Shown in pieces: positions 1 to 64,000 of a DNA stretch of 64,000 nucleotides. How positions within the stretch are numbered: position 1 is the first letter of the stretch; the number at the start of each line of letters is the position of its first letter. The stretch lies in assembly GCF_012769535.1 (NCBI RefSeq), contig NZ_CP046565.1, positions 620,001-684,000 on the forward strand. Reading direction: 5' to 3'. The stretch comes from Methylococcus geothermalis. GTDB taxonomy: Bacteria > Pseudomonadota > Gammaproteobacteria > Methylococcales > Methylococcaceae. A program made the translations under genes and the position numbers. The notes beneath the pieces are model-generated. The model was given only the letters and a program-made list of their open reading frames with translations. It ran no database searches and was not told the origin of the DNA.

Positions 1-118
1 AGCTCGGCACGAACCGGTCGGCGGTGGGATAGGAGGTGTAGCGCGGGCCGCTGCGGTCGTACTTTCGGATCAACGCGGGATCCCATTCCACGCGCAGGCC
101 GGTGTTCTGGTCGTTCAT
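1..118 (-). CDS. hemN: HemN, oxygen-independent coproporphyrinogen III oxidase (5' end only)
   Basis: The reverse strand from the ATG at 118 gives 39 codons before the window edge. They include the stretch YDRSGPRYTSYPTA, which is characteristic of the N-terminus of HemN, the cytosolic radical-SAM enzyme that decarboxylates coproporphyrinogen III in anaerobic heme synthesis. The SAM iron-sulfur cysteine motif lies outside the window, so the call rests on this N-terminal signature. The gene diverges from the DUF1232 gene at 214, leaving a 95-bp shared upstream region in which I see no clear FNR box. Confidence 0.85.
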   Translation of the reverse strand, partial: MNDQNTGLRVEWDPALIRKYDRSGPRYTSYPTADRFVPS

Positions 119-213
119 CGGGGGTAGAATCTGGAAAAACCTAAGTGGCGGGGAACGATGCTCCCGGGCTCGGGCCTTGTCAAGCCGGAACCGCCGCGCA
201 AGAGGGCATACCG

Positions 214-657
214 ATGATACTCACCGAAAAAACCGTCCATGACAGTGTGGCGTTCGCCAGGGCACGGTCCAAGGCGGACGAATACGCCGGCGATCCCGGC
301 AAGCTGTCGTCGCTGCTGGACAAGGCCTCCAAGAAGGCCGAGGCGAAGAAGGGGCCGCTGAGCGAGGTGCGGGATTCGCTCATGGCCTGCCTTCGGCTGC
401 TCAGAGCCTGCGCCCAGAAGCGCTACTCCCTGCCCTGGCAGAGCCTCAGCCTGATCGTCGCCGCCGTGGTCTATTTCGTCATGCCGGTCGATCTGATCCC
501 GGATTTCATCCTGAGCCTGGGGTTCGCCGACGATGCCGCCCTGCTGGCCTGGACCTTCAGGCAGGTGAGGTCGGATCTCGATGACTTCCGGCGGTGGGAA
601 ATGGCGCAGGAAGCCGCAGACCAGTCCGCCGGGAGCGATGCCGCGGAGGCTTCTTGA
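214..657 (+). CDS. DUF1232 (YkvA-like) membrane protein
   Basis: The protein has about 147 residues. It has a charged, Ala/Lys-rich N-terminal third, then a membrane-compatible segment carrying the DUF1232 signature around YFVMPVDLIPDFI and GFADDAALLAW. The family has no known biochemical role. I start at the ATG at 214 because AGAGGG lies just upstream; an in-frame ATG at 145 would add 23 low-complexity residues. Its stop (TGA 655-657) overlaps the TTG start of the next gene, so the two are probably translationally coupled. Confidence 0.75.
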   Translation: MILTEKTVHDSVAFARARSKADEYAGDPGKLSSLLDKASKKAEAKKGPLSEVRDSLMACLRLLRACAQKRYSLPWQSLSLIVAAVVYFVMPVDLIPDFILSLGFADDAALLAWTFRQVRSDLDDFRRWEMAQEAADQSAGSDAAEAS

Positions 658-1139
658 AGCGAGAGCTGCGCGGCGTCCGCGTCGTCGCCGCGATGGAGGC
701 TGCCAAAGGCATCGTCGTGCTCCTGGCCGGTTTCGGGGTGGTCGAGCTGCTGCATTACGGAATCGAACCGGTCATCGACGAACTGGTGCGGCATACCCAC
801 CTCAACTTCGCCAGCCGTTATCCCCGGATTTTTCTCGATCTGCTGGAAGACCTGTCGGACCAGCGGCTGTGGGGGCTGGCCGCTCTGGCGTTCGGCTATG
901 CCTCCATGCGCTTCATCGAGGCATACGGTCTGTGGCGGGAGCGGCGTTGGGCGGAATGGTTCGCCGTGGCCAGCGGGGGCCTCTACATCCCGTTCGAACT
1001 GTACGAACTGGCCAAAGGCTTATCCTGGCTCAAGCTGGCGACCCTGGCGATCAACCTCGCCGTCGTCGGCTACATGAGCTATGCGCTGTGGCTGACCATC
1101 CGCTCCGGCGGTCAGCGGGCATCGTCCTCGCTGCGGTAG
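654..1139 (+). CDS. DUF2127-like integral membrane protein
   Basis: The protein has about 161 residues with four likely membrane segments, ending in a basic/serine tail. Motifs such as AAKGIVVLLAGFG near the N-terminus and the ERRWAEWFA loop resemble the DUF2127 family, whose function is unknown. The best start is the TTG at 654: it has GGAGG at 645-649 and overlaps the upstream stop as TTGA. The 3' end overlaps the convergent hpnB gene by 28 bp. Confidence 0.65.
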   Translation: MKRELRGVRVVAAMEAAKGIVVLLAGFGVVELLHYGIEPVIDELVRHTHLNFASRYPRIFLDLLEDLSDQRLWGLAALAFGYASMRFIEAYGLWRERRWAEWFAVASGGLYIPFELYELAKGLSWLKLATLAINLAVVGYMSYALWLTIRSGGQRASSSLR

Positions 1140-2257
1140 ACCCGCCCTTTCCAGCGGCTGCGCTCGCCGTGCCAGTAGCGCAGCGCCGAGCTCCAGGTCA
1201 TGGCCAGATAAGCCGCCGCGATGACCGGCATCAGCAATCCCCAGCCCAGACTCCTGCCGTAAAAGCGCAAGGTGGGCGCATAGCTCCCCGTCATGGCTAC
1301 GACCGCCCACACGGCGGCGAGCATGACAGCAGGATCGGATGCGAACAGGCACGCCGCCGGCAGCCAGAACAAGATCAGCATCAGCAGCGTGCACACAGCC
1401 AGCAGCCAGGCCGAATAGCGCAACTGGGTGAAGGCGGTGCGGGCGACCATGTCCCAGACGTCGGCCAAGGTGTCGTAGCGGCGCAGGCTCACCACCGCGC
1501 GCGACAGTCCGATCCAGGTCCTCGCACCCGTCGCCTTCACCTTTTTCGCCAGGGTGCAGTCGTCGATGAGTGCGCCGTGGATGGCGGAAAAGCCGCCGAT
1601 CCGCTCCAGCAACCGGGTTTCCAGCATGATGCAGCCGCCCGCCGCCGCGGCGAAGCGGCGGTCCGGCGAATTGGCGAGGGCGAAGGGATACAGCATCTTG
1701 AAGAAATAGACGAAGGCCGGCATCAGCAGCTTTTCCCAGAAGTTCGCCATCCGCAGCGAGGCCATCAGGGAGGCGAACGGGATGCCCTCGCTGCGCATCT
1801 TTTCGCGCAGCGTGCCCAGGACGCCCGGCCGCAGCACGATGTCCGCATCCAGCAGCACGGTGTATTCGGTGACGACCTTGGCGACGCCCTGCTCCAGCGC
1901 CCACAGCTTGCCGCTCCAGCCGGGTGGCAGCGAGTCGTTTCGTAGCACCGTCAGATCCAGTCCCTCGACACGGCGAGCCGCATCCTCCGTGCCGTCGGTT
2001 GAACCGTCGTCGACCAGCACGATCCTCAGGCCCGCGCCCTGCTCCTTCAGCGCGGCCAGGGTTTGCCCGATCACCTCGGCCTCGTCCCGCGCCGGAATGA
2101 CCACCGTGACATCGCCGAGATCGGGAACATGCCCGCCAGGCGATAACCGCAGCACTTCGCGGTTGAGCCAAGGGAACCAAGGAAGCACCAGGATGAGGGT
2201 CCAAAGCGCCGCGGAAATGAAAACGAGTCCCCCGAAAACCGGATATGCGGTGTCCAT
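1112..2257 (-). CDS. hpnB: HpnB-type hopene-associated glycosyltransferase (GT2)
   Basis: This is a family 2 glycosyltransferase anchored in the membrane. It has an N-terminal hydrophobic helix, then the GT-A motifs VVIPARDE, VDDGSTDGT and the DAD metal motif (LLDADIVL), and three or four C-terminal membrane helices. This architecture is that of HpnB, which is linked to hopanoid side-chain modification in hopanoid-making bacteria such as methanotrophs; its exact sugar transfer is not established. From the ATG at 2257 it has 381 residues. A TTG at 2329 that overlaps the GNAT stop (TTGA) would add 24 arginine-rich residues and is the alternative start. Confidence 0.75.
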   Translation of the reverse strand: MDTAYPVFGGLVFISAALWTLILVLPWFPWLNREVLRLSPGGHVPDLGDVTVVIPARDEAEVIGQTLAALKEQGAGLRIVLVDDGSTDGTEDAARRVEGLDLTVLRNDSLPPGWSGKLWALEQGVAKVVTEYTVLLDADIVLRPGVLGTLREKMRSEGIPFASLMASLRMANFWEKLLMPAFVYFFKMLYPFALANSPDRRFAAAAGGCIMLETRLLERIGGFSAIHGALIDDCTLAKKVKATGARTWIGLSRAVVSLRRYDTLADVWDMVARTAFTQLRYSAWLLAVCTLLMLILFWLPAACLFASDPAVMLAAVWAVVAMTGSYAPTLRFYGRSLGWGLLMPVIAAAYLAMTWSSALRYWHGERSRWKGRVYRSEDDAR

Positions 2258-2325
2258 GCTTGCCCAATCGTTCAAGAAGCGCGGGAGTTTCCATGGATGC
2301 CGGGGGAAACGCAACCGACCTGGCT

Positions 2326-2784
2326 TCAACCCGCATCGCGCAGCATCTTCCGCAAGCCGACCAGCGCCGTCCGCTCCCAGCCCAGCCGGTCGTAGAAGGT
2401 CAGAGCCGGTTCATTGGTTCGGTCCGCCAGGAGCTGCAAGCGGGTGAGGCCGGCGTCGGCCGCCCAGCGCTCGATTTCGCCCAGCAGCCGCCGTCCGATG
2501 CCTTTCCCGCGGACTTCCGGCGCCACCACCATGTCCTCGACCAGCCCCACCCGGCCGCCTTCCGCCGTGGAAATCAGCGTCTGCACCGAACACATGCCGA
2601 CCACCCGGCCGTCGGATTCCGCCACCAGCACCCGGTCGGCGCCGCTCCCGATCAACAGCGCGAGCCCCTGGCGCTGGCGGTCCCGATCGAAGGCGAAATC
2701 CGCCTCGATCGAGAACAGGGCGCCGAGCAGTTCCGCCATCGCTTCAATGTCACGCGTCTCGGCGGGCCTGATCATAATGTCCAT
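2326..2784 (-). CDS. GNAT-family N-acetyltransferase
   Basis: A 152-residue single-domain GNAT protein. The acetyl-CoA-binding motif A is visible as VAPEVRGKGIGRRLL, followed by the motif B region with LTFYDRLGW. The acceptor substrate cannot be read from the sequence. I start at the ATG at 2784, with GAAGG upstream; earlier in-frame codons are low complexity. It sits immediately upstream of hpnB and probably shares its transcript. Confidence 0.8.
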   Translation of the reverse strand: MDIMIRPAETRDIEAMAELLGALFSIEADFAFDRDRQRQGLALLIGSGADRVLVAESDGRVVGMCSVQTLISTAEGGRVGLVEDMVVAPEVRGKGIGRRLLGEIERWAADAGLTRLQLLADRTNEPALTFYDRLGWERTALVGLRKMLRDAG

Positions 2785-2943
2785 GGTTTTACCTTCAGTG
2801 AACTTGAGAAAATGGGGCTCGAGCCGACCGGGGATGGGCCGCCCGCCCGTGGCCGGCGGGAGTTCCGGCCGCGTGGCCGAACCGCCAGGACGGGCGGCTG
2901 CAAAGACGCGGCCTCGAACCGAAACCTTAAAGGAGCCTCGCAA

Positions 2944-4035
2944 ATGAACACAGGTGAAACCGTAGCGTCCGACGGGATGCTGGAAAAGATGATCTCGCAC
3001 AAGCTGATAGATCTGTTCATCAGGGTTGGGCTGATAGGTTTTCTGGTCATTTATTGCTATCAGATATTCAAGCCATTTATCGGCTTGATGCTGTGGTCCG
3101 TCATACTGGCGGTGGCGTTTCATCCCATGCAGGTCTCGTTGGCCCGAAGAATGGGCAACAAGCAGGGCCGTGCCGCGACTGTCCTGGTACTAGTGATACT
3201 CCTGTGCGTGCTGATTCCCACTGCGCTTCTTGCCATATCCTTCGCGGATTCGGCGACCGACCTGGTACGGCAGGTCCGGGACGGCAGCCTCAAAGTGCCG
3301 GCTCCCCGCGCTTTTGTTGCGGAATGGCCTTTGCTGGGAGACAAGCTGTACGCGCTTTGGTCGGCCGCATACGATGATGTCGGCAGCGTGGCCGCGAAAT
3401 TCGAGCCCAAGATTCGCTCCGTCACCAAAGAGATATTGGGTTACGCGGCCAGCGCAGGCTCCGCGGTATTGAAGTTCCTGGTTTCCCTGGTGCTTGCGGG
3501 CGTCTGGATGGCCTATGCCTCGTCCGGCCACGCGGCGGCCAGAGCCATCGCCAACCGGATGGCGGGTCCCGAGCAAGGGGATGCCCTGGTCAGGCTTTCG
3601 ACGACGACCATTCGCGCCGTGGCGCAAGGCGTGATCGGCATCGCCTGCATTCAGGCGCTGTTGCTGGGTGCCGGCTTTATCCTGGTTGGCGTTCCAGCCG
3701 CGGGGATTCTGGCATTATTGGTTTTGCTGCTGGGTATCATGCAAGTTCCAGCCCTTTTGATATCGCTGCCGACGGTCATTTATGTCTTCATGACCAACGA
3801 CTCCACGATCGTGGCGATAATGTTCGCTATCTATACGATCGTTGCCGGTTCTGTCGATAACATACTCAAGCCCTTCATGCTGGGGCGGGGCGTGGACGCC
3901 CCGATGCCGGTGATTCTGCTGGGCGCCCTCGGCGGCATGGCGACCGGCGGCATCATCGGCCTGTTTCTGGGGTCCGTCATGCTGGCGTTGGGGTATCAGC
4001 TGTTCATGGCTTGGGTGTATAGCGACAACAATTGA
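2944..4035 (+). CDS. AI-2E family transporter (PerM-like permease)
   Basis: A 363-residue polytopic inner-membrane protein. It has paired N-terminal helices, a central soluble stretch (about residues 115-200) and a C-terminal bundle of helices, the layout of the AI-2E transporter/PerM family. Family members have been linked to autoinducer-2 export or to Na+/H+ antiport; the substrate here is unknown. The ATG at 2944 has GGAG at 2931-2934. It diverges from the GNAT gene across 159 bp. Confidence 0.85.
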   Translation: MNTGETVASDGMLEKMISHKLIDLFIRVGLIGFLVIYCYQIFKPFIGLMLWSVILAVAFHPMQVSLARRMGNKQGRAATVLVLVILLCVLIPTALLAISFADSATDLVRQVRDGSLKVPAPRAFVAEWPLLGDKLYALWSAAYDDVGSVAAKFEPKIRSVTKEILGYAASAGSAVLKFLVSLVLAGVWMAYASSGHAAARAIANRMAGPEQGDALVRLSTTTIRAVAQGVIGIACIQALLLGAGFILVGVPAAGILALLVLLLGIMQVPALLISLPTVIYVFMTNDSTIVAIMFAIYTIVAGSVDNILKPFMLGRGVDAPMPVILLGALGGMATGGIIGLFLGSVMLALGYQLFMAWVYSDNN

Positions 4036-4068
4036 GCGGGACATGCTAAACCGAAGCGAGGCAAGCAC

Positions 4069-4209
4069 TTGATCAGTGGGATGTTCGAGCCGGCAGCTTA
4101 CCGGCAGTTCGGGGTACTGGCGGCGGAACTCGGGATCGATAAGAGGGAGCTTTTACGGGAGGCGCTCAACGATCTGTTCGTGAAGCACGGCAAGCCGCCG
4201 ATTGCGTAA
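4069..4209 (+). CDS. Antitoxin-like ribbon-helix-helix protein (short, TTG start)
   Basis: About 46 residues. The helical part LAAELGIDKRELLREALNDL followed by HGKPPIA is the typical end of the antitoxin-like RHH family, and the ISGMF stretch just before it would be the beta strand. I start at the TTG at 4069, preceded by GAGG at 4058-4061. The frame stays open upstream to the permease stop at 4033-4035 (reading KPKRGK just before the TTG), so the 5' end may have been lost. It lies 21 bp upstream of a WGR-domain gene, which may be its partner. It is too short for most gene callers. Confidence 0.55.
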   Translation: MISGMFEPAAYRQFGVLAAELGIDKRELLREALNDLFVKHGKPPIA

Positions 4210-4230
4210 AAGCAAGCTCAGACCGCCAGC

Positions 4231-4512
4231 ATGACGACCTTCTACATCCAGCTCGAAGCGCGCGATCCCGCCAGGAACATTTCGCGTTCCTACCAGATCA
4301 TCGCCGGACAAGACCTGTTCGGGGATTGGGTGGTCGAGTTGACCTATGGCCGTATCGGAGCGAAGGGGCGCACGAAGGCCGTCCTGGTCGCTGACGAGAC
4401 CGCCGCGCGTCACTACGTGAGGCAATGTCTTAATAAGCGGAAAAGCGCACCCAAGCGGATCGGGGTGAGCTATGAAACGGTGAGTGTTGGGGGTGAGTGG
4501 ACAGATATCTAA
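4231..4512 (+). CDS. WGR-domain protein
   Basis: A 93-residue protein that is almost entirely one WGR domain: it contains the YGRIGAKGRT core after an N-terminal beta strand (FYIQLEA). WGR domains occur in PARPs and in many small bacterial proteins and are thought to bind nucleic acid. No catalytic domain is attached. It follows the RHH gene closely on the same strand, suggesting a two-gene unit. Confidence 0.8.
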   Translation: MTTFYIQLEARDPARNISRSYQIIAGQDLFGDWVVELTYGRIGAKGRTKAVLVADETAARHYVRQCLNKRKSAPKRIGVSYETVSVGGEWTDI

Positions 4513-4667
4513 GCGCCCTGTTCACTATGATTCAGTCAAGGAATACCTCGATCTCCACGCCGCCTTCATTTGGCGCGGGTTTCTAGCCGGTCGTATGAAT
4601 AGGATGTTGCCAGGGCAGAGTGGCGACCGAATAGATCGCGACGCCCTGGCAATCTCTTGTGCCTGGA

Positions 4668-6929
4668 TCAGGCCATGGCGGCTCCCATCTCTTGGCAAAC
4701 CCCTTCGACGATTGCAGCTACCTCGTGCAGAAACGAATTCCGATCTGGCGAGGGGGTTACGTCCGGGATCGGTGCGGCACGGTCATAGATTTCGCCAATA
4801 ATTGAAGCGCGTGTGTAACTCGATGCGCGTCCCGATTGGTTGAACGCCGATTGCCACTCCGGCATCCGTTCGGCCCGAACGCGGCGGGTGGCGAGGTCCA
4901 GTATCTTGGCGGACAGGGCGTTGGCCAGACCATCAAAAACCTGCTGCTTGTGTGCGTCGTCAGTCGGCTCTGCGGGGTCCCACCGGAGCGGGTTTTGCAG
5001 TAGTACATACAGTCGATCCTGAAGCTGCTTGCGAAGATCTGCGACCGGTTTGAGGTTGTCGTACTCGTCACCAAGACCCGGTGTACTGAGGCGCCGGCTC
5101 AATGCCCAGATGCGCTTCCAGTGTTCCTTGCCCACGCCGGGCTTGTAGGTGAGACCCAAACGCGGCCACCATGCATCGTGGAAACTCTCGGCCGCGTTCT
5201 TGACGGCCAGGACGAGATTCATGCGGTCATATACGGGCTTGGCCAATACAGGCTCGGGCTTCTCGACGATGGCGTCTATGGCGGCTAGCAGCGCTTGCAA
5301 TTGCTCGATAGTCCGCTTGTGAGCCTTCTTCGAGGCATCCAAGTCTTCGTCGATCCCGCCGACGAAGAAGCAGGCTTCCTTCAAGCGGCCGCGAAGCGCA
5401 CGTTCCGCGAACGGGCCAAGTTCTTCCCCAATCGAGGCAAGGACGTTCTCGGCGGACGCCAGAACGTGCTGCTCCCGATCCGCCGCGTTGCGCAGGTTAT
5501 CGCCCTTGACCTCGTCGAAGTGCGTGAACACGAGCAACAGCTTGCTCGAACTGCCCGAGGTGATCATCTCCTTCATGGCTGCAACCGGCGCGGCCTGCAT
5601 CGGCTGGACAGCGTTATCGACGAGCACGATGGCATCCGTTGATTCGATACGCCGTGTCAGCGAAGTCGAGATGGCGGCGACCGACTTGGGTGTGTGTCCA
5701 AGGCCTTCGCCATCGAGAAGCACGAGCTTGGGCTGCTGCCCACCGTTCCACGCTGGCAGGAACGCACCTGACACGCGGACTCCGTTCACCAGGGGCGTCA
5801 GCAGGCGTCCGAAGCGTGGGGAGTGGTTGCTGGAGAAACGCGTGACCGTCTTGATGAAGGTTGCGCGGTCGTCCGTCTCCCATGACCACGACTGCGGCCA
5901 ACCTTGCTTGTTGCGGCGTACCGTGCCATCGGTGAGCAGCGAGAAACGAAGCTCGATCTCGTCCATGAGATCGTCGCTGATGCGATGGAACTCATCGTCT
6001 TCACGGAGTCGGCGATCAAGCTCTTCCTCGAACAGCTCGTCGACGACCCGCTGATCTTTTTCGTCGATTGCGCCCAGTTCGCTTTTCAGTTGATCGCCGT
6101 GGCGGGACGCAATATCGCGCAACGCTTTCAACGTCTTCGTCAACAACTCATTGGTCTTGTCTAGATCGATCACGCCGTCGGCAGCAGTTTCCTCGATCGG
6201 TTCAGGTGCGTCGTTCTCGTCCTCGTCATCTTCATCATCGTTGGCTTGAGGCCCGTTGCCGAGTACGTAGTTGAAGCGGAATCGTTGGTTCACATGCATC
6301 AGCAGTTTCCGCAGCACGTCACCATCGCCATCGCCCCGGTACGCAGAGAGGACAGCTTCCGAGATGCATTCGTTCAGATGCTCGCGGACTTCGTCGATAG
6401 GGAAGAAGGTGACCACCGCCTTGTACGGGCCCGGTGCAAGCACGACCTCGGTCTCATGCACCGTGGTCTTCGCCGTCGATGTCGACGGAAAACGCTCGGT
6501 TTCCGGGTTCGTGCCGATCAACTGACGCAGCAACGTCGTCTTGCCGGCACCAGTCGTTCCGAGAAGCAGTGCCCGCCGATAGCCTGAGTCCTTGGACGTA
6601 GGTAGGGGAATGATCGACTCGCGGATCGCACCGAAGTCGTTCTGCTCCGGCTCCATGCCGTGATAGAAGATCTCTACGACTCGGCGGTGGAACCGCTTTT
6701 CGGCCTCAGCCTTGGCGGGCAGGCTCCAGAATGACTCGTCTGCAAGTAGTTGGTTGAGCTGATCCTTCAGATCGTTGGCTTCCGCTTCATCATGCGTTCC
6801 GAGCCCTTGGCGGACTCGCAATCCGGGCTGCCCGGTGTTCGGATCGACCCGAACTGGATGGCGGAAGATCACCGCCCAGGCACTCCTACCTTGCGACCGG
6901 CTAAGGGTTGCCGAGAATCGCTTTTTCAT
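4668..6929 (-). CDS. Large P-loop GTPase-like protein with GBP-type motifs
   Basis: A protein of about 753 residues, not assignable to a named family. The first ~65 residues (WAVIFRHPV, then a basic strand and EAEANDLKDQL) resemble the Arm-type DNA-binding domain at the start of tyrosine integrases. A Walker A (GTTGAGKTT) lies at about 124-132. A DGEGLGH motif near the middle looks like the G3 box of guanylate-binding proteins, and FTHFDE downstream could be a variant G4 box. Between them is an acidic, coiled-coil-like insert (DDEDDEDENDAPE and following). The C-terminal third is helical. The ATG at 6929 has GAGG just upstream. No partner gene is adjacent. A degraded copy of its first codons occurs at 9252-9298. 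Confidence 0.7.
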   Translation of the reverse strand: MKKRFSATLSRSQGRSAWAVIFRHPVRVDPNTGQPGLRVRQGLGTHDEAEANDLKDQLNQLLADESFWSLPAKAEAEKRFHRRVVEIFYHGMEPEQNDFGAIRESIIPLPTSKDSGYRRALLLGTTGAGKTTLLRQLIGTNPETERFPSTSTAKTTVHETEVVLAPGPYKAVVTFFPIDEVREHLNECISEAVLSAYRGDGDGDVLRKLLMHVNQRFRFNYVLGNGPQANDDEDDEDENDAPEPIEETAADGVIDLDKTNELLTKTLKALRDIASRHGDQLKSELGAIDEKDQRVVDELFEEELDRRLREDDEFHRISDDLMDEIELRFSLLTDGTVRRNKQGWPQSWSWETDDRATFIKTVTRFSSNHSPRFGRLLTPLVNGVRVSGAFLPAWNGGQQPKLVLLDGEGLGHTPKSVAAISTSLTRRIESTDAIVLVDNAVQPMQAAPVAAMKEMITSGSSSKLLLVFTHFDEVKGDNLRNAADREQHVLASAENVLASIGEELGPFAERALRGRLKEACFFVGGIDEDLDASKKAHKRTIEQLQALLAAIDAIVEKPEPVLAKPVYDRMNLVLAVKNAAESFHDAWWPRLGLTYKPGVGKEHWKRIWALSRRLSTPGLGDEYDNLKPVADLRKQLQDRLYVLLQNPLRWDPAEPTDDAHKQQVFDGLANALSAKILDLATRRVRAERMPEWQSAFNQSGRASSYTRASIIGEIYDRAAPIPDVTPSPDRNSFLHEVAAIVEGVCQEMGAAMA

Positions 6930-6948
6930 GATCACCTCAGTTGTTCAG
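6901..6948. repeat. Direct repeat, copy 1 (start of the GTPase gene)
   Basis: This stretch covers the ribosome-binding site and first codons of the large GTPase gene. It recurs at 9252-9298 in the same orientation with about 41 of 47 positions matching. The two copies bracket the AT-rich insert at 6949-9251. Confidence 0.75.
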
Positions 6949-7019
6949 CTATGAAGGAGCACAAGGAAGTCGAGCGAAGCGAGCGAGTGCGACGCCCCCC
7001 CGCGAAGCCGTAGGCCCGG

Positions 7020-7066
7020 ATGTTTTGTCGGAATCCGCGGCTTCATCGCGGGTGGAGACAAAACAT
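7020..7066. repeat. Inverted repeat (10-bp perfect arms)
   Basis: ATGTTTTGTC (7020-7029) is matched by GACAAAACAT (7057-7066) around a GC-rich 27-bp centre. It lies in the 289-bp space between the GTPase gene and the next minus-strand gene. No T-run follows it, so it does not look like an ordinary terminator. Confidence 0.6.
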
Positions 7067-7131
7067 AAGGGACCCGACACGGCGTCGAGTCATTGTGGAA
7101 GCCTTGGCGGAGTGCGTCGCGGAGAGAAAGA

Positions 7132-7198
7132 CGTCGCCAATTTTTTGCTCCCGAGGGTGACTGGGATGTCCCGTCGGGTTTCGCAAAAAATGGCGACG
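7132..7198. repeat. Long imperfect hairpin
   Basis: CGTCGCCAATTTTTTGC (7132-7148) pairs with GCAAAAAATGGCGACG (7183-7198) with one unpaired base. Inside, CCCGA and TCGGG can extend the stem. It sits 21 bp beyond the stop of the 7219-7920 gene. It could be a bidirectional terminator, a MITE end or a folded RNA; the sequence does not decide. Confidence 0.6.
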
Positions 7199-7218
7199 CT
7201 CCCGTGTTCCGTTGGGCT

Positions 7219-7920
7219 TTATTTTTTACAATGCTTGTACCAATCATCAATATATTTATAAGTTTCCGAGTTTTTGTCGGTAGAAATCTTCAATGTCTTC
7301 GTTCTACTTGGAAATTCATCGAGATTAGCAATATAGTTATCGTCAATACAGAGTATTTTTACCGCCCTTCTTAAACAAAACCAAATAATCGATCCTGGGT
7401 CATCAAATTCGTACCAATCACCAATGACTTCTACTAACGCAATCGGCTTTTTTCCATTTACAACAGCAACTATGTCTCCAATTTGCACCCGGTTTTTAAA
7501 ATCGGTGATTTGAGGGTCTATAACACCGTTTCGTTCCCAAATACCCATTCCAATCGTTCCGCTTGAAACGATTTTTTTTATATCATTATCAGTTAAAAGA
7601 TCATTGGTTGGGTGAAGATTCATGTGCCAATAATGACCTTGTATCTCTCTACCTTGTATCTCTATTTTGATACCCAGCGACTTGCACGTTGTTTTGAACC
7701 AATCCGGAAGTACATATGGCCCGTCCTGGCCCCCATTGAACATGAGCCGAGGGCTCGGGACGAGCCTTGAGATCAATTTCAACAAGTCCTTCAGGTCACG
7801 TTCGAAGTCATTCTGGGAATAGGCCGGCGGCTCGCCCATGATGCTAACTGACAGGGGAAACTCTGCCCCCTCTGCGCAGTACTCACCCGTGATGTCCAAG
7901 TTACCAATCTGAATCAACAT
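7219..7920 (-). CDS. Unknown protein, possible PUA/EVE-like C-terminal domain
   Basis: A 233-residue protein with no family I can name. The C-terminal half has the pattern of a PUA/EVE-like fold: IGDIVAVVNGKKPIALVEVIG, then an aromatic-rich strand and WFCLRRAVKI. Such domains read modified bases in some restriction proteins, but that is only an analogy here. The gene is clearly AT-richer than its surroundings. It lies just beyond an attC-like site (8058-8117) on the side where a gene cassette would begin, suggesting horizontal acquisition. Confidence 0.5.
   Translation of the reverse strand: MLIQIGNLDITGEYCAEGAEFPLSVSIMGEPPAYSQNDFERDLKDLLKLISRLVPSPRLMFNGGQDGPYVLPDWFKTTCKSLGIKIEIQGREIQGHYWHMNLHPTNDLLTDNDIKKIVSSGTIGMGIWERNGVIDPQITDFKNRVQIGDIVAVVNGKKPIALVEVIGDWYEFDDPGSIIWFCLRRAVKILCIDDNYIANLDEFPSRTKTLKISTDKNSETYKYIDDWYKHCKK
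7604..7634. repeat. 31-bp direct repeat, copy 1 (inside the 7219-7920 gene)
   Basis: This stretch encodes the MNLHPT region of the unknown protein. It recurs at 7992-8022 with one mismatch in 31, just upstream of the gene. Confidence 0.8.
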
Positions 7921-7991
7921 TTTCTGTTACCTGCGTTGTTGGGTTAAGGAATTAACATTTGTAATCAGCCATTAGAGTTGCTTCCAACAAT

Positions 7992-8022
7992 TTGGTTGGG
8001 TGAAGATTCATGTGTCAATAAT
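7992..8022. repeat. 31-bp direct repeat, copy 2 (upstream of the 7219-7920 gene)
   Basis: A near-exact copy of 7604-7634 lying between the attC-like site and the gene start. On the minus strand it opens a 19-codon frame beginning MNLHPTKLLEA and ending in TAA, so it may be a leftover of a related gene's 5' end or a leader peptide. Confidence 0.75.
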
Positions 8023-8057
8023 TCATAAATACTCCTTAGGTTTATACAGTTAAACGC

Positions 8058-8117
8058 GCCTAACGATAAAGCTCACCGGCTGAGCGCGGCGGAGTCCGGT
8101 GCAGCGAAAAGTTATTA
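8058..8117 (-). repeat. Integron attC-like recombination site
   Basis: Read on the minus strand, the site ends in GTTAGGC (8064-8058), a perfect GTTRRRY core. The opposite core is degenerate (TAATAAC). Inside, GCTGCACCGG and CCGGTGAGC form imperfect L boxes with one extrahelical base, around a short GC-rich centre. This order (core, spacer, L box with a bulge, loop, L box, spacer, core) is the attC layout. No integrase gene is present in the window. Confidence 0.6.
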
Positions 8118-8211
8118 ACCAGGCAATCAAATATCTTGAAATTCTGCATATTGGACAGCCGAATGATTGAAGTAAGCCATCACCCGTTATGGTGTTTTTC
8201 TTAGGAATTCA

Positions 8212-8412
8212 ATGAATCGGTTCGCTTTTTGGAGCAACACCTTTCGTCTTGGGCTTTGCGTGGTAATTTTAGGGTATCAACTTTTTCCATGCCAATTGAT
8301 TGCCAGGTTAATCGGCAATGGTATCCAAGCGGCAAACCTCATGCTGCGCAAAGCGTGTACGGCTAATGCATGCACTACGCAGTGCTGTCAAGTAAACCAT
8401 GTTTGCTGGTGA
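8212..8412 (+). CDS. Small cassette-like ORF, unknown
   Basis: A 66-residue ORF with an AGGAAT ribosome-binding site six bases before the ATG. It has a hydrophobic N-terminal half (LGLCVVILGYQLF) and a Cys-rich end. Short hydrophobic proteins of this kind are common in integron gene cassettes, but I cannot name the family. The last 25 bp overlap the convergent zincin gene, and its strand is opposite to the one the attC orientation suggests, so it may be non-functional. Confidence 0.35.
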   Translation: MNRFAFWSNTFRLGLCVVILGYQLFPCQLIARLIGNGIQAANLMLRKACTANACTTQCCQVNHVCW

Positions 8413-9158
8413 TGCGGTGCACAAACCGAACACGCCGGTATCGACCAATCACTCCTCAGCCAAGTATCCCAACGCGCAACCTCCTCGGTTGCAATCCTGA
8501 TCTTGCAGAACTCGCAAAGTTTATTCTCCATGCCTTCTATGATCTTGTGTCGCTCTACTAATAGACGCGAATTAGTTGTCTCTAAGTCCACGCGAATGTC
8601 TTGATGATACGTGCTGTATATTTTCGGTTGAACATCGACCAGTTTAAGCATCAAGTCTTCGTGAGATTGGAAACCTAGTATAGACCAGAACCTGTGGGAG
8701 TACCATTGAGCAAAGTATTCTTTCGCATCTATTCGAGCTGTTTCGAATTTAACCCATATTTTTCCATCCCCATCAATCCCAAGATGTGTTGCCGCGTGAG
8801 CCAATTCGTGAGCCATCACTACATCGCCAAGTGTCTGGCTATCCACTTGCAGTCTATGAGCGCACATCTCGACGACTTTGGGATATACAGTTACCATTTT
8901 TTTCTCTGAGCTGTAAGTTCCCAAAATATCTAGCAACCCAACCTGGACAGTTTTTTTCTCTGAGCTGTAAGTTCCCAAAATATCTAGCAACCCAACCTGG
9001 ACAGTTTTGTCAAACCTGTAATCAAACAAATCTCTGACAAAGTTAATGATCCATTCTGGGATGTTATCGCGCTTGTCCTCAATGTGAATTGATGGTACTT
9101 CGTCCACATTGAGACCCATCATGTCCACCAAGTTTTCGAACATCTCTATTTGTTCCAT
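8388..9158 (-). CDS. HELAH-motif zinc metallopeptidase-like protein
   Basis: A 256-residue protein with a zincin motif, HELAHAATH, at about residue 117, followed about 30 residues later by an Ala/Glu-rich segment (DAKEYFAQWY) that could supply the third ligand. The C-terminal part has two Cys pairs (CEFC and CSVC) that may bind zinc. The substrate is unknown. Residues 51-86 hold two exact copies of an 18-residue block, from a perfect 54-bp duplication just before the metal-binding domain. The gene is AT-rich. It lies upstream of the attC-like site in the cassette orientation. Confidence 0.55.
   Translation of the reverse strand: MEQIEMFENLVDMMGLNVDEVPSIHIEDKRDNIPEWIINFVRDLFDYRFDKTVQVGLLDILGTYSSEKKTVQVGLLDILGTYSSEKKMVTVYPKVVEMCAHRLQVDSQTLGDVVMAHELAHAATHLGIDGDGKIWVKFETARIDAKEYFAQWYSHRFWSILGFQSHEDLMLKLVDVQPKIYSTYHQDIRVDLETTNSRLLVERHKIIEGMENKLCEFCKIRIATEEVARWDTWLRSDWSIPACSVCAPHHQQTWFT
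8897..9004. repeat. Perfect 54-bp tandem duplication inside the zincin gene
   Basis: 8897-8950 and 8951-9004 are identical. The unit is 18 codons, so the reading frame survives. Perfect identity points to a very recent event or to an unstable repeat. Confidence 0.95.
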
Positions 9159-9251
9159 TCATTGCTCCCCGAATCCGTGTTCGTGATACTGAAGTCATGT
9201 TCCGGCCTCACCCAAACGACCATGGCGCAATTTACGCTGGACTGGCGCTGA

Positions 9252-9298
9252 CTAAGGATGCCGAGAATCGCTTTTCCATGATCGCCACAGTTGTTCAG
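9252..9298 (-). pseudogene. Truncated copy of the 5' end of the GTPase gene
   Basis: On the minus strand this reads an ATG (9279) and MEKRFSASL, matching MKKRFSATL at the start of the large GTPase, then runs into unrelated sequence and a stop. The upstream 20 bases also match. The ribosome-binding site is weakened (GAGG becomes GTGG). It marks one edge of the AT-rich insert or the leftover of a duplicated gene. Confidence 0.6.
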
Positions 9299-9845
9299 TT
9301 GTTGTTCCGTACGGAATCTTAGGCGCGACGAATCTAGCTGTCAAGCATTTTTGAACAACGGCGGAACAACATATCCCGGTTCCGTGCAGGCGGAAGGCAG
9401 GGGCTCGTCCTGGCGCATGAAAATGACGTAACGCCGCCCCGCCAGCGCCGACTTTCAGCGCCAAAAGGCACTGCACCGCCCCAAGCAAGGCCATCGGCAG
9501 ACCGAATATCCGGGCTGTCAGGCTGATATTTCACGCCAGAGAGCTCACAGAAGGGGCTTCAACTTTGATGACCACGGATTCAGGTTATCGTTAAACGCGG
9601 GCGGAAGGCATCCGTCGTCAGCCAACGAATCGGTAGCGCCCGCCCACATCCAGAGCTTTGGATATCCTTGCCATCTGCCGTCAATGCTGTGGATTTGTTT
9701 GTTTTCAGATCATTGTGCCAATCCTTTCAAGGTGCCTGCCGCTGGCGGGAGTTTTCCGGCCACGGCTGCGGATTCACTTTCCACCGACGGAGTTCCATTT
9801 CGGCGCGGGCGGAACAGATATCACGCAACGCGGAATCGGAAGGTA
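9299..9845. other. Region without a convincing gene
   Basis: GC-rich sequence with only short open frames lacking family motifs or ribosome-binding sites. A spaced inverted pair TTGTTCCG/CGGAACAA lies near 9302-9370. I read it as chromosomal debris at the junction between the AT-rich insert and the McrBC-like locus. Confidence 0.5.
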
Positions 9846-11486
9846 TCAAGCCAGCGCTCCTGCGGTCAGGAAGTCGCCGATGAGCCTGTCTATCGCATCC
9901 CTGCCGTCAGCCTTGCCCGGCACCAACACCAGTGCGCCGACACCTTCATAGGGGCTGTCGCTGCGGGCCGTGAAGGCCCGATGGACCTCCTGCTTTTCGC
10001 CGGGATACAGCACGAACGCGCCCCAGACGTTACGGATGGCCTCGCGGTAGGCGTGCATCTTGTCGATGTCGTCCGGGTTCGGTGACTCGATGCCGGTATC
10101 GCCGCTCCGGAAGCCGCGGTATTTGGCGTCGAGGATCAACAGGCGGTCCCCGTCGCTCAAGATGATGTCCGGGCGCAGGTCATGGGAATAACTGCTCAAT
10201 CTGCCGGGGGAGCGGGCGGCGCAGGTGACGTTGTAATACAGAGCGATGCCTTGGCCGTAATCCAGCCGCAGCCCTTCCCGCAGGGCGTCTTCCTCCGCCT
10301 CGGCCTTGGCGATGATCGAGACTTGCCGGGGTGGGCCGAATCGCGCATCGAGCCGTTGTTTCACCTGGAAAAAGCACCAGTACTCGTACAGCAATGGTGC
10401 GTCCTTGATTTCGACCAGGGCGGTGAAGTCCAGCAGATTCGGGTCATAACGGCTGGCTTGCTGAAGCAGGGCGAACAGCCGGAACAGCTCGCGGTAACCG
10501 GCGCGGCGTTGGAGCACGGTGGACTGGGTGGGAATGTGGCGCAGTTCCCCCACTTCCCGCCAGCGAGGCTCGTCCAGAAAGCGGTCAAGGCCGCGCTCCA
10601 GCCGGCCGATCTCGTCGCCCATTTCGGGATGCAGAAACGTGCCGCCGCCCTCGCCCAGCATGGCTTTGATTTGCGCCAGCCGCTGTTCGAGCTGGGTCAG
10701 GAAAAACTTCACGAACCGGTTTTCCGGCGTATCCACCGTGGCATGGCGCCGCCGGCTTCGAACCCGTTCGGAAAACAGCCGCCGGCCGGTGCGTTGGAAC
10801 ACGCTGCGGGCCAGTGCGGTGTCGTTGAGCGGATGGCTCGGCTCCAGCCGCCCCCATGCGGCGGGTCGGCTGAAAAGGGCCATGGCCGCGGCACCGTCCA
10901 GTTCGCGCACCCGGTCGATGGGCGTCTCCTCGACCGTGGAAACGATGCGCTCATGCATGGCGCGGTGCACCAGCGCGGCGATGCCATCGAGATCGGGGCG
11001 CGTATGAAGCAGATGGTGGCGGATGAGCAGGTATTGCAGATACAGGGTATCCCGGCCGGGACGATCCTTGCGCCAGTTTACCCCGGCGATCTGGCGGAAG
11101 CTGAAAATCAGTGCTGCGTATTGATCGCACAGGAAATCCAGCATGGCGTTGAAGTGCTCTTCCGTGATTTTCCGGTGGACGACCTTGACCCGGAACCCTG
11201 CCAGGTTGGATTGGCCGACATGGTTTTGGAAGTTGATGCGATACGTCGGCAGGGCATGGTGCGGGAGTCGTTCGAAGCGGTTGCCGCCCACGGAGTTCAG
11301 GCATCGTGAAAACTGGGCGGGTACTTCACCGTAAAAGCGCAGATAGGCGGTTTGCCACTCATCGATTTCGATGACGCCGGCCCTGTCTTCCACAGCCTCC
11401 CAGCCATTTTCATCGGGTCCGGGAAAGTTTCCCTCGCCGGTAATCAGCACCGCGCGGGTCCCCCGGCAAAAAAACATCTCACTCAT
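9846..11486 (-). CDS. DUF2357 / PD-(D/E)XK nuclease protein (McrC-like)
   Basis: About 546 residues. The N-terminal two thirds match the DUF2357 layout. The C-terminal third holds a PD-(D/E)XK core: RPDIILSDGD, then LLILDAKYRG, the D...DAK pattern of the PDDEXK_7 family. Proteins of this type act as the nuclease partner of McrB-like AAA motors; such a motor is encoded at 13028-14185. I start at the ATG at 11486, whose codons overlap the WYL gene's stop at 11479-11481, so the two are coupled. The target is unknown; restriction of modified or foreign DNA is an inference. Confidence 0.75.
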   Translation of the reverse strand: MSEMFFCRGTRAVLITGEGNFPGPDENGWEAVEDRAGVIEIDEWQTAYLRFYGEVPAQFSRCLNSVGGNRFERLPHHALPTYRINFQNHVGQSNLAGFRVKVVHRKITEEHFNAMLDFLCDQYAALIFSFRQIAGVNWRKDRPGRDTLYLQYLLIRHHLLHTRPDLDGIAALVHRAMHERIVSTVEETPIDRVRELDGAAAMALFSRPAAWGRLEPSHPLNDTALARSVFQRTGRRLFSERVRSRRRHATVDTPENRFVKFFLTQLEQRLAQIKAMLGEGGGTFLHPEMGDEIGRLERGLDRFLDEPRWREVGELRHIPTQSTVLQRRAGYRELFRLFALLQQASRYDPNLLDFTALVEIKDAPLLYEYWCFFQVKQRLDARFGPPRQVSIIAKAEAEEDALREGLRLDYGQGIALYYNVTCAARSPGRLSSYSHDLRPDIILSDGDRLLILDAKYRGFRSGDTGIESPNPDDIDKMHAYREAIRNVWGAFVLYPGEKQEVHRAFTARSDSPYEGVGALVLVPGKADGRDAIDRLIGDFLTAGALA

Positions 11487-12459
11487 CGGTAGGTGCCCGA
11501 TGGTTCTGCCAGAGAGCCCAGGCTTCGTCCCGCACACATTGGCGCAGAGATTCGGGCGCTTCGACGATCACGTCGGCGCCGTGGCGCAGGACGTCCATCG
11601 CCAGTTCGGCTTCCTCGGCATAGGGGATGCGCAGGCGGTAACTGCCATCCGGCAGGAGTTCACCCTGCTGATCGCGGTGCCAGCACTCGTGCCGCACCCA
11701 GCGGGCGCGTTCCGGCACGAAGCGCAGTACCGCCCAGTGCCGGGTTTCGCCGGAGAAAATGCCGTAGCTCGACGTGTACTGCCGCGCCAGCGCTTCGTCC
11801 GGGATCTCATGCGCAGAGGTTGACAGGGTGCGCACCTGCCGCAGCGTGTCGAGTGAAAAACTGCGCAGGCCTTCGCGCCAGTGGCACCAGGCATCGAGAT
11901 ACCAATTGTCCCGGTAATGAATCAGCCGCTGGGGGGAAACGATCCGAACGTTCAACTCGTCCCGGCGGCGGTTCCAGGCGGAGATTTCGATTTGGCGCCG
12001 TTGCAGGAGCGCTTGCGTTACCTCGTTGAAGAATCGGGGTTCGACCGGACGCCGCGCCAGCGAGACCAGTTTCACGCGCCGGGCAACCTCCGCCGCCGGA
12101 TGCCCGCCGCTTTCCAGCAGGGCCGCCAGGCGCGACTTGAGGGGGGCCACATGGGCCGCCAGAACCCCGGGCTCGATGTCCTCCAGCAGGTTTTGCGCCG
12201 CCAGCAAGGCGTAAAGTTCGGCCGAGGAAAACCACAGGCCGGGCAGTTCATAGGGCGGGCCATCCACAGCGTCGAACCGGTAGCCGCGCGCCTCGCGGTC
12301 CCAGACGATGGGCGCATGCAGACGGTCGCGCATGTATTCGATGTCGCGCTTGAAGGTCGCGAGGGAAACGCCCAGCGCTTCCAGAAAAGCGCCGATGGGA
12401 ACCACTTTCCGCTCATGCAGCATCTGGTCGATCTTGTAGAAGCGTTCGGTGCGGTTCAT
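11479..12459 (-). CDS. WYL-domain transcriptional regulator
   Basis: A 326-residue protein with an N-terminal helix-turn-helix (about residues 8-60, with SLATFKRDIEYMRDRL as recognition region) and a C-terminal WYL-type ligand-binding module. WYL regulators are frequent in phage-defence loci, where they sense nucleic-acid-derived ligands. It overlaps the DUF2357 nuclease gene downstream, which suggests it controls that operon. The ATG at 12459 is supported by the HTH beginning immediately after. Confidence 0.8.
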   Translation of the reverse strand: MNRTERFYKIDQMLHERKVVPIGAFLEALGVSLATFKRDIEYMRDRLHAPIVWDREARGYRFDAVDGPPYELPGLWFSSAELYALLAAQNLLEDIEPGVLAAHVAPLKSRLAALLESGGHPAAEVARRVKLVSLARRPVEPRFFNEVTQALLQRRQIEISAWNRRRDELNVRIVSPQRLIHYRDNWYLDAWCHWREGLRSFSLDTLRQVRTLSTSAHEIPDEALARQYTSSYGIFSGETRHWAVLRFVPERARWVRHECWHRDQQGELLPDGSYRLRIPYAEEAELAMDVLRHGADVIVEAPESLRQCVRDEAWALWQNHRAPTDE

Positions 12460-12591
12460 CTCACTGATGAATTGGATTTCAACGGGTGAGCGTATTCTTG
12501 GTATAGACGTGAGGCGCGCTGTTTTGTCTCGGACTCGGGCATGTTTTGGTCGTCGCGGCTTTCCGCATTCTCCCGGCCATCCAAGCGTGCC

Positions 12592-12879
12592 TCACTTGTG
12601 GAACTGATAGGTGCGCGTCCCACTATAGTAGCGTCCGTTGATAAAGCCCTGAGAATTGCAGATCAATCGCCCCCCGCTGTTCCAGCAGCTCGTATTTATC
12701 GGGCCGCTGGCCTTGGTGTAGGCGGCTAGAACGAATGGAACGACGATGGGGGCCCATACGGCCATTCCAAGATATTCCATGCTCTTTTCAAATGAACCCT
12801 TGTAGTCTATTTCCCCATTGGGCAGGTGGGCACACCCTCCCAAAAGGGAGAAGCACAGAATCCAGCAAGTCTTGTTCAT
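12592..12879 (-). CDS. Small lipoprotein, unknown
   Basis: About 95 residues. The N-terminal signal ends in the lipobox LLGGC, so it is probably lipidated and anchored in the membrane. The rest has one hydrophobic stretch (WAPIVVPFVLAAY) and two further Cys residues. The ATG at 12879 follows GGAG at a good distance. It lies between the WYL gene and a repeat that flanks the McrB-like part of the locus; it may be unrelated to restriction. Confidence 0.6.
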   Translation of the reverse strand: MNKTCWILCFSLLGGCAHLPNGEIDYKGSFEKSMEYLGMAVWAPIVVPFVLAAYTKASGPINTSCWNSGGRLICNSQGFINGRYYSGTRTYQFHK

Positions 12880-12950
12880 ATGTGTCTCCAATCAGCGGAT
12901 AGACAAATGGCGCCATGTGCTTAAAGGTATGCTCTAAGCCGCGATCAGGT

Positions 12951-12983
12951 TACGGGCTGTGAAGGCTCATAGAGTGAGCCACT
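12951..12983. repeat. 33-bp imperfect direct repeat with GGCTCA/TGAGCC palindrome, copy 1
   Basis: Begins TACGGGCTGT and contains GGCTCA...TGAGCC. It matches 15613-15645 at 27 of 33 positions in the same orientation. The pair brackets the AAA ATPase gene and its two upstream partners. Confidence 0.65.
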
Positions 12984-13027
12984 CTAATGGGTTCCCAACA
13001 TTTTCTCGGTGGCCGGCAAGCGCGCCG

Positions 13028-14185
13028 TCAGGCGATGAAGCTGCAATATCCCTGGTCGCTCAGGTCCTTCAGCATCCGCTGCAGCTTTTTCGCACTGCGG
13101 GCAAAGTCACTGGTCTCGCAGAACGCGTTCAGTGTCTTCAGTGGCTCCTCCAGTTTTCCCTGGGTGCCGTGGAATTTCGGCAACACTTTCTGGAGGATCT
13201 GGATGTCGATGGCGTCGTTCAAATGCTCCGCACCGACGTGTTTTACCGCAAGCAGGATAAACCGGGCCATTTCGTTGGCGACACGGTAGCCGAAATGGAG
13301 ATGAAACGGTTCGAGCAAGTTTTTGAGGGCATTGACCGTTTCGCTGAATCGCGGATGTTCTTTCGCGGCTTTTCTGAAATCGTCCAGCGAACAAAACGTC
13401 GTCTCGGCCTCATGGAACCAGTTCAGCACTTCCTGCTGGTCCGATTTCAACCTGAAATTTCCCAGGATCGGATCGCTGGGTGAAAAGCTCACCTCGTTGA
13501 ATTCGATAACGTTGGCCCGGTCCAGCACCTTGGGGCTGAACATGTAGGTGGTTTCGTCGACGTTGACCGTGCCGGTGAAATACACGTTGTTGGGGATGTG
13601 TATTTCAGCCGGAATGGGAATCGGATCGGTTTCCGTCGACTCGATGGCGAGAACCTTGTGGTTCCGGATGCCATGCAGCTCGATACGTTCTCCCTTGGGG
13701 TTGCCTGCGGTACGGCTTTCCATCACGCTGAGGAAGTCGGAGAAATAGTGCTCGACCTTGGCCAAATTCATCTCGTCGAGGATGATGAAATACGGTTTAT
13801 CAGGATGCTTCTCGGCCTCGATCAGCAGCCGCAATACCTTGGTGGTGTAATAGCGCTGATCGAGCAGGTTGTAATAACCCAGCAAGCCCCGGTTGTCCGT
13901 CCAGTCCGGCCGCACGGACACGAAGGCCAGCCGCTTCTCCTTCTCCTCCTCGGTTTCGTTCTGCAGCATGTACTCGGCGAATAACTGGGCAATCTTGGTT
14001 TTGCCGGTGCCGGAGATGCCGGAAAGGATGACGAGGGGCTTGGACTTGAGGGAGAGAACGTAACGACTAATGATCGAGGTCGATAGACGCAATTTTGTCT
14101 CGTCATAATAATCGTAAATATCAATCATGCTCTTTGACAAGACAAAATACCCTGTATGCGGATCGTAGCTAGTTAGGTTCGGCAT
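13028..14185 (-). CDS. McrB-like AAA+ ATPase
   Basis: A 385-residue single AAA+ domain. Walker A is GISGTGKT (about residues 56-63). Walker B is FIILDEMNLA, the McrB-type variant, and FTGTVNVDE with a downstream DRAN carries the sensor region. There is no N-terminal DNA-binding domain as in E. coli McrB, so target recognition may come from the overlapping upstream gene. It would power the DUF2357 nuclease encoded 1.5 kb downstream. An internal ATG at 14128 with AAAGAG upstream is an alternative start that loses 19 residues. Confidence 0.8.
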   Translation of the reverse strand: MPNLTSYDPHTGYFVLSKSMIDIYDYYDETKLRLSTSIISRYVLSLKSKPLVILSGISGTGKTKIAQLFAEYMLQNETEEEKEKRLAFVSVRPDWTDNRGLLGYYNLLDQRYYTTKVLRLLIEAEKHPDKPYFIILDEMNLAKVEHYFSDFLSVMESRTAGNPKGERIELHGIRNHKVLAIESTETDPIPIPAEIHIPNNVYFTGTVNVDETTYMFSPKVLDRANVIEFNEVSFSPSDPILGNFRLKSDQQEVLNWFHEAETTFCSLDDFRKAAKEHPRFSETVNALKNLLEPFHLHFGYRVANEMARFILLAVKHVGAEHLNDAIDIQILQKVLPKFHGTQGKLEEPLKTLNAFCETSDFARSAKKLQRMLKDLSDQGYCSFIA

Positions 14186-15035
14186 CCAATTTTTTGACCA
14201 ATGATGGCATAATTTTTTCCCGGACTATTCGCTGCCACCCTTCATCCCAATCAGTGGAAGGGTAAAGCTTCTCCAGGGTTTCACAAACGGAAACGACATT
14301 ATGTTCTGGCGCATGTTCGATCGCCATTCTAACTTGCTCGGTTGTTGGAAGACGAAATGATGGAGGCGGTTCCGATGTTTCTAACTCCTTGGCTCTGCTC
14401 ACTATCTCAGATAGCCGATCTTGGTTTTTGCGATACCAGTCGTGCACCTTTCTTAGGGTGGAGGCAACAATTTCCAATTGTTCCTTCTGTTTGTCTAATT
14501 CTGTATCGGCGTCTAGTGCGGGAGTCTCAACCCAAAACATAAGGGTTGCTTCCGTTGATGGTGTTTTTGATTTTGGGGTCTTAAAGTGTATTTGTGTATT
14601 GGGTATGTTGATGCCTTTCAATAGCTCTTTGATCTCATTCTCGGTTTTTTTATGAAGATCAATGCTCAGCTTCTTAATTGAGAAGACAACGCGTCCGTGA
14701 CGGTATTCTGGTCCTTCCCCGTTATCTGAATTGTCCGTTTTTGCGTATGGCCTGAACTCTAGCTGAAGCATAGGGTTGTTGAGGCAATTGAAATAAAACC
14801 ATTGTTCTTTTATTTTGGCTTTATCATGGGCTAGCGGGGGCTCCTTCATGTCTAATATCTTGTTTTCTTCTTTCTCCGTCATGTGGCTGTAAAAGTCGCG
14901 GCGAAACTTAATATTTTTTGCGGTGTTTGTGTTGCTGTTTGTGTTCATTCTGCTATAAGCTCGACTTAAACTGTTAAAATTTATATAAAAAGAAATTTGT
15001 TCCTCTGGTATCAATGTTATTGCCGTTAGTGCCAT
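14169..15035 (-). CDS. Unknown protein of the McrBC-like locus
   Basis: A 288-residue protein with no family I recognise. The first ~60 residues are Asn/Thr-rich, the middle is beta-rich (QWFYFNCL to RHGRVVFSI), and a helical, charged stretch (about 170-220) looks coiled-coil. It overlaps the AAA ATPase gene by 17 bp and the secreted-protein gene by 10 bp, so all three should be co-translated. It is AT-richer than the neighbouring chromosome. Its position suggests the specificity subunit of the motor, but this is inference. An internal ATG at 14948 is another possible start. Confidence 0.55.
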   Translation of the reverse strand: MALTAITLIPEEQISFYINFNSLSRAYSRMNTNSNTNTAKNIKFRRDFYSHMTEKEENKILDMKEPPLAHDKAKIKEQWFYFNCLNNPMLQLEFRPYAKTDNSDNGEGPEYRHGRVVFSIKKLSIDLHKKTENEIKELLKGINIPNTQIHFKTPKSKTPSTEATLMFWVETPALDADTELDKQKEQLEIVASTLRKVHDWYRKNQDRLSEIVSRAKELETSEPPPSFRLPTTEQVRMAIEHAPEHNVVSVCETLEKLYPSTDWDEGWQRIVREKIMPSLVKKLDAEPN

Positions 15036-15523
15036 GGATTTCCATTTTTAAGTAGCTTATCCTTTAACTCCAAAACTTTCTGCTGCTCTTCGCTCTCGAC
15101 CTCCTCCTCCCTCAGCGCTTGCGCGGCGCTGATGGCGTTCTTGCTCCGGGTGACAGAAGCGGTCACAGGAATGCCGGTGCAATAATCCAGAATAACGCCA
15201 GCATCGCAAATCGTGTGGATCACGAAAGCCTTGGCGGAAAACTTCTTGTCGTAAGGGAAGCAGTAGCTCACCCCGTATATCGGCTTGTTGATGACCGATG
15301 CGCACAGCATCGGTCCGTTCTTGACCGCCCAGACCTGTCTTCCCGATTTGGCATCATAGCCGCTGTATTCCCCGTCGCCATCGTTCTGGTTGATGACGAC
15401 CACGTCCGTGTAGGTCGAGGTGTTCAGGCGGAAGGTCAGGGCGAAGGTGGCGATGGCCTTGTCGGCGCCCGAAGCGCCGAAGCTGGCCAGGGCGGCGGTC
15501 AGGAAGAGGGTAGTTCGTTTCAT
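15026..15523 (-). CDS. Exported protein of unknown function
   Basis: A 165-residue protein with a clear N-terminal signal sequence (hydrophobic core LFLTAALASFGASG). Five Cys lie in the mature part and could form disulfides. The C-terminal 40 residues are Glu/Lys-rich and helical. No known family. It opens the minus-strand unit whose next gene overlaps it by 10 bp, although a periplasmic protein is an odd partner for a restriction motor. Confidence 0.55.
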   Translation of the reverse strand: MKRTTLFLTAALASFGASGADKAIATFALTFRLNTSTYTDVVVINQNDGDGEYSGYDAKSGRQVWAVKNGPMLCASVINKPIYGVSYCFPYDKKFSAKAFVIHTICDAGVILDYCTGIPVTASVTRSKNAISAAQALREEEVESEEQQKVLELKDKLLKNGNPWH

Positions 15524-15612
15524 GGTCGTAGGGTTCCCGTGTGTCCGAAGAAAGTGAAAGCGCAGTTGCCAGCCGGACTCATCTCCGGACTGGGTTGCGC
15601 CGGGTCACACGA

Positions 15613-15645
15613 TACGGGCCGTAATGGCTCAAATAGTGAGCCACC
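15613..15645. repeat. 33-bp imperfect direct repeat, copy 2
   Basis: Matches 12951-12983 at 27 of 33 positions, with the same GGCTCA...TGAGCC palindrome. It lies in the 282-bp space between the exported-protein gene and the ABC-F gene, where I see no other feature. Confidence 0.65.
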
Positions 15646-15805
15646 CATCCCGGAAGTACGAACTTGAGATATCCTTGTTTGCTTGAAAAGGGCACAAGCC
15701 GCCTCGAAATCCCGTTCCTGGCTTCCACGTGAAGCAACCCGCAAGCCAAGGGCCGGCACCGGTCGGGACGATCCATTCATCACTCCTTACCTCTCGGTAA
15801 CCATT

Positions 15806-17398
15806 TTGATCTCTACAGCCAATGTCACCATGCAGTTCGGCGTCAAGCCGCTGTTCGAAAACGTCTCCGTCAAGTTCGGCGAGGGCAACCGCTATGGCCT
15901 GATCGGGGCCAACGGCTGCGGCAAGTCGACCTTCATGAAAATCCTCGGCGGCGATCTGGAGCCGACCGCCGGTAATGTGTCGCTCGACCTCAACGAGCGC
16001 CTGGGCAAGCTGCGCCAGGATCAGTTCGCGTTCGAGGACCAGCGGGTGCTGGATGTGGTGATGATGGGGCATACCGAGATGTGGGCGGCGATGTCCGAGC
16101 GCGACGCCATCTACGCCAATCCCGAGGCGACCGAGGACGATTACATGCGGGCGGCGGAGCTGGAGGCCACGTTCGCCGAGTACGACGGCTATACCGCCGA
16201 GTCGCGCGCCGGCGAGCTGTTGCTGGGCGTGGGTATTCCGGTGGAGCAGCACCATGGCCCGATGAGCGCGGTGGCGCCGGGTTGGAAGCTGCGCGTGCTA
16301 TTGGCCCAGGCGCTGTTCTCCAACCCGGACATCCTGCTGCTGGACGAGCCCACCAACAACCTGGACATCAACACCATCCGCTGGTTGGAAAACGTGCTGA
16401 ACGAACGCAACAGCACGATGATCATCATTTCGCATGACCGCCATTTCCTGAACAGCGTCTGCACCCACGTGGCGGACATGGATTACGGCGAGCTACGCAT
16501 CTATCCGGGCAATTACGACGATTACATGATCGCTTCCACCCAGGCGCGGGAACGCCTGCTCGCCGACAACGCCAAGAAGAAAGCCCAGATCGCCGAGCTG
16601 CAAACCTTCGTCAGCCGCTTCTCGGCCAATGCCTCCAAGGCCAAGCAGGCCACGTCGCGCGCCAAGCAGATCGAGAAGATCAAGCTGGAAGACATCAAGC
16701 CGTCGAGCCGGGTCAATCCCTTCATCCGCTTCAACCAGGACAAGAAGCTGTACCGCCTGGCGCTGGAGGTGAAGGAGCTGAGCCAGGGTCACGGTGGAAA
16801 AGCGCTGTTCAGCGGGCTGGGCATGATGGTCGAGGCCGGCGAGCGGGTGGCGGTGATCGGCCCCAACGGCATCGGCAAGAGCACCCTGTTGCGCACCCTG
16901 GTGGGCGAACTGGCGCCGCTGGAGGGGACGGTGAAATGGTCGGAGAACGTCAATCTGGGCTATTTCGCCCAGGACCATGCCGCCGATTTCGCCGAGGACA
17001 TGACGTTGTTCGAATGGATGGCGCAATGGAAGCGCGAAGGCGACGACGAGCAAACGGTGCGCGGCACCCTCGGCCGGCTGTTGTTCTCGGCGGACGAAAT
17101 CAAGAAATCGGTCAAGGTGCTGTCGGGGGGCGAGCAGGGACGCATGCTGTTCGGCAAGCTGATATTGCAGCAGCCCAACGTCATGGTGCTGGATGAACCC
17201 ACCAACCATCTGGACATGGAGTCGATCGAGTCGCTCAACACCGCGCTGGAAAACTACCCCGGCACCCTGATCTTCGTCAGCCACGACCGCGAGTTCGTGT
17301 CCTCCCTGGCGACCCGCATCATCGAGCTGACGCCGCGGGGCGTGGTCAACTATAGCGGGACCTACGAGGAATACCTGCGGTCACAGGGCGTGGAATAG
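15806..17398 (+). CDS. ybiT: ABC-F ATPase, YbiT type
   Basis: Cytosolic ABC-F protein with two ABC domains and no membrane segments. Walker A motifs GANGCGKST and GPNGIGKST, a degenerate first and a full second LSGGE signature, and two Walker B motifs followed by EPTNNLD and EPTNHLD are visible. The domains are joined by the charged Arm/linker typical of the family. The sequence follows E. coli YbiT closely and, from the TTG at 15806, has exactly its 530 residues. ABC-F proteins of this branch act on the ribosome; the exact role of YbiT is little known. Confidence 0.85.
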
Positions 17399-17412
17399 GC
17401 GGACAGGGGGCG

Positions 17413-17832
17413 GTGGAAAGGCTGAGAGTCAATGCCCAGGTTTCGATCCCGCTGGACGAGATCGAAATCAGCTTCGTCCGTGCCCAAGGAGCCGGCGGGC
17501 AGAACGTCAACAAGCTGGCCACCGCGGCGCATCTGCGCTTCGACATCGCCGCATCGTCCCTGCCGGAAACCTGCAAGACGCGGCTGCTGGCGTTCCGAGA
17601 CCAGCGGATTTCTTCCGAAGGGGTCATCGTCATCAAGGCCCAGCGCTTCCGCACTCAGGAAAAGAACCGCGAAGACGCGCTGGCCCGGCTGCGCGAACTG
17701 ATCCTGGCGGCGACGGCGCAGAACAAGCCGCGCAAGGCGACCCGGCCGACTTTGGGGTCGCAGCAAAAACGCCTAGAGCACAAATCCAGGCACGGGCAGC
17801 TCAAGAAACTGCGGGGCGGGATCGGCGATTAG
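17413..17832 (+). CDS. arfB: ArfB, peptidyl-tRNA hydrolase / ribosome rescue factor
   Basis: A 139-residue class I release-factor-like protein with the catalytic GGQ (AQGAGGQNVNK, about residues 26-28) and a Lys/Arg-rich tail (SRHGQLKKLRGG) that in ArfB enters the empty mRNA channel. It frees peptides from stalled ribosomes that lack a stop codon. Start is the GTG at 17413, 15 bp after the ABC-F stop, with a G-rich stretch upstream; both genes act on ribosomes and may share a transcript. Confidence 0.88.
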   Translation: MERLRVNAQVSIPLDEIEISFVRAQGAGGQNVNKLATAAHLRFDIAASSLPETCKTRLLAFRDQRISSEGVIVIKAQRFRTQEKNREDALARLRELILAATAQNKPRKATRPTLGSQQKRLEHKSRHGQLKKLRGGIGD

Positions 17833-17847
17833 CGCCGCCGGTTCCGC

Positions 17848-18906
17848 TCAATGCGGTTCGATTGCCGGGCCGGCCGGCGGCGGCGAGGCCATTTCCGCAC
17901 CGAATGCCGGCGTGAAGCGCTCTTTCAACTCGCCATTTTCTCCGTAGATCAGCAATGCCTTGAGCCCTTCCTGCTCGGCGACGGCGTAGCCCTTCTGTTC
18001 GCCCAGACACAATAGGGCCGTGGACCAAGCGTCGGCCCAGGTGGGGTCGGGATGCAGCAACGTAGTCGATAGCAGGTGATGGTCGACCGGGCGTCCGGTC
18101 TTCGGGTCGATGATGTGAGAGTAGGCCTTGCCCTTGTCTTTGAAGAAATTGCGGTAGGTGCCCGAGGTCATGATGGCCGTGCCGGTGGTCTGGTGAATAT
18201 CCAGTATCCGTTCGACTTCGCGGGTATAGGGCGTGGGCTTTTCCACGGCCACACGCCAGGGATTGCCGTTGGCCTTGCGGCCCTTGACCTGCATTTCGCC
18301 GCCGACCTCGACCAGGTAGTTCCGGATGCCCTTCGCTTCCAGCAGACCGGCGACGCGGCCGACGGTATAGCCCTGGGCGATGGAGGACAGGTCGATGCGC
18401 AGCGCCGGATCCTTTTTACGGAGGCGGTGCCCGGGGACGTCGACTTCGAGCTTGTCCATGCCGATATGCGGCAGCACGGCGGCGATTTCGGCGTCGGTGG
18501 GCACCCGGTTCTGGTGGCGGGAGAAACCCCAAAGGTCGAACAACGGCTTGATGGTCAAGTCGTAGCAGCCTTCAGTCTTGTCGTGAACCTGGCGGGCGAT
18601 ATCGACCAGTTCGGCGATTTCGGGCGATACGGCCAGCCAGTCGGTGGTGGCTTCGCGGTTGATTCGGGAGATTTCCGAATCTTCCCGGTAGTTCGAGAGT
18701 TTGAGGTCGATGTCGTTGTAGGCCGCGTCGATCGCTTGCTTCAATTCGGCCTGATTCACTTGCAGGCCGTCGAGCACCATCTTGATGTGATAGCTCGTGC
18801 CCTGCACTTCACCCGAGAGCAGGGTTTCGCTCTCGCCGGACTGGCAGGCGGCGAGCGCGGCGCCGAGCAGGAGTCCGCCGAAACGGCGCAGAATCGGAAG
18901 CATCAT
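17848..18906 (-). CDS. apbE: ApbE, FAD:protein FMN transferase (lipoprotein)
   Basis: About 352 residues. The signal ends in AALAAC, a lipobox, so the protein is probably anchored at the periplasmic membrane face. It has the ApbE motifs VQGTSYHIK near the N-terminus, DLSSIAQGYTVG, VEVGGE and the metal-binding D near TWADAWST. It flavinylates Thr residues of proteins such as Nqr or Rnf subunits using FAD and Mg2+. I start at the tandem ATG at 18906/18903. No target protein is encoded nearby. Confidence 0.88.
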   Translation of the reverse strand: MMLPILRRFGGLLLGAALAACQSGESETLLSGEVQGTSYHIKMVLDGLQVNQAELKQAIDAAYNDIDLKLSNYREDSEISRINREATTDWLAVSPEIAELVDIARQVHDKTEGCYDLTIKPLFDLWGFSRHQNRVPTDAEIAAVLPHIGMDKLEVDVPGHRLRKKDPALRIDLSSIAQGYTVGRVAGLLEAKGIRNYLVEVGGEMQVKGRKANGNPWRVAVEKPTPYTREVERILDIHQTTGTAIMTSGTYRNFFKDKGKAYSHIIDPKTGRPVDHHLLSTTLLHPDPTWADAWSTALLCLGEQKGYAVAEQEGLKALLIYGENGELKERFTPAFGAEMASPPPAGPAIEPH

Positions 18907-19007
18907 GTCAGTCTCTCGGCGTGGTTCGGAAGTCGAGCCGGGCACTTGCGTGGGAAAAGGGCGGGCTAGCGGGTATCATATGCCGCCTTTGGCATACCTG
19001 TGCCGGC

Positions 19008-19265
19008 TTAGCGCGGATCGGGCGGGACGGTTTGAGACGGCGCGCTGGGGGCACCGGGCCGCAGTCCGTGCGGACGCAGGAAGCCGAGCGCGTAGCCCAG
19101 CAAGAGCGCCAGGAACAGTGCGATCGACAGCCCGATGCGCAGCGTCAGGGCGCGCACGGTGCGGGGCGAGCGGCGGTCGCCATCCTTGACCAGATAGAAC
19201 AAGGCGGAACCCAGGCTGGCAACGATCACGACCAGTACCAGCACGATGAGAATTTTTGGCAGCAT
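19008..19265 (-). CDS. DUF2909 twin-transmembrane protein
   Basis: An 85-residue protein with two membrane helices (residues ~3-25 and ~45-65) and a Pro-rich tail, the DUF2909 pattern. Members lie in cytochrome c oxidase gene clusters. Here it diverges from surf1, which fits that context, but no cox subunit genes are in the window. Function is unknown. Confidence 0.7.
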   Translation of the reverse strand: MLPKILIVLVLVVIVASLGSALFYLVKDGDRRSPRTVRALTLRIGLSIALFLALLLGYALGFLRPHGLRPGAPSAPSQTVPPDPR

Positions 19266-19306
19266 GTTCGGAATCCTGGGCGGCGAATGCGGCAGGCGCT
19301 GGCCGA

Positions 19307-20059
19307 ATGTTAAAAATGGCGCATTATAGCTTCAAACCCTCCGGGGTTGCGGTCATCGGTGTCGCGCTGGCGCTCCCCTTGTTTTGTGCGCTCGGCGTCT
19401 GGCAGTTGAACCGGGCCGCCGAGAAACGGGCGCTGCAGGCGCAATGGGCCAGCCAGTCGGCGGAACCGGCATGGCGGCTGGGCGCGCCGACGGCGGAAGC
19501 CGAGCCGCCGCGCTATCGGCGCGTGACGGCGAAGGGCAGATACGATGCGGACCACCAGTTCCTGCTGGACAACCAGATTCACGGCGGGCAGGCCGGTTAC
19601 CACGTGCTCACCCCGCTCCGGCTCGACGGTTCGGATCGGGCGGTGCTGGTCAACCGCGGCTGGATTCCCGCCGGGCCGGATCGGCAGCGGCTTCCCGAGC
19701 TGGCGATCCCGGCGCCGGCGGTCGAGCTGACCGGCATGGTGGAGCGCTTCCCGGCCGTGGGCTTGAAGCTGGAAGGCGCGGAAATCCCACAGCCCGGCTG
19801 GCCGGCGATGGTGCAGGTGCTGGAGCGGGAGCCGCTGGAACAGCGCCTGGGCTACCGTCTGCTGTCCTATCAGGTGTTGCTGGACGAGCGGGAGGACCAA
19901 GGCTTCGTGCGCGACTGGAAGCCTGCCAGCGTCGATCCGGACAAGAGCACCGGCTATGCCCTCCAGTGGTTTTCCTTCGCCGCGGTCGCGCTGGGGCTGT
20001 TTCTCCGGCACGGCTTCAAGGCGGCGCGCCCCGCGCAACCCCCGACGATTTCTCCCTGA
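19307..20059 (+). CDS. SURF1 family cytochrome oxidase assembly protein
   Basis: About 250 residues with one membrane helix at each end and a periplasmic domain between them. Family motifs are visible: LGVWQLNRAAEKR after the first helix, then FLLDNQIHGGQAGYHVLTPL and VLVNRGWIPAG. SURF1 supports heme a insertion into subunit I of the oxidase, consistent with the heme A synthase encoded 0.7 kb downstream. The ATG at 19307 is used; an in-frame ATG at 19316 is equally possible. Confidence 0.85.
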   Translation: MLKMAHYSFKPSGVAVIGVALALPLFCALGVWQLNRAAEKRALQAQWASQSAEPAWRLGAPTAEAEPPRYRRVTAKGRYDADHQFLLDNQIHGGQAGYHVLTPLRLDGSDRAVLVNRGWIPAGPDRQRLPELAIPAPAVELTGMVERFPAVGLKLEGAEIPQPGWPAMVQVLEREPLEQRLGYRLLSYQVLLDEREDQGFVRDWKPASVDPDKSTGYALQWFSFAAVALGLFLRHGFKAARPAQPPTISP

Positions 20060-20077
20060 TTCCCTGAACCGACAGCC

Positions 20078-20680
20078 ATGGCACTCACTCCGACCCAACG
20101 GCGCAACCAGCGTACCATCATCATCATCGTCCTGATTTGCATCGTGCCGTTCGGCGCGGCCTGGTATTTCGCACGCCATCCGCACCTGGTGACGGGTGAG
20201 CTGGGCAATGTCGGGCACCTCGTCTCTCCCGCCGTACCGCTGAGCTATGGCGAGTTGCTCGGGGCGCCGATCACCTCCCAGGAATCCATGGAGCAGCTCA
20301 AGGGGCGCTGGATCGTCCTGAGCGTCGCCGACGGTCCCTGCGTCGAGCCGTGCCGGCAAAACCTCTACAAGACGCGCCAGATGCGGCTGATGTTGAATAA
20401 GGAGATTCCGCGGGTGCGTCGCCTGCTGCTGCTGACCGATCCGGGCGCGGCGGGGCCGCTGGCCGACTGGCTGAAGCAGGACGAATTCCTGGCCATGGCG
20501 GGTCTGGCGCCTTCCTTGCGGGAAAAGCTGGAAAAGGCGGCCGGCGGGTCCTTGCAGCCGGGCCAGATCCTGCTGCTCGATCCCCTCGGCAACTTGATGA
20601 TGTATTACGATGCGGATTTCGATCCCTACGGCGTGCTGAAAGACCTCAAGCACCTGCTCCGCGCCTCCCAGATCGGCTGA
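20078..20680 (+). CDS. Membrane-anchored thioredoxin-like oxidase assembly protein
   Basis: A 200-residue protein with one N-terminal helix (about residues 14-30) and a periplasmic domain. CVEPC around residue 88-92 is a CxxxC pair as in SCO-type copper chaperones. The C-terminal LLLDPLGNLMMYY strand also fits a thioredoxin-like fold. It lies 18 bp after surf1 and just before the heme A synthase domain, so it probably belongs to the same assembly operon. It is more divergent than true SCO1. Confidence 0.7.
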   Translation: MALTPTQRRNQRTIIIIVLICIVPFGAAWYFARHPHLVTGELGNVGHLVSPAVPLSYGELLGAPITSQESMEQLKGRWIVLSVADGPCVEPCRQNLYKTRQMRLMLNKEIPRVRRLLLLTDPGAAGPLADWLKQDEFLAMAGLAPSLREKLEKAAGGSLQPGQILLLDPLGNLMMYYDADFDPYGVLKDLKHLLRASQIG

Positions 20681-20714
20681 CGCCGAAGGGCCCATGACTT
20701 AGAACAACATCGCC

Positions 20715-22703
20715 ATGTTCAGAAAGCTTACTTTCCTTGGTTTGATCCTCCTGCTGAGCGCGCTGCTGATCGGCACCTTCCTCCGCGTTGCCGATGCCGG
20801 CCTCGGCTGTCCCACCTGGCCCGGCTGTTATGGCGCGCCCATCGTCGACGAGCAGTCCGCGGCGATGCTGGCCGCGGTCGGCGGCAAGGCCCTGCAATGG
20901 CTGTGGCTGGGCTGGGTTCACCTTTATCTGGGCGGCGCCTTCGGCGTGCTGATGCTGGTGCTGGTTGCCATGGTCTGGCGGCTGCCGGCCCACCGTGCCA
21001 GGGCTGCGTCGCTGTTGGCGGCACTGCTGATATTGCTGGGAGTACAGGCCGCGCTGGGTTTGTGGGGGCACTACGCCACCCCGATGCCATTGGTTTCCGC
21101 CGCCCATCTATTCACCGGTTTTCTGACCCTCGGCTGCGCTTACTGGCTCCATCTCGGCGTCAAGCCCGGCGTGGACGAGACGGTGGTACGGGGAGCCACG
21201 GGTTTGCGCCTCCTGGCCCGTCTCGGCCTGGCGCTGCTGTTGGCCGAGATTGCGCTGGGCGGCTGGACCGAGGCCCAGCGCGCCGGCCTCGCCTGCCCGG
21301 ATTTTCCGACCTGCCTGGGCCAGCCCTGGCCGGACGTGGACTGGCGGCACGGTTTCACGCTCTGGCCCAACATCGCGGCCGACTACTCGGGCGGCGTGCT
21401 GCCCGCGGAAGCGCGGGCGGCCATCCATTTCGCCCATCGGCTCGGCGCCGTGGCGGTGTTCCTGGTGCTGAGCCTCTTGGCCACGGGCGCCAGCTCCAAC
21501 CGCAACGCCGCCCCGATCAGCAAGCCGGCGGTGCTGCTGAGCTTCCTGCTGCTGCTGCAGATCGTCCTGGGCATCCTGAATGTGCTGCTGCGGCTGCCGG
21601 TGGCGGTGGCGGTGGCGCATCAGGCCGTGGCGGCGCTGCTGCTGCTCAACGTGGTGCATCTCAACGTCTATCTGCGCCGGCGCCTCCCGGAGACGGCCGC
21701 CGTGCCCGAAGCGGTGCCCGTGCGCCCGCCAATCGAAGCGGTACCTCCGCCGCCGGCGCCGGAAACCCTGTTCGAGCGCCTGCGCGGCCAGCTCGGCAAG
21801 ACCCGCAGCGGCCTGACCGGTTTTCTTTCCTCCCTGGGCCGTGGCCGCATCGATCGTGAGCTGCTGGACGAGATCGAAGAGCGACTGCTGATGGCCGATG
21901 TCGGCATCAACGTGACCCGCGACATCATCGCCGATCTGGGCCATGGGCTGGAGAAGCAGGAGCTGGCCGACGGCGAATCCCTGCGCAACCGAGTGCGCGG
22001 ACGCCTGCTCGACATCGTCCGCCCCTGCAGCGTGCCGCTGGTCATCCCGCCGGAGGTGCGGCCTTTCGTCATCCTGGTGGTGGGGGTCAACGGCGTGGGC
22101 AAGACCACGACCATCGGCAAGCTCGCCAAACGGCTGCAGAACGACGGCTACAGCGTCATGCTGGCCGCCGGGGACACCTTCCGCGCCGCCGCCGTCGAGC
22201 AGCTCCAGACCTGGGGCGAGCGCAACAAGATCGCGGTGATCGCCCAGCACAGCGGGGCCGATTCGGCCTCGGTGATCTACGATGCCGTGGAGGCCGCCAA
22301 GGCGCGCGGGGTCGACGTGCTGATCGCCGATACCGCGGGCCGGTTGCATACCAAGTCGAACCTGATGGAGGAACTGAGCAAGATCAAGCGCATCATCGGC
22401 CGCCTCGACGAGACCGCACCGCACGAGGTCCTGCTGGTGCTGGACGCCGGTACGGGCCAGAACGCCATGTCCCAGGCCAGGTTGTTCAACGAAGCGGTCG
22501 GCCTCACCGGCCTGGCGGTGACCAAGCTGGACGGCACGGCCAAGGGCGGGGTGATTTTCGCGCTGGCGCAGCAGTTCGGGATTCCGATACGCTACATCGG
22601 CATCGGGGAAGGCATCGACGATCTGCGCGATTTCGACGCCACCCAGTTCATCGATGCCTTGTTCGCCGAGGAAGAGACGAGCGGAACCGCCCGCCTGCAT
22701 TAA
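20715..22703 (+). CDS. Fusion: heme A synthase (CtaA) + SRP receptor FtsY
   Basis: One open frame of 662 codons with no stop or frameshift. Residues 1-~325 are CtaA/Cox15: about eight membrane helices, DAGLGCPTWPGCYG, ACPDFPTCLGQPWP, and His residues in WVHLYLG, AAHLFTG, IHFAHRLG and AVAHQAV. CtaA converts heme O to heme A. Residues ~330-350 are a Pro-rich linker. The rest is the FtsY NG domain: GVNGVGKTTT, AAGDTFRAAA, DTAGR and TKLDG. FtsY docks signal-recognition particles at the membrane, and ftsE-ftsX follow as in other gammaproteobacteria. An in-frame GTG at 21702, with GGAG at 21689-21692, could also start a free FtsY. The usual acidic A domain of FtsY is missing. Confidence 0.85.
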   Translation: MFRKLTFLGLILLLSALLIGTFLRVADAGLGCPTWPGCYGAPIVDEQSAAMLAAVGGKALQWLWLGWVHLYLGGAFGVLMLVLVAMVWRLPAHRARAASLLAALLILLGVQAALGLWGHYATPMPLVSAAHLFTGFLTLGCAYWLHLGVKPGVDETVVRGATGLRLLARLGLALLLAEIALGGWTEAQRAGLACPDFPTCLGQPWPDVDWRHGFTLWPNIAADYSGGVLPAEARAAIHFAHRLGAVAVFLVLSLLATGASSNRNAAPISKPAVLLSFLLLLQIVLGILNVLLRLPVAVAVAHQAVAALLLLNVVHLNVYLRRRLPETAAVPEAVPVRPPIEAVPPPPAPETLFERLRGQLGKTRSGLTGFLSSLGRGRIDRELLDEIEERLLMADVGINVTRDIIADLGHGLEKQELADGESLRNRVRGRLLDIVRPCSVPLVIPPEVRPFVILVVGVNGVGKTTTIGKLAKRLQNDGYSVMLAAGDTFRAAAVEQLQTWGERNKIAVIAQHSGADSASVIYDAVEAAKARGVDVLIADTAGRLHTKSNLMEELSKIKRIIGRLDETAPHEVLLVLDAGTGQNAMSQARLFNEAVGLTGLAVTKLDGTAKGGVIFALAQQFGIPIRYIGIGEGIDDLRDFDATQFIDALFAEEETSGTARLH

Positions 22704-22707
22704 GCCC

Positions 22708-23370
22708 GTGCTGGAATTCAAAGAGGTCTACAAGCGCTATCCCGAGTTCGGTGACGCGCTGCACGACGTCAGCTTCCATATCGGGCGCGGCGAGCGGGTA
22801 TTCCTCACCGGGCATTCCGGCGCCGGCAAGAGCACCCTCTTCAAGCTGGTCGCCGTGATCGAGCGGGCGACGCGCGGCCAGATCGTGCTGGACGGCCAGA
22901 ACATCACCCGGGCCTCCAACCGGGAGATTCCTTACATCCGGCGCAAGCTCGGCCTGATCTTTCAGGACTACAAGCTGTTGTACGACCGCTCCGTGTTCGA
23001 AAATGTGGCTTTGCCGCTGATCATCGCCGGATTCAACCCCGGCGAAGTCAGCCGACGGGTGCGTGCGGCGCTGGGCAAAGTGGGCTTGTTGTCCAAGGAG
23101 AAACGGCTGCCGCAGACGCTGTCGGGGGGCGAGCAGCAGCGCGTCGGCATCGCCCGGGCGATCGTCCACAAGCCGGATTTCATCCTTGCCGACGAGCCCA
23201 CCGGCAACCTCGATCCGGAAGCGGCGCGGGAAGTCATGGACATCTTCCTCGACTTCAACGGACTTGGCGTCACCCTGCTCATCGCCAGTCACGACGAGCA
23301 ACTGATTTCCCGCGCCGGCGGGCGGGTGCTGCGCCTCCAGCACGGGACTCTTTCGGAGTCGGCGGCATGA
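22708..23370 (+). CDS. ftsE: FtsE, cell-division ABC ATPase
   Basis: A 220-residue ATPase with Walker [11 protein letters not shown]-loop FQDYKLL, signature LSGGEQQR and Walker [13 protein letters not shown]. With FtsX it forms the complex that activates septal murein hydrolases through EnvC. The GTG at 22708 lies four bases after the FtsY stop and gives the standard family length; upstream in-frame codons belong to the FtsY end. It overlaps ftsX by four bases (ATGA). Confidence 0.93.
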
Positions 23371-24365
23371 AGCGCCAGCGTCGCCGCGTTCAGCGCCACC
23401 CCGCGCCGTCTTCGCGCCGGCGGCGCAGCGGACCTACCTTGGCCGACCGGTTGCAGAGCTATCTGGTTTCGCATGTGCACACCGCAAAAGAGGCGCTGCG
23501 GCGGATGCGGCGTACGCCTTTCGCCATGGCGCTGACCCTCCTGGTCATCGCCGTGACCCTGGCGCTGCCCACCAGTTTTCACCTGCTGGTGAAGAATCTC
23601 CGCATGGTCGGGGGGGACCTGGAGGCGACCAACGAGATTTCGCTATACCTCAAGCCCGATCTGTCCAACGACGCCGGGCGCAAGCTGGCGGACCGGTTGA
23701 AAAGCCATGCGCAGATCGCCGAGACGCGGGTCGTCACCAAGGAAGCCGGCATCGAGCAATTGAAGACCTACAGCGGTTTCGGCGAAGCCTTGTCGACCCT
23801 GAATTTCAACCCGCTCCCCGTGGTGATCGGCATACGCCCCAAGGATTCCCTGGCCCAGCCCGAGCAGGTGGAGCGCTTGGTCGCCGAACTGAAAGCCCTG
23901 CCCGAAGCCGATCTAGTGCAGAGCGACATCCAGTGGATGCACCGTCTGCACGCCATGCTCCAGGTCGCCGAACGCAGTTTTGGCGTCCTGGGCGTGCTGC
24001 TGGGGGCGGCGGTCGTGTTCATCATCGGCAACACCATTCGCCTGGAGCTGTACGGACGCCGGGAGGAAATCATCGTGCAGAAGCTGCTGGGCGCGACCGA
24101 CCGCTTCATCCGGCGGCCTTTTCTCTACACCGGTTTCTGGTTCGGTTTTCTCGGCAGCATCGGCGCCTGGATCGTCGTCGGCGTCATGCTCCTGGTCGTC
24201 AGGGCGCCGATCCATCAGCTCAACATGCTGTACGGCAGCGATTTTTCCCTGGCTTTCCTCGGTTTCCAGGAATCGGTGCTGCTTGTCGGCATCGCCTGCT
24301 TCCTGGGCGTCGCCGGCGCCTTTGCGGTACTCATCCAGCATCTGCGAGATGTGCGGCCCGGATGA
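23367..24365 (+). CDS. ftsX: FtsX, cell-division membrane protein
   Basis: A 332-residue protein with a long basic cytosolic N-terminus (residues 1-~45), a first helix (MALTLLVIAVTLALP), a periplasmic domain (about 70-190) and three further helices. The QSDIQWMHRLHAML stretch and LYGRREEIIVQKLLGAT are typical of FtsX. It is the membrane partner of FtsE and starts within the last codons of ftsE. Confidence 0.92.
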   Translation: MKRQRRRVQRHPAPSSRRRRSGPTLADRLQSYLVSHVHTAKEALRRMRRTPFAMALTLLVIAVTLALPTSFHLLVKNLRMVGGDLEATNEISLYLKPDLSNDAGRKLADRLKSHAQIAETRVVTKEAGIEQLKTYSGFGEALSTLNFNPLPVVIGIRPKDSLAQPEQVERLVAELKALPEADLVQSDIQWMHRLHAMLQVAERSFGVLGVLLGAAVVFIIGNTIRLELYGRREEIIVQKLLGATDRFIRRPFLYTGFWFGFLGSIGAWIVVGVMLLVVRAPIHQLNMLYGSDFSLAFLGFQESVLLVGIACFLGVAGAFAVLIQHLRDVRPG

Positions 24366-24458
24366 GTCGATGCACCAGGACTTTGCCTTGACATGGCGCG
24401 CATCGGCGCCTAGCATGGATGGGTTTTTTTGTTGGCGGGTGCGCTGATAACAACTCTA

Positions 24459-25481
24459 ATGAACAATCAAGCTGTCTCCGATCCAGGGTCCGCTGACCTT
24501 TGCGGTTCCCGCGAGGTTTTTGCCGGTATCCGGCGTCTTGTCGACGACGAGGCCGCGGTGGTCGATCGCTTGATCCTGCGCGAGTTGCATTCCGATGTGG
24601 TGCTCATCAATCAGATCGGGCAGTACATCGTCGGCAGCGGGGGCAAACGTCTGCGTCCGATGCTTCACCTGCTTTCGGCCAAGGCGTTGGGATATTCGGG
24701 AGACCACCATACCACCCTGGCGGCGGTCATCGAATTTATCCATACCGCGACATTGCTGCATGATGACGTCGTTGACGAATCCGTGTTGCGGAGGGGGCAG
24801 GACTCGGCAAACGCCTTGTGGGGCAATTCCGCCAGCGTGTTGGTGGGTGACTATCTGTATTCGCGCTCCTTCGAGCTGATGGTGCGAGTCCAGAGCATGC
24901 GGGTGATGGACATTCTGTCGCGCACCACCACCGCCATTGCCGAAGGCGAAGTCTTGCAGTTGCTCAACTGCAATAATCCGTCGACCGACGAGCGGCAATA
25001 CCTGGACGTCATCTCCCGCAAGACCGCGATTTTGTTCAGTGCCGCCGCCCAGCTTGCCGCCGTGCTTGCAGGATCATCGTCCGAAGTCGAGGAGGCCCTG
25101 AAAAATTATGGGACGTATCTGGGCATGGCCTTCCAGCTCAAGGACGACGTGCTGGACTATATGGCCGATCCCGAACAGTGGGGAAAGAACCTCGGGGATG
25201 ATCTCGCCGAGGGCAAGCCTACCCTGCCATTGATCTATGCGCTGTCCCAGTCGTCAGGGGCGGATGCGGCCATGTTGCGGCATGCGGTAGAACACGGCGA
25301 ACGAGAACATTTCAAAAAAGTGTATGCGGTCATTGAGTCGACCGATGCAATCTCGTATACTGAGCGGCGTGCCAGGGACGCTGCGAACAGGGCCATCGAA
25401 CAGGTTTCCCATCTTCCCGAGAGTGATTACAAGGATGCCCTGATCGCTCTTGCGCAGTTCGCGGTTGATCGCGGTTACTGA
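24459..25481 (+). CDS. ispB: Polyprenyl diphosphate synthase (IspB type)
   Basis: About 340 residues, all-helical trans-prenyltransferase. Both aspartate motifs are present: LLHDDVVDES (first DDxxD) and LKDDVLDY (second). GGKRLRP is the IPP-binding region. The bulk near the first motif and the length fit long-chain synthases such as octaprenyl diphosphate synthase for ubiquinone side chains; the chain length is inferred. Start is the ATG at 24459. A tRNA-Pro gene follows 21 bp after the stop. Confidence 0.88.
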   Translation: MNNQAVSDPGSADLCGSREVFAGIRRLVDDEAAVVDRLILRELHSDVVLINQIGQYIVGSGGKRLRPMLHLLSAKALGYSGDHHTTLAAVIEFIHTATLLHDDVVDESVLRRGQDSANALWGNSASVLVGDYLYSRSFELMVRVQSMRVMDILSRTTTAIAEGEVLQLLNCNNPSTDERQYLDVISRKTAILFSAAAQLAAVLAGSSSEVEEALKNYGTYLGMAFQLKDDVLDYMADPEQWGKNLGDDLAEGKPTLPLIYALSQSSGADAAMLRHAVEHGEREHFKKVYAVIESTDAISYTERRARDAANRAIEQVSHLPESDYKDALIALAQFAVDRGY

Positions 25482-25502
25482 CAAATGACCCAGCACAGAT
25501 TT

Positions 25503-25579
25503 CGGGGTGTAGCTCAGCCTGGTAGAGCACTGCTTTCGGGAGGCAGTGGCCGGAGGTTCGAATCCTCTCACCCCGACCA
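25503..25579 (+). tRNA. tRNA-Pro (anticodon CGG)
   Basis: A full cloverleaf of 77 bases: acceptor stem CGGGGTG/CACCCCG, D arm GCTC...GAGC, anticodon stem CTGCT/GGCAG with loop TTCGGGA, T arm GGAGG/CCTCT, and an encoded CCA. The anticodon reads CCG codons. Confidence 0.95.
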
Positions 25580-25601
25580 AAAATCCCGTTAATCCAATCC
25601 C

Positions 25602-25770
25602 TTACAAGTTCACGTCGTTCCTGTTTCCAGGCTTTTCCGCCAACGTGAAATCGGAGCGTGAAACCTCGAATCCCTTTAGCACATTCACCGCATCCCTCAA
25701 GGTTGCCGGCGAGGGATGTGCATGGACCCGGTCAGTCACTCGAATGTCGGCATGCCGCAGTCATGCGCTC
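25602..25770 (-). pseudogene. Decayed C-terminal end of a tyrosine integrase
   Basis: The minus strand reads LRHADIRVTDRVHAHPSPAT, then LRDAVNVLKGF and a stop at 25602-25604. This matches the end of the catalytic domain of tyrosine recombinases (normally LGHADI...VYAHLSP). The catalytic Tyr is His, Gly is Arg, and a TGA lies just upstream of the fragment. It sits between two tRNA genes, both typical integration targets. Confidence 0.65.
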
Positions 25771-25802
25771 ACCGTCTGAATCGGTGCTAGGGGCTGAGAC
25801 AA

Positions 25803-25836
25803 CAAAAAACCCGCTAAGCCTTGTAGCTTACGGGTT
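25803..25836 (-). terminator. Rho-independent terminator after tRNA-Ser
   Basis: On the minus strand AACCCG/CGGGTT and TAAGC/GCTTA form a stem with one bulged base, followed directly by TTTTTTG. It lies about 25 bp beyond the tRNA-Ser 3' end and would stop that transcript. Confidence 0.7.
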
Positions 25837-25857
25837 CTGAGATGTCATGAGACGAGT

Positions 25858-25953
<96 letters not shown>

Positions 25954-26009
25954 GCGTCAAGCGATGATATTATAACCGACTCGTTACAGACATACGAATG
26001 GTGCGTGAC

Positions 26010-27380
26010 ATGAATTCAAAGTTCATGGCGAACGGCGTTCTGAAAGTCGGACAAGTCAGGCTTTTGTTTCGCAAGTTCAATCGCCGTACCCGCCAGCGCT
26101 GTCTCGGCGCGGGTGTCGCGGCGCTGCTGGTGTCACAGCTTTACGGCTGCGGTAATCCGGTTCCGGAGCAGCGCAAGCTGCCGCAATTCGACAGGATCAG
26201 GGCCGCCGGAGAGCTCCGGGTGCTGATCCGCCACAAGCGTTTCTCCTCGTCCCGGACGGCTTGGGGCCCGGCCGGTTTCGAGCGCGACCTCCTCCAAAAA
26301 TTTGCCGAATATCTTGGCGTCAGGCTCCGGTTCATTCCCGTCCAGGCCCGAAGCCTAGCGGAACGGCTGGGCGACGGCGACGCTGATCTGGCGGCGATTC
26401 CTTCCCATTCGCCGGCCCGTATCGGCGACGCAACGCAAGGAGGCATGACGCGTGTCGCCGATGGCGAGCCTCCACCGTTCGCCGAGGTTACGCGGGTCGG
26501 CGGCTGGATAGCGGCGGCTGCGGGTGGCCTTCGGGGAATGGCGCGGAATAGCGCACAGAAGTTCAATCCACGGCTCGCCCTTGCGGAATATCCGCATCGC
26601 GGTGTACGTGCGTTGAGGTGGGCCATCCCTGAAAGCGCCGGTGTTCGCGGCTCGCGGGCGCTGGCCTTGATGTTCGCCGACCCGGAGGGCGAATATCTGG
26701 CGCGGGCGGCCGAGAATTTCTTCCGCGACCTGCGGGAGCACAAAGGACTCGATCAGTTGGCCGATCGCCACTTCGGTCATCGCGAGGGTATCGATACCGC
26801 CCTCGATCGCACGCTGCGCACGTCCTACAGCCGTCAGTTGGGCAAATACCGCAGGATTTTCGTCGAGGCAGGGGAACGCCACGGCCTGGATTGGCGGCTG
26901 CTTGCGGCGGTGGCTTTCCAGGAATCGAAATGGGATGGCAATGCCGTGTCGGCCGAAGGCGTGCGTGGCATGATGATGCTGACCGGCACGACGGCACGCG
27001 AACTGGGGGTCGACCGCAACAATGCGGGGCAGAGCATTCACGGCGGCGCACGCTACCTCAAGGAAGTCTGGTCGCGCTTGCCGGGCGAGATCGCCGAGCC
27101 GGACCGCACCTGGTTTGCGCTTTCCGCCTACAACTTGGGTTTAGGCCGCGTTGAAAGCGCGCGCCGCCTGGCGAAAGGCATGGGGCGCGATCCCAACAAG
27201 TGGATCGAGCTCAAGAAGACCTTGCCGCTGGTCGGCGCCAAACGCAGCGGCGGCCGTCCTCGCCGTCCTTCGGCACGCGGGAAGCTGACGGTCCACTACG
27301 TGAACCGGGTGCGACACTACTACGACCTGCTGGTCCGACTCAGCGAGAAGAAGCGAAACGGACAGTCGGAGCAAGGCTAG
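26010..27380 (+). CDS. MltF-like membrane-bound lytic transglycosylase (SBP + SLT)
   Basis: About 456 residues. An N-terminal hydrophobic segment ends in QLYGC, a probable lipobox. A solute-binding-protein-like domain follows (LRVLIRHKRF, GFERDLLQKFAEYLGVRL), then the SLT lysozyme-like domain with the catalytic Glu in AVAFQESKWD and SAYNLGLGRV. It cleaves peptidoglycan glycan strands. The SBP domain is shorter and degenerate in its second lobe compared with E. coli MltF, so its regulatory ligand binding may be lost. Its stop overlaps convergent tadA by four bases. Confidence 0.8.
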   Translation: MNSKFMANGVLKVGQVRLLFRKFNRRTRQRCLGAGVAALLVSQLYGCGNPVPEQRKLPQFDRIRAAGELRVLIRHKRFSSSRTAWGPAGFERDLLQKFAEYLGVRLRFIPVQARSLAERLGDGDADLAAIPSHSPARIGDATQGGMTRVADGEPPPFAEVTRVGGWIAAAAGGLRGMARNSAQKFNPRLALAEYPHRGVRALRWAIPESAGVRGSRALALMFADPEGEYLARAAENFFRDLREHKGLDQLADRHFGHREGIDTALDRTLRTSYSRQLGKYRRIFVEAGERHGLDWRLLAAVAFQESKWDGNAVSAEGVRGMMMLTGTTARELGVDRNNAGQSIHGGARYLKEVWSRLPGEIAEPDRTWFALSAYNLGLGRVESARRLAKGMGRDPNKWIELKKTLPLVGAKRSGGRPRRPSARGKLTVHYVNRVRHYYDLLVRLSEKKRNGQSEQG

Positions 27381-27841
27381 CGGCGGTTCCGGAAGAAGTT
27401 TCGCAGGAGCTGGCCGCATTCCTCGGCCAGCACGCCTTCCGTCAGCTCGACCCGGTGATTCATGAACTCGGCATCGTTGAGCCGGACTGCGCTCACCGCC
27501 GCGCCGCGCTTGGGATCGGCGGCGCCGAACACCAGCCGGCCAACGCGGGCGTGCAGGATCGCGCCCATGCACATGGCGCAGGGTTCGAGCGTGACGTACA
27601 GCGTCGTATCCACCAGCCGATAATTGCCCACGCGCGCGCCGGCGGCGCGCAAGGCGACGATTTCCGCATGGGCGGAGGGGTCGTGGGTGGAAATGGGCCG
27701 GTTGTAGCCTTCGCCCAGGATTTCGCCGTCCTTGACCAGCACCGCTCCGATGGGGACTTCGCCCGCCGATTCGGCGGTCCGAGCCAAGTCCAGGGCTTGG
27801 TGCATCCAGGTTTCGTCAGAGCGTGGTTCGCTCATTCCCAC
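27377..27841 (-). CDS. tadA: TadA, tRNA-specific adenosine-34 deaminase
   Basis: A 154-residue cytidine-deaminase-fold enzyme with the zinc site HAE (SAHAEIVAL) and PCAMC. It converts A34 to inosine in tRNA-Arg(ACG). It overlaps the guaA 3' end by ten bases and follows it on the same strand, a common arrangement in gammaproteobacteria. Confidence 0.92.
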
Positions 27842-29406
27842 TCGATCGTCGCCGGCGGTTTCCCCGAGATGTCGTAGGTGACCCGGGAGATACCAGGGAC
27901 TTCGTTGATGATGCGGCGCGAGACGAGGTCGAGGAAGTCGTAGGGCAGGTGGGCCCAGCGGGCGGTCATGAAGTCGACGGTTTCCACCGCGCGCAGCGCG
28001 ACCACGTAGTCATAGCGGCGGCCGTCGCCCATCACGCCGACCGATTTCACCGGCAGGAAGACGGCGAAGGCCTGACTGACCTTGTCGTACAGGTCGTGGC
28101 GGTAGAGTTCTTCGATGAAGATGGCGTCGGCGCGGCGCAGGAGGTCGGCGTACTCTTTCCTGACCTCGCCGAGGATGCGCACGCCCAGGCCGGGGCCGGG
28201 GAAGGGGTGGCGGTAGACCATTTCATACGGCAGGCCGAGTTCGAGGCCGATCTGGCGGACTTCGTCCTTGAACAGCTCCCGCAGCGGCTCGACCAGCTGC
28301 AGCTTCATGGTCTCCGGCAGGCCACCCACGTTGTGATGTGACTTGATGACGTGTGCCTTGCCGGTCTTGGAACCGGCGGATTCGATCACGTCCGGGTAGA
28401 TGGTACCCTGGGCCAGCCAGCGGGCGTCTTCGATCTTCGCTGCTTCTTCGTCGAAGATTTCCACGAACAGCCGGCCGATGATCTTGCGCTTGGCTTCGGG
28501 GTCGGCGATTCCCTGGAGGGCGCCCAGGAAGCGGCCTTCGGCATTGACCCGAATGACCCGCACGCCCATGTGTTCGGCGAAGGTCGCCATGACCTGGTCA
28601 CCTTCGTTGAGGCGGAGGAGGCCGGTATCGACGAAGACGCAGGTCAGCTGTTCGCCGATGGCATGCTGGAGCAGGGCGGCGACCACGGATGAGTCCACCC
28701 CGCCGGACAGGCCCAGTACCACGCGTTCGGCGCCGACCTTCGTCCGCACCTTGCCGATGGCGTCCTCGATGATGTTGCCCGTGGTCCAGCGGGCTTCGCA
28801 CTGGCACAGCTTGCGCACGAAGCGCTCCAGGATGCGCTTGCCCTGGCGGGTGTGGGTCACTTCCGGGTGGAACTGCAGTGCGTAGAAGCGCCGTTCCTCG
28901 TCCGCCATGCCGGCGATGGGCGCGCTGTCGGTGCTGGCGATCAGCTTGAAGCCGGGCGGCAGGCCGACCACCTGGTCGCCGTGGCTCATCCACACGTCGA
29001 GCAGCCCATAGCCTTCGGGCGTGGTGTGGTCCTCGATCTCGTTCAGCAGTTGCGAATGGCCGTGCGCGCGCACCTGGGCATAGCCGAATTCGCGGTGCTC
29101 GACGGCCTCGACCTTGCCGCCGAGCTGTGCCGCCATGGTCTGCATGCCGTAGCAGATGCCGAGCACCGGCACGCCATGGGTGAACACCGAGGCCGGGGCG
29201 CGGGGCGTGTCCGCGCCGGTGACGCTCTCGGGACCGCCAGACAGGATGATGCCCTGGGGAGCGAATTCGGTTATGAAGTCGTCGCCGCAGTCGTAGGGAT
29301 GGATTTCGCTGTAGACCCCGAGTTCGCGCACCCGCCGCGCGATCAGCTGGGTGTACTGGGAGCCGAAATCCAGGATCAGGATTTTTTGGGCGTGGATGTC
29401 GGTCAT
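27832..29406 (-). CDS. guaA: GuaA, GMP synthase (glutamine-hydrolysing)
   Basis: 524 residues. The N-terminal class I glutamine amidotransferase has the nucleophile in LGICYGMQ and His/Glu in QFHPEVTHT. The ATP pyrophosphatase domain has the P-loop GLSGGVDSS. The C-terminal dimerisation part ends in TIEWE, as expected. It aminates XMP to GMP. The ATG at 29406 begins 23 bp downstream of the guaB stop, so guaB-guaA-tadA form an operon. Confidence 0.97.
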
Positions 29407-29429
29407 CGGGGGTTTGCGAGGTTCCGGTT

Positions 29430-30893
29430 TCAGTCGAGGCGGTAGTTCGGCGCTTCCTTGGTGATGGTCACATCGTGAACATGGCTCTCGCGCATGCCCG
29501 CCGTGGTCACCCTCACGAAGTTGGCGTGCTCGCGCATTTCCTCGATGGTCCTGCAACCGGTATAGCCCATGGAGGCGCGGACGCCGCCGACCAGTTGATG
29601 CAGGATGGCGATGAGGCTGCCCTTGTGCGGGACCCGGCCTTCGATGCCTTCCGGCACCAGTTTTTCGGCCTCGGTGCTGTCCTGGAAATAGCGGTCGCTG
29701 GAGCCTTGCTGCTGGGCCATGGCGCCCATCGAACCCATGCCGCGGTAGGCCTTGTAGGAGCGGCCCTGGTACAGCTCGACTTCGCCGGGCGACTCTTCGG
29801 TGCCGGCGAACAGTCCGCCGATCATCACGCAGTGGGCGCCGGCGGCGATCGCTTTGGCCACGTCGCCCGAGTAGCGGATGCCGCCGTCGGCGATGACGGG
29901 AATGCCGGTGCCGGCCAGTGCCTCGGCGACATTGGAGACCGCGCTAATCTGCGGTACGCCGACGCCGGCGATGATGCGGGTGGTGCAGATCGAGCCGGGG
30001 CCGATGCCGACCTTGACCGCGTCGGCCCCCGCTTCCGCCAGTGCGCGGGCGGCGGCGCCGGTGGCGATGTTGCCGCCGATCACCTGGACCTGCGGGAAGT
30101 GGGTCTTGACCCAGCGCACCCGGTCCAACACGCCCTGGGAATGCCCGTGAGCGGTATCGACCACGATCACGTCGACGCCGGCATCGACCAGCGCTTCAAC
30201 CCGCTCCTCGGTGCCGGCGCCGGTGCCGACGGCAGCGCCTACGCGCAGGCGCTCGAACTCGTCCTTGCAGGCCTGCGGGTAGTCCTTGGACTTCTGGATG
30301 TCTTTCACCGTGATCATGCCGCGGAGCTGGAAGGCTTCGTTGACCACCAGGATCTTTTCGATGCGGTGCTGGTGCAGCAGTCGGATGGCCTCCTCCTTGC
30401 TCGATCCTTCCTGCACCGTGACCAGGCGTTCCTTCGGCGTCATCGCCTTGGTGACGGGTTCGTCGTAGCGGGTTTCGAAACGCAAGTCGCGGGCGGTGAC
30501 GATGCCGACCAGTTCGTCACCGTCCACCACGGGGACGCCGGAGATGTTGCGGGCCCGCGTCAGCTCCATGACCTCGCGGATGGTTGTGGTCGGCGGCACG
30601 GTGATCGGCTCCTTGATCACGCCGCTTTCGTATTTCTTGACGCAGCGAACCTCATAGGCTTGGCGCTCTGCGGTCATGTTCTTGTGGATGATGCCGATGC
30701 CGCCTTCCTGGGCGATGGTGATCGCGAGTCTGGCCTCGGTCACGGTGTCCATGGCGGCCGACAGCAGGGGGATGTTCAGCGGGATGCCCCGGGTGAGCCG
30801 GGTGCTCAGGGAAACGTCGCGGGGGAGCACGTTCGAATACGCAGGAACCAGCAGGACGTCATCGAAAGTCAGCGCTTCTTGATCGATACGCAT
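29430..30893 (-). CDS. guaB: GuaB, IMP dehydrogenase
   Basis: 487 residues, normal family length. A TIM barrel is interrupted by two CBS domains (about residues 95-205). The catalytic Cys lies in [11 protein letters not shown] and the mobile flap includes [10 protein letters not shown]. It oxidises IMP to XMP with NAD+. The ATG at 30893 follows GGGAG. Confidence 0.97.
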
Positions 30894-30923
30894 GGGATAC
30901 TCCCGGCAGGTAAAAAACTGATT

Positions 30924-30951
30924 AGTCTAACCTTTTTTCTGCCGATGTAAA
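30924..30951 (-). promoter_or_regulatory. Sigma-70 promoter of guaB
   Basis: On the minus strand TTTACA and TAGACT are separated by 16 bases, about 30 bp upstream of the guaB start. The insertion sequence begins about 20 bp upstream of the -35 element, so upstream activator sites may have been displaced. Confidence 0.55.
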
Positions 30952-30972
30952 CCGGCAGCCTTGTCCAATGAC

Positions 30973-32337
30973 ACATGAGCCTGAACGAGGGTGTGTATTT
31001 CCAGCGTGAGATGAGCCTGAAGGGGCGAGGGTTGGGATCATGGAGACATGATCGTGACCTTACAGACCCAAAACCTTCGAACCCTCGCCCAGGTGCGGGC
31101 CTTCGTGGCCGGCATTGAGGCGGTTTCCTTCCAACTGACCGATCGGGAAAGCGCCTACGCCTGGATGACCGATATGCTCGCCCGTTTTCGCTACCGTTCT
31201 TGCTCTCGCGCCGACAAAGGGGTGCTGCGCCTTTATCTGGCCAAGGTGACGGGGCTGTCGCGTGCGCAGGTGGCGCGCTGCATCAGGCAGTTTTTGGCGA
31301 GCGGCCATATCGAAGACCGCCGAGGTGCTCCCGCCGTGCCCTTTGTGCGGCGCTATACGGATGAGGACGTGCGTCTTTTGGCCGAGATGGATGCCTTGCA
31401 TGGCACGCTCTCCGGGACGACCACGCGCAAGCTGTGCGAACGTGCGTATCGCGTGCATGGCGATGTTCGCTTTGTGCGGCTGGCGGGCATCTCCAACGGG
31501 CATCTGTACAACCTGCGCCGGCACAAGACCTATGAGGCCCGCCGCGGCGTCTTCGACAAGACCCGGCCGGTGAAGGTGGCCATCGGTGAGCGGCGTCGCC
31601 CCCATCCTGCCGGGCAGCCGGGCTTTGTGCGCGTCGATAGCGTCCACCAGGGCGATTGGGACGGCATCAAGGGGGTGTATCTCATCAACGCGGTGGATGA
31701 GGTGACCCAGTTCCAGGCCGTCTTTGCCGTGGAGCACATCAGCGAGGCCTATTTGCTGCCGGTGCTCTCCGCCATGATGGACGCCTTCCCCTTCGTGATT
31801 CGGGGCTTCCACAGCGACAACGGCGCCGAGTTCATCAACTACAAGGTGGCCGCGCTCTTGGAGATGCGCCACGAGCAGACCAAGTCACGCTCGCGCAAGA
31901 CGACGGACAATGCCCTGGTGGAGAGCAAGAACGCCTCCACCGTGCGCAAGTACCTGGGCTACAGCCACATCCCGCAACACTGCGCGAGTCTCGTCAATGC
32001 CTTCACGGTGGAGGTGCTCTCGCCTTACCTGAACTTCCACCGCCCCTGCCACTTCCCCACCGAATACGTGGACAAGAAGGGGCGTATGCGCAAGCGCTAC
32101 CGCTACGAGGACATGATGACGCCGTATGAGAAGCTGCGCTCGCTGCCCGAGGTGCAGCGCTTCCTGAAGCCGGGCCTTACCCTGGAAAAACTGGAGACAA
32201 TAGCCTTCGCATGCAGCGATAATGAGGCCGCCCAACACCTCAACCAGGCCAGGGCAACACTCTTTCAAACCATCAGCCAATCCCAACCTCGCGCCGCCTG
32301 ATTCCCACCCCTCACTCCCCTTCGTTCAGGCTCATGT
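30973..32337 (+). mobile_element. Insertion sequence with perfect 16-bp terminal inverted repeats
   Basis: ACATGAGCCTGAACGA at 30973-30988 is exactly inverted at 32322-32337, enclosing one transposase gene. A partial extra copy, GATGAGCCTGAA, lies near 31010. A short outer inverted pair TCCAAT (30964-30969) / ATTGGA (32342-32347) may be part of the element or chance. I see no clear target-site duplication. Confidence 0.85.
31048..32301 (+). CDS. DDE transposase (integrase-core type)
   Basis: A 417-residue protein with an N-terminal helix-turn-helix region (LSRAQVARCIRQFL) and an rve/DDE integrase core. Candidate catalytic residues are Asp in VRVDSVHQGD, Asp in FHSDNGAEF and Glu in NALVESKN. 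The frame is intact and a GGAGA ribosome-binding site precedes the ATG, so the element may be active. I cannot place it in an IS family from sequence alone. Confidence 0.85.
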   Translation: MIVTLQTQNLRTLAQVRAFVAGIEAVSFQLTDRESAYAWMTDMLARFRYRSCSRADKGVLRLYLAKVTGLSRAQVARCIRQFLASGHIEDRRGAPAVPFVRRYTDEDVRLLAEMDALHGTLSGTTTRKLCERAYRVHGDVRFVRLAGISNGHLYNLRRHKTYEARRGVFDKTRPVKVAIGERRRPHPAGQPGFVRVDSVHQGDWDGIKGVYLINAVDEVTQFQAVFAVEHISEAYLLPVLSAMMDAFPFVIRGFHSDNGAEFINYKVAALLEMRHEQTKSRSRKTTDNALVESKNASTVRKYLGYSHIPQHCASLVNAFTVEVLSPYLNFHRPCHFPTEYVDKKGRMRKRYRYEDMMTPYEKLRSLPEVQRFLKPGLTLEKLETIAFACSDNEAAQHLNQARATLFQTISQSQPRAA

Positions 32338-32372
32338 CTGGATTGGAAAATACTCCCCTCGAGGGCGAGGCG

Positions 32373-34736
32373 TCACGGCGCCGGCCGCAGCCGCAGCGTC
32401 TCCTGTGCCGGCCCCGGCTCGAACGGCAGGGGCCGGCCGGCGGCCCAGGCATCCTGCTGATCGCGGTAGTGCGGCGATAGCGGATGGCCGGACTGCCCGG
32501 CCGGCATGTGCAGGATGCCGTCGCCATGATGACCGGGCGATACCACTAGCCGTTCGCTGGCCCCCTGATGGGGCGTCAGCACCCGGACGCAGTAGCCGCC
32601 ACAGCCGGCGCCGTCCACTTCCGGCATGTCCAGCAGCGCCGACACCAGGGGCAGGTTCCTGCTGAAGGGATGCCGGACCGCCACCCGGTTGACCCGGCCC
32701 CAGGGCAGATCCTTGAGTTCGGCGACGCTGAATTCCTGCTTGAGTTCGTCCACGCTTTGCCTGAGCACGCCGCGCAGAAAGCCTTCCCAGGACCCGCTGC
32801 GGTCCGGGACGGTGCCCGGCAGGCGGGAGGAAATCAGCGCGCGCAGCGGCGTCTCCGCCTCGCGCCAGGCATAGACGAAGCTGGGATCGGCCTGGCTGCA
32901 ATTCGCCAGGAGGCGGGAGAACACGGTGCGGGCGAGATTGCGGCGGTAGCGGACCAGCAGCGCGATGCCCCGGCTGTCCGCCTCCATCCGGCCATCCCAG
33001 GCTTCCACCGCCCGGCGGGCGTCGGCGAGAGCCGGATCGCCGGCGGCCGCCGTCCATGCCAGGACCAGGTCGCGGTAGAATTCAAAAAACTCGCTGCGGG
33101 TATCGAGCTGCAAACCGAACAGCTCGCGCTCGGTTAGCGCCTGCGCATTCTTCAGGCTTTCGCCGATGCGGTAGGCGCGGTAGCTGTTGGAATAGTTGTG
33201 GCCGAGGACATAGGGGTAATCGCGGCCCACCGTGCGGTTGTTGGCCGTGGCAAGGAAGCCCGAGGCGGGATCGACGACCCGCGGCAGCCGTTCGGGCGGG
33301 ACGAAGCCGTCCCAGGCGGCGGCCCCGTCGCTCCAGCTCCGGCTCACCGAACCGTCGAAACCGCGCCGCAGTGGAAAGCGGCCGGTGAGGGTCCAGGCGA
33401 TACGCCCTGCCCGGTCGGCCAGCACCACGTTCTGGGGCGGGTTTCCGGTGCGGTTCATGACCCTGATGGCCGATTCCAGGTCGCCGGCGCCGTCCATGTC
33501 CAGCAATCCGAGATCGACCCCTTGGGCCTCGAGCGCGGTCCAGCGCAGCGCCACCGGCTGGCCCACCAGCGGCTCGGTCATGACCGGTCCCCAGCGGCTG
33601 GATTTCAGCACCAGCGTCTGATCCGCGCCGTCCTTCACGCGCACGGTTTCGGTGCGCGTGTCCAGCGTCGCCCAGCCTTCGGGCGTGCGGTAACGGTCGG
33701 GCTCGGAGGCATGCATCTCCAGCTTCACCAGGTCGAGCACGTCCGCGTCGACATTGGTGAAGCCCCAGGCGATCCGGCCGTTGCTTCCCGCGACCAGCAG
33801 CGGCAGGCCGGGAAGGGTCACGCCGCTCATCACGGCCTCGCCATAGCGCAGTTCGGCCCGGTACCAGATGTTGGGCACGCCCAGGTTCAGATGCATGTCG
33901 TTGGCGACGATCGCCCGGCCGTCCCGGGTCCGGCTGCCCGCCACCGCCCAGTTGTTGGACCCGGCGGCCAGCGCCTCGGCGTCTACCCTGGCGCCCAGCT
34001 CCGGCGGCGGGGCCTCGCCCAGCAGTTTCGCCAGCGCGGTCGCAGGGACCGGCTGTGCGGGACGGCGCGATCCGTTTCCCCCGGCGATGACCGAGGTGTA
34101 GGCGTCGACGTCCGGTGTCAGGAACGCCACAACCTCGGCGGGCAAGGTTTCGGCCATCACGCTGAGCATGCGCTCTTCCTCCGGATGGCCGTTGAGGGTT
34201 TGGAACATGTTGAGGCCGACCAGCAGGCTGTCCTCCGCCCGCCAAGGCTTGGGCGCGTAACCGAGGACCAGCATTTCCGGTGGCGGGACGGTCTGTTCGG
34301 CCATGCGGGCATTGACGCCCTCGACGTAAGCCTCGAGCGCCCGCCGCTGGGATTCGGGCAAGCCGGCGACGATGGCCGCCGCCGCACGCTCGAAGGCATA
34401 GACGCGCTGCGCCCGGTCGTGGGCCAGCGCCTGTTCGCCGAAGATTTCGGCCAAGCGGCCCGCGCCTTTGCGCCGCATCAGGTCCATCTGGAACATGCGG
34501 TCGCGGGCGTGCAGGTAACCCAGCGCGCGCAAGGCGTCTTCGCGATTCGCCGCCGCGACCCGCGGAATGCCGAGCGCGTCGAACTCGACGGTGGCGGGAT
34601 GGGCGAGGCCGCGCAGGACGCTCTCGCCCGCCGTGGCGGGCAGCGATGCCGCGGCCTTTTCCAGGCGGGTGCCGGCATAGGTCGCAAGGGCCAGTACGCC
34701 AAACCCGAGCAGATACAGGATATGCTTGAATTTCAT
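32373..34736 (-). CDS. Penicillin acylase family N-terminal nucleophile hydrolase
   Basis: 787 residues. An N-terminal membrane anchor or signal ([17 protein letters not shown]) leads into the alpha chain. The beta-chain start is marked by [12 protein letters not shown], where the Ser becomes the catalytic N-terminal residue after self-cleavage. [24 protein letters not shown] and the asparagine-rich ATANNRTVG follow as in penicillin G / acyl-homoserine-lactone acylases. The amide substrate is unknown. The stop lies 35 bp from the insertion sequence end. I use the ATG at 34736. Confidence 0.85.
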
Positions 34737-34809
34737 GGTGGAAGCGCTTCGGCGCCGCAACAGCAATTCGAGTATACTGACGCGCTTTTCATCGGATAAG
34801 CAAGCCCAC

Positions 34810-35541
34810 ATGAGACCCAGCGGACGCAGTCCCGATCAACTCCGGCGTATCGCCTTCACCTGCAACTACACCAAGCATGCCGAAGGCTCGGTGCTCGTCG
34901 AATTCGGCGATACCCGGGTCATCTGCACCGCCAGCGTGGAAGAGCGGGTTCCGCCTTTCCTCAAGGGCAAGGGCAGCGGTTGGATCACCGCCGAGTACGG
35001 CATGCTCCCCCGCGCCACCCACGAACGCACGGGCCGCGAGGCCGCTCGCGGCAAACAGGGGGGGCGGACCATGGAGATCCAGCGCCTGATCGGCCGCTCG
35101 CTGCGCGCCGCGCTGAACCTGGAAGCCCTGGGCGAGCGCACCGTCACCATCGACTGCGACGTCATCCAGGCCGACGGCGGCACCCGCACCGCCTCGATCA
35201 CCGGAGGCTACGTCGCTCTGGTGTTGGCCGTGCAGCGGCTGCTGAAGAGCCGGAAGATCAAGACCAATCCGGTGCATGGCCAGATCGCATCGGTCTCGGT
35301 CGGTATCTGCCAGGGGGTTCCCGTCCTCGACCTGGACTATGCCGAGGACTGCGACGCCGAAACCGACATGAACGTGGTCATGAACGATGCCGGCGCCTTC
35401 ATCGAAATCCAGGGCACGGCCGAAGGCCACGCGTTCCGCCGCGACGAGCTGGACGCCATGCTGCGGCTCGCCGAGAGCGGCATCGCCGATCTGCTGCTGC
35501 ACCAGCAGGAGGCGCTGGAGAGTTGCGGTATCGCACGCTAG
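34810..35541 (+). CDS. rph: RNase PH
   Basis: About 243 residues, normal length. The family begins as here with [23 protein letters not shown]-like and [20 protein letters not shown] segments hold the phosphate- and RNA-binding Arg residues, and [17 protein letters not shown] contains the catalytic region. It trims tRNA 3' ends phosphorolytically. A -10-like TATACT lies about 32 bp upstream of the ATG at 34810. rdgB follows within eight bases, an arrangement common in proteobacteria. Confidence 0.95.
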
Positions 35542-35548
35542 ACATCCC

Positions 35549-36154
35549 ATGTCGGGCAAGTGCGTCCTCGCCAGCAACAACACGGGCAAAATCCGCGAAC
35601 TCCAGGTCTTGCTCGCGCCGCTGGGTTTCGAGATCGTCGCCCAGGGCGCCCTGGGGATTCCGGATGCCGACGAAACCGGTTCCAGCTTCCTCGAAAATGC
35701 GCTCATCAAGGCGCGACATGCGGCCAAGCACAGCGGCCTGCCGGCCATTGCCGACGATTCCGGCCTGGAAGTCGAGGCGCTAGGCGGCGCGCCCGGCGTG
35801 TATTCGGCGCGCTATGCCGGCCCGTCTGCCTCCGACCGCGACAACATCGACAAATTGCTGGCCGCCTTGAACGGCGTCGAGGCCGAGCGCCGCAGTGCGC
35901 GGTTTCGCTGCGTCATGGTGTTCGTCCGCCGCGCCGATGACCCGGCGCCGGTGATCGCCGAAGGGGTCTGGGACGGCGGGATCGGCGAGAGCTGTCGCGG
36001 GAATGGCGGCTTCGGCTACGACCCCGTGTTCATCGTTCCGCAAACCGGCCTTTCGGCGGCCGAACTTCCGCCGGAGGAAAAAAACCGCTTGAGCCACCGC
36101 GGCCAGGCCGCCACGCTTCTTGCCAACCGGCTGCGCGATCTGACGACCGGCTGA
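35549..36154 (+). CDS. rdgB: RdgB, dITP/XTP pyrophosphatase
   Basis: 201 residues of the HAM1 family. The N-terminal CVLASNNTGKIRE binds the phosphates, ADDSGLEVEAL carries the metal-binding Asp pair, and GNGGFGYDPVF and LSHRG complete the active site. It hydrolyses non-canonical purine triphosphates to prevent their incorporation into DNA. The ATG at 35549 lies seven bases after the rph stop. Confidence 0.95.
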   Translation: MSGKCVLASNNTGKIRELQVLLAPLGFEIVAQGALGIPDADETGSSFLENALIKARHAAKHSGLPAIADDSGLEVEALGGAPGVYSARYAGPSASDRDNIDKLLAALNGVEAERRSARFRCVMVFVRRADDPAPVIAEGVWDGGIGESCRGNGGFGYDPVFIVPQTGLSAAELPPEEKNRLSHRGQAATLLANRLRDLTTG

Positions 36155-36274
36155 TCGGGTAGACGCCGCGGGCTGTCATCCCACTGTACATCGACAGCAT
36201 GTGGAAAAGCCACCAAAATTGAGCCTGGCCCCGGCGTTCCGAACGGCCGGCTCCCGCGACGAACAGAGGTGCGC

Positions 36275-37009
36275 ATGACCAGTTCCGACACACTCAAATT
36301 CCTCGAATCGCTTCTGGCCAAGGACTTCAAGGCCGAACACCACCGGCGCCAGCCCCGCAAGCGTTCCGAGCCGCTCGTCATCACCCTGTCCCGCGATTTC
36401 GGCGCCGGCGGCGAAGCGCTGGCCGCCGAACTGGCCCGCTTTCTCGATCTCCCGATCTACGACAAGGAGATTCTCGACCGCGTCGTCCAGAAGACCGGGA
36501 TCGACAAGATTCATCTCGAGCATCATGACGAACAAAGCGCCGACCGCATCAGCGATGTGCTCTACAACCTGGTGTTCGGCACGGCGGCCACCCGTCACGA
36601 TTACCGGCGTGCGCTGATCAAGGTGGTGACCGACCTGGCGAAGAACGACTGCATCATCATCGGCCGCGGCGCCCATCTGATCCTGGCGGGCCGCAAGGTG
36701 TTCCGCCTGCGCGTAGTCGGGTCGCGTCCCGTCTGCGGCGAACGCGTCGCGGCGGAACTGGGCATCAGCCAAGCCGAGGCCGAGCGCCTGGTGTTCGAGA
36801 CCAACAACAAGCGGCACAAGTCGGTCCAGACCTTGTTCAGCGACCTGTACGACGAATGCTCGCTGGAAAATGCGACCAATTTCGATCTCGTGCTCAACAC
36901 CGATCACCTGCCGGCCGGACACGCCACGCCGACCGTCCTCGTCGCAGCGCAGCAGTTCGGCTTCGAAATTTTCGACTTCCGGCAGCGGGAAGCGCATGAA
37001 GCGGGCTGA
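36275..37009 (+). CDS. Cytidylate kinase-like family protein
   Basis: About 244 residues. After a basic N-terminal ~35 residues, [17 protein letters not shown] is the P-loop-like start of the cytidylate-kinase-2 family, followed by LPIYDKEIL and [12 protein letters not shown]. The true substrate of this family is not established. AGAGG precedes the ATG at 36275. Its end overlaps an ATP synthase epsilon-like gene by 14 bp, and ppdK follows that gene closely, so the three are probably one unit. Confidence 0.75.
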
Positions 37010-37457
37010 AGGGCAGGCTGCCTCCCGCTTGCTCCGGGTCGAGATCGTCGACGTTTGCCGCAATATATTTTCCGGGCCCTGCAGGCGGGTGGTCGCTCCC
37101 GCGGCTGACGGCGAGGTCGGCATTCTGCCCCGGCATACGCCGTTCCTGACCCAGCTTCGGCCCGGCGAGATACGGCTCCAGACCGAGAGCGGCGAAGAGC
37201 AGTACTTCTATCTGTCCGGCGGCTACATGGAAGTCCAGCACTGGGAGGTCAGCATTCTGGCCGACCAGGTGCTCCGCTCCGAGGAAATCGACCGCGAGGC
37301 CGCCTTGGAGGCCAAGCGCGGCGCGGAGCGCGTCCTCCGCGAGAACCGGATTCCCAGCGAGCGCGACCGCGCCTATCTGGAATTGCTCAAGGCTCTGGCC
37401 CAGTTGCGCCTGCTGGAGCGGCTGAGTGCGCAAAAACTGGGCCGGACCCGGCCCTGA
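36996..37457 (+). CDS. Orphan F-type ATP synthase epsilon (AtpC)-like protein
   Basis: A 153-residue protein with the AtpC layout: an N-terminal beta sandwich ([23 protein letters not shown] and LRPGEIRL) and a C-terminal helical hairpin rich in Glu, Arg and Ala. In F1Fo it links gamma to the c-ring and inhibits ATP hydrolysis. No other ATP synthase gene is near, so it is either a moved gene, a second copy, or a protein reused for another task. It starts inside the end of the cytidylate-kinase-like gene. Confidence 0.75.
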
Positions 37458-37503
37458 TCCTGCGGCGGCAAGCCGCGAACGCGATAGCTCGAGGAGATCC
37501 ATC

Positions 37504-40230
37504 ATGACAATGAAGAAGCGTGTCTATGCCTTCACTGAAGGCGACGGCAAGAACAAGCGCCTGCTCGGCGGCAAGGGCGCCAACCTCTGCGAGATGACGC
37601 AGATCGGGCTCAACGTGCCGCCGGGTTTCGTCATCACCACGGAAGCCTGCCTCGAATACCAGGCCGACAAGGCCCTGCCGGAAGGGCTGATGGACGAGGT
37701 CAGAGGCCACATGGCCAGGCTCGAACAGGCGACCGGCAAGCGCTTCGGCGATCCGGACAATCCCCTGTTGGTCTCGGTGCGTTCCGGTTCGGCGCTGTCC
37801 ATGCCGGGGATGATGGATACCATCCTCAACCTCGGCCTCAATCACGACACCCTGCAGGGCCTGATCCGGCAGACCGGCAACGAGCGCTTTGGCTACGATG
37901 CCTACCGGCGGTTCATCCAGTTGTTCGGCAAGGTGGCGCTGGGCGTTCCCGACCACCTGTTCGACGCCGAGTTCGAGGCCGTCAAGCATCAGGCCGGGGT
38001 TGCCGCGGACATCGGCTTGAGCGCAGCCCACTTGGCCGACATCGGCGAACGGTTCCTCGCCATCGTACGCCGCCATACCGGCAAGCCTTTTCCCGAGGAC
38101 GTCTACGAGCAGCTCGAGATCGCGATCCGGGCGGTGTTCGACTCCTGGATGGGCAAGCGTGCGGTGGATTACCGCCGCGAATTCCACATCACGCCCGACC
38201 AGGCCAACGGTACCGCGGTGAACGTGGTGACCATGGTGTTCGGCAACATGGGCGATGATTCCGCCACCGGGGTCGGCTTCACCCGCAACCCCAGCACCGG
38301 GGAGAAGGAAATGTTCGGCGAGTACCTCGTCAACGCCCAAGGCGAGGACGTGGTCGCCGGCATCCGCACGCCGAAACCCGTGCAGGAGATGGCGAGCGAA
38401 ATGCCGGAGCTTTACGCCCAGCTGGTGGAACTGCGCGACAAGCTCGAAGGCCATTACCACGAGGTGCAGGACTTCGAGTACACCATCGAAAAAGGCGTGC
38501 TGTACTGCCTGCAGACACGCAACGGCAAGATGAACGCGCAGGCGATGGTGCGCACCTCGGTGGACATGTGTACGGAGGGTTTGATCACACGGGAGCAGGC
38601 CCTGCTGCGGGTCAATCCGAGCCATCTGGAACAGCTGCTCCATCCCTGCCTCGACACCTCCCACAAGCCCGTGCCACTGGCCCAGGGGCTGCCAGCCTCG
38701 CCCGGCGCCGCCAGCGGCCGGTGCGTGTTCGACGCCGACCAGGCCGAGTTGCTGGGGCGGGCCGGCGAAAAGGTCATCCTCGTGCGCGAGGAGACCAAGC
38801 CGGAAGACATCCACGGCTTCTTCGCCTCCCAGGGCATCCTCACCAGCCGCGGCGGCAAGACTTCGCATGCCGCCGTGGTGGCCCGCGGCATGGGCAAGGC
38901 CTGCGTCGCCGGCGCCGAGGGCATCAAGGTGGACAGCCGCGCGCGGCTGGCCATGGTGGGGGACGTCACGCTGCGCGAGGGTGACATCATCACCATCGAC
39001 GGCAGCACCGGCAACGTCTACCTGGGTGAGATTCCCACCATCACGCCGACCTTTTCCGAGCACCTCAAGACCCTGCTGTCCTGGGCCGACGAGGCTGCGC
39101 ATCTCAAGGTCATGGCCAACGCCGATACCCCGGAGGCGGCGAAGCAGGCGCGCGAGTATGGCGCCGTGGGCATCGGTCTGTGCCGCACCGAACGCATGTT
39201 CAACGCCAGCGACCGGCTGCCGGTGGTCGTGGAAATGATCCTGGCCCCCGGCACCGAGGAGCGGAAGGCCGCACTGGACAAGCTGCTGCCGATGCAGCGC
39301 GGCGATTTCCAGGCGATCTTCAGCCTCATGGCGCCGCATCCGGTCACCGTCCGCCTGCTGGACCCGCCCATCCACGAATTCCTCCCCGGCGAGCATTCGC
39401 TGACGGATGAGATCCAAGCGCTGCGGGAATACCAATGGGTCGCCAAGGGTCGGGCGGCGGCCTTGAGCGCGCTCGGTCGGGCCGCCGATGCCGACGGCGT
39501 CGGCGAAGACGCCATCGCGGCCGTCATCGCCCGCAAGGAGCGGCTGCTGGCCAAAGTCCGGGAACTCCACGAGATCAACCCGATGCTGGGGCACCGCGGG
39601 GTTCGGCTCGGGATCACCTTCCCCGAAATCTACGAAATGCAGATTCGCGCCGTGCTCGAGGCCGCGGCCGAGTGCGCCAAGGCGGGCGTGGCCGCCGCTC
39701 CGGAAATCATGGTGCCCCAGGTCGTCGACGGCGCGGAACTGGAATGCGTCCAGGCGATGGTCGAGCGCATGCGGGCTGAAGTCGAGGCCAGCCACGGCGT
39801 CCGACTCCATTTCAAATTCGGCAGCATGGTGGAAACCGTCCGCGCCTGCGTGAACGCCGACGGGCTGGCGCGAACCGCGGAATTCTTCTCCTTCGGCACC
39901 AACGACCTGACCCAGGCGACCTGGTCGTTCTCGCGCGAGGATGCGGAAAACAAGTTCCTGCCGCAGTACATCGGCGGCGGCATCCTCAAGGACAACCCGT
40001 TCGAAGTGCTCGACGTCGCCGGCGTCGGCGTTCTGATGCGGATGGCGGTGGAAAAGGGGCGCAGCGTCCGTCCGGACCTCGAAATCGGCATCTGCGGCGA
40101 GCACGGCGGGCATCCCGCTTCCATCCGCTTCTGCGACGGCATCGGCCTCAGCTACGTCTCCTGCTCGGCGCCGCGGGTACCGGTCGCCCGGCTGGCGGCG
40201 GCCCACGCCGCCTTGACGAACGGGGAGTGA
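37504..40230 (+). CDS. ppdK: Pyruvate phosphate dikinase
   Basis: 908 residues, full length. The N-terminal nucleotide-binding domain has LGGKGANLCEM and the SVRSGSALSMPGMMDT region. The swivelling domain carries the phosphohistidine in GGKTSHAAVVARGMG. The C-terminal PEP/pyruvate barrel has GIGLCRTE, GTNDLTQ and the catalytic Cys in GICGEHGG. It interconverts pyruvate, ATP and Pi with PEP, AMP and PPi, and is important in methanotrophs that run PPi-dependent glycolysis. GGAG precedes the ATG at 37504. Confidence 0.97.
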   Translation: MTMKKRVYAFTEGDGKNKRLLGGKGANLCEMTQIGLNVPPGFVITTEACLEYQADKALPEGLMDEVRGHMARLEQATGKRFGDPDNPLLVSVRSGSALSMPGMMDTILNLGLNHDTLQGLIRQTGNERFGYDAYRRFIQLFGKVALGVPDHLFDAEFEAVKHQAGVAADIGLSAAHLADIGERFLAIVRRHTGKPFPEDVYEQLEIAIRAVFDSWMGKRAVDYRREFHITPDQANGTAVNVVTMVFGNMGDDSATGVGFTRNPSTGEKEMFGEYLVNAQGEDVVAGIRTPKPVQEMASEMPELYAQLVELRDKLEGHYHEVQDFEYTIEKGVLYCLQTRNGKMNAQAMVRTSVDMCTEGLITREQALLRVNPSHLEQLLHPCLDTSHKPVPLAQGLPASPGAASGRCVFDADQAELLGRAGEKVILVREETKPEDIHGFFASQGILTSRGGKTSHAAVVARGMGKACVAGAEGIKVDSRARLAMVGDVTLREGDIITIDGSTGNVYLGEIPTITPTFSEHLKTLLSWADEAAHLKVMANADTPEAAKQAREYGAVGIGLCRTERMFNASDRLPVVVEMILAPGTEERKAALDKLLPMQRGDFQAIFSLMAPHPVTVRLLDPPIHEFLPGEHSLTDEIQALREYQWVAKGRAAALSALGRAADADGVGEDAIAAVIARKERLLAKVRELHEINPMLGHRGVRLGITFPEIYEMQIRAVLEAAAECAKAGVAAAPEIMVPQVVDGAELECVQAMVERMRAEVEASHGVRLHFKFGSMVETVRACVNADGLARTAEFFSFGTNDLTQATWSFSREDAENKFLPQYIGGGILKDNPFEVLDVAGVGVLMRMAVEKGRSVRPDLEIGICGEHGGHPASIRFCDGIGLSYVSCSAPRVPVARLAAAHAALTNGE

Positions 40231-40354
40231 GGCACGCCGGTGAGGGGGAGGGAATTCGCCCCCGCCAAGCGCGGAGGCCGCGGTTTGCCATCGTTCCACC
40301 GCGTCCGTATACTTCGCCGACCGTGTAACGACTGGCCGAATCGAGGAGCGCGCC

Positions 40355-41260
40355 GTGGAAAAGCCTTATATCCTGCACATGTTCACGCCGGAAAAGAATC
40401 TGAGCCCGTTCGACGCGAACATGGCGCTCGATGCCGGCTGGTTGTCCCTGGTGCCATATACGAACCTGGAGCTGGGGGAAATCACCGCCATGGTGCAGGA
40501 CGCGATCTTCTCGCGCAGCCTCGCCGGGGTGAAGCGCACCGCGATCTTCATCGGCGGACGCGACGTCGGCACCGCCATGAGCATGCTGCGCACCGCCCAG
40601 AAATCGATGGTGCCGCCGTTCGAGATTTCCGCTTTCGCCGATCCGAGCGGCGCCTTCACCACTGCCGCGGCGATGGTCGCGATGGCCGAGGGCGAGCTGC
40701 GGAAGCATCACCAGACCGGCCTCGAAGGCAAGTCGGTGCTGGCACTTGGCGGCACGGGCCCGGTCGGCCAGATCGCCGCCGTGCTGGCGGCCCGCGCCGG
40801 CGCCAAGGTCAAGATCATCGGACGCCAGCTCGAAAAGGCCCAGAAAGTGGCCGAGCTGTGCAATGCGGAATTCGGTGAAGGCCAGACCTCCATCGAGGGC
40901 GACGCCGATGCCAACAAGGGCGAACTGCTGAAGACCGCCGATGTGGTATTCGCGACCGCCGCGGCCGGCATCCAGGTGCTCAGCGCCGAGCTGCTGGCGG
41001 CATCGCCCCGGCTCAAAGTGGCCGCCGACGTCAACGCCGTGCCGCCGTCCGGCATCGCCGGATTGGGGCCCCATCACAAGGGCACGCCGATCGAAGGTTC
41101 GCCGAGCGGGGCCATCGGTATCGGCGCGCTGGCCATCGGCAACGTCAAATACCAAGCCCAGCACCGGCTGCTGCTGCGGATGCGCAACACCGACAAGCCG
41201 GTCTATCTGGCATTCAACGAGGCATTCGAGATCGCCCGCGAAGTTGTCCGCGGCGGCTGA
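40355..41260 (+). CDS. mtdB: Methylene-tetrahydromethanopterin dehydrogenase (MtdB), copy 1
   Basis: 301 residues matching the MtdB pattern: ILHMFTPEKNLSPFDANMA at the N-terminus, VQDAIFSR, IFIGGRD and the nucleotide-binding GGTGPVGQ. It oxidises methylene-H4MPT to methenyl-H4MPT with NAD(P)+ in the cytosolic formaldehyde oxidation route. Start is the GTG at 40355 with GGAG upstream. A paralogue follows 89 bp later. Confidence 0.88.
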   Translation: MEKPYILHMFTPEKNLSPFDANMALDAGWLSLVPYTNLELGEITAMVQDAIFSRSLAGVKRTAIFIGGRDVGTAMSMLRTAQKSMVPPFEISAFADPSGAFTTAAAMVAMAEGELRKHHQTGLEGKSVLALGGTGPVGQIAAVLAARAGAKVKIIGRQLEKAQKVAELCNAEFGEGQTSIEGDADANKGELLKTADVVFATAAAGIQVLSAELLAASPRLKVAADVNAVPPSGIAGLGPHHKGTPIEGSPSGAIGIGALAIGNVKYQAQHRLLLRMRNTDKPVYLAFNEAFEIAREVVRGG

Positions 41261-41349
41261 GGCCAGCCCGAGGCCGCGCCGGCTGGAATTTTCGCCGGGC
41301 GCGGCCCGACACCCTCTTTCTTACTGATTTTTTCCGAGACCCACCCAGA

Positions 41350-42255
41350 ATGGAAAAACGCGCCGTCCTCCACATGTTCGACCCCATGCCGCATGTCAGT
41401 CCGTTCGACATCAACATGGCGATTGATGCTGGCTTCGAGGTCATCGTGCCCTATAGCAACGTCAAGGCGGAAGAGGTGCATGGCCTGGTCCAGGATGCGA
41501 TTTTCTCGCGCGGCCCTGCCGGGGTGAAGCGGACCGGCATCTTCATCGGCGGACGCGATCTGGCGGTGGCGCTCACCATGCTGGAAACCGCCAGGGCCGC
41601 GATGGTGCCCCCGTTCGAAGTGTCGGTGCTGGCCGATCCCAGCGGCGGGTTCACCACCGCGGCGGCGCTGGTGGCGCTGGTCGAGAAGCAGCTCAAGCTG
41701 AAGCACGGCGCGGAGCTGGCCGGGCAGCGCGCCATGGTGTTCGGCGGCACCGGTCCCGTCGGCATTGCAACCGGCGTCATTGCATCGCTGGCCGGAGCGG
41801 ACGTGACCCTCGTCGACCCCTTCAACGTCGAAACCGCGCTGGCCAAGGCCGACGAATACAATCAGCGCTGCGGCGCGCGTCTGCACGGCACTTTCGCCGG
41901 CTCGGAAGCCGACAAGGCGCGCCTGCTGTCGAATGCGGACGTCGTGTTCTGCACCGCCAAGGCCGGCGTCGAGGTGCTGAACGCTTCGGTTCTGGCCGAT
42001 GCCCACCGACTCAAGGTCGCCGGCGACGTCAATGCCGTGCCGCCTCTGGGCATCGAGGGCATCAAGCTGAAGCACAACGGCGATCCCTTGGTTCATGCCG
42101 TCAACAGCCCCGGCGCCGTCGGCATCGGAGCGCTTGCCGTCGGCAACGTCAAATACCAGTTGCAGAACCATCTGCTTGCCCTGCTATTGGCGTCGGAAAT
42201 CCCGGTGTTCTTTGATTTCCGGGCCGCGTTCGAGCGGGCACGCGAAATCGTCTGA
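41350..42255 (+). CDS. MtdB-like dehydrogenase, copy 2
   Basis: Also 301 residues and related to copy 1 along its full length: VLHMFDPMPHVSPFDINMA, VQDAIFSR, GIFIGGRD and GGTGPVGIA. Its cofactor-binding region differs from copy 1 (LVDPFNVE where copy 1 has IIGRQLEK), which may alter the NAD/NADP preference. Both are clearly closer to MtdB than to the shorter-motif MtdA. A strong bidirectional terminator follows. Confidence 0.8.
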   Translation: MEKRAVLHMFDPMPHVSPFDINMAIDAGFEVIVPYSNVKAEEVHGLVQDAIFSRGPAGVKRTGIFIGGRDLAVALTMLETARAAMVPPFEVSVLADPSGGFTTAAALVALVEKQLKLKHGAELAGQRAMVFGGTGPVGIATGVIASLAGADVTLVDPFNVETALAKADEYNQRCGARLHGTFAGSEADKARLLSNADVVFCTAKAGVEVLNASVLADAHRLKVAGDVNAVPPLGIEGIKLKHNGDPLVHAVNSPGAVGIGALAVGNVKYQLQNHLLALLLASEIPVFFDFRAAFERAREIV

Positions 42256-42280
42256 CAGCGGATTTCTTTTGGGGAAAACT

Positions 42281-42312
42281 AAAAAACCCTGCCTTTACGG
42301 GCAGGGTTTTTT
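42281..42312. terminator. Bidirectional Rho-independent terminator
   Basis: AAAAAA, then CCCTGCC paired with GGCAGGG across a six-base loop, then TTTTTT. It can stop both the mtdB copy 2 transcript and the convergent YeeE transcript. Confidence 0.92.
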
Positions 42313-42337
42313 GTTGCCGCAATAGCCCTTGCTGGGC

Positions 42338-42823
42338 TCAGGTGCCGTCGGCCGAGCCTGGCACCTGGACGGCTTCAATGGCAGCGGTGTCGAGCGTTGC
42401 CAGCCGCCCGGCCTGCCGTGCATTGAGCCAGCGCCCCGCTGCGAGCCCGCCGAACATAAAGGCGACGAACACCCAGACGCCGGCATCGGCAGTGACCAGT
42501 GAAACCACGGCGGGGCCGGGACAATAGCCGGCCAGCCCCCAGCCCATCCCGAAAATTCCGGCGCCGCCGACGAGGCGCCCGTCGACGTATTTCCGGACCG
42601 GGAGGTCGAAGCGGTCTTCCAGGACAGGGCGCCCGCGTCGCAGGATCCGCGGAAACAGGATAAAGGTCAGGCCTACCGCGCCGCCCATCACCAGCATCAG
42701 CGAGGGATCCCAGTTTCCGCCGATGTCCAGGAACCCGAGAATTTTCTCGGGCCGGGTCATTCCGGCCAGACCCAGCCCCAAAGCGAAGACCAAACCCCAG
42801 AGGAAAGCGCTGACAATCGGCAT
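42338..42823 (-). CDS. YeeE/YedE family transporter half (DUF6691 type)
   Basis: 161 residues with four membrane helices. GYCPGPAVVS is one of the conserved Cys motifs of YeeE/YedE-type sulfur-compound channels. It is the second half of a two-gene version of the transporter; the first half lies six bases upstream. Thiosulfate or a related sulfur species is the likely cargo. Confidence 0.85.
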   Translation of the reverse strand: MPIVSAFLWGLVFALGLGLAGMTRPEKILGFLDIGGNWDPSLMLVMGGAVGLTFILFPRILRRGRPVLEDRFDLPVRKYVDGRLVGGAGIFGMGWGLAGYCPGPAVVSLVTADAGVWVFVAFMFGGLAAGRWLNARQAGRLATLDTAAIEAVQVPGSADGT

Positions 42824-42829
42824 GCCGGC

Positions 42830-43252
42830 TCAACCTCCGTTCAGGCGGTTGAAAAGGAACACGGTCGCCATGCCAGTGCCCATGAAGGTCAGGGTCGCGA
42901 CCAGAGAGCGCAAGGACCGCCGGCCCAGCCCACAGACGCCATGCCCGCTGGTGCAGCCGTTGCTGATCTGTGCACCCAAGCCGACCAGAAAGCCGCCGAA
43001 GCCCAGTACCCACAGCGGCCTCGGAGCGGCTCCGAAAGCCTGCGGGTGGACACCGAGCAACAGCATCCCGGCTGCCAACAGCCCCAGCACGAAGGCGAAT
43101 CGCCATGGCATGTCGCCGGCACCGGGCGGCATCAGCCCCGTTAGCAGATGGCTGATACCGGCCAGGCGGCCGTTGAAATAGAGGAGGCCACAGGCGGCCG
43201 ATCCGATCAGTACGCCGCCGCCGAGGGTCGACACGAGGGTTTGAATAGTCAT
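42830..43252 (-). CDS. YeeE/YedE family transporter half
   Basis: 140 residues with four membrane helices. ISNGCTSGHGVCGL is the other conserved Cys motif of YeeE, and LYFNGRLAGISHLL marks the repeated N-terminal motif. The ATG at 43252 is chosen; a TTG at 43285 would add eleven polar residues. It is co-transcribed with the second half. No sulfurtransferase gene is adjacent. Confidence 0.85.
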   Translation of the reverse strand: MTIQTLVSTLGGGVLIGSAACGLLYFNGRLAGISHLLTGLMPPGAGDMPWRFAFVLGLLAAGMLLLGVHPQAFGAAPRPLWVLGFGGFLVGLGAQISNGCTSGHGVCGLGRRSLRSLVATLTFMGTGMATVFLFNRLNGG

Positions 43253-43475
43253 AGTGGATGAGATCGAAGTTTGAATCTGCGTCAATGAGGAGGCTCCCTA
43301 TCGCAGGCACTATAGGCATCTCGGGGAGGCTAGGCAAAGAGCTTTTTCTGATTTGCTTATATTCGTTCGAGTTTCATCATGCCCTTCGCGCCGGCCTCTC
43401 CGCTCATTTTCCCTCCGCCGCGAAGTGCGTTATCTTGAAGGCCGAAAACCCGCGATCGACGGAGGGCCTTGAGCC

Positions 43476-44669
43476 ATGAAAAAGGCTTTGTGGTATCTAG
43501 TCTTGCCTGCAGTGCTGATCCTCGTCGTGGCGCAGCGGTTCGGCCATCTGACGGTCAACTTCCCTCTCAAATCCGTGCTCGGCGGAGCAGCGCCCCCGGC
43601 CGAGGAGGCTTTGCGCCACCGCCTCAGCCTCCCTCCCGGCTTCAGCCTCGCGGTTTATGCGGCGGATTTGCCGGGTGCCAGGATGCTGCGTTTCACCAGG
43701 ACCGGCGATCTGCTGGTCAGCCAGCCGAATGCCGGTGCCATCGTCCTGCTGGAAAAGGATGCCGACGGCGACGGTCACCCTGACGGCCGGCAGCCATTGC
43801 TGGCTGGGCTGAGCCGACCTCACGGCCTCGATCTCTGGAACGGATGGCTCTACGTCGCCAAGACCTACGGCGTCATCCGCATCCGCTACGACGCGGCCCA
43901 GCGGCAGACGTCCGGTGCGCCCGAAACGGTCGTCAGCGGCATTCCCGGCGGCGGCAATCACTGGAGCCGAACCCTCAAATTCGGTCCAGACGGCGGCATG
44001 TACGTCTCCGTGGGATCGAGCTGCAACGTCTGCATCGAAGACGATCCGCTTCGCGCCACCCTGTTGCGCTTCGAGCCGGACGGCACCAAGCGGGAAATCT
44101 ATGCCTCCGGCCTGCGCAATACCGTTGGTTTCGACTGGCGCCCCGGCACCCGCGAGCTTTATGGCACCGACAACGGCCGCGACCTGCTGGGCGACGATTT
44201 CCCGCCGTGCGAACTCAACCGCATCGAAAAAGGCGGCTTCTACGGTTGGCCCTATGCCAATGGCAACCGCATCGCGGACCCCGATTACGGCAAGGGGCAT
44301 GAGGTTGACATCCAGCGAAGCATTCCGCCCGCACATGAATTCAAGGCGCATGTCGCACCGCTGGGCATGGCGTTTCTCAAAGGTGGCAAACTTCCGCAGG
44401 CATACCGCGGCGCCGCCTTGGTCGCTTTGCACGGCTCCTGGAACCGATCGAAAAAGCAGGGCTACGAAGTCGTATCGCTGCACTTCGGTCCCAACGGACG
44501 GATCGACGAACGCCCCTTCCTCACCGGTTTCAATATCGACGAAGAAGTGATCGGTCGGCCGGTAGACGTCGCTGAAGGGCCCGACGGCGCCATTTATGTG
44601 TCCGACGACTACGCCGGGACCATCTACCGTATTCGGTACGAAACGGCTCCCGACGATTCGCATGATTGA
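43476..44669 (+). CDS. PQQ-type sugar (sorbosone-like) dehydrogenase family protein
   Basis: 397 residues. The N-terminal hydrophobic segment (LVLPAVLILVVAQ) is a signal or anchor. A beta-propeller follows with DLLVSQPNAG, LSRPHGLDLW, GNHWSRTLKFGPDG, ASGLRNTVGFDW and LHGSWNR, as in the L-sorbosone / soluble glucose dehydrogenase family. It probably oxidises an aldose in the periplasm with PQQ. Start is the ATG at 43476. Confidence 0.8.
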   Translation: MKKALWYLVLPAVLILVVAQRFGHLTVNFPLKSVLGGAAPPAEEALRHRLSLPPGFSLAVYAADLPGARMLRFTRTGDLLVSQPNAGAIVLLEKDADGDGHPDGRQPLLAGLSRPHGLDLWNGWLYVAKTYGVIRIRYDAAQRQTSGAPETVVSGIPGGGNHWSRTLKFGPDGGMYVSVGSSCNVCIEDDPLRATLLRFEPDGTKREIYASGLRNTVGFDWRPGTRELYGTDNGRDLLGDDFPPCELNRIEKGGFYGWPYANGNRIADPDYGKGHEVDIQRSIPPAHEFKAHVAPLGMAFLKGGKLPQAYRGAALVALHGSWNRSKKQGYEVVSLHFGPNGRIDERPFLTGFNIDEEVIGRPVDVAEGPDGAIYVSDDYAGTIYRIRYETAPDDSHD

Positions 44670-44670
44670 C

Positions 44671-44700
44671 TTGACTTGATGGGGCGTTCGCTGGTTTAAT
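44671..44700 (+). promoter_or_regulatory. Sigma-70 promoter of tRNA-Phe
   Basis: TTGACT and TTTAAT are 18 bases apart, about 17 bp upstream of the tRNA. A second TTGACT lies five bases earlier. Confidence 0.55.
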
Positions 44701-44716
44701 TACCAGCTCTTGTGCT

Positions 44717-44792
44717 GGCCAGGTAGCTCAGTTGGTAGAGCAGGGGACTGAAAATCCCCGTGTCGGCGGTTCGATTCCGTCCCTGGCCACCA
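44717..44792 (+). tRNA. tRNA-Phe (anticodon GAA)
   Basis: 76 bases with a complete cloverleaf: acceptor GGCCAGG/CCTGGCC, anticodon loop CTGAAAA, T loop TTCGATT, encoded CCA. Its 3' end is one edge of the type I RM island. Confidence 0.96.
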
Positions 44793-44797
44793 GATTC

Positions 44798-44828
44798 AAA
44801 GCCCAACCCTTCTCGGTTGGGCTTTTTC
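44798..44828 (+). terminator. Rho-independent terminator after tRNA-Phe
   Basis: AGCCCAACC pairs with GGTTGGGCT across a six-base loop, followed by TTTTT. Confidence 0.9.
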
Positions 44829-45099
44829 ACATCACGGTTTTCCCCTCGCTGTGCGGAGATTCCGCCGATTTTGCGTGTACCATAGGCAGTAGCGCGCCAA
44901 ACATAAAACGCTTGTCGCCCCACCCCGTTTGACTCTTTTCCGGTCTCGGCTCTCAAAAAAAATCGGCCAGAGCCTCGTCAGCCAAGCACACGCAGAAACC
45001 CTTTCGCGACAAGCGCTTGCCATCGGTGCGCTGCGCCGGGTTCGACGCATGGAGCGCATGTCGCCAATAGTCGAACCCGATGCCCGCGTGGCAGCAATC
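44829..45099. other. Region without a convincing gene
   Basis: Between the tRNA-Phe terminator and the DUF2188 gene. Open frames here lack motifs and ribosome-binding sites. It may be decayed island sequence. Confidence 0.4.
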
Positions 45100-45326
45100 T
45101 CAGCCCCCGGGCGGGTGCGGATCATTGCCGTAGCTGTTGCGCTCGCGGGTGCGACCGTTCTCGCCATGAATCAACACCTCGCTGCGCTGGTTGATGGCGA
45201 TGTCACGGGCGATATGTTCGGCCTCTGACTGGGTGCGATGGTGCGCGGTGTCTCGCTGGTTCCCTGCACCACGCACGATCCAGCCGTCATCGCGCTTCAC
45301 GGGATGTTGGTGTTTTTACCGGTCAT
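45100..45326 (-). pseudogene. DUF2188 protein, probably frameshifted
   Basis: The minus strand from a GTG at 45300 reads KRDDGWIVRGAG, then SEAEHIARDIA, VLIHGENGR and SYGNDPHPPGG, which fits the small DUF2188 family of unknown function. That GTG has no ribosome-binding site. The good start is an ATG at 45326 with AAGGA upstream, reading MTGKNTNIP and then a stop. One added base near 45300 would join the two into a normal DUF2188 N-terminus, so a one-base deletion is likely. Confidence 0.6.
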
Positions 45327-45418
45327 TTCAAAATCCTTTCAAGGTTGGGTAGATGCTGGAAGTCGGGGGATAGGCTGTCGAGTCGCCCCCCTTTCCTAGA
45401 TCACGAAGTCAGGTTTGA

Positions 45419-45547
45419 GCCAGTAGTAACCCTTGCGAGGGATTCACGCTGCTGGTCAGCCGCACCCACGCCGACTCCCGCGACGGTTGGTTCGGTGCGT
45501 TTCAGCGCGGCGACGAACGTCTCAACGTCATCGGCCACCTGGAATAG
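45419..45547 (+). pseudogene. C-terminal fragment of an unknown protein
   Basis: An open frame of 42 codons without a start, reading GFTLLVSRTHADSRDGWFG and then RGDERLNVIGHLE before TAG. It looks like real coding sequence cut off upstream by a TGA. It lies against the end of the HrgA-like gene. I cannot name the family. Confidence 0.3.
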
Positions 45548-45551
45548 GTGG

Positions 45552-46493
45552 TCAATCGTCCAGTTCCGGAACGTCCCAGTCCGCCGGGCGCGCCTCGCCG
45601 GTCTGGTAGAACTGCTTCACCAGCTTCACGTATTCCAAGAAATCTCTGTTCTCCGTGGCCAGCCGATTGGCCATGTCCCAATCGATCTCGTCACGCTCTC
45701 GGGCCGGAATCAGCACCTGACTGTCGGCAGGGTTGTCCACGTCCAGCTTGATGAAACCGATGCCGTGAGCGGCGAACAGCATCCGCAGCTCCTTGAGCGT
45801 GTCTGTGCCACCGATTTCCGCCGCGACCAGGTAGCCGAAATTGGCCCACGACGAGTTCGACACGGCCTGAAAGAAGCACTCGCGCACGTTCGAACGGTTG
45901 ATCAGCAGCTTGGCCTCGAACGACCACAGCTTGGTGCGTTTGTCGGAATACTGCGTCACGCAGTCGCGCACTTCGCGGTGCCACTCCTTGCCCAAGTCCT
46001 CCATGCCCACCACGTCCGGGTACAGCCAGCGGTTGCCATTTGGCCCGCGCTTGTTCGATGAGCGCTTCTCGTCGATGCGCTTGGAGAAAACGCCAAACTC
46101 CTCCCACAGGTATTGCGAGAGCAGCGGGTACAGAGCGTGCTCGTCAATCTTGAGCTGCCCAGAGTCGGCTGCTGAACTGGCTGCCGCGCCTTCGACCGCA
46201 GCTACCTCCGCGCTGTCCGACTTTTCGGAGTAGTAATACTTGCGCGGACGTCCCTCGGTCGTTTTCAACCCCATCTGTTTATTTTGCAGACGTGGCATTT
46301 GTGAGCTGATTTCCCTGACGATTTGCTGCACGAGATCCGCGTCAGTCTCCAATGCCTGACTGCTGCTTTTCTTAGCCTGACACTCATCGGGGAACGTGGC
46401 AAACACCCACTCGGCGATCTGGCGTGCCGTGTATTTCTCCTCGGGCCGCTCTTTCAAGAAGCCGATGACGGTATTTGCAAGATTCAGCTTCAT
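45552..46493 (-). CDS. HrgA-like protein (COG2958 type) associated with restriction systems
   Basis: About 313 residues. The first ~55 residues form a winged-helix-like domain (TVIGFLKERPEEKYTARQI). The C-terminal part, with LYPLLSQYLWEEF, KRIDEKRSSNKRG and LWSFEAKLLINRSNV, matches HrgA-type proteins linked to restriction-modification loci; the DVVGME...FEAKL pattern could be a PD-(D/E)XK-like core. The ATG at 46493 is eight bases after GGAG. It is the last gene of the hsd operon. Confidence 0.65.
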   Translation of the reverse strand: MKLNLANTVIGFLKERPEEKYTARQIAEWVFATFPDECQAKKSSSQALETDADLVQQIVREISSQMPRLQNKQMGLKTTEGRPRKYYYSEKSDSAEVAAVEGAAASSAADSGQLKIDEHALYPLLSQYLWEEFGVFSKRIDEKRSSNKRGPNGNRWLYPDVVGMEDLGKEWHREVRDCVTQYSDKRTKLWSFEAKLLINRSNVRECFFQAVSNSSWANFGYLVAAEIGGTDTLKELRMLFAAHGIGFIKLDVDNPADSQVLIPARERDEIDWDMANRLATENRDFLEYVKLVKQFYQTGEARPADWDVPELDD

Positions 46494-46512
46494 TTGCATG
46501 TCTCCCATGCCA

Positions 46513-49500
46513 TCACAGACCCACCCCAGCCTGTGGCGGAGCTTTCGGCGGAACCGCACCTGGCTGGTAGGTCACATCGAACACCATGTCCGTCAGCCAG
46601 CGCTTGAAGTTGGGGTTGTCGCTGAACTGCTTGAACAGTTCGGTGTGGTCGGACAGCAGCTCCAGCACCACGCGGTTGAGCGCCTTGTCGTGCTCCAGCT
46701 TGGCGTTCTGCTTGTCGGAGTTGGCCTGCGCGTTCTGGTAGGCCTTGTCCTGCGCCACCCGCGCTGGAATCTCCTCGGTGATGACCTTGCGGATCTTGTC
46801 CTCGTCCTTCCACTCGATGTTGCCGAACAGGTCGTTGAAGGTCTTGATGATCGCGGAGAGTTTGTCGATGTCTGGCTCCCCCTTGCCGCCACCGCTGCCC
46901 GGGGGCACCGGCTCGACGGTGGCGTCGGCATCGTCCATCGCCATCTTCAGCGCGGCTCTGGCTTCCACCCGGTAGCTGTCCATATCGATGGTCTCCAGCA
47001 CCCCCTTGGAGAGGTCTTCCTCCTTGGGCGCGGGCAACTTGGGGATGAGGAAGTTCAGGAAGATCGACAGCTTCTCCCACGCTGGATGACCGTAGCTCAG
47101 AATCGCGGCGAGGAAACCGTAGCTGCGGACGAAGGCCTTGGCTTTCCCCTTGAACTTGACCTGATCGTCCTCGCCGAGCTTGTCGGTGTATTCGGCTACG
47201 CACGCATCGAGGATCGGATCGAGTTTGTCCCGGTCTGCGCCACTCAAGTAAAGCGCCACCAAGTCTTCCACCTGCTGCCAGCTATACACCTGCTGCCCGT
47301 CGAGTTCGGCCTTCAGGTCATGCAGCTTGTTGGCGTCGGTTTCGCCGGTCTGGATGGTGGCGCGGTAGTAATCCTGGAACGCCGCCTTCACCGCCTCGGC
47401 GTTGTCGGCGAAGTCGAGCACGAAGGTGTCGTGCTTCTGTGGATGCGCGCGGTTCAGGCGTGACAGGGTCTGCACTGCCAGCACGCCCGCCAGCGGCTTG
47501 TCCACGTACATCGTGTGCAGCAAGGGTTCGTCAAAGCCGGTGACGAACTTGTTGGCGACGATCAGGAATCGATACGGGTCTTGCTTGAACCGGGCCGGAA
47601 TGTCCTTGCTTGGAAACCCGTTGAGATCGGCCTCGGTCTTCTTCTGCCCGCCGATCTCGAAATCACCCGAGTACGCCACGATGGCCTTGTACGGGCTCTT
47701 GATCTGCGTGAGGTAGTCCGACACTTCGCGCCAGTAGTCGATGGCCCGCGCGATGCCGTTGCACACGATCATCGCCCGCGCCTTGCCGCCGATCTTCTGC
47801 TTGCCCGCCACCTGCGCGACGAAGTGATCGACCATGATCTCGGCCTTGCGGCGAATGGCCTTGTCATGCGATTCGACGTAGTGGCGGATTTTCTTCAGAG
47901 CCTTCACCTTGTCGAATTCCGGGTCGTCTTCCACCGTCTTGGCCACTTGGTAGAAGCTGTCGTAGGGGGTGTAGTTCTCCACCACGTCGAGGATGAACTT
48001 CTCCTGGATGGCCTGCTTGGTGGTGTAGGTCAGTTCTTCGGGCGAGCGGAACTGCACCTTGTCGCCGACCACGGTCTTCTCGCCGAACAACTCCAGCGTC
48101 TTGTTCTTGGGTGTGGCCGTGAATGCGAAGTAGCTGGCGTTGGCCAGCAGCTTGCGCGAGGCGATGCGCTTCTCGATTTCCGCGTTCACCGCATCCTGCG
48201 TGCTGTCCTCCTCGAACGCCTCTTCGGCGTCCTGGCCGCTGGCGTCAGGGGCGGCCGCTTTGCCGCCAAGCGCTTCGTGCATCCGCGCCGTGGTCTTGCC
48301 GCCCTGGCTGGAATGCGCCTCGTCGATCAACAGCGCGAAGCGCTTGCCGGATAGGTCGCCCAGCTCATCGAGGATGAACGGGAATTTCTGCACCGTGGTG
48401 ACGATGATTTTCTTGCCCCGGCGCAGGTACTCGCGCAGCTCCTGTGCGTTGTCGGAGTGGCCGAAGATCGCCGCCACGTGGTCGTAACCCTTGATGGTGC
48501 GGGCAATCTGTGTGTCCAGCGCGCGCCGATCGGTGATGACGATGATGGAGTCGAACTGCGCCGTCAGCGGATCATCCTTGCGGCGCAGCTCCACCAACTG
48601 GTGCGCCAGCCAGGCAATGGTGTTGCTCTTGCCGCTGCCTGCCGAATGCTGGATCAGATAACGCTGGCCCACGCCATCTTCACGGGCGCGGCGCAGCAGG
48701 GCACGCACCGTGCGCAACTGATGAAAGCGCGGGAAGATCTGCTTGCGCTTCTTGCGTTTTTTGCCGCTGGCGTCCGCTTCTTCCTCCTCCACCACCTGGG
48801 CGAAGCTCTCGATGATGTTGGCCAGCGACTCGCGGGTCAGCACCTCTTTCCACAGGTAATCGGTCTTCAAACCATTCGGGTTGGGCGGGTTGCCCGCGCC
48901 GCTGTTGTAGCCCTGATTGAACGGCAAAAACCACGAGGCCTTGCCCTTCAGCTCAGTGCAGAACGCGGCCTCCGCGTCATCGACTGCGATGTGCGCCACG
49001 CAACGCCCCAACTGGAACAGCAGCTCCTGTGGGCTGCGCGTGGTTTGGTACTGAACGATGGCGTCGGCCAGGGTCTGCTTGGTCAGCGAGTTTTTCAGCT
49101 CGAACGTCAGAACCGGCAGACCGTTGATGAAGATCACCAAGTCCAGCTCGTTGCCGGAATCGTTGCTGTAGCGCACCTGCCGGGTGACGCTGAATATGTT
49201 CTTGCCGAAGGCATCCGCTGCGGCGGCATTGCCCGGCGTGGGCAGCAGCTTGTAGAGATCGACGTGTACGGGCCCGTGGCTGACGCCTTTGCGTAGCACG
49301 TCGACCACCCCGCGCTTGGTGATCTCGCCCTGCAGCCGGTGCAGGAACTGGGTGCGTTTGATGCCGTCCGCCGCCAGTTCCAGCGTTTCCACCACCTCGG
49401 GTTGGGTGGCCTGCAAGAAGGCGAGCAACTGCGCCACATCCAGCGCCACATCGCGGTTGTAGTCGCTGGCGCGGCCCTGAACGTAGCCGCCCGGCGCATA

Positions 49501-49617
49501 TACCGCCAGAGGTTCAGCCGCACTCTGTGCGGTCACGGGCGGGGTCTCGCCCATGCCCGTCAGATGGCGCACGATCAAAGCCTCGAGGGCTTTTTCACTG
49601 GTGTCAGTCACGCCCAT
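46513..49617 (-). CDS. hsdR: HsdR, type I restriction endonuclease subunit
   Basis: About 1034 residues. The N-terminal nuclease has the PD-(D/E)XK pattern NELDLVIFINGLPVLTFELKNS. The SF2 helicase motor has Walker A SAGSGKSNT and the DEAH box LLIDEAHSSQ, with FAFTATP and later RecA2 motifs (MYVDKPLAG, QTLSRLNR). It translocates and cuts unmodified DNA together with HsdM and HsdS. I take the ATG at 49617 (AAGG upstream, MGVTDTSEK); 49635 is the alternative. It overlaps the antitoxin gene upstream. Confidence 0.95.
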   Translation of the reverse strand: MGVTDTSEKALEALIVRHLTGMGETPPVTAQSAAEPLAVYAPGGYVQGRASDYNRDVALDVAQLLAFLQATQPEVVETLELAADGIKRTQFLHRLQGEITKRGVVDVLRKGVSHGPVHVDLYKLLPTPGNAAAADAFGKNIFSVTRQVRYSNDSGNELDLVIFINGLPVLTFELKNSLTKQTLADAIVQYQTTRSPQELLFQLGRCVAHIAVDDAEAAFCTELKGKASWFLPFNQGYNSGAGNPPNPNGLKTDYLWKEVLTRESLANIIESFAQVVEEEEADASGKKRKKRKQIFPRFHQLRTVRALLRRAREDGVGQRYLIQHSAGSGKSNTIAWLAHQLVELRRKDDPLTAQFDSIIVITDRRALDTQIARTIKGYDHVAAIFGHSDNAQELREYLRRGKKIIVTTVQKFPFILDELGDLSGKRFALLIDEAHSSQGGKTTARMHEALGGKAAAPDASGQDAEEAFEEDSTQDAVNAEIEKRIASRKLLANASYFAFTATPKNKTLELFGEKTVVGDKVQFRSPEELTYTTKQAIQEKFILDVVENYTPYDSFYQVAKTVEDDPEFDKVKALKKIRHYVESHDKAIRRKAEIMVDHFVAQVAGKQKIGGKARAMIVCNGIARAIDYWREVSDYLTQIKSPYKAIVAYSGDFEIGGQKKTEADLNGFPSKDIPARFKQDPYRFLIVANKFVTGFDEPLLHTMYVDKPLAGVLAVQTLSRLNRAHPQKHDTFVLDFADNAEAVKAAFQDYYRATIQTGETDANKLHDLKAELDGQQVYSWQQVEDLVALYLSGADRDKLDPILDACVAEYTDKLGEDDQVKFKGKAKAFVRSYGFLAAILSYGHPAWEKLSIFLNFLIPKLPAPKEEDLSKGVLETIDMDSYRVEARAALKMAMDDADATVEPVPPGSGGGKGEPDIDKLSAIIKTFNDLFGNIEWKDEDKIRKVITEEIPARVAQDKAYQNAQANSDKQNAKLEHDKALNRVVLELLSDHTELFKQFSDNPNFKRWLTDMVFDVTYQPGAVPPKAPPQAGVGL

Positions 49618-50755
49618 GGCTCGCCTTTTTGACATCAGGCTCGGGATGACTCCAGCGAAAACTTACCTTCAAACCGTTCATCCACGAAGGCGGAATGATT
49701 CTCTCGTGCTGCAGACGGCCCACGACGATGCCAGGATGGATGGACAACGCTTGGGCAAAGGCACGCACGTCGGCCTTGCGCGTGAGACCTTGCAGCACCT
49801 CAATATGCTCTCGAGGGATCAGAAAATCTGCCGCCCACTGGTTGGCCTCGTGCTCGCGCGCGTCGTCGCTTGCAGGCCCATCCGGGTCGTCAAGAAACAC
49901 GGCCTTGCGGTCTTCCGCCGATGTCCCGTGCAACAGGAGATGCGCCGCCTCGTGGAAGAAGGTGAACCAGAAACGGTCGTTGGTTTTACCATAAAGGGAG
50001 AGCTGGATCAGGGGACGCGATGGTGTTAGCCAGCGCGCCACGCCGCTCACATGTGCACGCGGAATGGCGGGTACCAAGACCAACACCACTCCCGCCTCGC
50101 GCAGCAGCCGTTTCATACCTGGCTCGAACACCTGCGGGGGCTCGACCGTGAGGCTGCGGATCTCTCTCAAGGCACGCTCGAAGCGCGCACGGTCAAACTT
50201 GGGACTATCCCAAGCTTCCGCCTGCTTCTCGCCAAGGCGCAGCCAGGTCGCAATCGCGCCAAGGTCACTTTGCTCCTCACGGCTGCGACGGTAATGCGCC
50301 TGCATACCAGGGTATACGACATTCCACTCCTCGGGCGAGGCTACCCCGAAAAAGCGCAGACACGCTTCCACCAGCGCAGGTTTGTGCTTCTCGACCACGC
50401 GCAACTTGGGGATGGCTTCAAATTCCATCAGTTCTTTGAGCGGCAGCTTGTCAAGCCAGTCCGTCCAGCCCGCACAACGTTCCGCAGACTTTTGGCGCTC
50501 CAGCCGCTCACGATAGAGCGCTTCTCGGCGCAGCCAGAAACCCGCCGTGCTGCCGATCACCCGCTCCAAACGGGAAGCCGTCTCTTCGGTGACGGGCGCT
50601 TTGCCGTTGATAAGCTGGCTCACATGCTTCTCGGTGTAGCCGAGGCGGCGCGCCAGTTCGGCCTGCGTCCAGCCGCGTTCTTCCAGCACATCCGCAATGG
50701 TGTCCCCGGGCGGGGAGACCCAGTCGGGTGCAAACGGTGCATCCAGATCAGTCAT
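49604..50755 (-). CDS. higA: HigA-type antitoxin with ImmA/IrrE metallopeptidase domain
   Basis: About 383 residues. An N-terminal XRE helix-turn-helix (GWTQAELARRLGYTEKHVSQL) is typical of HigA. The C-terminal half contains the HEAAH zinc motif of ImmA/IrrE peptidases (FFHEAAHLLLHG) with a downstream EANQWAADFLIP. It overlaps the toxin gene by eight bases and hsdR by 14 bases, so it is translated between hsdS and hsdR. It should repress its operon through the palindrome at 51100. Confidence 0.85.
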   Translation of the reverse strand: MTDLDAPFAPDWVSPPGDTIADVLEERGWTQAELARRLGYTEKHVSQLINGKAPVTEETASRLERVIGSTAGFWLRREALYRERLERQKSAERCAGWTDWLDKLPLKELMEFEAIPKLRVVEKHKPALVEACLRFFGVASPEEWNVVYPGMQAHYRRSREEQSDLGAIATWLRLGEKQAEAWDSPKFDRARFERALREIRSLTVEPPQVFEPGMKRLLREAGVVLVLVPAIPRAHVSGVARWLTPSRPLIQLSLYGKTNDRFWFTFFHEAAHLLLHGTSAEDRKAVFLDDPDGPASDDAREHEANQWAADFLIPREHIEVLQGLTRKADVRAFAQALSIHPGIVVGRLQHERIIPPSWMNGLKVSFRWSHPEPDVKKASHGRD

Positions 50756-51077
50756 GGTAATCCCCAATGTATTCGATACAAACAATAGTCACGACCCGCC
50801 AGTCGATGCCGCCGTCCGCATGGCACGGCACGGGGTCGTTGGCCGGGGTGAAGGTCAATCGCCAACCGCCTGCAAGATTTACCGCGTACTGGCCGGCCAA
50901 ATCTCCGGTGAGGCGGTGGGGGTTGCCGGCAACCAGGTCGGTCACCGACTGCGCCGCCTGCAGGTCACCTAGCCGCGCCCTGAGCTTGCGTGCGCATTCC
51001 GCCCCCAGTTTTTTGCGTGCCACGGCTTCGCACTCGCAGAGCTCGCGCACCTTCTTGTTGCGAAATCTGATCTCCAA
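50748..51077 (-). CDS. higB: RelE/HigB family toxin
   Basis: A 109-residue protein starting MEIRFRNKKVRELCE, then LAGNPHRL-like, LAGQYAVNLAGGWRLTF and CIEYIGDYH, as in HigB/RelE mRNA interferases. The start is a TTG at 51077 with GGAG seven bases upstream; a nearby ATG at 51090 is in another frame. The poor start codon fits a lower level of toxin than antitoxin. Confidence 0.85.
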   Translation of the reverse strand: MEIRFRNKKVRELCECEAVARKKLGAECARKLRARLGDLQAAQSVTDLVAGNPHRLTGDLAGQYAVNLAGGWRLTFTPANDPVPCHADGGIDWRVVTIVCIEYIGDYHD

Positions 51078-51099
51078 ACCAGGGCTCCATTTTAGAAAT

Positions 51100-51118
51100 C
51101 TTTACCAAATAGGTAAAG
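51100..51118. promoter_or_regulatory. Palindromic operator upstream of higBA
   Basis: CTTTACC and GGTAAAG are perfect inverted arms around AAATA, 23 bp upstream of the toxin start. It lies between hsdS and higB, so the toxin-antitoxin pair probably has its own HigA-controlled promoter inside the hsd operon. Confidence 0.65.
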
Positions 51119-51131
51119 ACAACACTCCCCT

Positions 51132-52463
51132 TCAAGCCTCTTCCGGCTCGCCCTCGGCATCGTTTTCATCGTCCCCTTCACTTCCTTCGTCGCTGAGAGC
51201 CGCCAGCTCCTCGTCGCTCACCACGTCGTCCGGGCCGGGTTGCCAGCCGCGCACGTCCACTTGGCCAGTGACCACATCGGCAATCAGGCGGTCGCGGTAT
51301 TCGCGGATCAGCTTGATTTCGTCTTCGGTGCGGGCGATGGCATCATTTACTTCTGCTGTCTCGCTATCAAGCTGATTCGCGATTCGCTCCTGCTCTTCGT
51401 AATCAGGTACCGGCACAAGCGTGTTCAGCGCGTCAGTTCTGTCCAATCCTGGAACCGCCGAATCCTTTGAAATTCGGTCTAGCTGGCACCAAACCAATAG
51501 GTAATAAAGCCATCGAATATTGGCATTCGTGCATTTTCGGTCGACAAAATATGTAGTGTCGATGGCGAACAGGTCTCTCTCGGAATAGTTCACCTTTCCA
51601 AATGAGCCTTTGCGCCCGATTACTATGCATGGGCTTAACGTATTGGCTTTGTCGTGCATACCAACTTGGCCGTTGGAGCCATACACCGGAACATTTCCCT
51701 GACGGCGATTCGCATCTGAAAGTGAGCCCCCATACGTGAATCGACAAACCCATTTAAGGCGTTCTACCTTCCAATGCTCCGGCACCTCGCCCAGCCATTC
51801 GATACCGGACGGTTTGAGCGGGACGGAAGGGTCGAGGCCGCGGGTGACGGCGTGGTCGATGATGCGCAGCTTCTGCTCGGTGAGCAGCTTGATCAACTCG
51901 CGCTTGGCCTTGATGAAGCGGGCGATATGCGCATCCTGCGCACGCAGGTAGGCGACGATCTGGTCTTGCTCGGGGCGCGGGGGCACGAGCGAGGGCATCT
52001 GCTTGAAGGATTCCCAATACAGCCGGTTGCGATCCGCCACGATGCCACGCGAGAACTTGTTGACCTCCTGCATGTACGCTGCCGTGCGGAACAGGTAGCT
52101 GTAGTAACTGCTGTTGGCCTCGTCGTAGGGTTTCACCACGACATACGCCGGGCTGACCAGCCCATCGACGGGCGCGGGTCCGACCGCGCCTTGCCACATC
52201 CGCATCATGTTGTAGACAATGTCGCCTTTGACTGCGCGTTTGTATTTCTCCTTCTGGCTCATCACCTGCTTGCGCTTCAGGTTTTCCATGTCACGCACAC
52301 GCACGCCGGTGCGCAGCGACACTTCCAGAATCGGCAGATCTGGGAAGCCCGTTTCGACGCGATGACCGAACAGGCGACCGTTGCGCAGCACCTGCCAGCC
52401 CTCGGGCAGCTGTGGAGCCCACGGCAACCCGGAAAGTAAGTAGGTCGGGTAGGCGCGAGCCAT
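51132..52463 (-). CDS. hsdS: HsdS, type I specificity subunit
   Basis: 443 residues with two target recognition domains, each followed by a conserved helix: PRPEQDQIVAYLRAQDAHI (first) and YEEQERIANQLDSETAEV (second). The C-terminal ~35 residues are strongly acidic. It selects the two half-sites bound by the complex. The ATG overlaps the hsdM stop by one base (TGATG), so the two are coupled. Confidence 0.93.
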   Translation of the reverse strand: MARAYPTYLLSGLPWAPQLPEGWQVLRNGRLFGHRVETGFPDLPILEVSLRTGVRVRDMENLKRKQVMSQKEKYKRAVKGDIVYNMMRMWQGAVGPAPVDGLVSPAYVVVKPYDEANSSYYSYLFRTAAYMQEVNKFSRGIVADRNRLYWESFKQMPSLVPPRPEQDQIVAYLRAQDAHIARFIKAKRELIKLLTEQKLRIIDHAVTRGLDPSVPLKPSGIEWLGEVPEHWKVERLKWVCRFTYGGSLSDANRRQGNVPVYGSNGQVGMHDKANTLSPCIVIGRKGSFGKVNYSERDLFAIDTTYFVDRKCTNANIRWLYYLLVWCQLDRISKDSAVPGLDRTDALNTLVPVPDYEEQERIANQLDSETAEVNDAIARTEDEIKLIREYRDRLIADVVTGQVDVRGWQPGPDDVVSDEELAALSDEGSEGDDENDAEGEPEEA

Positions 52464-54853
52464 CACGCGCCCCCCACAATCTTGTGTAACAACCCTTCGC
52501 TCTCCTGCATCACCCGCAGGATGTCGGCGCGGATCTCTTCAAGCGACCGCAGCGGCGTGGGCTTGTAGAAGTAGCGGGCAAACGAAATCTCGTAGCCGAT
52601 CTGGGTCTTGTCCGTGGCGATCCAGGCGTCCGGCGCGTGCGGCAGCACTTCGCGCTCGAAAAAGGCGTCGATGCCGCCCGGCTCTTTCAACGGCACCTGC
52701 TCGGTGTCGCGTAGCTCGCTGTCGGGTTCGTACTCGACCATGAAGCGATCCTTGCCCACTGTTTCGAGGTACGCGCCATCGAAGCCGGGCTCAAAGTATT
52801 CCCCTGCCTTGAGCTTGGTGCGGCGGGCAATGACTGGTGGCGCTGTTTCGTCACGCCAACTCACCGCCTTGTAGAGGGTCTTTTTCTCGGCTGCGCTCAA
52901 GCTCTCGCCCAGCAACTTCAGCGCTGCATCGAAGCGGGCGCGAAATACGTTGTGGTCGTCGAACACGGCGCTGCCCAATGCCTGTTGGACCCGCTTTGCC
53001 ACCTCCATCAGCGCCTTGTCACGCTGCCAGGTCGCGGCGTCGAGCAGCTTCTTGCGCCGCTTGGCGGGCACGGCTTTGCGGGTGGCGGGGGCATCAAAGT
53101 CATCGCTGCTGTCGCTGTCTTCGCCGTCGTCGTCTTCGTTCTCGTCCTCGCCCTCGCCTTTCAGCCACGCCTCGATGGCCGGTTTGCGCTTGGCGAACTC
53201 GGTATAGAGCGCCTCGCCGTGAGTGGCGTAGATCTCGGCGCGCAGCGCCTCATCGCCGGAGGCAAACCGCAGGGACTCGATGCGCTCGTCGGAGAGCTGG
53301 CTTTTCAGGCGCAGCGGGCGCTCGACGGTGATCTTCCAGTAGCCGAAGTCCTGGGTGTCGAACCATTTGGACTGGGCGGTTTCTTGTGCCTTGCCGAGGT
53401 AGAGGTCGAGGATGCGCTGGATGTCTCCCGCCGAGAGTTCGCAGTTCTTCTTGCCGAGGTTGCGGCGCAGCGGCTGGAACCAGCCGCTGGCATCGATCAG
53501 TTGCACCTTGCCCTTGCGGTGCTCTGCTTTCTTGTTGGCCAGCACCCAGATGTAGGTGGCGATGCCGGTGTTGTAGAAGATGTTGAGCGGCAGGGCGATG
53601 ATGGCTTCGAGCCAGTCGTTCTCCAGCACCCAGCGTCGGATGTTGCTCTCGCCCTGACCCGCGTCGCCGGTGAACAGTGCCGAGCCGTTGTGCACAACCG
53701 CGATGCGGCTGCCCAACGGCGTGTTGTGCTTCATCTTCTGCAGCTTGTTCACCTGGAACATGAGCTGCCCGTCGCTGGAACGGGTGATGAGCTTGAACTC
53801 GTTGTTGCCCGCATGGCTGACGATGAAGCGCGGGTCGTTGAAGTCATTCTTGCCGCCCATGCGCTCCAGATCGGTCTTCCAACTCTTGCCGTAGGGCGGG
53901 TTGGAGATCATGAAGTCGAATTGGCGCGAACGGAACTGATCGTTGGACAAGGTGGATTTGTCCGCGCCACCGACGATGTTCTCGGCTTCCGCGCCTTCGC
54001 CCTTCAAAAGCAGGTCGGCCTTGCAGATGGCGTAGGTTTCGTCGCTGATCTCCTGCCCGAACAGGTGAATGGACACCTCCTTGCCATGCTGCTCGGCCAG
54101 TTCGAGCAACACTTCCTCGGCCACGGTGAGCATGCCACCGGTGCCGCAGGCGCCGTCGTAGAGCGAGTAGGTGCTGGACTCGATCTTGTCGGCCACCGGC
54201 AGGAACAGCAGCTTGGCCATGAGCTGCACCACATCGCGCGGGGTGAAGTGTTCGCCGGCCTCTTCGTTGTTGTCTTCGTTGAAGCGGCGGATCAGCTCCT
54301 CGAACACCGTGCCCATGCCGTGGTTGTCCAGCGCGGGCAGCTTGATGCGGCCGTCGGCATCCTTCACGGGTAGCGGCGACAGGTTGACCTCGGGGTCGAG
54401 GAAGTCGTCGATCAGGTAGCCCAGGACGTGGGAATCCACCAGCTTCTGAATCTGGTTGCGGAAGTTGAACTTGGTGAGGATTTCCTGCACGTTGGGCGAA
54501 AAGCCGTCCAGATACGCAATGAAGTCATCGCGCAGGCGCTGGCCTTGGCTGCTTCCCTTGAGCTTGGCCAGGGTGAATTCCGAGACGTTGTAAAACGCCT
54601 GGCCTGCCGCCATGCGCAGTGCGCCGTCCTGTTCGGCCACCTTGTGGGTGTCCAGGAACTTCTTGCGCTCCAGCACCGCGTCCTTCGTGGATTCGAGTAC
54701 GGCATCGAGCCGCCGCAGCACGGTGAAGGGCAGGATGACGTCGCGGTACTTGCCGCGCACATAGACGTCGCGCAGGCGGTCATCGGCAATGTTCCAGATG
54801 AAGTCGGAGATCCACTTGATCTGGCTTTGGTCTTGTTGTTGTTTCTTCTGCAT
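52463..54853 (-). CDS. hsdM: HsdM, type I DNA methyltransferase subunit
   Basis: 796 residues. The N-terminal helical domain is followed by the adenine-methyltransferase core: SAM motif YDGACGTGGML and catalytic NPPY in ISNPPYGKSW. HFTPRDVVQLM is typical of HsdM. A long C-terminal extension (about residues 560-796) contains an acidic linker (ENEDDDGEDSDSSDDFD) and a basic segment, which is larger than in classic ~520-residue HsdM. The ATG at 54853 is used; earlier frames lack family sequence. Confidence 0.95.
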   Translation of the reverse strand: MQKKQQQDQSQIKWISDFIWNIADDRLRDVYVRGKYRDVILPFTVLRRLDAVLESTKDAVLERKKFLDTHKVAEQDGALRMAAGQAFYNVSEFTLAKLKGSSQGQRLRDDFIAYLDGFSPNVQEILTKFNFRNQIQKLVDSHVLGYLIDDFLDPEVNLSPLPVKDADGRIKLPALDNHGMGTVFEELIRRFNEDNNEEAGEHFTPRDVVQLMAKLLFLPVADKIESSTYSLYDGACGTGGMLTVAEEVLLELAEQHGKEVSIHLFGQEISDETYAICKADLLLKGEGAEAENIVGGADKSTLSNDQFRSRQFDFMISNPPYGKSWKTDLERMGGKNDFNDPRFIVSHAGNNEFKLITRSSDGQLMFQVNKLQKMKHNTPLGSRIAVVHNGSALFTGDAGQGESNIRRWVLENDWLEAIIALPLNIFYNTGIATYIWVLANKKAEHRKGKVQLIDASGWFQPLRRNLGKKNCELSAGDIQRILDLYLGKAQETAQSKWFDTQDFGYWKITVERPLRLKSQLSDERIESLRFASGDEALRAEIYATHGEALYTEFAKRKPAIEAWLKGEGEDENEDDDGEDSDSSDDFDAPATRKAVPAKRRKKLLDAATWQRDKALMEVAKRVQQALGSAVFDDHNVFRARFDAALKLLGESLSAAEKKTLYKAVSWRDETAPPVIARRTKLKAGEYFEPGFDGAYLETVGKDRFMVEYEPDSELRDTEQVPLKEPGGIDAFFEREVLPHAPDAWIATDKTQIGYEISFARYFYKPTPLRSLEEIRADILRVMQESEGLLHKIVGGA

Positions 54854-54856
54854 CGA

Positions 54857-55221
54857 TACGTTCCTCAGCTCGCCGCCGTGCCAGTGGCGACGGCGAGATT
54901 CCAATGGTCTTTGAGGACGCCCACAAGGCGTTTCTGGCGTTCGGCCAGAAGCGTGGGTGTCCACTACTCGTTTTCTGCTCTGACTTCCTGCGTCAGCACG
55001 AAGGGCGACGCGGTGCCCTTGCTCTTGGAGTACACGTTCTTCTTCTCGGCAAAGTCGTACTCGCTGGCGGCGGCCCTCCAGTTTACGCCCCTCAAAATGG
55101 GCGCTGGCGCAAGCCTCCATTCTAGGGAGCCATCGAAGTTGTAACGCGCCAAGGCGATTGGGACATGAGAAATCTGAGGATAGCGTGCGGCGAATCCAGC
55201 TGCCACCAGTGGGATTGACAT
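54857..55221 (-). pseudogene. Interrupted small ORF upstream of hsdM
   Basis: The minus strand reads 85 codons from 55221, ending ...LTQEVRAENE and TAG at 54966-54964. The same frame then continues with TLLAERQKRLVGVLKDH to a TGA just before hsdM. Codon use after about 55090 looks like coding sequence. It may be a small gene broken by one nonsense mutation, or chance. No family recognised. The rest of the 562-bp space up to 55415 shows no other feature. Confidence 0.3.
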
Positions 55222-55415
55222 CCCCGCGTCAACCGAATGCGCAGGAAATGTGCGGCCGTCCAGACGGAGCAGGGGTCTTACGGTGGCGTTGGCTCTGTGC
55301 TACGGTGCCAAGCCTGGCTAGGGTTCGTTTGAAGAAAAGAAAGGGGGACGCTTCGACCATGAAAACGCGGCTCCAAAACTTAGCCTGTCATGCCATCCAA
55401 TGAGGGAGGTCTGCA

Positions 55416-56126
55416 ATGAAACTGCTCAGCCGTGCTACGTGCTCCATATTCGTCCTGGTGATTTTGATGGGGTGCGCATCTACCCACGTGACTTCGCGTC
55501 AAGCGTATACAGGGACGGCAAAGGTAGCCCGCCCGGATCGCATCATCGTCCATGACTTTACCGCAACCCCGGCGGACATTCCGCCAGAGTCGCCCTTTGC
55601 GGGCCAGGTGGCTGGACAGGGGACGCCACAGACGCCAGAACAGGTCGAACTTGGTCGCAAACTAGGGACCGCGGTCGCCAATGAGCTGGTTGCAGAAATC
55701 AAGGCCATGGGGCTTCCGGCGGTGCGGGCTGAGGGGCAGCCGGCACCAAAGGTCGGTGATCTCGTCATCCGGGGCTATTTCGTTTCGGTCAGCGAGGGTA
55801 GCGCCGGGGAGCGCGTGTTGATCGGTTTCGGTTCCGGCTCGTCCGAGCTCAAGACCGCTGTCGAGGGTTACCTGATGACGAAGCAGGGGCTGCGTCGGGT
55901 GGGAGGTGGTGAAATGGAATCGGGTGGCAGCAAGACGCCGGGTGCGCTCGTGGGGGTTGCAACTCTGGCGGCGACCGGAAATCCCATCGGACTGATCGTA
56001 GGTGGTGCGTCAAAACTGGCCGGGGAGGCGAAAGGCTCGTCAACCGTCGAGGGTCGGGCGAAAGAGACGGCACACGCCATCGCTGAGGAAATGCGGACGG
56101 CGTTCAAGAAACAGGACTGGATCTAA
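55416..56126 (+). CDS. DUF4410 lipoprotein
   Basis: A 236-residue protein with a signal ending in LMGCAS, a lipobox. The mature part has RIIVHDFTATPADI, LGTAVANELVAEIKAMGLPA and a Gly-rich end (LAATGNPIGLIVGGASKL), matching DUF4410. Function is unknown; it should be anchored in the outer or inner membrane. GGGAGG precedes the ATG. It separates the RM island from the rpoD block. Confidence 0.75.
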   Translation: MKLLSRATCSIFVLVILMGCASTHVTSRQAYTGTAKVARPDRIIVHDFTATPADIPPESPFAGQVAGQGTPQTPEQVELGRKLGTAVANELVAEIKAMGLPAVRAEGQPAPKVGDLVIRGYFVSVSEGSAGERVLIGFGSGSSELKTAVEGYLMTKQGLRRVGGGEMESGGSKTPGALVGVATLAATGNPIGLIVGGASKLAGEAKGSSTVEGRAKETAHAIAEEMRTAFKKQDWI

Positions 56127-56259
56127 TCCAGCGGGGCGGTTGTGTGTCTGCGATTTTCGGGCATCGTGGCTGCCGTCGTCGTGCCCGGTTGATGGACCAC
56201 CGGGCATGGCGACAGACGCCTTGGAGATGCCTATAGCTATCAATGCGTTGGGTGTTGAA

Positions 56260-56336
56260 TGGTGGGCCCTGTAGGACTTGAACCTACGACCTGGCGATTA
56301 TGAGTCGCTCGCTCTAACCGACTGAGCTAAGGGCCC
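56260..56336 (-). tRNA. tRNA with CAU anticodon, tRNA-Ile2 type
   Basis: 77 bases: acceptor GGGCCCT/AGGGCCC, anticodon loop CTCATAA, encoded CCA. The body (CTTAGCTCAGT, GCGACTCATAATCGC, GGTTCAAGTCC) is closer to the lysidine-modified tRNA-Ile(CAU) of E. coli than to elongator tRNA-Met. It would read AUA after modification by TilS. Confidence 0.85.
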
Positions 56337-56351
56337 CGAACTCGATGTCCG

Positions 56352-58151
56352 TCATTCGATGTCGAGAAAGCTGCGCAATTGCTCGGACCGCGAAGGGTGA
56401 CGTAGCTTGCGCAAGGCTTTGGCTTCGATTTGACGGATACGCTCACGCGTAACGTCAAACTGCTTGCCGACTTCTTCCAGCGTGTGGTCGGTATTCATGT
56501 CGATGCCGAAACGCATCCTGAGCACCTTCGCTTCCCGTGCGGTCAGCCCGGCAAGCACCTGCTGGGTGGTTTCGCGCAAGCTGGCCACGGTGGCGTGTTC
56601 GACCGGCGACAGCACGCGGGAGTCCTCGATGAAATCCCCCAGATGCGAATCATCGTCATCGCCGATGGGGGTTTCCATGGAAATGGGCTCCTTGGCGATC
56701 TTCATGACCTTGCGGACCTTGTCTTCGGGCATGTCCATGCGCGCGGCAAGCTCATCCGGCGTGGGTTCGCGTCCCATTTCCTGCAGCATCTGCCGCGAAA
56801 TGCGGTTGAGCTTATTGATCGTTTCGATCATGTGCACGGGGATGCGGATCGTCCGCGCCTGGTCGGCGATGGAGCGAGTGATCGCCTGGCGGATCCACCA
56901 GGTTGCGTAGGTCGAAAACTTGTAGCCTCGCCGGTATTCGAACTTGTCCACTGCCTTCATCAGCCCGATGTTGCCTTCCTGGATCAGGTCCAGGAATTGC
57001 AGTCCGCGGTTGGTGTACTTCTTGGCAATGGAGATGACGAGCCGCAGATTCGCCTCGATCATTTCCCGCTTGGCCAGCCGCGCCTGGTTCTCGCCCGCGG
57101 AGACCCGACGGTGAATGTCCTTGATGAGTGCGATGTCGAGCCGGTTATCCTTCTCGATTTGAGCGAGTTTGGTCTGGATCCGGCGGATTTCTTCCTTATG
57201 CGGCTTGATTGCTGCCGCATAAGGCTTCGCCGAATCGCAGATCTCTTCCAGCCACTCCGCACGGGTTTCGTTGCCGTTGTAGGTCGCGACGAATTCTGCC
57301 TTGGGCATCTTGCCCTTGGTGACACAAATGTCCATGAGCATGCGTTCCTGCTCGCGGATTTTCGCGACCGTGTCACGCAGCGTATCGGTCAGTTCCTTGA
57401 AGAACTGCGGAGTTTTCTTGAACTCCATGAAAGCCGCGGCCAGAGTATCGAAAGACTTCTGGGTCTTTTCGTGGCCGTACCCATACTTGTGGTGCGCGGT
57501 GACGGCTGCCTTGTGCAGTTTGCGGAAAGCTGCCAGCTTTTCCCTGACCAGTTCGGGATCAGGGCCGCTATCGCCTTCATCGATGATTTCCGCTTCGGCG
57601 TCGTCTTCCACCGCCACGGCGTCCGCTGCGACAGGATCGAAGAAATCGGAGATCAGATCGGACAACCGGATTTCTCCGTTGTCGACGGTTTCGAAAGCCT
57701 TGAGGAAGTGCTCCATGGCTGCGGGAAACCGCACCAGTTCATTGGCGGCGATGTTAATCCCTTCCTCGATGCGTTTGGCGATGTTCAACTCGCCTTCCCG
57801 GGTCAGCAGTTCCACGGTTCCCATTTCGCGCATGTACATCCGCACGGGATCGGTAGTGCGACCGAGTTCGGTATCGACGGACGAGGCCAGCGCCGCCGCG
57901 GCTTCCGCAGCCTCATCCTCGTCGGATTCGGCCACGACGGCCGTGTCCTGGATCAGGTCTTCGTTGTCGGGGACGTCTTCATGAACTTCGATCCCCATGT
58001 CGTTGATCATGCAGATGATGTCTTCCATCTGCTCGGGATCGACGATGTCGCTGGGGAGATGATCGTTGACCTCGGAAAAGGTGAGGTAGCCCTGCATCTT
58101 GCCCTTAGCAATAAGTTCCTTGAGCTGGTGCTGCTGCTGTTCTGGCGTCAT
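56352..58151 (-). CDS. rpoD: RpoD, housekeeping sigma-70
   Basis: 599 residues. Region 1.1 ([18 protein letters not shown] onward), an acidic stretch, region 1.2 ([13 protein letters not shown]), the non-conserved region, region 2 with [20 protein letters not shown] and [11 protein letters not shown], region 3, and the region 4 helix-turn-helix ([20 protein letters not shown]). It directs RNA polymerase to most promoters. The dnaG stop is 80 bp upstream on the same strand. Confidence 0.98.
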
Positions 58152-58230
58152 TAACGAACTCGCGCTGGAGGGGAGGTGATGATATTGAAGAACTTTTCAT
58201 TGTAGAAGATGGGGCGGCTTTAGTCGAGTT

Positions 58231-59946
58231 TCAAGATTTTCCTCCTGTCAATTTCCGGAGCTCTTCCCGTTCGTCATCAGTGAGTTGGCCGTGTTTCGAT
58301 TTGTCGATCAATTGGTTCAACCTATCTTCGCGGAGCAGGGCGAGCACCCTGTCGAGAGCACCGACGAACTCCGTTTCCATGCCGTCCTCCGGCGTCAGCA
58401 GCCTCCGTCTCAGGATATTTGAGGCCAGGGTGCCTTCCGGTGTTTCGCGCAGGTATTCGAACAGCATCCCCGCATGGGGGGCGGCTTGCTGGTCGGTGTA
58501 TTCCAGAATGCGTGCGATGAGCGGGCCCGCGCGCGGGTTCGCCGTGAGCCGCGCGCGGACGTCCGGTGAGATCAATCCGGCAAGCTGCGGGCGGTGCAGC
58601 AGCAGGGAAACCAGATCCCGCCAGGCGGAAGGGGGCCGCGGTTGCCCGGACGGGCTGCGCGGCCGGTTTTCCGTGCGCCTCGGAGGAGGCGCTGTGTTCA
58701 CCACGCCGGTGATCTCGCCCAGGCGTTGTGCCATCATCTCCTTGAATATTCCGACCGGGAGACGATCCAGAAGTTCACGGGCCTGTTTTTGCAGTGCTGC
58801 GCGTCCTTCGACGCTCCGCAAATCCAGATCCGTTTGCAGGGTTCGAAACAGATAATCCGAAAATGGCGCGGCTTCCCTGATCCGGCTATCGAATGCATCG
58901 CGCCCTTCCTTGCGGATCAGCGAGTCGGGATCTTCGCCGCTTGGCAAGTGCATGAAGCGTATTTCACGGCCTTCGCGCAAGAGCGGCAGGCTGGCTTCGA
59001 GGGCACGCCAGGCCGCTTTGTGACCGGCGGTATCGCCGTCGAAACAGAACACGATTTCCCGCGTGAAGCGGAACAGCACGCGGACGTGTTCGGTCGACGT
59101 GGAGGTGCCGAGGGTGGCGACGGCCTCGGTCATGCCGTGCTGAGCCAGGGCGATGACGTCCATGTAGCCCTCGACCACCAGGATGCGCCGGGGTTTCGAG
59201 TCGGCTTCCAGCAACTCGTGCAATCCGTAAAGCTCCTTGCCTTTCTTGAACGCGGCCGTTTCCGGCGAGTTGAGGTATTTCGGCGTTTCATCGCCCAGGG
59301 TGCGGCCCCCGAAGCCGATGGTGCGTCCGCGCCGGTCCCGGATGGGGAACATGATGCGCTGGCGGAAGCGGTCGTAGGAGGAGCGGTCCGTTTCGATGAC
59401 CAGACCGCTCTGGATCAAGGGCGTTCTGGGCCAGTCCGCCGGGAGGTTGTTCCAGCCTGGCGGGGCGTAGCCGATCCGGTAGCGATGGGCCATCTCGCCG
59501 GTCAGGCCGCGTTTGAGCAGATAGGTTTTCGCCTGCTCCGCGGTAGGATGGTCGCGAAGCTGCTGGGCATAGAAACCCGCGGCGCGGTCCAGGATGTCGT
59601 AAATCGGCTGGAGCGAGACGGCGGGGTTCGCTCCGGGGTCGGGCGCGGTCTTGGGCAGATCGATTCCCGCCAGAGCTGCGAGGGTTTCCAGTGCCTCGGG
59701 GAAGCTCTGGCGCTCGTAATCCATCAGAAAGCTGATGGCATTGCCATGGGCGCCGCATCCGAAGCAGTGGTAGAACTGTTTTTCCCTGCTGACGGAAAAA
59801 CTGGGGGTCTTTTCGGAATGGAAAGGGCATCGGGCCATGAAGCTGGAACCCGATTTCTTCAAAGGAACGCGCGCGTCGATGAGATCGACGATATCGATGC
59901 GCGCTATGAGGTCGTCAATGAACTCGCGGGGTAGTCGACCGGCCAT
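58231..59946 (-). CDS. dnaG: DnaG primase
   Basis: 571 residues. The zinc-binding domain shows CPFHSEKTPSF and CFGCGAHGNA. The TOPRIM core has VVEGYMDVIAL and FDGDTAGHKA. The C-terminal DnaB-interacting region is helical. It synthesises RNA primers at the replication fork. It is part of the conserved rpsU-dnaG-rpoD macromolecular synthesis block, here with yqeY between rpsU and dnaG. Confidence 0.97.
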   Translation of the reverse strand: MAGRLPREFIDDLIARIDIVDLIDARVPLKKSGSSFMARCPFHSEKTPSFSVSREKQFYHCFGCGAHGNAISFLMDYERQSFPEALETLAALAGIDLPKTAPDPGANPAVSLQPIYDILDRAAGFYAQQLRDHPTAEQAKTYLLKRGLTGEMAHRYRIGYAPPGWNNLPADWPRTPLIQSGLVIETDRSSYDRFRQRIMFPIRDRRGRTIGFGGRTLGDETPKYLNSPETAAFKKGKELYGLHELLEADSKPRRILVVEGYMDVIALAQHGMTEAVATLGTSTSTEHVRVLFRFTREIVFCFDGDTAGHKAAWRALEASLPLLREGREIRFMHLPSGEDPDSLIRKEGRDAFDSRIREAAPFSDYLFRTLQTDLDLRSVEGRAALQKQARELLDRLPVGIFKEMMAQRLGEITGVVNTAPPPRRTENRPRSPSGQPRPPSAWRDLVSLLLHRPQLAGLISPDVRARLTANPRAGPLIARILEYTDQQAAPHAGMLFEYLRETPEGTLASNILRRRLLTPEDGMETEFVGALDRVLALLREDRLNQLIDKSKHGQLTDDEREELRKLTGGKS

Positions 59947-60004
59947 TTGGGACAGAGAAGGTTCCCACCGGCCCGTCCATGCCTGATCGGCGGGAGATTC
60001 GAGC

Positions 60005-60463
60005 TCAGCTCAACAGCGATTTGACCCGGGCGCTGGCGGCAGACATGTCCGTGCGCCCCTGAAGTTTCGGCTTGGCCAGCGCCATGACCTTGCCCATATC
60101 GCCAATGCCCTTGGCGCCGGCTTCGGCGATGGCCGCTTGCAGAATGGCTGTGACCTCTTCTTCGCTCAGCGCCTGGGGGAGGTAGTCCTGGATGATCAGG
60201 AGTTCCGTCCGCTCGATGTCTGCCAGATCGTTGCGTCCGGCGGCTTCGTACTGGGCGATGGACTCGCGCCGCTGCTTCGCCATCTTGTCGAGCACCACCA
60301 CGACTTGCGCATCGTCCAGCATGATGCGCTCGTCGACTTCCTTTTGCTTGACGGCGGCGAGGATCAGGCGGATCGTGCTCAGGCGATCCTTCTCGCCCGC
60401 CTTGAGCGCCGCCTTCATGTCGCCCTGCAGTCGTTCTTTCAGGCTCGCGTTTTGCTCAACCAT
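60005..60463 (-). CDS. yqeY: GatB/YqeY domain protein
   Basis: A 152-residue helical protein: SLKERLQGDMKAALKAGEKDRL at the start, QRRESIAQYEAAGR in the middle, and a GDMGKVMALAKPKLQGR segment at the end, all typical of YqeY. It resembles the tRNA-binding tail of GatB; its role is uncertain. It lies between rpsU and dnaG, a common position. Confidence 0.92.
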   Translation of the reverse strand: MVEQNASLKERLQGDMKAALKAGEKDRLSTIRLILAAVKQKEVDERIMLDDAQVVVVLDKMAKQRRESIAQYEAAGRNDLADIERTELLIIQDYLPQALSEEEVTAILQAAIAEAGAKGIGDMGKVMALAKPKLQGRTDMSAASARVKSLLS

Positions 60464-60484
60464 GGGCGCATTCCAGCCGACGGG

Positions 60485-60718
60485 TTACTGCTGGGGACGG
60501 CCCTTGCGCAGATTCTGAAGGGCGAACCGTTCGCGCGAGAGCTTTTTCAAATGCCGTTTGATGGCCGCTGCCGCCTTGCGTTTGCGTTCTTCGGTGGGCT
60601 TTTCGTAATATTCGCGGCGGCGCACTTCCGACAGGACGCCGGCTTTTTCGCAGGCGCGCTTGAAGCGGCGGATGGCAATTTCAAACGGTTCGTTCTCGCG
60701 GATCTTGATTGACGGCAT
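60485..60718 (-). CDS. rpsU: Ribosomal protein S21
   Basis: 77 residues, very basic, starting [20 protein letters not shown] and ending LRKGRPQQ. The ATG at 60718 gives the standard N-terminus. It is the first gene of the macromolecular synthesis block and has a promoter and a possible attenuator hairpin in its leader. Confidence 0.97.
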
Positions 60719-60751
60719 GTAGCATCCCAACAGTTCAATATGGATTCTTGG

Positions 60752-60772
60752 AAAAATGGCCGGCGTCCGGCC
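60752..60772 (-). terminator. Possible attenuator hairpin in the rpsU leader
   Basis: On the minus strand GGCCGG-ACG-CCGGCC is followed by ATTTTT, about 35 bp upstream of the rpsU start. The stem is short but all G-C. It could reduce readthrough into rpsU. Confidence 0.45.
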
Positions 60773-60792
60773 GCCTCGTGAATAAATGGCGC

Positions 60793-60820
60793 ATTATACC
60801 CGGACCTCAGGGTAACGCAA
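60793..60820 (-). promoter_or_regulatory. Sigma-70 promoter of rpsU
   Basis: A perfect TATAAT with TTGCGT 16 bases upstream. The leader would be about 65-70 bases. The divergent tsaD starts at 60829, so the two genes share a very short control region. Confidence 0.6.
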
Positions 60821-60828
60821 AAAACGCC

Positions 60829-61842
60829 GTGCTGGTCCTCGGTGTCGAAACATCCTGTGACGAAACCGCCGTCGCCCTGTACGACTCACACCGCGGGCTG
60901 CTCGGGCACAGGCTTTACAGCCAGGTCGACGTGCATGCGGAATACGGCGGCGTGGTGCCCGAGATCGCGTCACGCGATCATCTGCGCAAACTCCTGCCGC
61001 TGATCCGGGAAGTGCTCGATGCCGAGGGCCTTAAGCGGACCGCGATCGGCGGGATCGCCTACACGGCGGGACCGGGTCTGATCGGGGCGCTCCTCGTCGG
61101 TGCCGCCGTGGCGCGCAGCCTCGCCTGGGCCTGGAACATCCCGTCGGTCGCGGTCCATCACATGGAGGGTCATCTGCTTGCTCCCTTGCTCGAGCCGGAG
61201 CCCCCCGAATTCCCCTTTGTCGCCCTGCTCGTCTCGGGCGGCCACACGCTCCTGGTCGATGTGCGCGGAATCGGGTCCTACCATGTGCTGGGCGAGTCGC
61301 TGGACGATGCCGCGGGCGAGGCTTTCGACAAAACCGCTAAGCTGCTGGGGCTGGGCTATCCGGGCGGGCCGGCTTTGGCCCGGCTGGCGGAGGGAGGGGA
61401 TGCGGGGCGATTCCACTTTCCCCGTCCGATGACGGACAGGCCGGGCCTGGATTTCAGTTTCAGCGGTCTCAAGACCCACGCATTGAACGCGCTTGCCGCC
61501 CTGGAGGGCACGCCGCAGGACAAGGCGGACATCGCCTGTGCTTTTCAGGAAGCGGTCGTCGATACGCTGGTGTCGAAGTGCCGCAGGGCGCTGCGGGAAA
61601 CGGGGTTGGGGCGCCTGGTGGTGGCGGGGGGCGTGAGCGCCAACCGGACCATGCGAAAGAAACTCCAGGCGATGGCCGAAAGCGAGCGCTGCCGGGTTTA
61701 CTTCCCGCGGCCGGAATTCTGCACCGACAACGGGGCGATGATCGCCTTCGCCGGTTGCCGGCGCCTGCTGGCAGGGCAGTGCGAAACGTCCGCGATCGAA
61801 GCCAGGGCGCGCTGGCCGATGGAAACGCTCACGGGCGCCTAG
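60829..61842 (+). CDS. tsaD: TsaD, tRNA t6A37 threonylcarbamoyltransferase subunit
   Basis: 337 residues, the same as E. coli TsaD, from the GTG at 60829 ([16 protein letters not shown]). The metal site HHMEGH and the C-terminal CTDNGAM Asp are present, with LVSGGHT in the nucleotide site. With TsaB and TsaE it adds the t6A modification to ANN-decoding tRNAs. The 3' end overlaps convergent plsY by 14 bp. Confidence 0.96.
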
Positions 61843-62425
61843 CGCCGAGCCGGGTTTCTTCGCCTTTGAGCAGGCGCTCGATATTGCTCTTGTGGCGATA
61901 GACGAGCAGGGTCGACATGAACATCGTCGAGACCACCAGTTCGGCGGAGCCCAGCCAGAACCAGACGTAAACCGGGGCCAGGACCGCGGCCGCCAGCGCG
62001 GCGAGGGAAGAGAAGCGGAAGAGGGCGGCCACGCCGAGCCAGGTCAAAAGCGCCATGACGCCCACCGGCCAGGCGAAGCCCAGCAGCACGCCCAGGGCGG
62101 TCGCCACCCCTTTTCCGCCCTTGAACTGGAAAAACACCGGATAGAGATGCCCGACAAACGCGGCGAAGCCGACGGCGGCCATCAGCGGCGGCGAAGCCCC
62201 CACACTCTTCGCGATCAGCAAGGGGACCAGCCCCTTCGAGGCGTCCCCGAGCAATGTCAGGATCGCCGCCTGCTTGCCGCCCAAGCGCAGCACGTTGGTG
62301 GCCCCGGGATTCTTCGAGCCTTCCTGGCGCGGATCGGGTAACCCCAGGGCGCGGCTGACGATCACCGCACTCGATACCGAGCCGAGCAGATAGGCAAAGG
62401 GAATCAGCAGCCATTCGATCAGCAT
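61829..62425 (-). CDS. plsY: PlsY, acyl-phosphate glycerol-3-phosphate acyltransferase
   Basis: 198 residues with about five membrane helices. Conserved motifs: [21 protein letters not shown] and [12 protein letters not shown]. It transfers an acyl group from acyl phosphate to glycerol-3-phosphate, the first step of phospholipid synthesis. It diverges from folB, a common arrangement. Confidence 0.95.
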
Positions 62426-62503
62426 GAACGCTCCGGAGTTGTCATGAATTTGAATTCTATGTTACGAATGGCCGTCTTGAACGCGCGACCGACAGAGGCC
62501 GGA

Positions 62504-62869
62504 ATGGACATTATATTTCTGCGGGGCCTGCAGATCGAGACGATCATAGGCATCTACGACTGGGAACGGGAAATCAGACAGACCGTGGTGTTCGATCTCG
62601 AAATGGCGACCGATATCCGCAGGGCGGCCGCTACCGACGACATCGTCCACGCTCTCGACTACAAGGCGGTGTCGAAACGCCTCATCGAATTCGTCGAGGG
62701 CAGCCAGTTCTTTCTGGTGGAAACCTTGGCCGAGAAGGTCGCGGCCATTCTGCTGAACGAATTCTCGATTCCATGGGTGCGCCTTACCCTGAACAAGCGC
62801 GGCGCCATCCGCGGCGCCAGCGATGTCGGCGTCCTGATCGAGCGCGGGGCGAAGCCGGCCGATGCCTGA
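62504..62869 (+). CDS. folB: FolB, dihydroneopterin aldolase
   Basis: 121 residues from MDIIFLRGLQIETIIGIYDWE, the usual start of FolB. The catalytic Lys lies in VRLTLNKRGAIRG and the substrate Glu in LVETLAEKVA. It cleaves dihydroneopterin in folate synthesis and may also feed methanopterin-type pterins. folK overlaps it by eight bases. Confidence 0.93.
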   Translation: MDIIFLRGLQIETIIGIYDWEREIRQTVVFDLEMATDIRRAAATDDIVHALDYKAVSKRLIEFVEGSQFFLVETLAEKVAAILLNEFSIPWVRLTLNKRGAIRGASDVGVLIERGAKPADA

Positions 62870-63356
62870 GGTCTTCGTCAGTGTCGGCAGCAATGTCGAC
62901 CGGGATCGGCATATGCCATCCGCGCTTGCGGCGTTGCGGGGCAGCTTCGGGCCGCTGCGCGTTTCCAGCGTCTACGAAACGGCCGCCGTGGGGTTCGAAG
63001 GCGATCCCTTCTACAATCTGGTGGTCGGCTTCGAAACGGATCTGCCGCTCGCCGAGGTCGCAAACGAACTGGCCCGGATCGAGGCGGATCATGGACGTAC
63101 GCGGGAATCCAAGAAGTTCAGCGCCAGGACCCTGGACCTCGACCTGCTGCTTTACGGCGATGCGGTCGTCAGCGAAGGCAAGCTGAAGCTCCCGCGCAAG
63201 GAGCTGACCGAATATGCCTTCATGCTCGAACCGCTGGCGGAAATCGCGCCGGACCTGACGCATCCTGTGTTGGGGCTGAGTTTCCGAGAGCTATGGGAGC
63301 GCTACGAGAAAAAGGGGCTGCAGCAGGTACGTATCGTTCCGCCCTGGCGGTCCTAG
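62862..63356 (+). CDS. folK: FolK, 6-hydroxymethyl-dihydropterin pyrophosphokinase
   Basis: 164 residues. VSVGSNVDRDRH at the N-terminus, DPFYNLVVGFETD, and the metal-binding SARTLDLDLLLYGD are typical HPPK motifs. It pyrophosphorylates the FolB product with ATP. It overlaps folB and converges on the pteridine reductase gene. Confidence 0.94.
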   Translation: MPEVFVSVGSNVDRDRHMPSALAALRGSFGPLRVSSVYETAAVGFEGDPFYNLVVGFETDLPLAEVANELARIEADHGRTRESKKFSARTLDLDLLLYGDAVVSEGKLKLPRKELTEYAFMLEPLAEIAPDLTHPVLGLSFRELWERYEKKGLQQVRIVPPWRS

Positions 63357-64000
63357 CCGAACAGGCTGCGTCCGCCATCCACGGCGAGCACCTGCCCCGT
63401 GACGTAGGGCGCCTGGTCCGCGAGATAGGCGACCGCGCGGGCGATGTCCAGCGGCTCGCCGGGCCTTCCCAGCGGGATCCGGTTCAGTATCTCGGCCTGT
63501 ATCGCCGCATCGGCACCCTGCTCGGGCCACAGAATCGCTCCCGGCGCCACTGCATTCACCCGTATCGCCGGCGCCAGTTCCTTGGCCAGGGCTTTTGTCA
63601 TGGCGACCAATCCGGCCTTGGTGATGCTGTACGCCGCATGGTTTCTGAGCGGCCGGTCCGCATGAATGTCCGCCAGGTTCACCACGCAGCCCCGGGCGGC
63701 CGAAAGCCAGGGTATGGCGTGCTGGACCAGGAAAAACGGGGCGCGGAGATTGCTGCCGAGCAGTTCGTCCCACTGCCGCCCGGTCACTGAGCCCAGTGGC
63801 GTCGGATAGAACACCGAGGCATTGTTGATCAGGACATCCAGCCTGCCCCAACGCGTCGCGGCCGTTTCGATCAGAGGGGCCAGGGCTTCGAGGTCGAGCA
63901 GATTGGCCCCGATCGCCGCGGCGGAATCGCTTCGGCGCTGGTTCAGGCTTTCGCAAAGCATCAGGGCATCCGCTTCCGAGCGATGGTAGTGCACGACGAC
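63353..64000 (-). CDS. folM: Pteridine reductase-like short-chain dehydrogenase (FolM type), 5' end outside
   Basis: 215 codons to the window edge, with the N-terminal TGxxxxIG part missing. VNNAS-type LINNASVFYPTPL, the active-site region with YSITKAGLVAMTKALA and a VNAVAPGAILWPE segment identify a short-chain dehydrogenase. HYHRSEADA near the cut resembles pteridine reductases such as FolM, and the folB-folK neighbourhood supports a pterin substrate. It overlaps folK by four bases. Confidence 0.8.
   Translation of the reverse strand, partial: VVVHYHRSEADALMLCESLNQRRSDSAAAIGANLLDLEALAPLIETAATRWGRLDVLINNASVFYPTPLGSVTGRQWDELLGSNLRAPFFLVQHAIPWLSAARGCVVNLADIHADRPLRNHAAYSITKAGLVAMTKALAKELAPAIRVNAVAPGAILWPEQGADAAIQAEILNRIPLGRPGEPLDIARAVAYLADQAPYVTGQVLAVDGGRSLFG

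Follow-up and report, generated by a model that had tools for sequence, protein, structure and literature searches.

A McrBC-type locus of Methylococcus geothermalis with a putative separate, exchangeable recognition subunit

The 64,000-nucleotide stretch of Methylococcus geothermalis DNA analysed here (the window) contains a locus that probably encodes an NTP-driven restriction complex of the McrBC type that leaves target recognition to a separate, exchangeable subunit: a 288-residue protein, X288, docked by its C-terminal tail. The broader proposal, that one motor-nuclease pair serves several interchangeable readers with differing recognition domains and the same docking tail, such that gaining a small gene changes or widens the range of targets, appears to us evenly poised. 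Both draw on features read from the sequences, namely gene content, intact catalytic motifs, a common tail joined to N-termini that vary, the occurrence of that tail only where the motor is present, and a repeated element. From these features we infer docking, DNA as the target, a role in restriction or defence, and binding by the WYL protein.

In the established model for E. coli McrBC, the reader picks the target, and McrC both activates the motor ring and, once translocation has taken place, makes the cut (PMC11090510; PMC12707154). By the mechanism proposed here, the N-terminal domain of X288 would bind a nucleic-acid target and its three-helix tail would dock on the reader-less motor or on the motor-McrC assembly. 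McrC would bind the motor ring, its DUF2357 domain stimulating hydrolysis as in E. coli McrBC; the motor would then translocate and the PD-(D/E)XK domain of McrC would cut. The two half-operons would be tied to each other by an operator common to both, to which the WYL regulator probably binds. If this is true, separate readers accepted through a tail would explain target diversification of one restriction engine, as HsdS does in type I systems. Such readers would also supply new domains for nucleic-acid recognition and would offer a route to retargeting via domain swaps.

Results

Organization of the locus

The content, order, single strand and overlaps of the genes given in the initial annotation were borne out by the open reading frames (Table 1), and Pfam matches together with the map of reading frames place the DUF2357/PD-(D/E)XK nuclease apart from the motor, beyond a lipoprotein and a WYL regulator. 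Here motor and McrC lie in separate transcription units, and two further genes stand between them, an arrangement seen in none of the 12 closest relatives. X288 overlaps the motor gene by 17 bp and the exported-protein gene by 10 bp. The McrC reading frame runs from 11537 to 9846, with the ATG at 11486 as the better start, and the overlap of the WYL gene with McrC, counted from that ATG, is 8 bp. GC content is 42% in X288, 65% in the WYL gene and 63% in McrC; GC3 is 45% in X288 versus 77% in McrC.

Table 1. Features of the locus and of the surrounding island, in window coordinates
Feature	Position	Strand	Basis
Putative exported protein, 165 aa	15026..15523	-	ORF; opens upstream half-operon; signal-peptide-like N-terminus by eye
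X288, proposed separate reader subunit, 288 aa	14169..15035	-	ORF; tailed reader genes of relatives sit at this position
C-terminal tail of X288 (aa 228-288), proposed docking module	14172..14354	-	hhalign, shuffles, AF2
McrB-type AAA+ motor, 385 aa	13028..14185	-	Pfam, PADLOC, alignment, phmmer
37-nt operator-like element, copy 1	15608..15644	-	85 nt upstream of exported-protein gene
37-nt operator-like element, copy 2	12946..12982	-	55 nt upstream of lipoprotein-WYL-McrC unit
Putative lipoprotein, 99 aa	12592..12891	-	lipobox LGGC; signal-peptide-like N-terminus by eye
HTH-WYL-WCX transcriptional regulator, proposed to control both half-operons	11479..12459	-	Pfam, PADLOC
McrC, DUF2357 + PD-(D/E)XK nuclease	9846..11486	-	Pfam, motif alignment
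Variable island with the locus	4030..15795		flanks syntenic with same-genus genome G136

The island around the locus is variable: G136 matches the window at positions 2323-4029 (94%) and 15796-17837 (90%), with other content in between. Elsewhere in the island, positions 7219-7920 (minus strand) encode a 233-aa low-GC protein whose second half resembles, by eye, an EVE/PUA-like reader of modified bases, without a Pfam match; it is possibly the reader of another system. A 256-aa gene (8388-9158), whose product has CxxC pairs at its C-terminus, contains an exact 54-bp tandem duplication at 8897-9004. Positions 4668-6935 (minus strand) encode a 755-aa P-loop GTPase-like protein with a weak match to LeoA (2.6e-4) and an N-terminus that looks by eye like the arm-binding domain of phage integrases. 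A 43-nt repeat, 91% identical, occurs at 6906-6948 and 9256-9298 and brackets a low-GC segment of 7.2-9.2 kb; these repeats are perhaps traces of insertion.

The signal-peptide proteins that had been pointed out as unusual for a restriction locus appear by eye to be real, but they are not conserved in relatives and are probably not core parts. Neither the lipoprotein nor the exported protein has relatives at other loci of the family, and we rejected both as core parts on that ground. Related 154-aa lipoproteins of a family unlike that in the window lie between the WYL gene and the readers at two other loci (L045, 5816-6280; L049, 4147-4611), and exported proteins recur beside the motor family, yet are not conserved.

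The motor and the nuclease

The motor matches Pfam AAA_5 (3.7e-5), the core of PADLOC PDC-M26A (1e-58) and PDB structures of E. coli McrB (5e-5, phmmer). Its Walker A motif, GISGTGKT, occupies residues 56-63, Walker B residues 134-138, and the NxD signature reads N208-V-D210-E211. In an alignment of 10 motors, GISGTGKT, IILDE and the N-x-D-E signature are invariant, and N-[VI]-D-E is the NxD form. The AAA core starts near residue 40, with the P-loop at about residue 56, and so close to the N-terminus it leaves no room for a fused reader, in keeping with the earlier description of a motor that lacks a DNA-binding domain. A reader domain fused to the motor is absent in the window and is found in locus L042 and in outgroups only.

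McrC matches DUF2357 (1.6e-67) and PDDEXK_7 (6e-18) in Pfam and, weakly, the RE_LlaJI profile (0.0045). Its catalytic residues P439-D440 ... D453-A-K455 are intact and are invariant in an alignment of 10 sequences. The regulator matches the Pfam families WYL (9e-18) and WCX (1e-15).

A repeated element before both half-operons

One copy of the 37-nt element, an inverted repeat GGCTCA-N5-TGAGCC, precedes each half-operon. The two copies are 81% identical, and no third copy was found in 464 kb of the genome with up to 9/30 mismatches. The element probably places both half-operons in a single regulon, and the WYL protein is its candidate and probable binder. In several relatives the WYL gene is divergent from the operon and inverted repeats lie in the shared intergenic stretch, none of them as clear as those in the window. 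In the two Methylobacter loci the operon begins with a gene for an HNH-like protein, 88% identical between them (L040, 3025-3897; L048, 8480-9313), that is divergent from the WYL gene; they share an inverted repeat, ACCCTTAC-N7-GTAAGGGT in L048.

Relatives of the motor

Relatives were sought by a scan of 84,980 genomes (contigs) and by further whole-genome searches with the motor alignment. The contig scan returned 20 loci, ten of which have motors 51-58% identical to that of the window (L040-L049), and the whole-genome searches added two close loci (L085 in G461 and L086 in G744), neither of which is in the tail profile described below. Most of the close relatives are MAG contigs. In all 12 the motor gene stands immediately before McrC, the two adjoining or overlapping, and in all save L042 the motor is reader-less. 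A WYL regulator lies nearby in nine (eight by scan, and L043 by a near-identical WYL sequence), and a protein of about 1130 aa in six (L041, at 12831-16208, L043, L044, L047, L085 and L086). In L041 this protein carries domains of the RNase_H_2 and SF1-helicase kinds, and the five others look alike by their N-termini; it is possibly a further component of the system.

In the maximum-likelihood tree the 12 relatives and the window form one clade (support 95/88), within which the window motor groups with the two Methylobacter motors, L040 and L048 (97/93). The motor family is sporadic: strong matches occur in one of 369 sampled genomes of the class (the window genome itself), 4/141 genomes of the Geobacter order, 4/155 of the class of G370 and 2/151 of the Methylobacter family, and in none of five sampled genomes of the same genus. 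One motor was found among viral contigs (L063), with an insert after Walker A inside the AAA domain and without a separate reader; on that contig (1-3229) the McrB-type motor and a McrC gene stand beside phage tail and lysis-like genes.

A common tail on the genes upstream of the motor

Upstream of the relatives' motors lie one to three small genes of 180-290 aa, whose N-terminal domains are mostly unrelated. Outside Methylococcales, every such gene ends in a common three-helix tail of about 60 aa, for example LPTKADIEFAESQLRQSPDEVIGIKAVLDQVELNYMEAEERLKENWRYITERNIELWF. Sixteen upstream genes at 8 of the first 10 loci carry it (one to three per locus), as do four at the later-found loci (three at L085, one at L086); the Methylobacter locus L040 has no recognisable tail gene. 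A profile of the 16 tails, run on the entire genome of each of ten motor carriers, returned exactly those 16 places, all at the motor locus. Across the Geobacter order, the tail occurs in 4 of 141 genomes, the same four that have a close motor, and always at the motor locus. One of these, G461, is not in the profile, and its tails again stand in tandem upstream of the motor.

Tails are 46% identical within a locus versus 28% between loci, a difference reached in 0/10000 label permutations, and no two N-terminal parts within one locus are similar. Counted with X288 and the fusion in L042, the reader N-termini of the 13 loci sort into 16 families, nearly all of them lacking a Pfam match; one N-terminus is a DUF4268 domain (7e-8), which also matches the PADLOC candidate-defence domain PDC-S11 (1e-9). 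In L042, the domain carried by the tailed proteins L044d and L045a is fused to the motor and the tail is absent, and this motor is nested inside the split (unfused) clade of the maximum-likelihood tree. A reader domain fused to the motor without its tail is the pattern expected if the tail attaches reader to motor. The AF2 model of the L045 reader has a confident three-helix tail (pLDDT 86-97); a PDB fold search with this reader and its tail gave no match. The upstream genes of L043 and L044 combine two tail subtypes, an NWR type and a WW type, the latter adjoining the motor; the two subtypes may mark two docking places.

These observations bear on a different role for the tail, as a nucleic-acid-binding or regulatory helical domain on small proteins that would control or block the motor rather than direct it to a target. 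This appears unlikely to us. In its favour are a three-helix fold without a PDB match and the presence of several tailed genes at one locus, as might be expected of sensors or inhibitors acting as a set; however, L042 places the variable domain where the reader of McrB sits and drops the tail, and it is the tails, not the variable domains, that co-vary with the locus.

X288 as a putative member of the tailed family

X288 occupies the reader position, directly upstream of the motor, like the tailed genes of relatives. It had no match in Pfam, NCBIfam or PDB, and its sole PADLOC match is marginal (HTH_IX, 0.0037). Its N-terminal portion of about 225 aa is an orphan domain that resembles no other reader of the family and had no relative in a protein search of 369 genomes of the class, plasmids, phages and viral contigs. 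Co-occurrence of the 288-residue gene itself with the motor, to which the initial annotation had looked, is therefore not found; it is the tail that co-occurs with the motor instead. An orphan N-terminus fits a fast-exchanging reader, and it fits a passenger gene equally well.

The C-terminal 61 residues, RLPTTEQVRMAIEHAPEHNVVSVCETLEKLYPSTDWDEGWQRIVREKIMPSLVKKLDAEPN, give a colinear alignment with the tail. With a profile that includes the Methylobacter intermediate L048a (t21), the X288 tail beats 422/422 decoy C-termini in hhalign; without L048a (t20), 5/422 unrelated C-termini score as high, and the corresponding HMMER score is reached by 70/5000 shuffles. L048a itself, set against a profile lacking it, is exceeded by 1/422 decoys. 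Compared directly, the tails of X288 and L048a match without gaps over 29 residues, with a score of 55 that was reached by 0/20000 tail shuffles and 10/3000 whole-protein shuffles. A profile with both tails found full-length matches only in the window genome and the Methylobacter genome among 181 genomes of the order, a result that is partly circular as both are in the profile. We take it as statistically supported, though not certain, that X288 bears the family tail; the likeness is significant but weak.

The AF2 model of X288 places helices at residues 232-241, 247-257 and 265-285, with a tail pLDDT of about 53-72, and is poor at residues 1-130 (pLDDT 22-48). Because the N-terminal model is poor and the domain is an orphan, the fold lends no support to DNA binding by X288. 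A PDB fold search with this low-confidence model found nothing with an E-value of 0.001 or lower; the match with the best probability, 3cxj, was set aside as evidence. We also considered X288 and the motor as a split PDC-M26A, since their lengths add up, and rejected this, X288 having no match to the N-terminal part of that profile.

The X288 gene could instead be a recently inserted passenger with a chance likeness to the tail, at a locus that has lost its true reader. The orphan status of X288, a GC content unlike that of its neighbours, a tail score that is marginal without the L048a intermediate, and the placement of motor and McrC apart from each other, as rearrangement might leave them, would all be consistent with such a history. 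It seems improbable nonetheless, given the 17-bp overlap with the motor gene, the exact reader position of the relatives, and a colinear tail match that is full-length, reaches the C-terminus and was equalled in none of the 20000 shuffles against the nearest relative's reader; low GC content fits an exchangeable reader too. The suggestion that X288 is a separate recognition subunit thus gains from its position, from the tailed readers found across the family and from its tail match, but not from its own N-terminal domain, of which the genomes, plasmids, phages and viral contigs searched contain no relative.

Other McrBC-like arrangements

The locus might also be a plain three-gene McrBC-like type II cassette of the BsuMI or LlaI kind, with methyltransferases elsewhere. 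LlaI and BsuMI do have short, reader-less motors (337 and 343 aa) in three-ORF cassettes (PMC1459862). However, no methyltransferase was found among the nine island proteins scanned, and the motor here is of the NxD type, which makes this reading distinctly unlikely. To our knowledge, systems of the BsuMI/LlaI kind with several tailed readers are not known. A CoCoNuT-type, RNA-directed suicidal relative of McrBC is very improbable: the motor does have the NxD motif followed by E, as in the CoCoNuT branch (PMC11090510), but it starts at the AAA core with no long fused coiled-coil, no HEPN, cold-shock, Hsp70 or TerY-P genes occur among the nine island proteins scanned, and the McrC nuclease motifs are intact.

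Comparison with known systems

A complex with a separate, tail-docked reader, which remains our preferred reading, would share parts with several described systems. A split cassette alone is not new, because BsuMI and LlaI have separate third genes beside short motors (PMC1459862). A common tail on exchangeable readers, or several readers per motor, was not found described in the McrBC census paper (PMC11090510) or in the open-licence literature.

As with the BrxR-type WYL regulators of defence islands, a WYL regulator stands beside the restriction locus and an inverted-repeat element lies upstream of the operons, although binding of the element by the regulator in the window is a prediction only. 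CoCoNuTs and the NxD branch (PMC11090510) share the NxD GTPase motif followed by E, whereas no coiled-coils and no HEPN, cold-shock or TerY-P parts occur among the proteins scanned at this locus, and separate tailed readers were not found in that paper. The window motor matches the PDC-M26A core of PADLOC (1e-58) from profile position 309 on only; PDC-M26A, in contrast, spans 724 positions and includes a long fused region at its N-terminus, and the window McrC matches PDC-M26B at only 0.03 over 24 residues.

The R1/R2 pair of LlaJI (PMC1459862) likewise joins a McrB-like motor to a McrC-like nuclease, but its reader is fused to R1 and it has two methyltransferases. The BsuMI/LlaI cassettes (PMC1459862) share a short reader-less McrB-like motor, a McrC-like nuclease and a third gene; unlike the window, they are type II systems with methyltransferases and one third gene, and have no known common tail on exchangeable readers.

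E. coli McrBC has the same AAA+ motor and a McrC of DUF2357 and PD-(D/E)XK domains, encoded by adjacent genes as in the relatives of the window. It differs in that McrB has a fused reader (ADAM/DUF3578) and NxxD where the window has NxD, and in that its operon has no separate reader, tail or WYL partner. Known McrBC specificity sits within the motor protein. The locus is best read as a variant of McrBC-type restriction that is neither a CoCoNuT nor PDC-M26.
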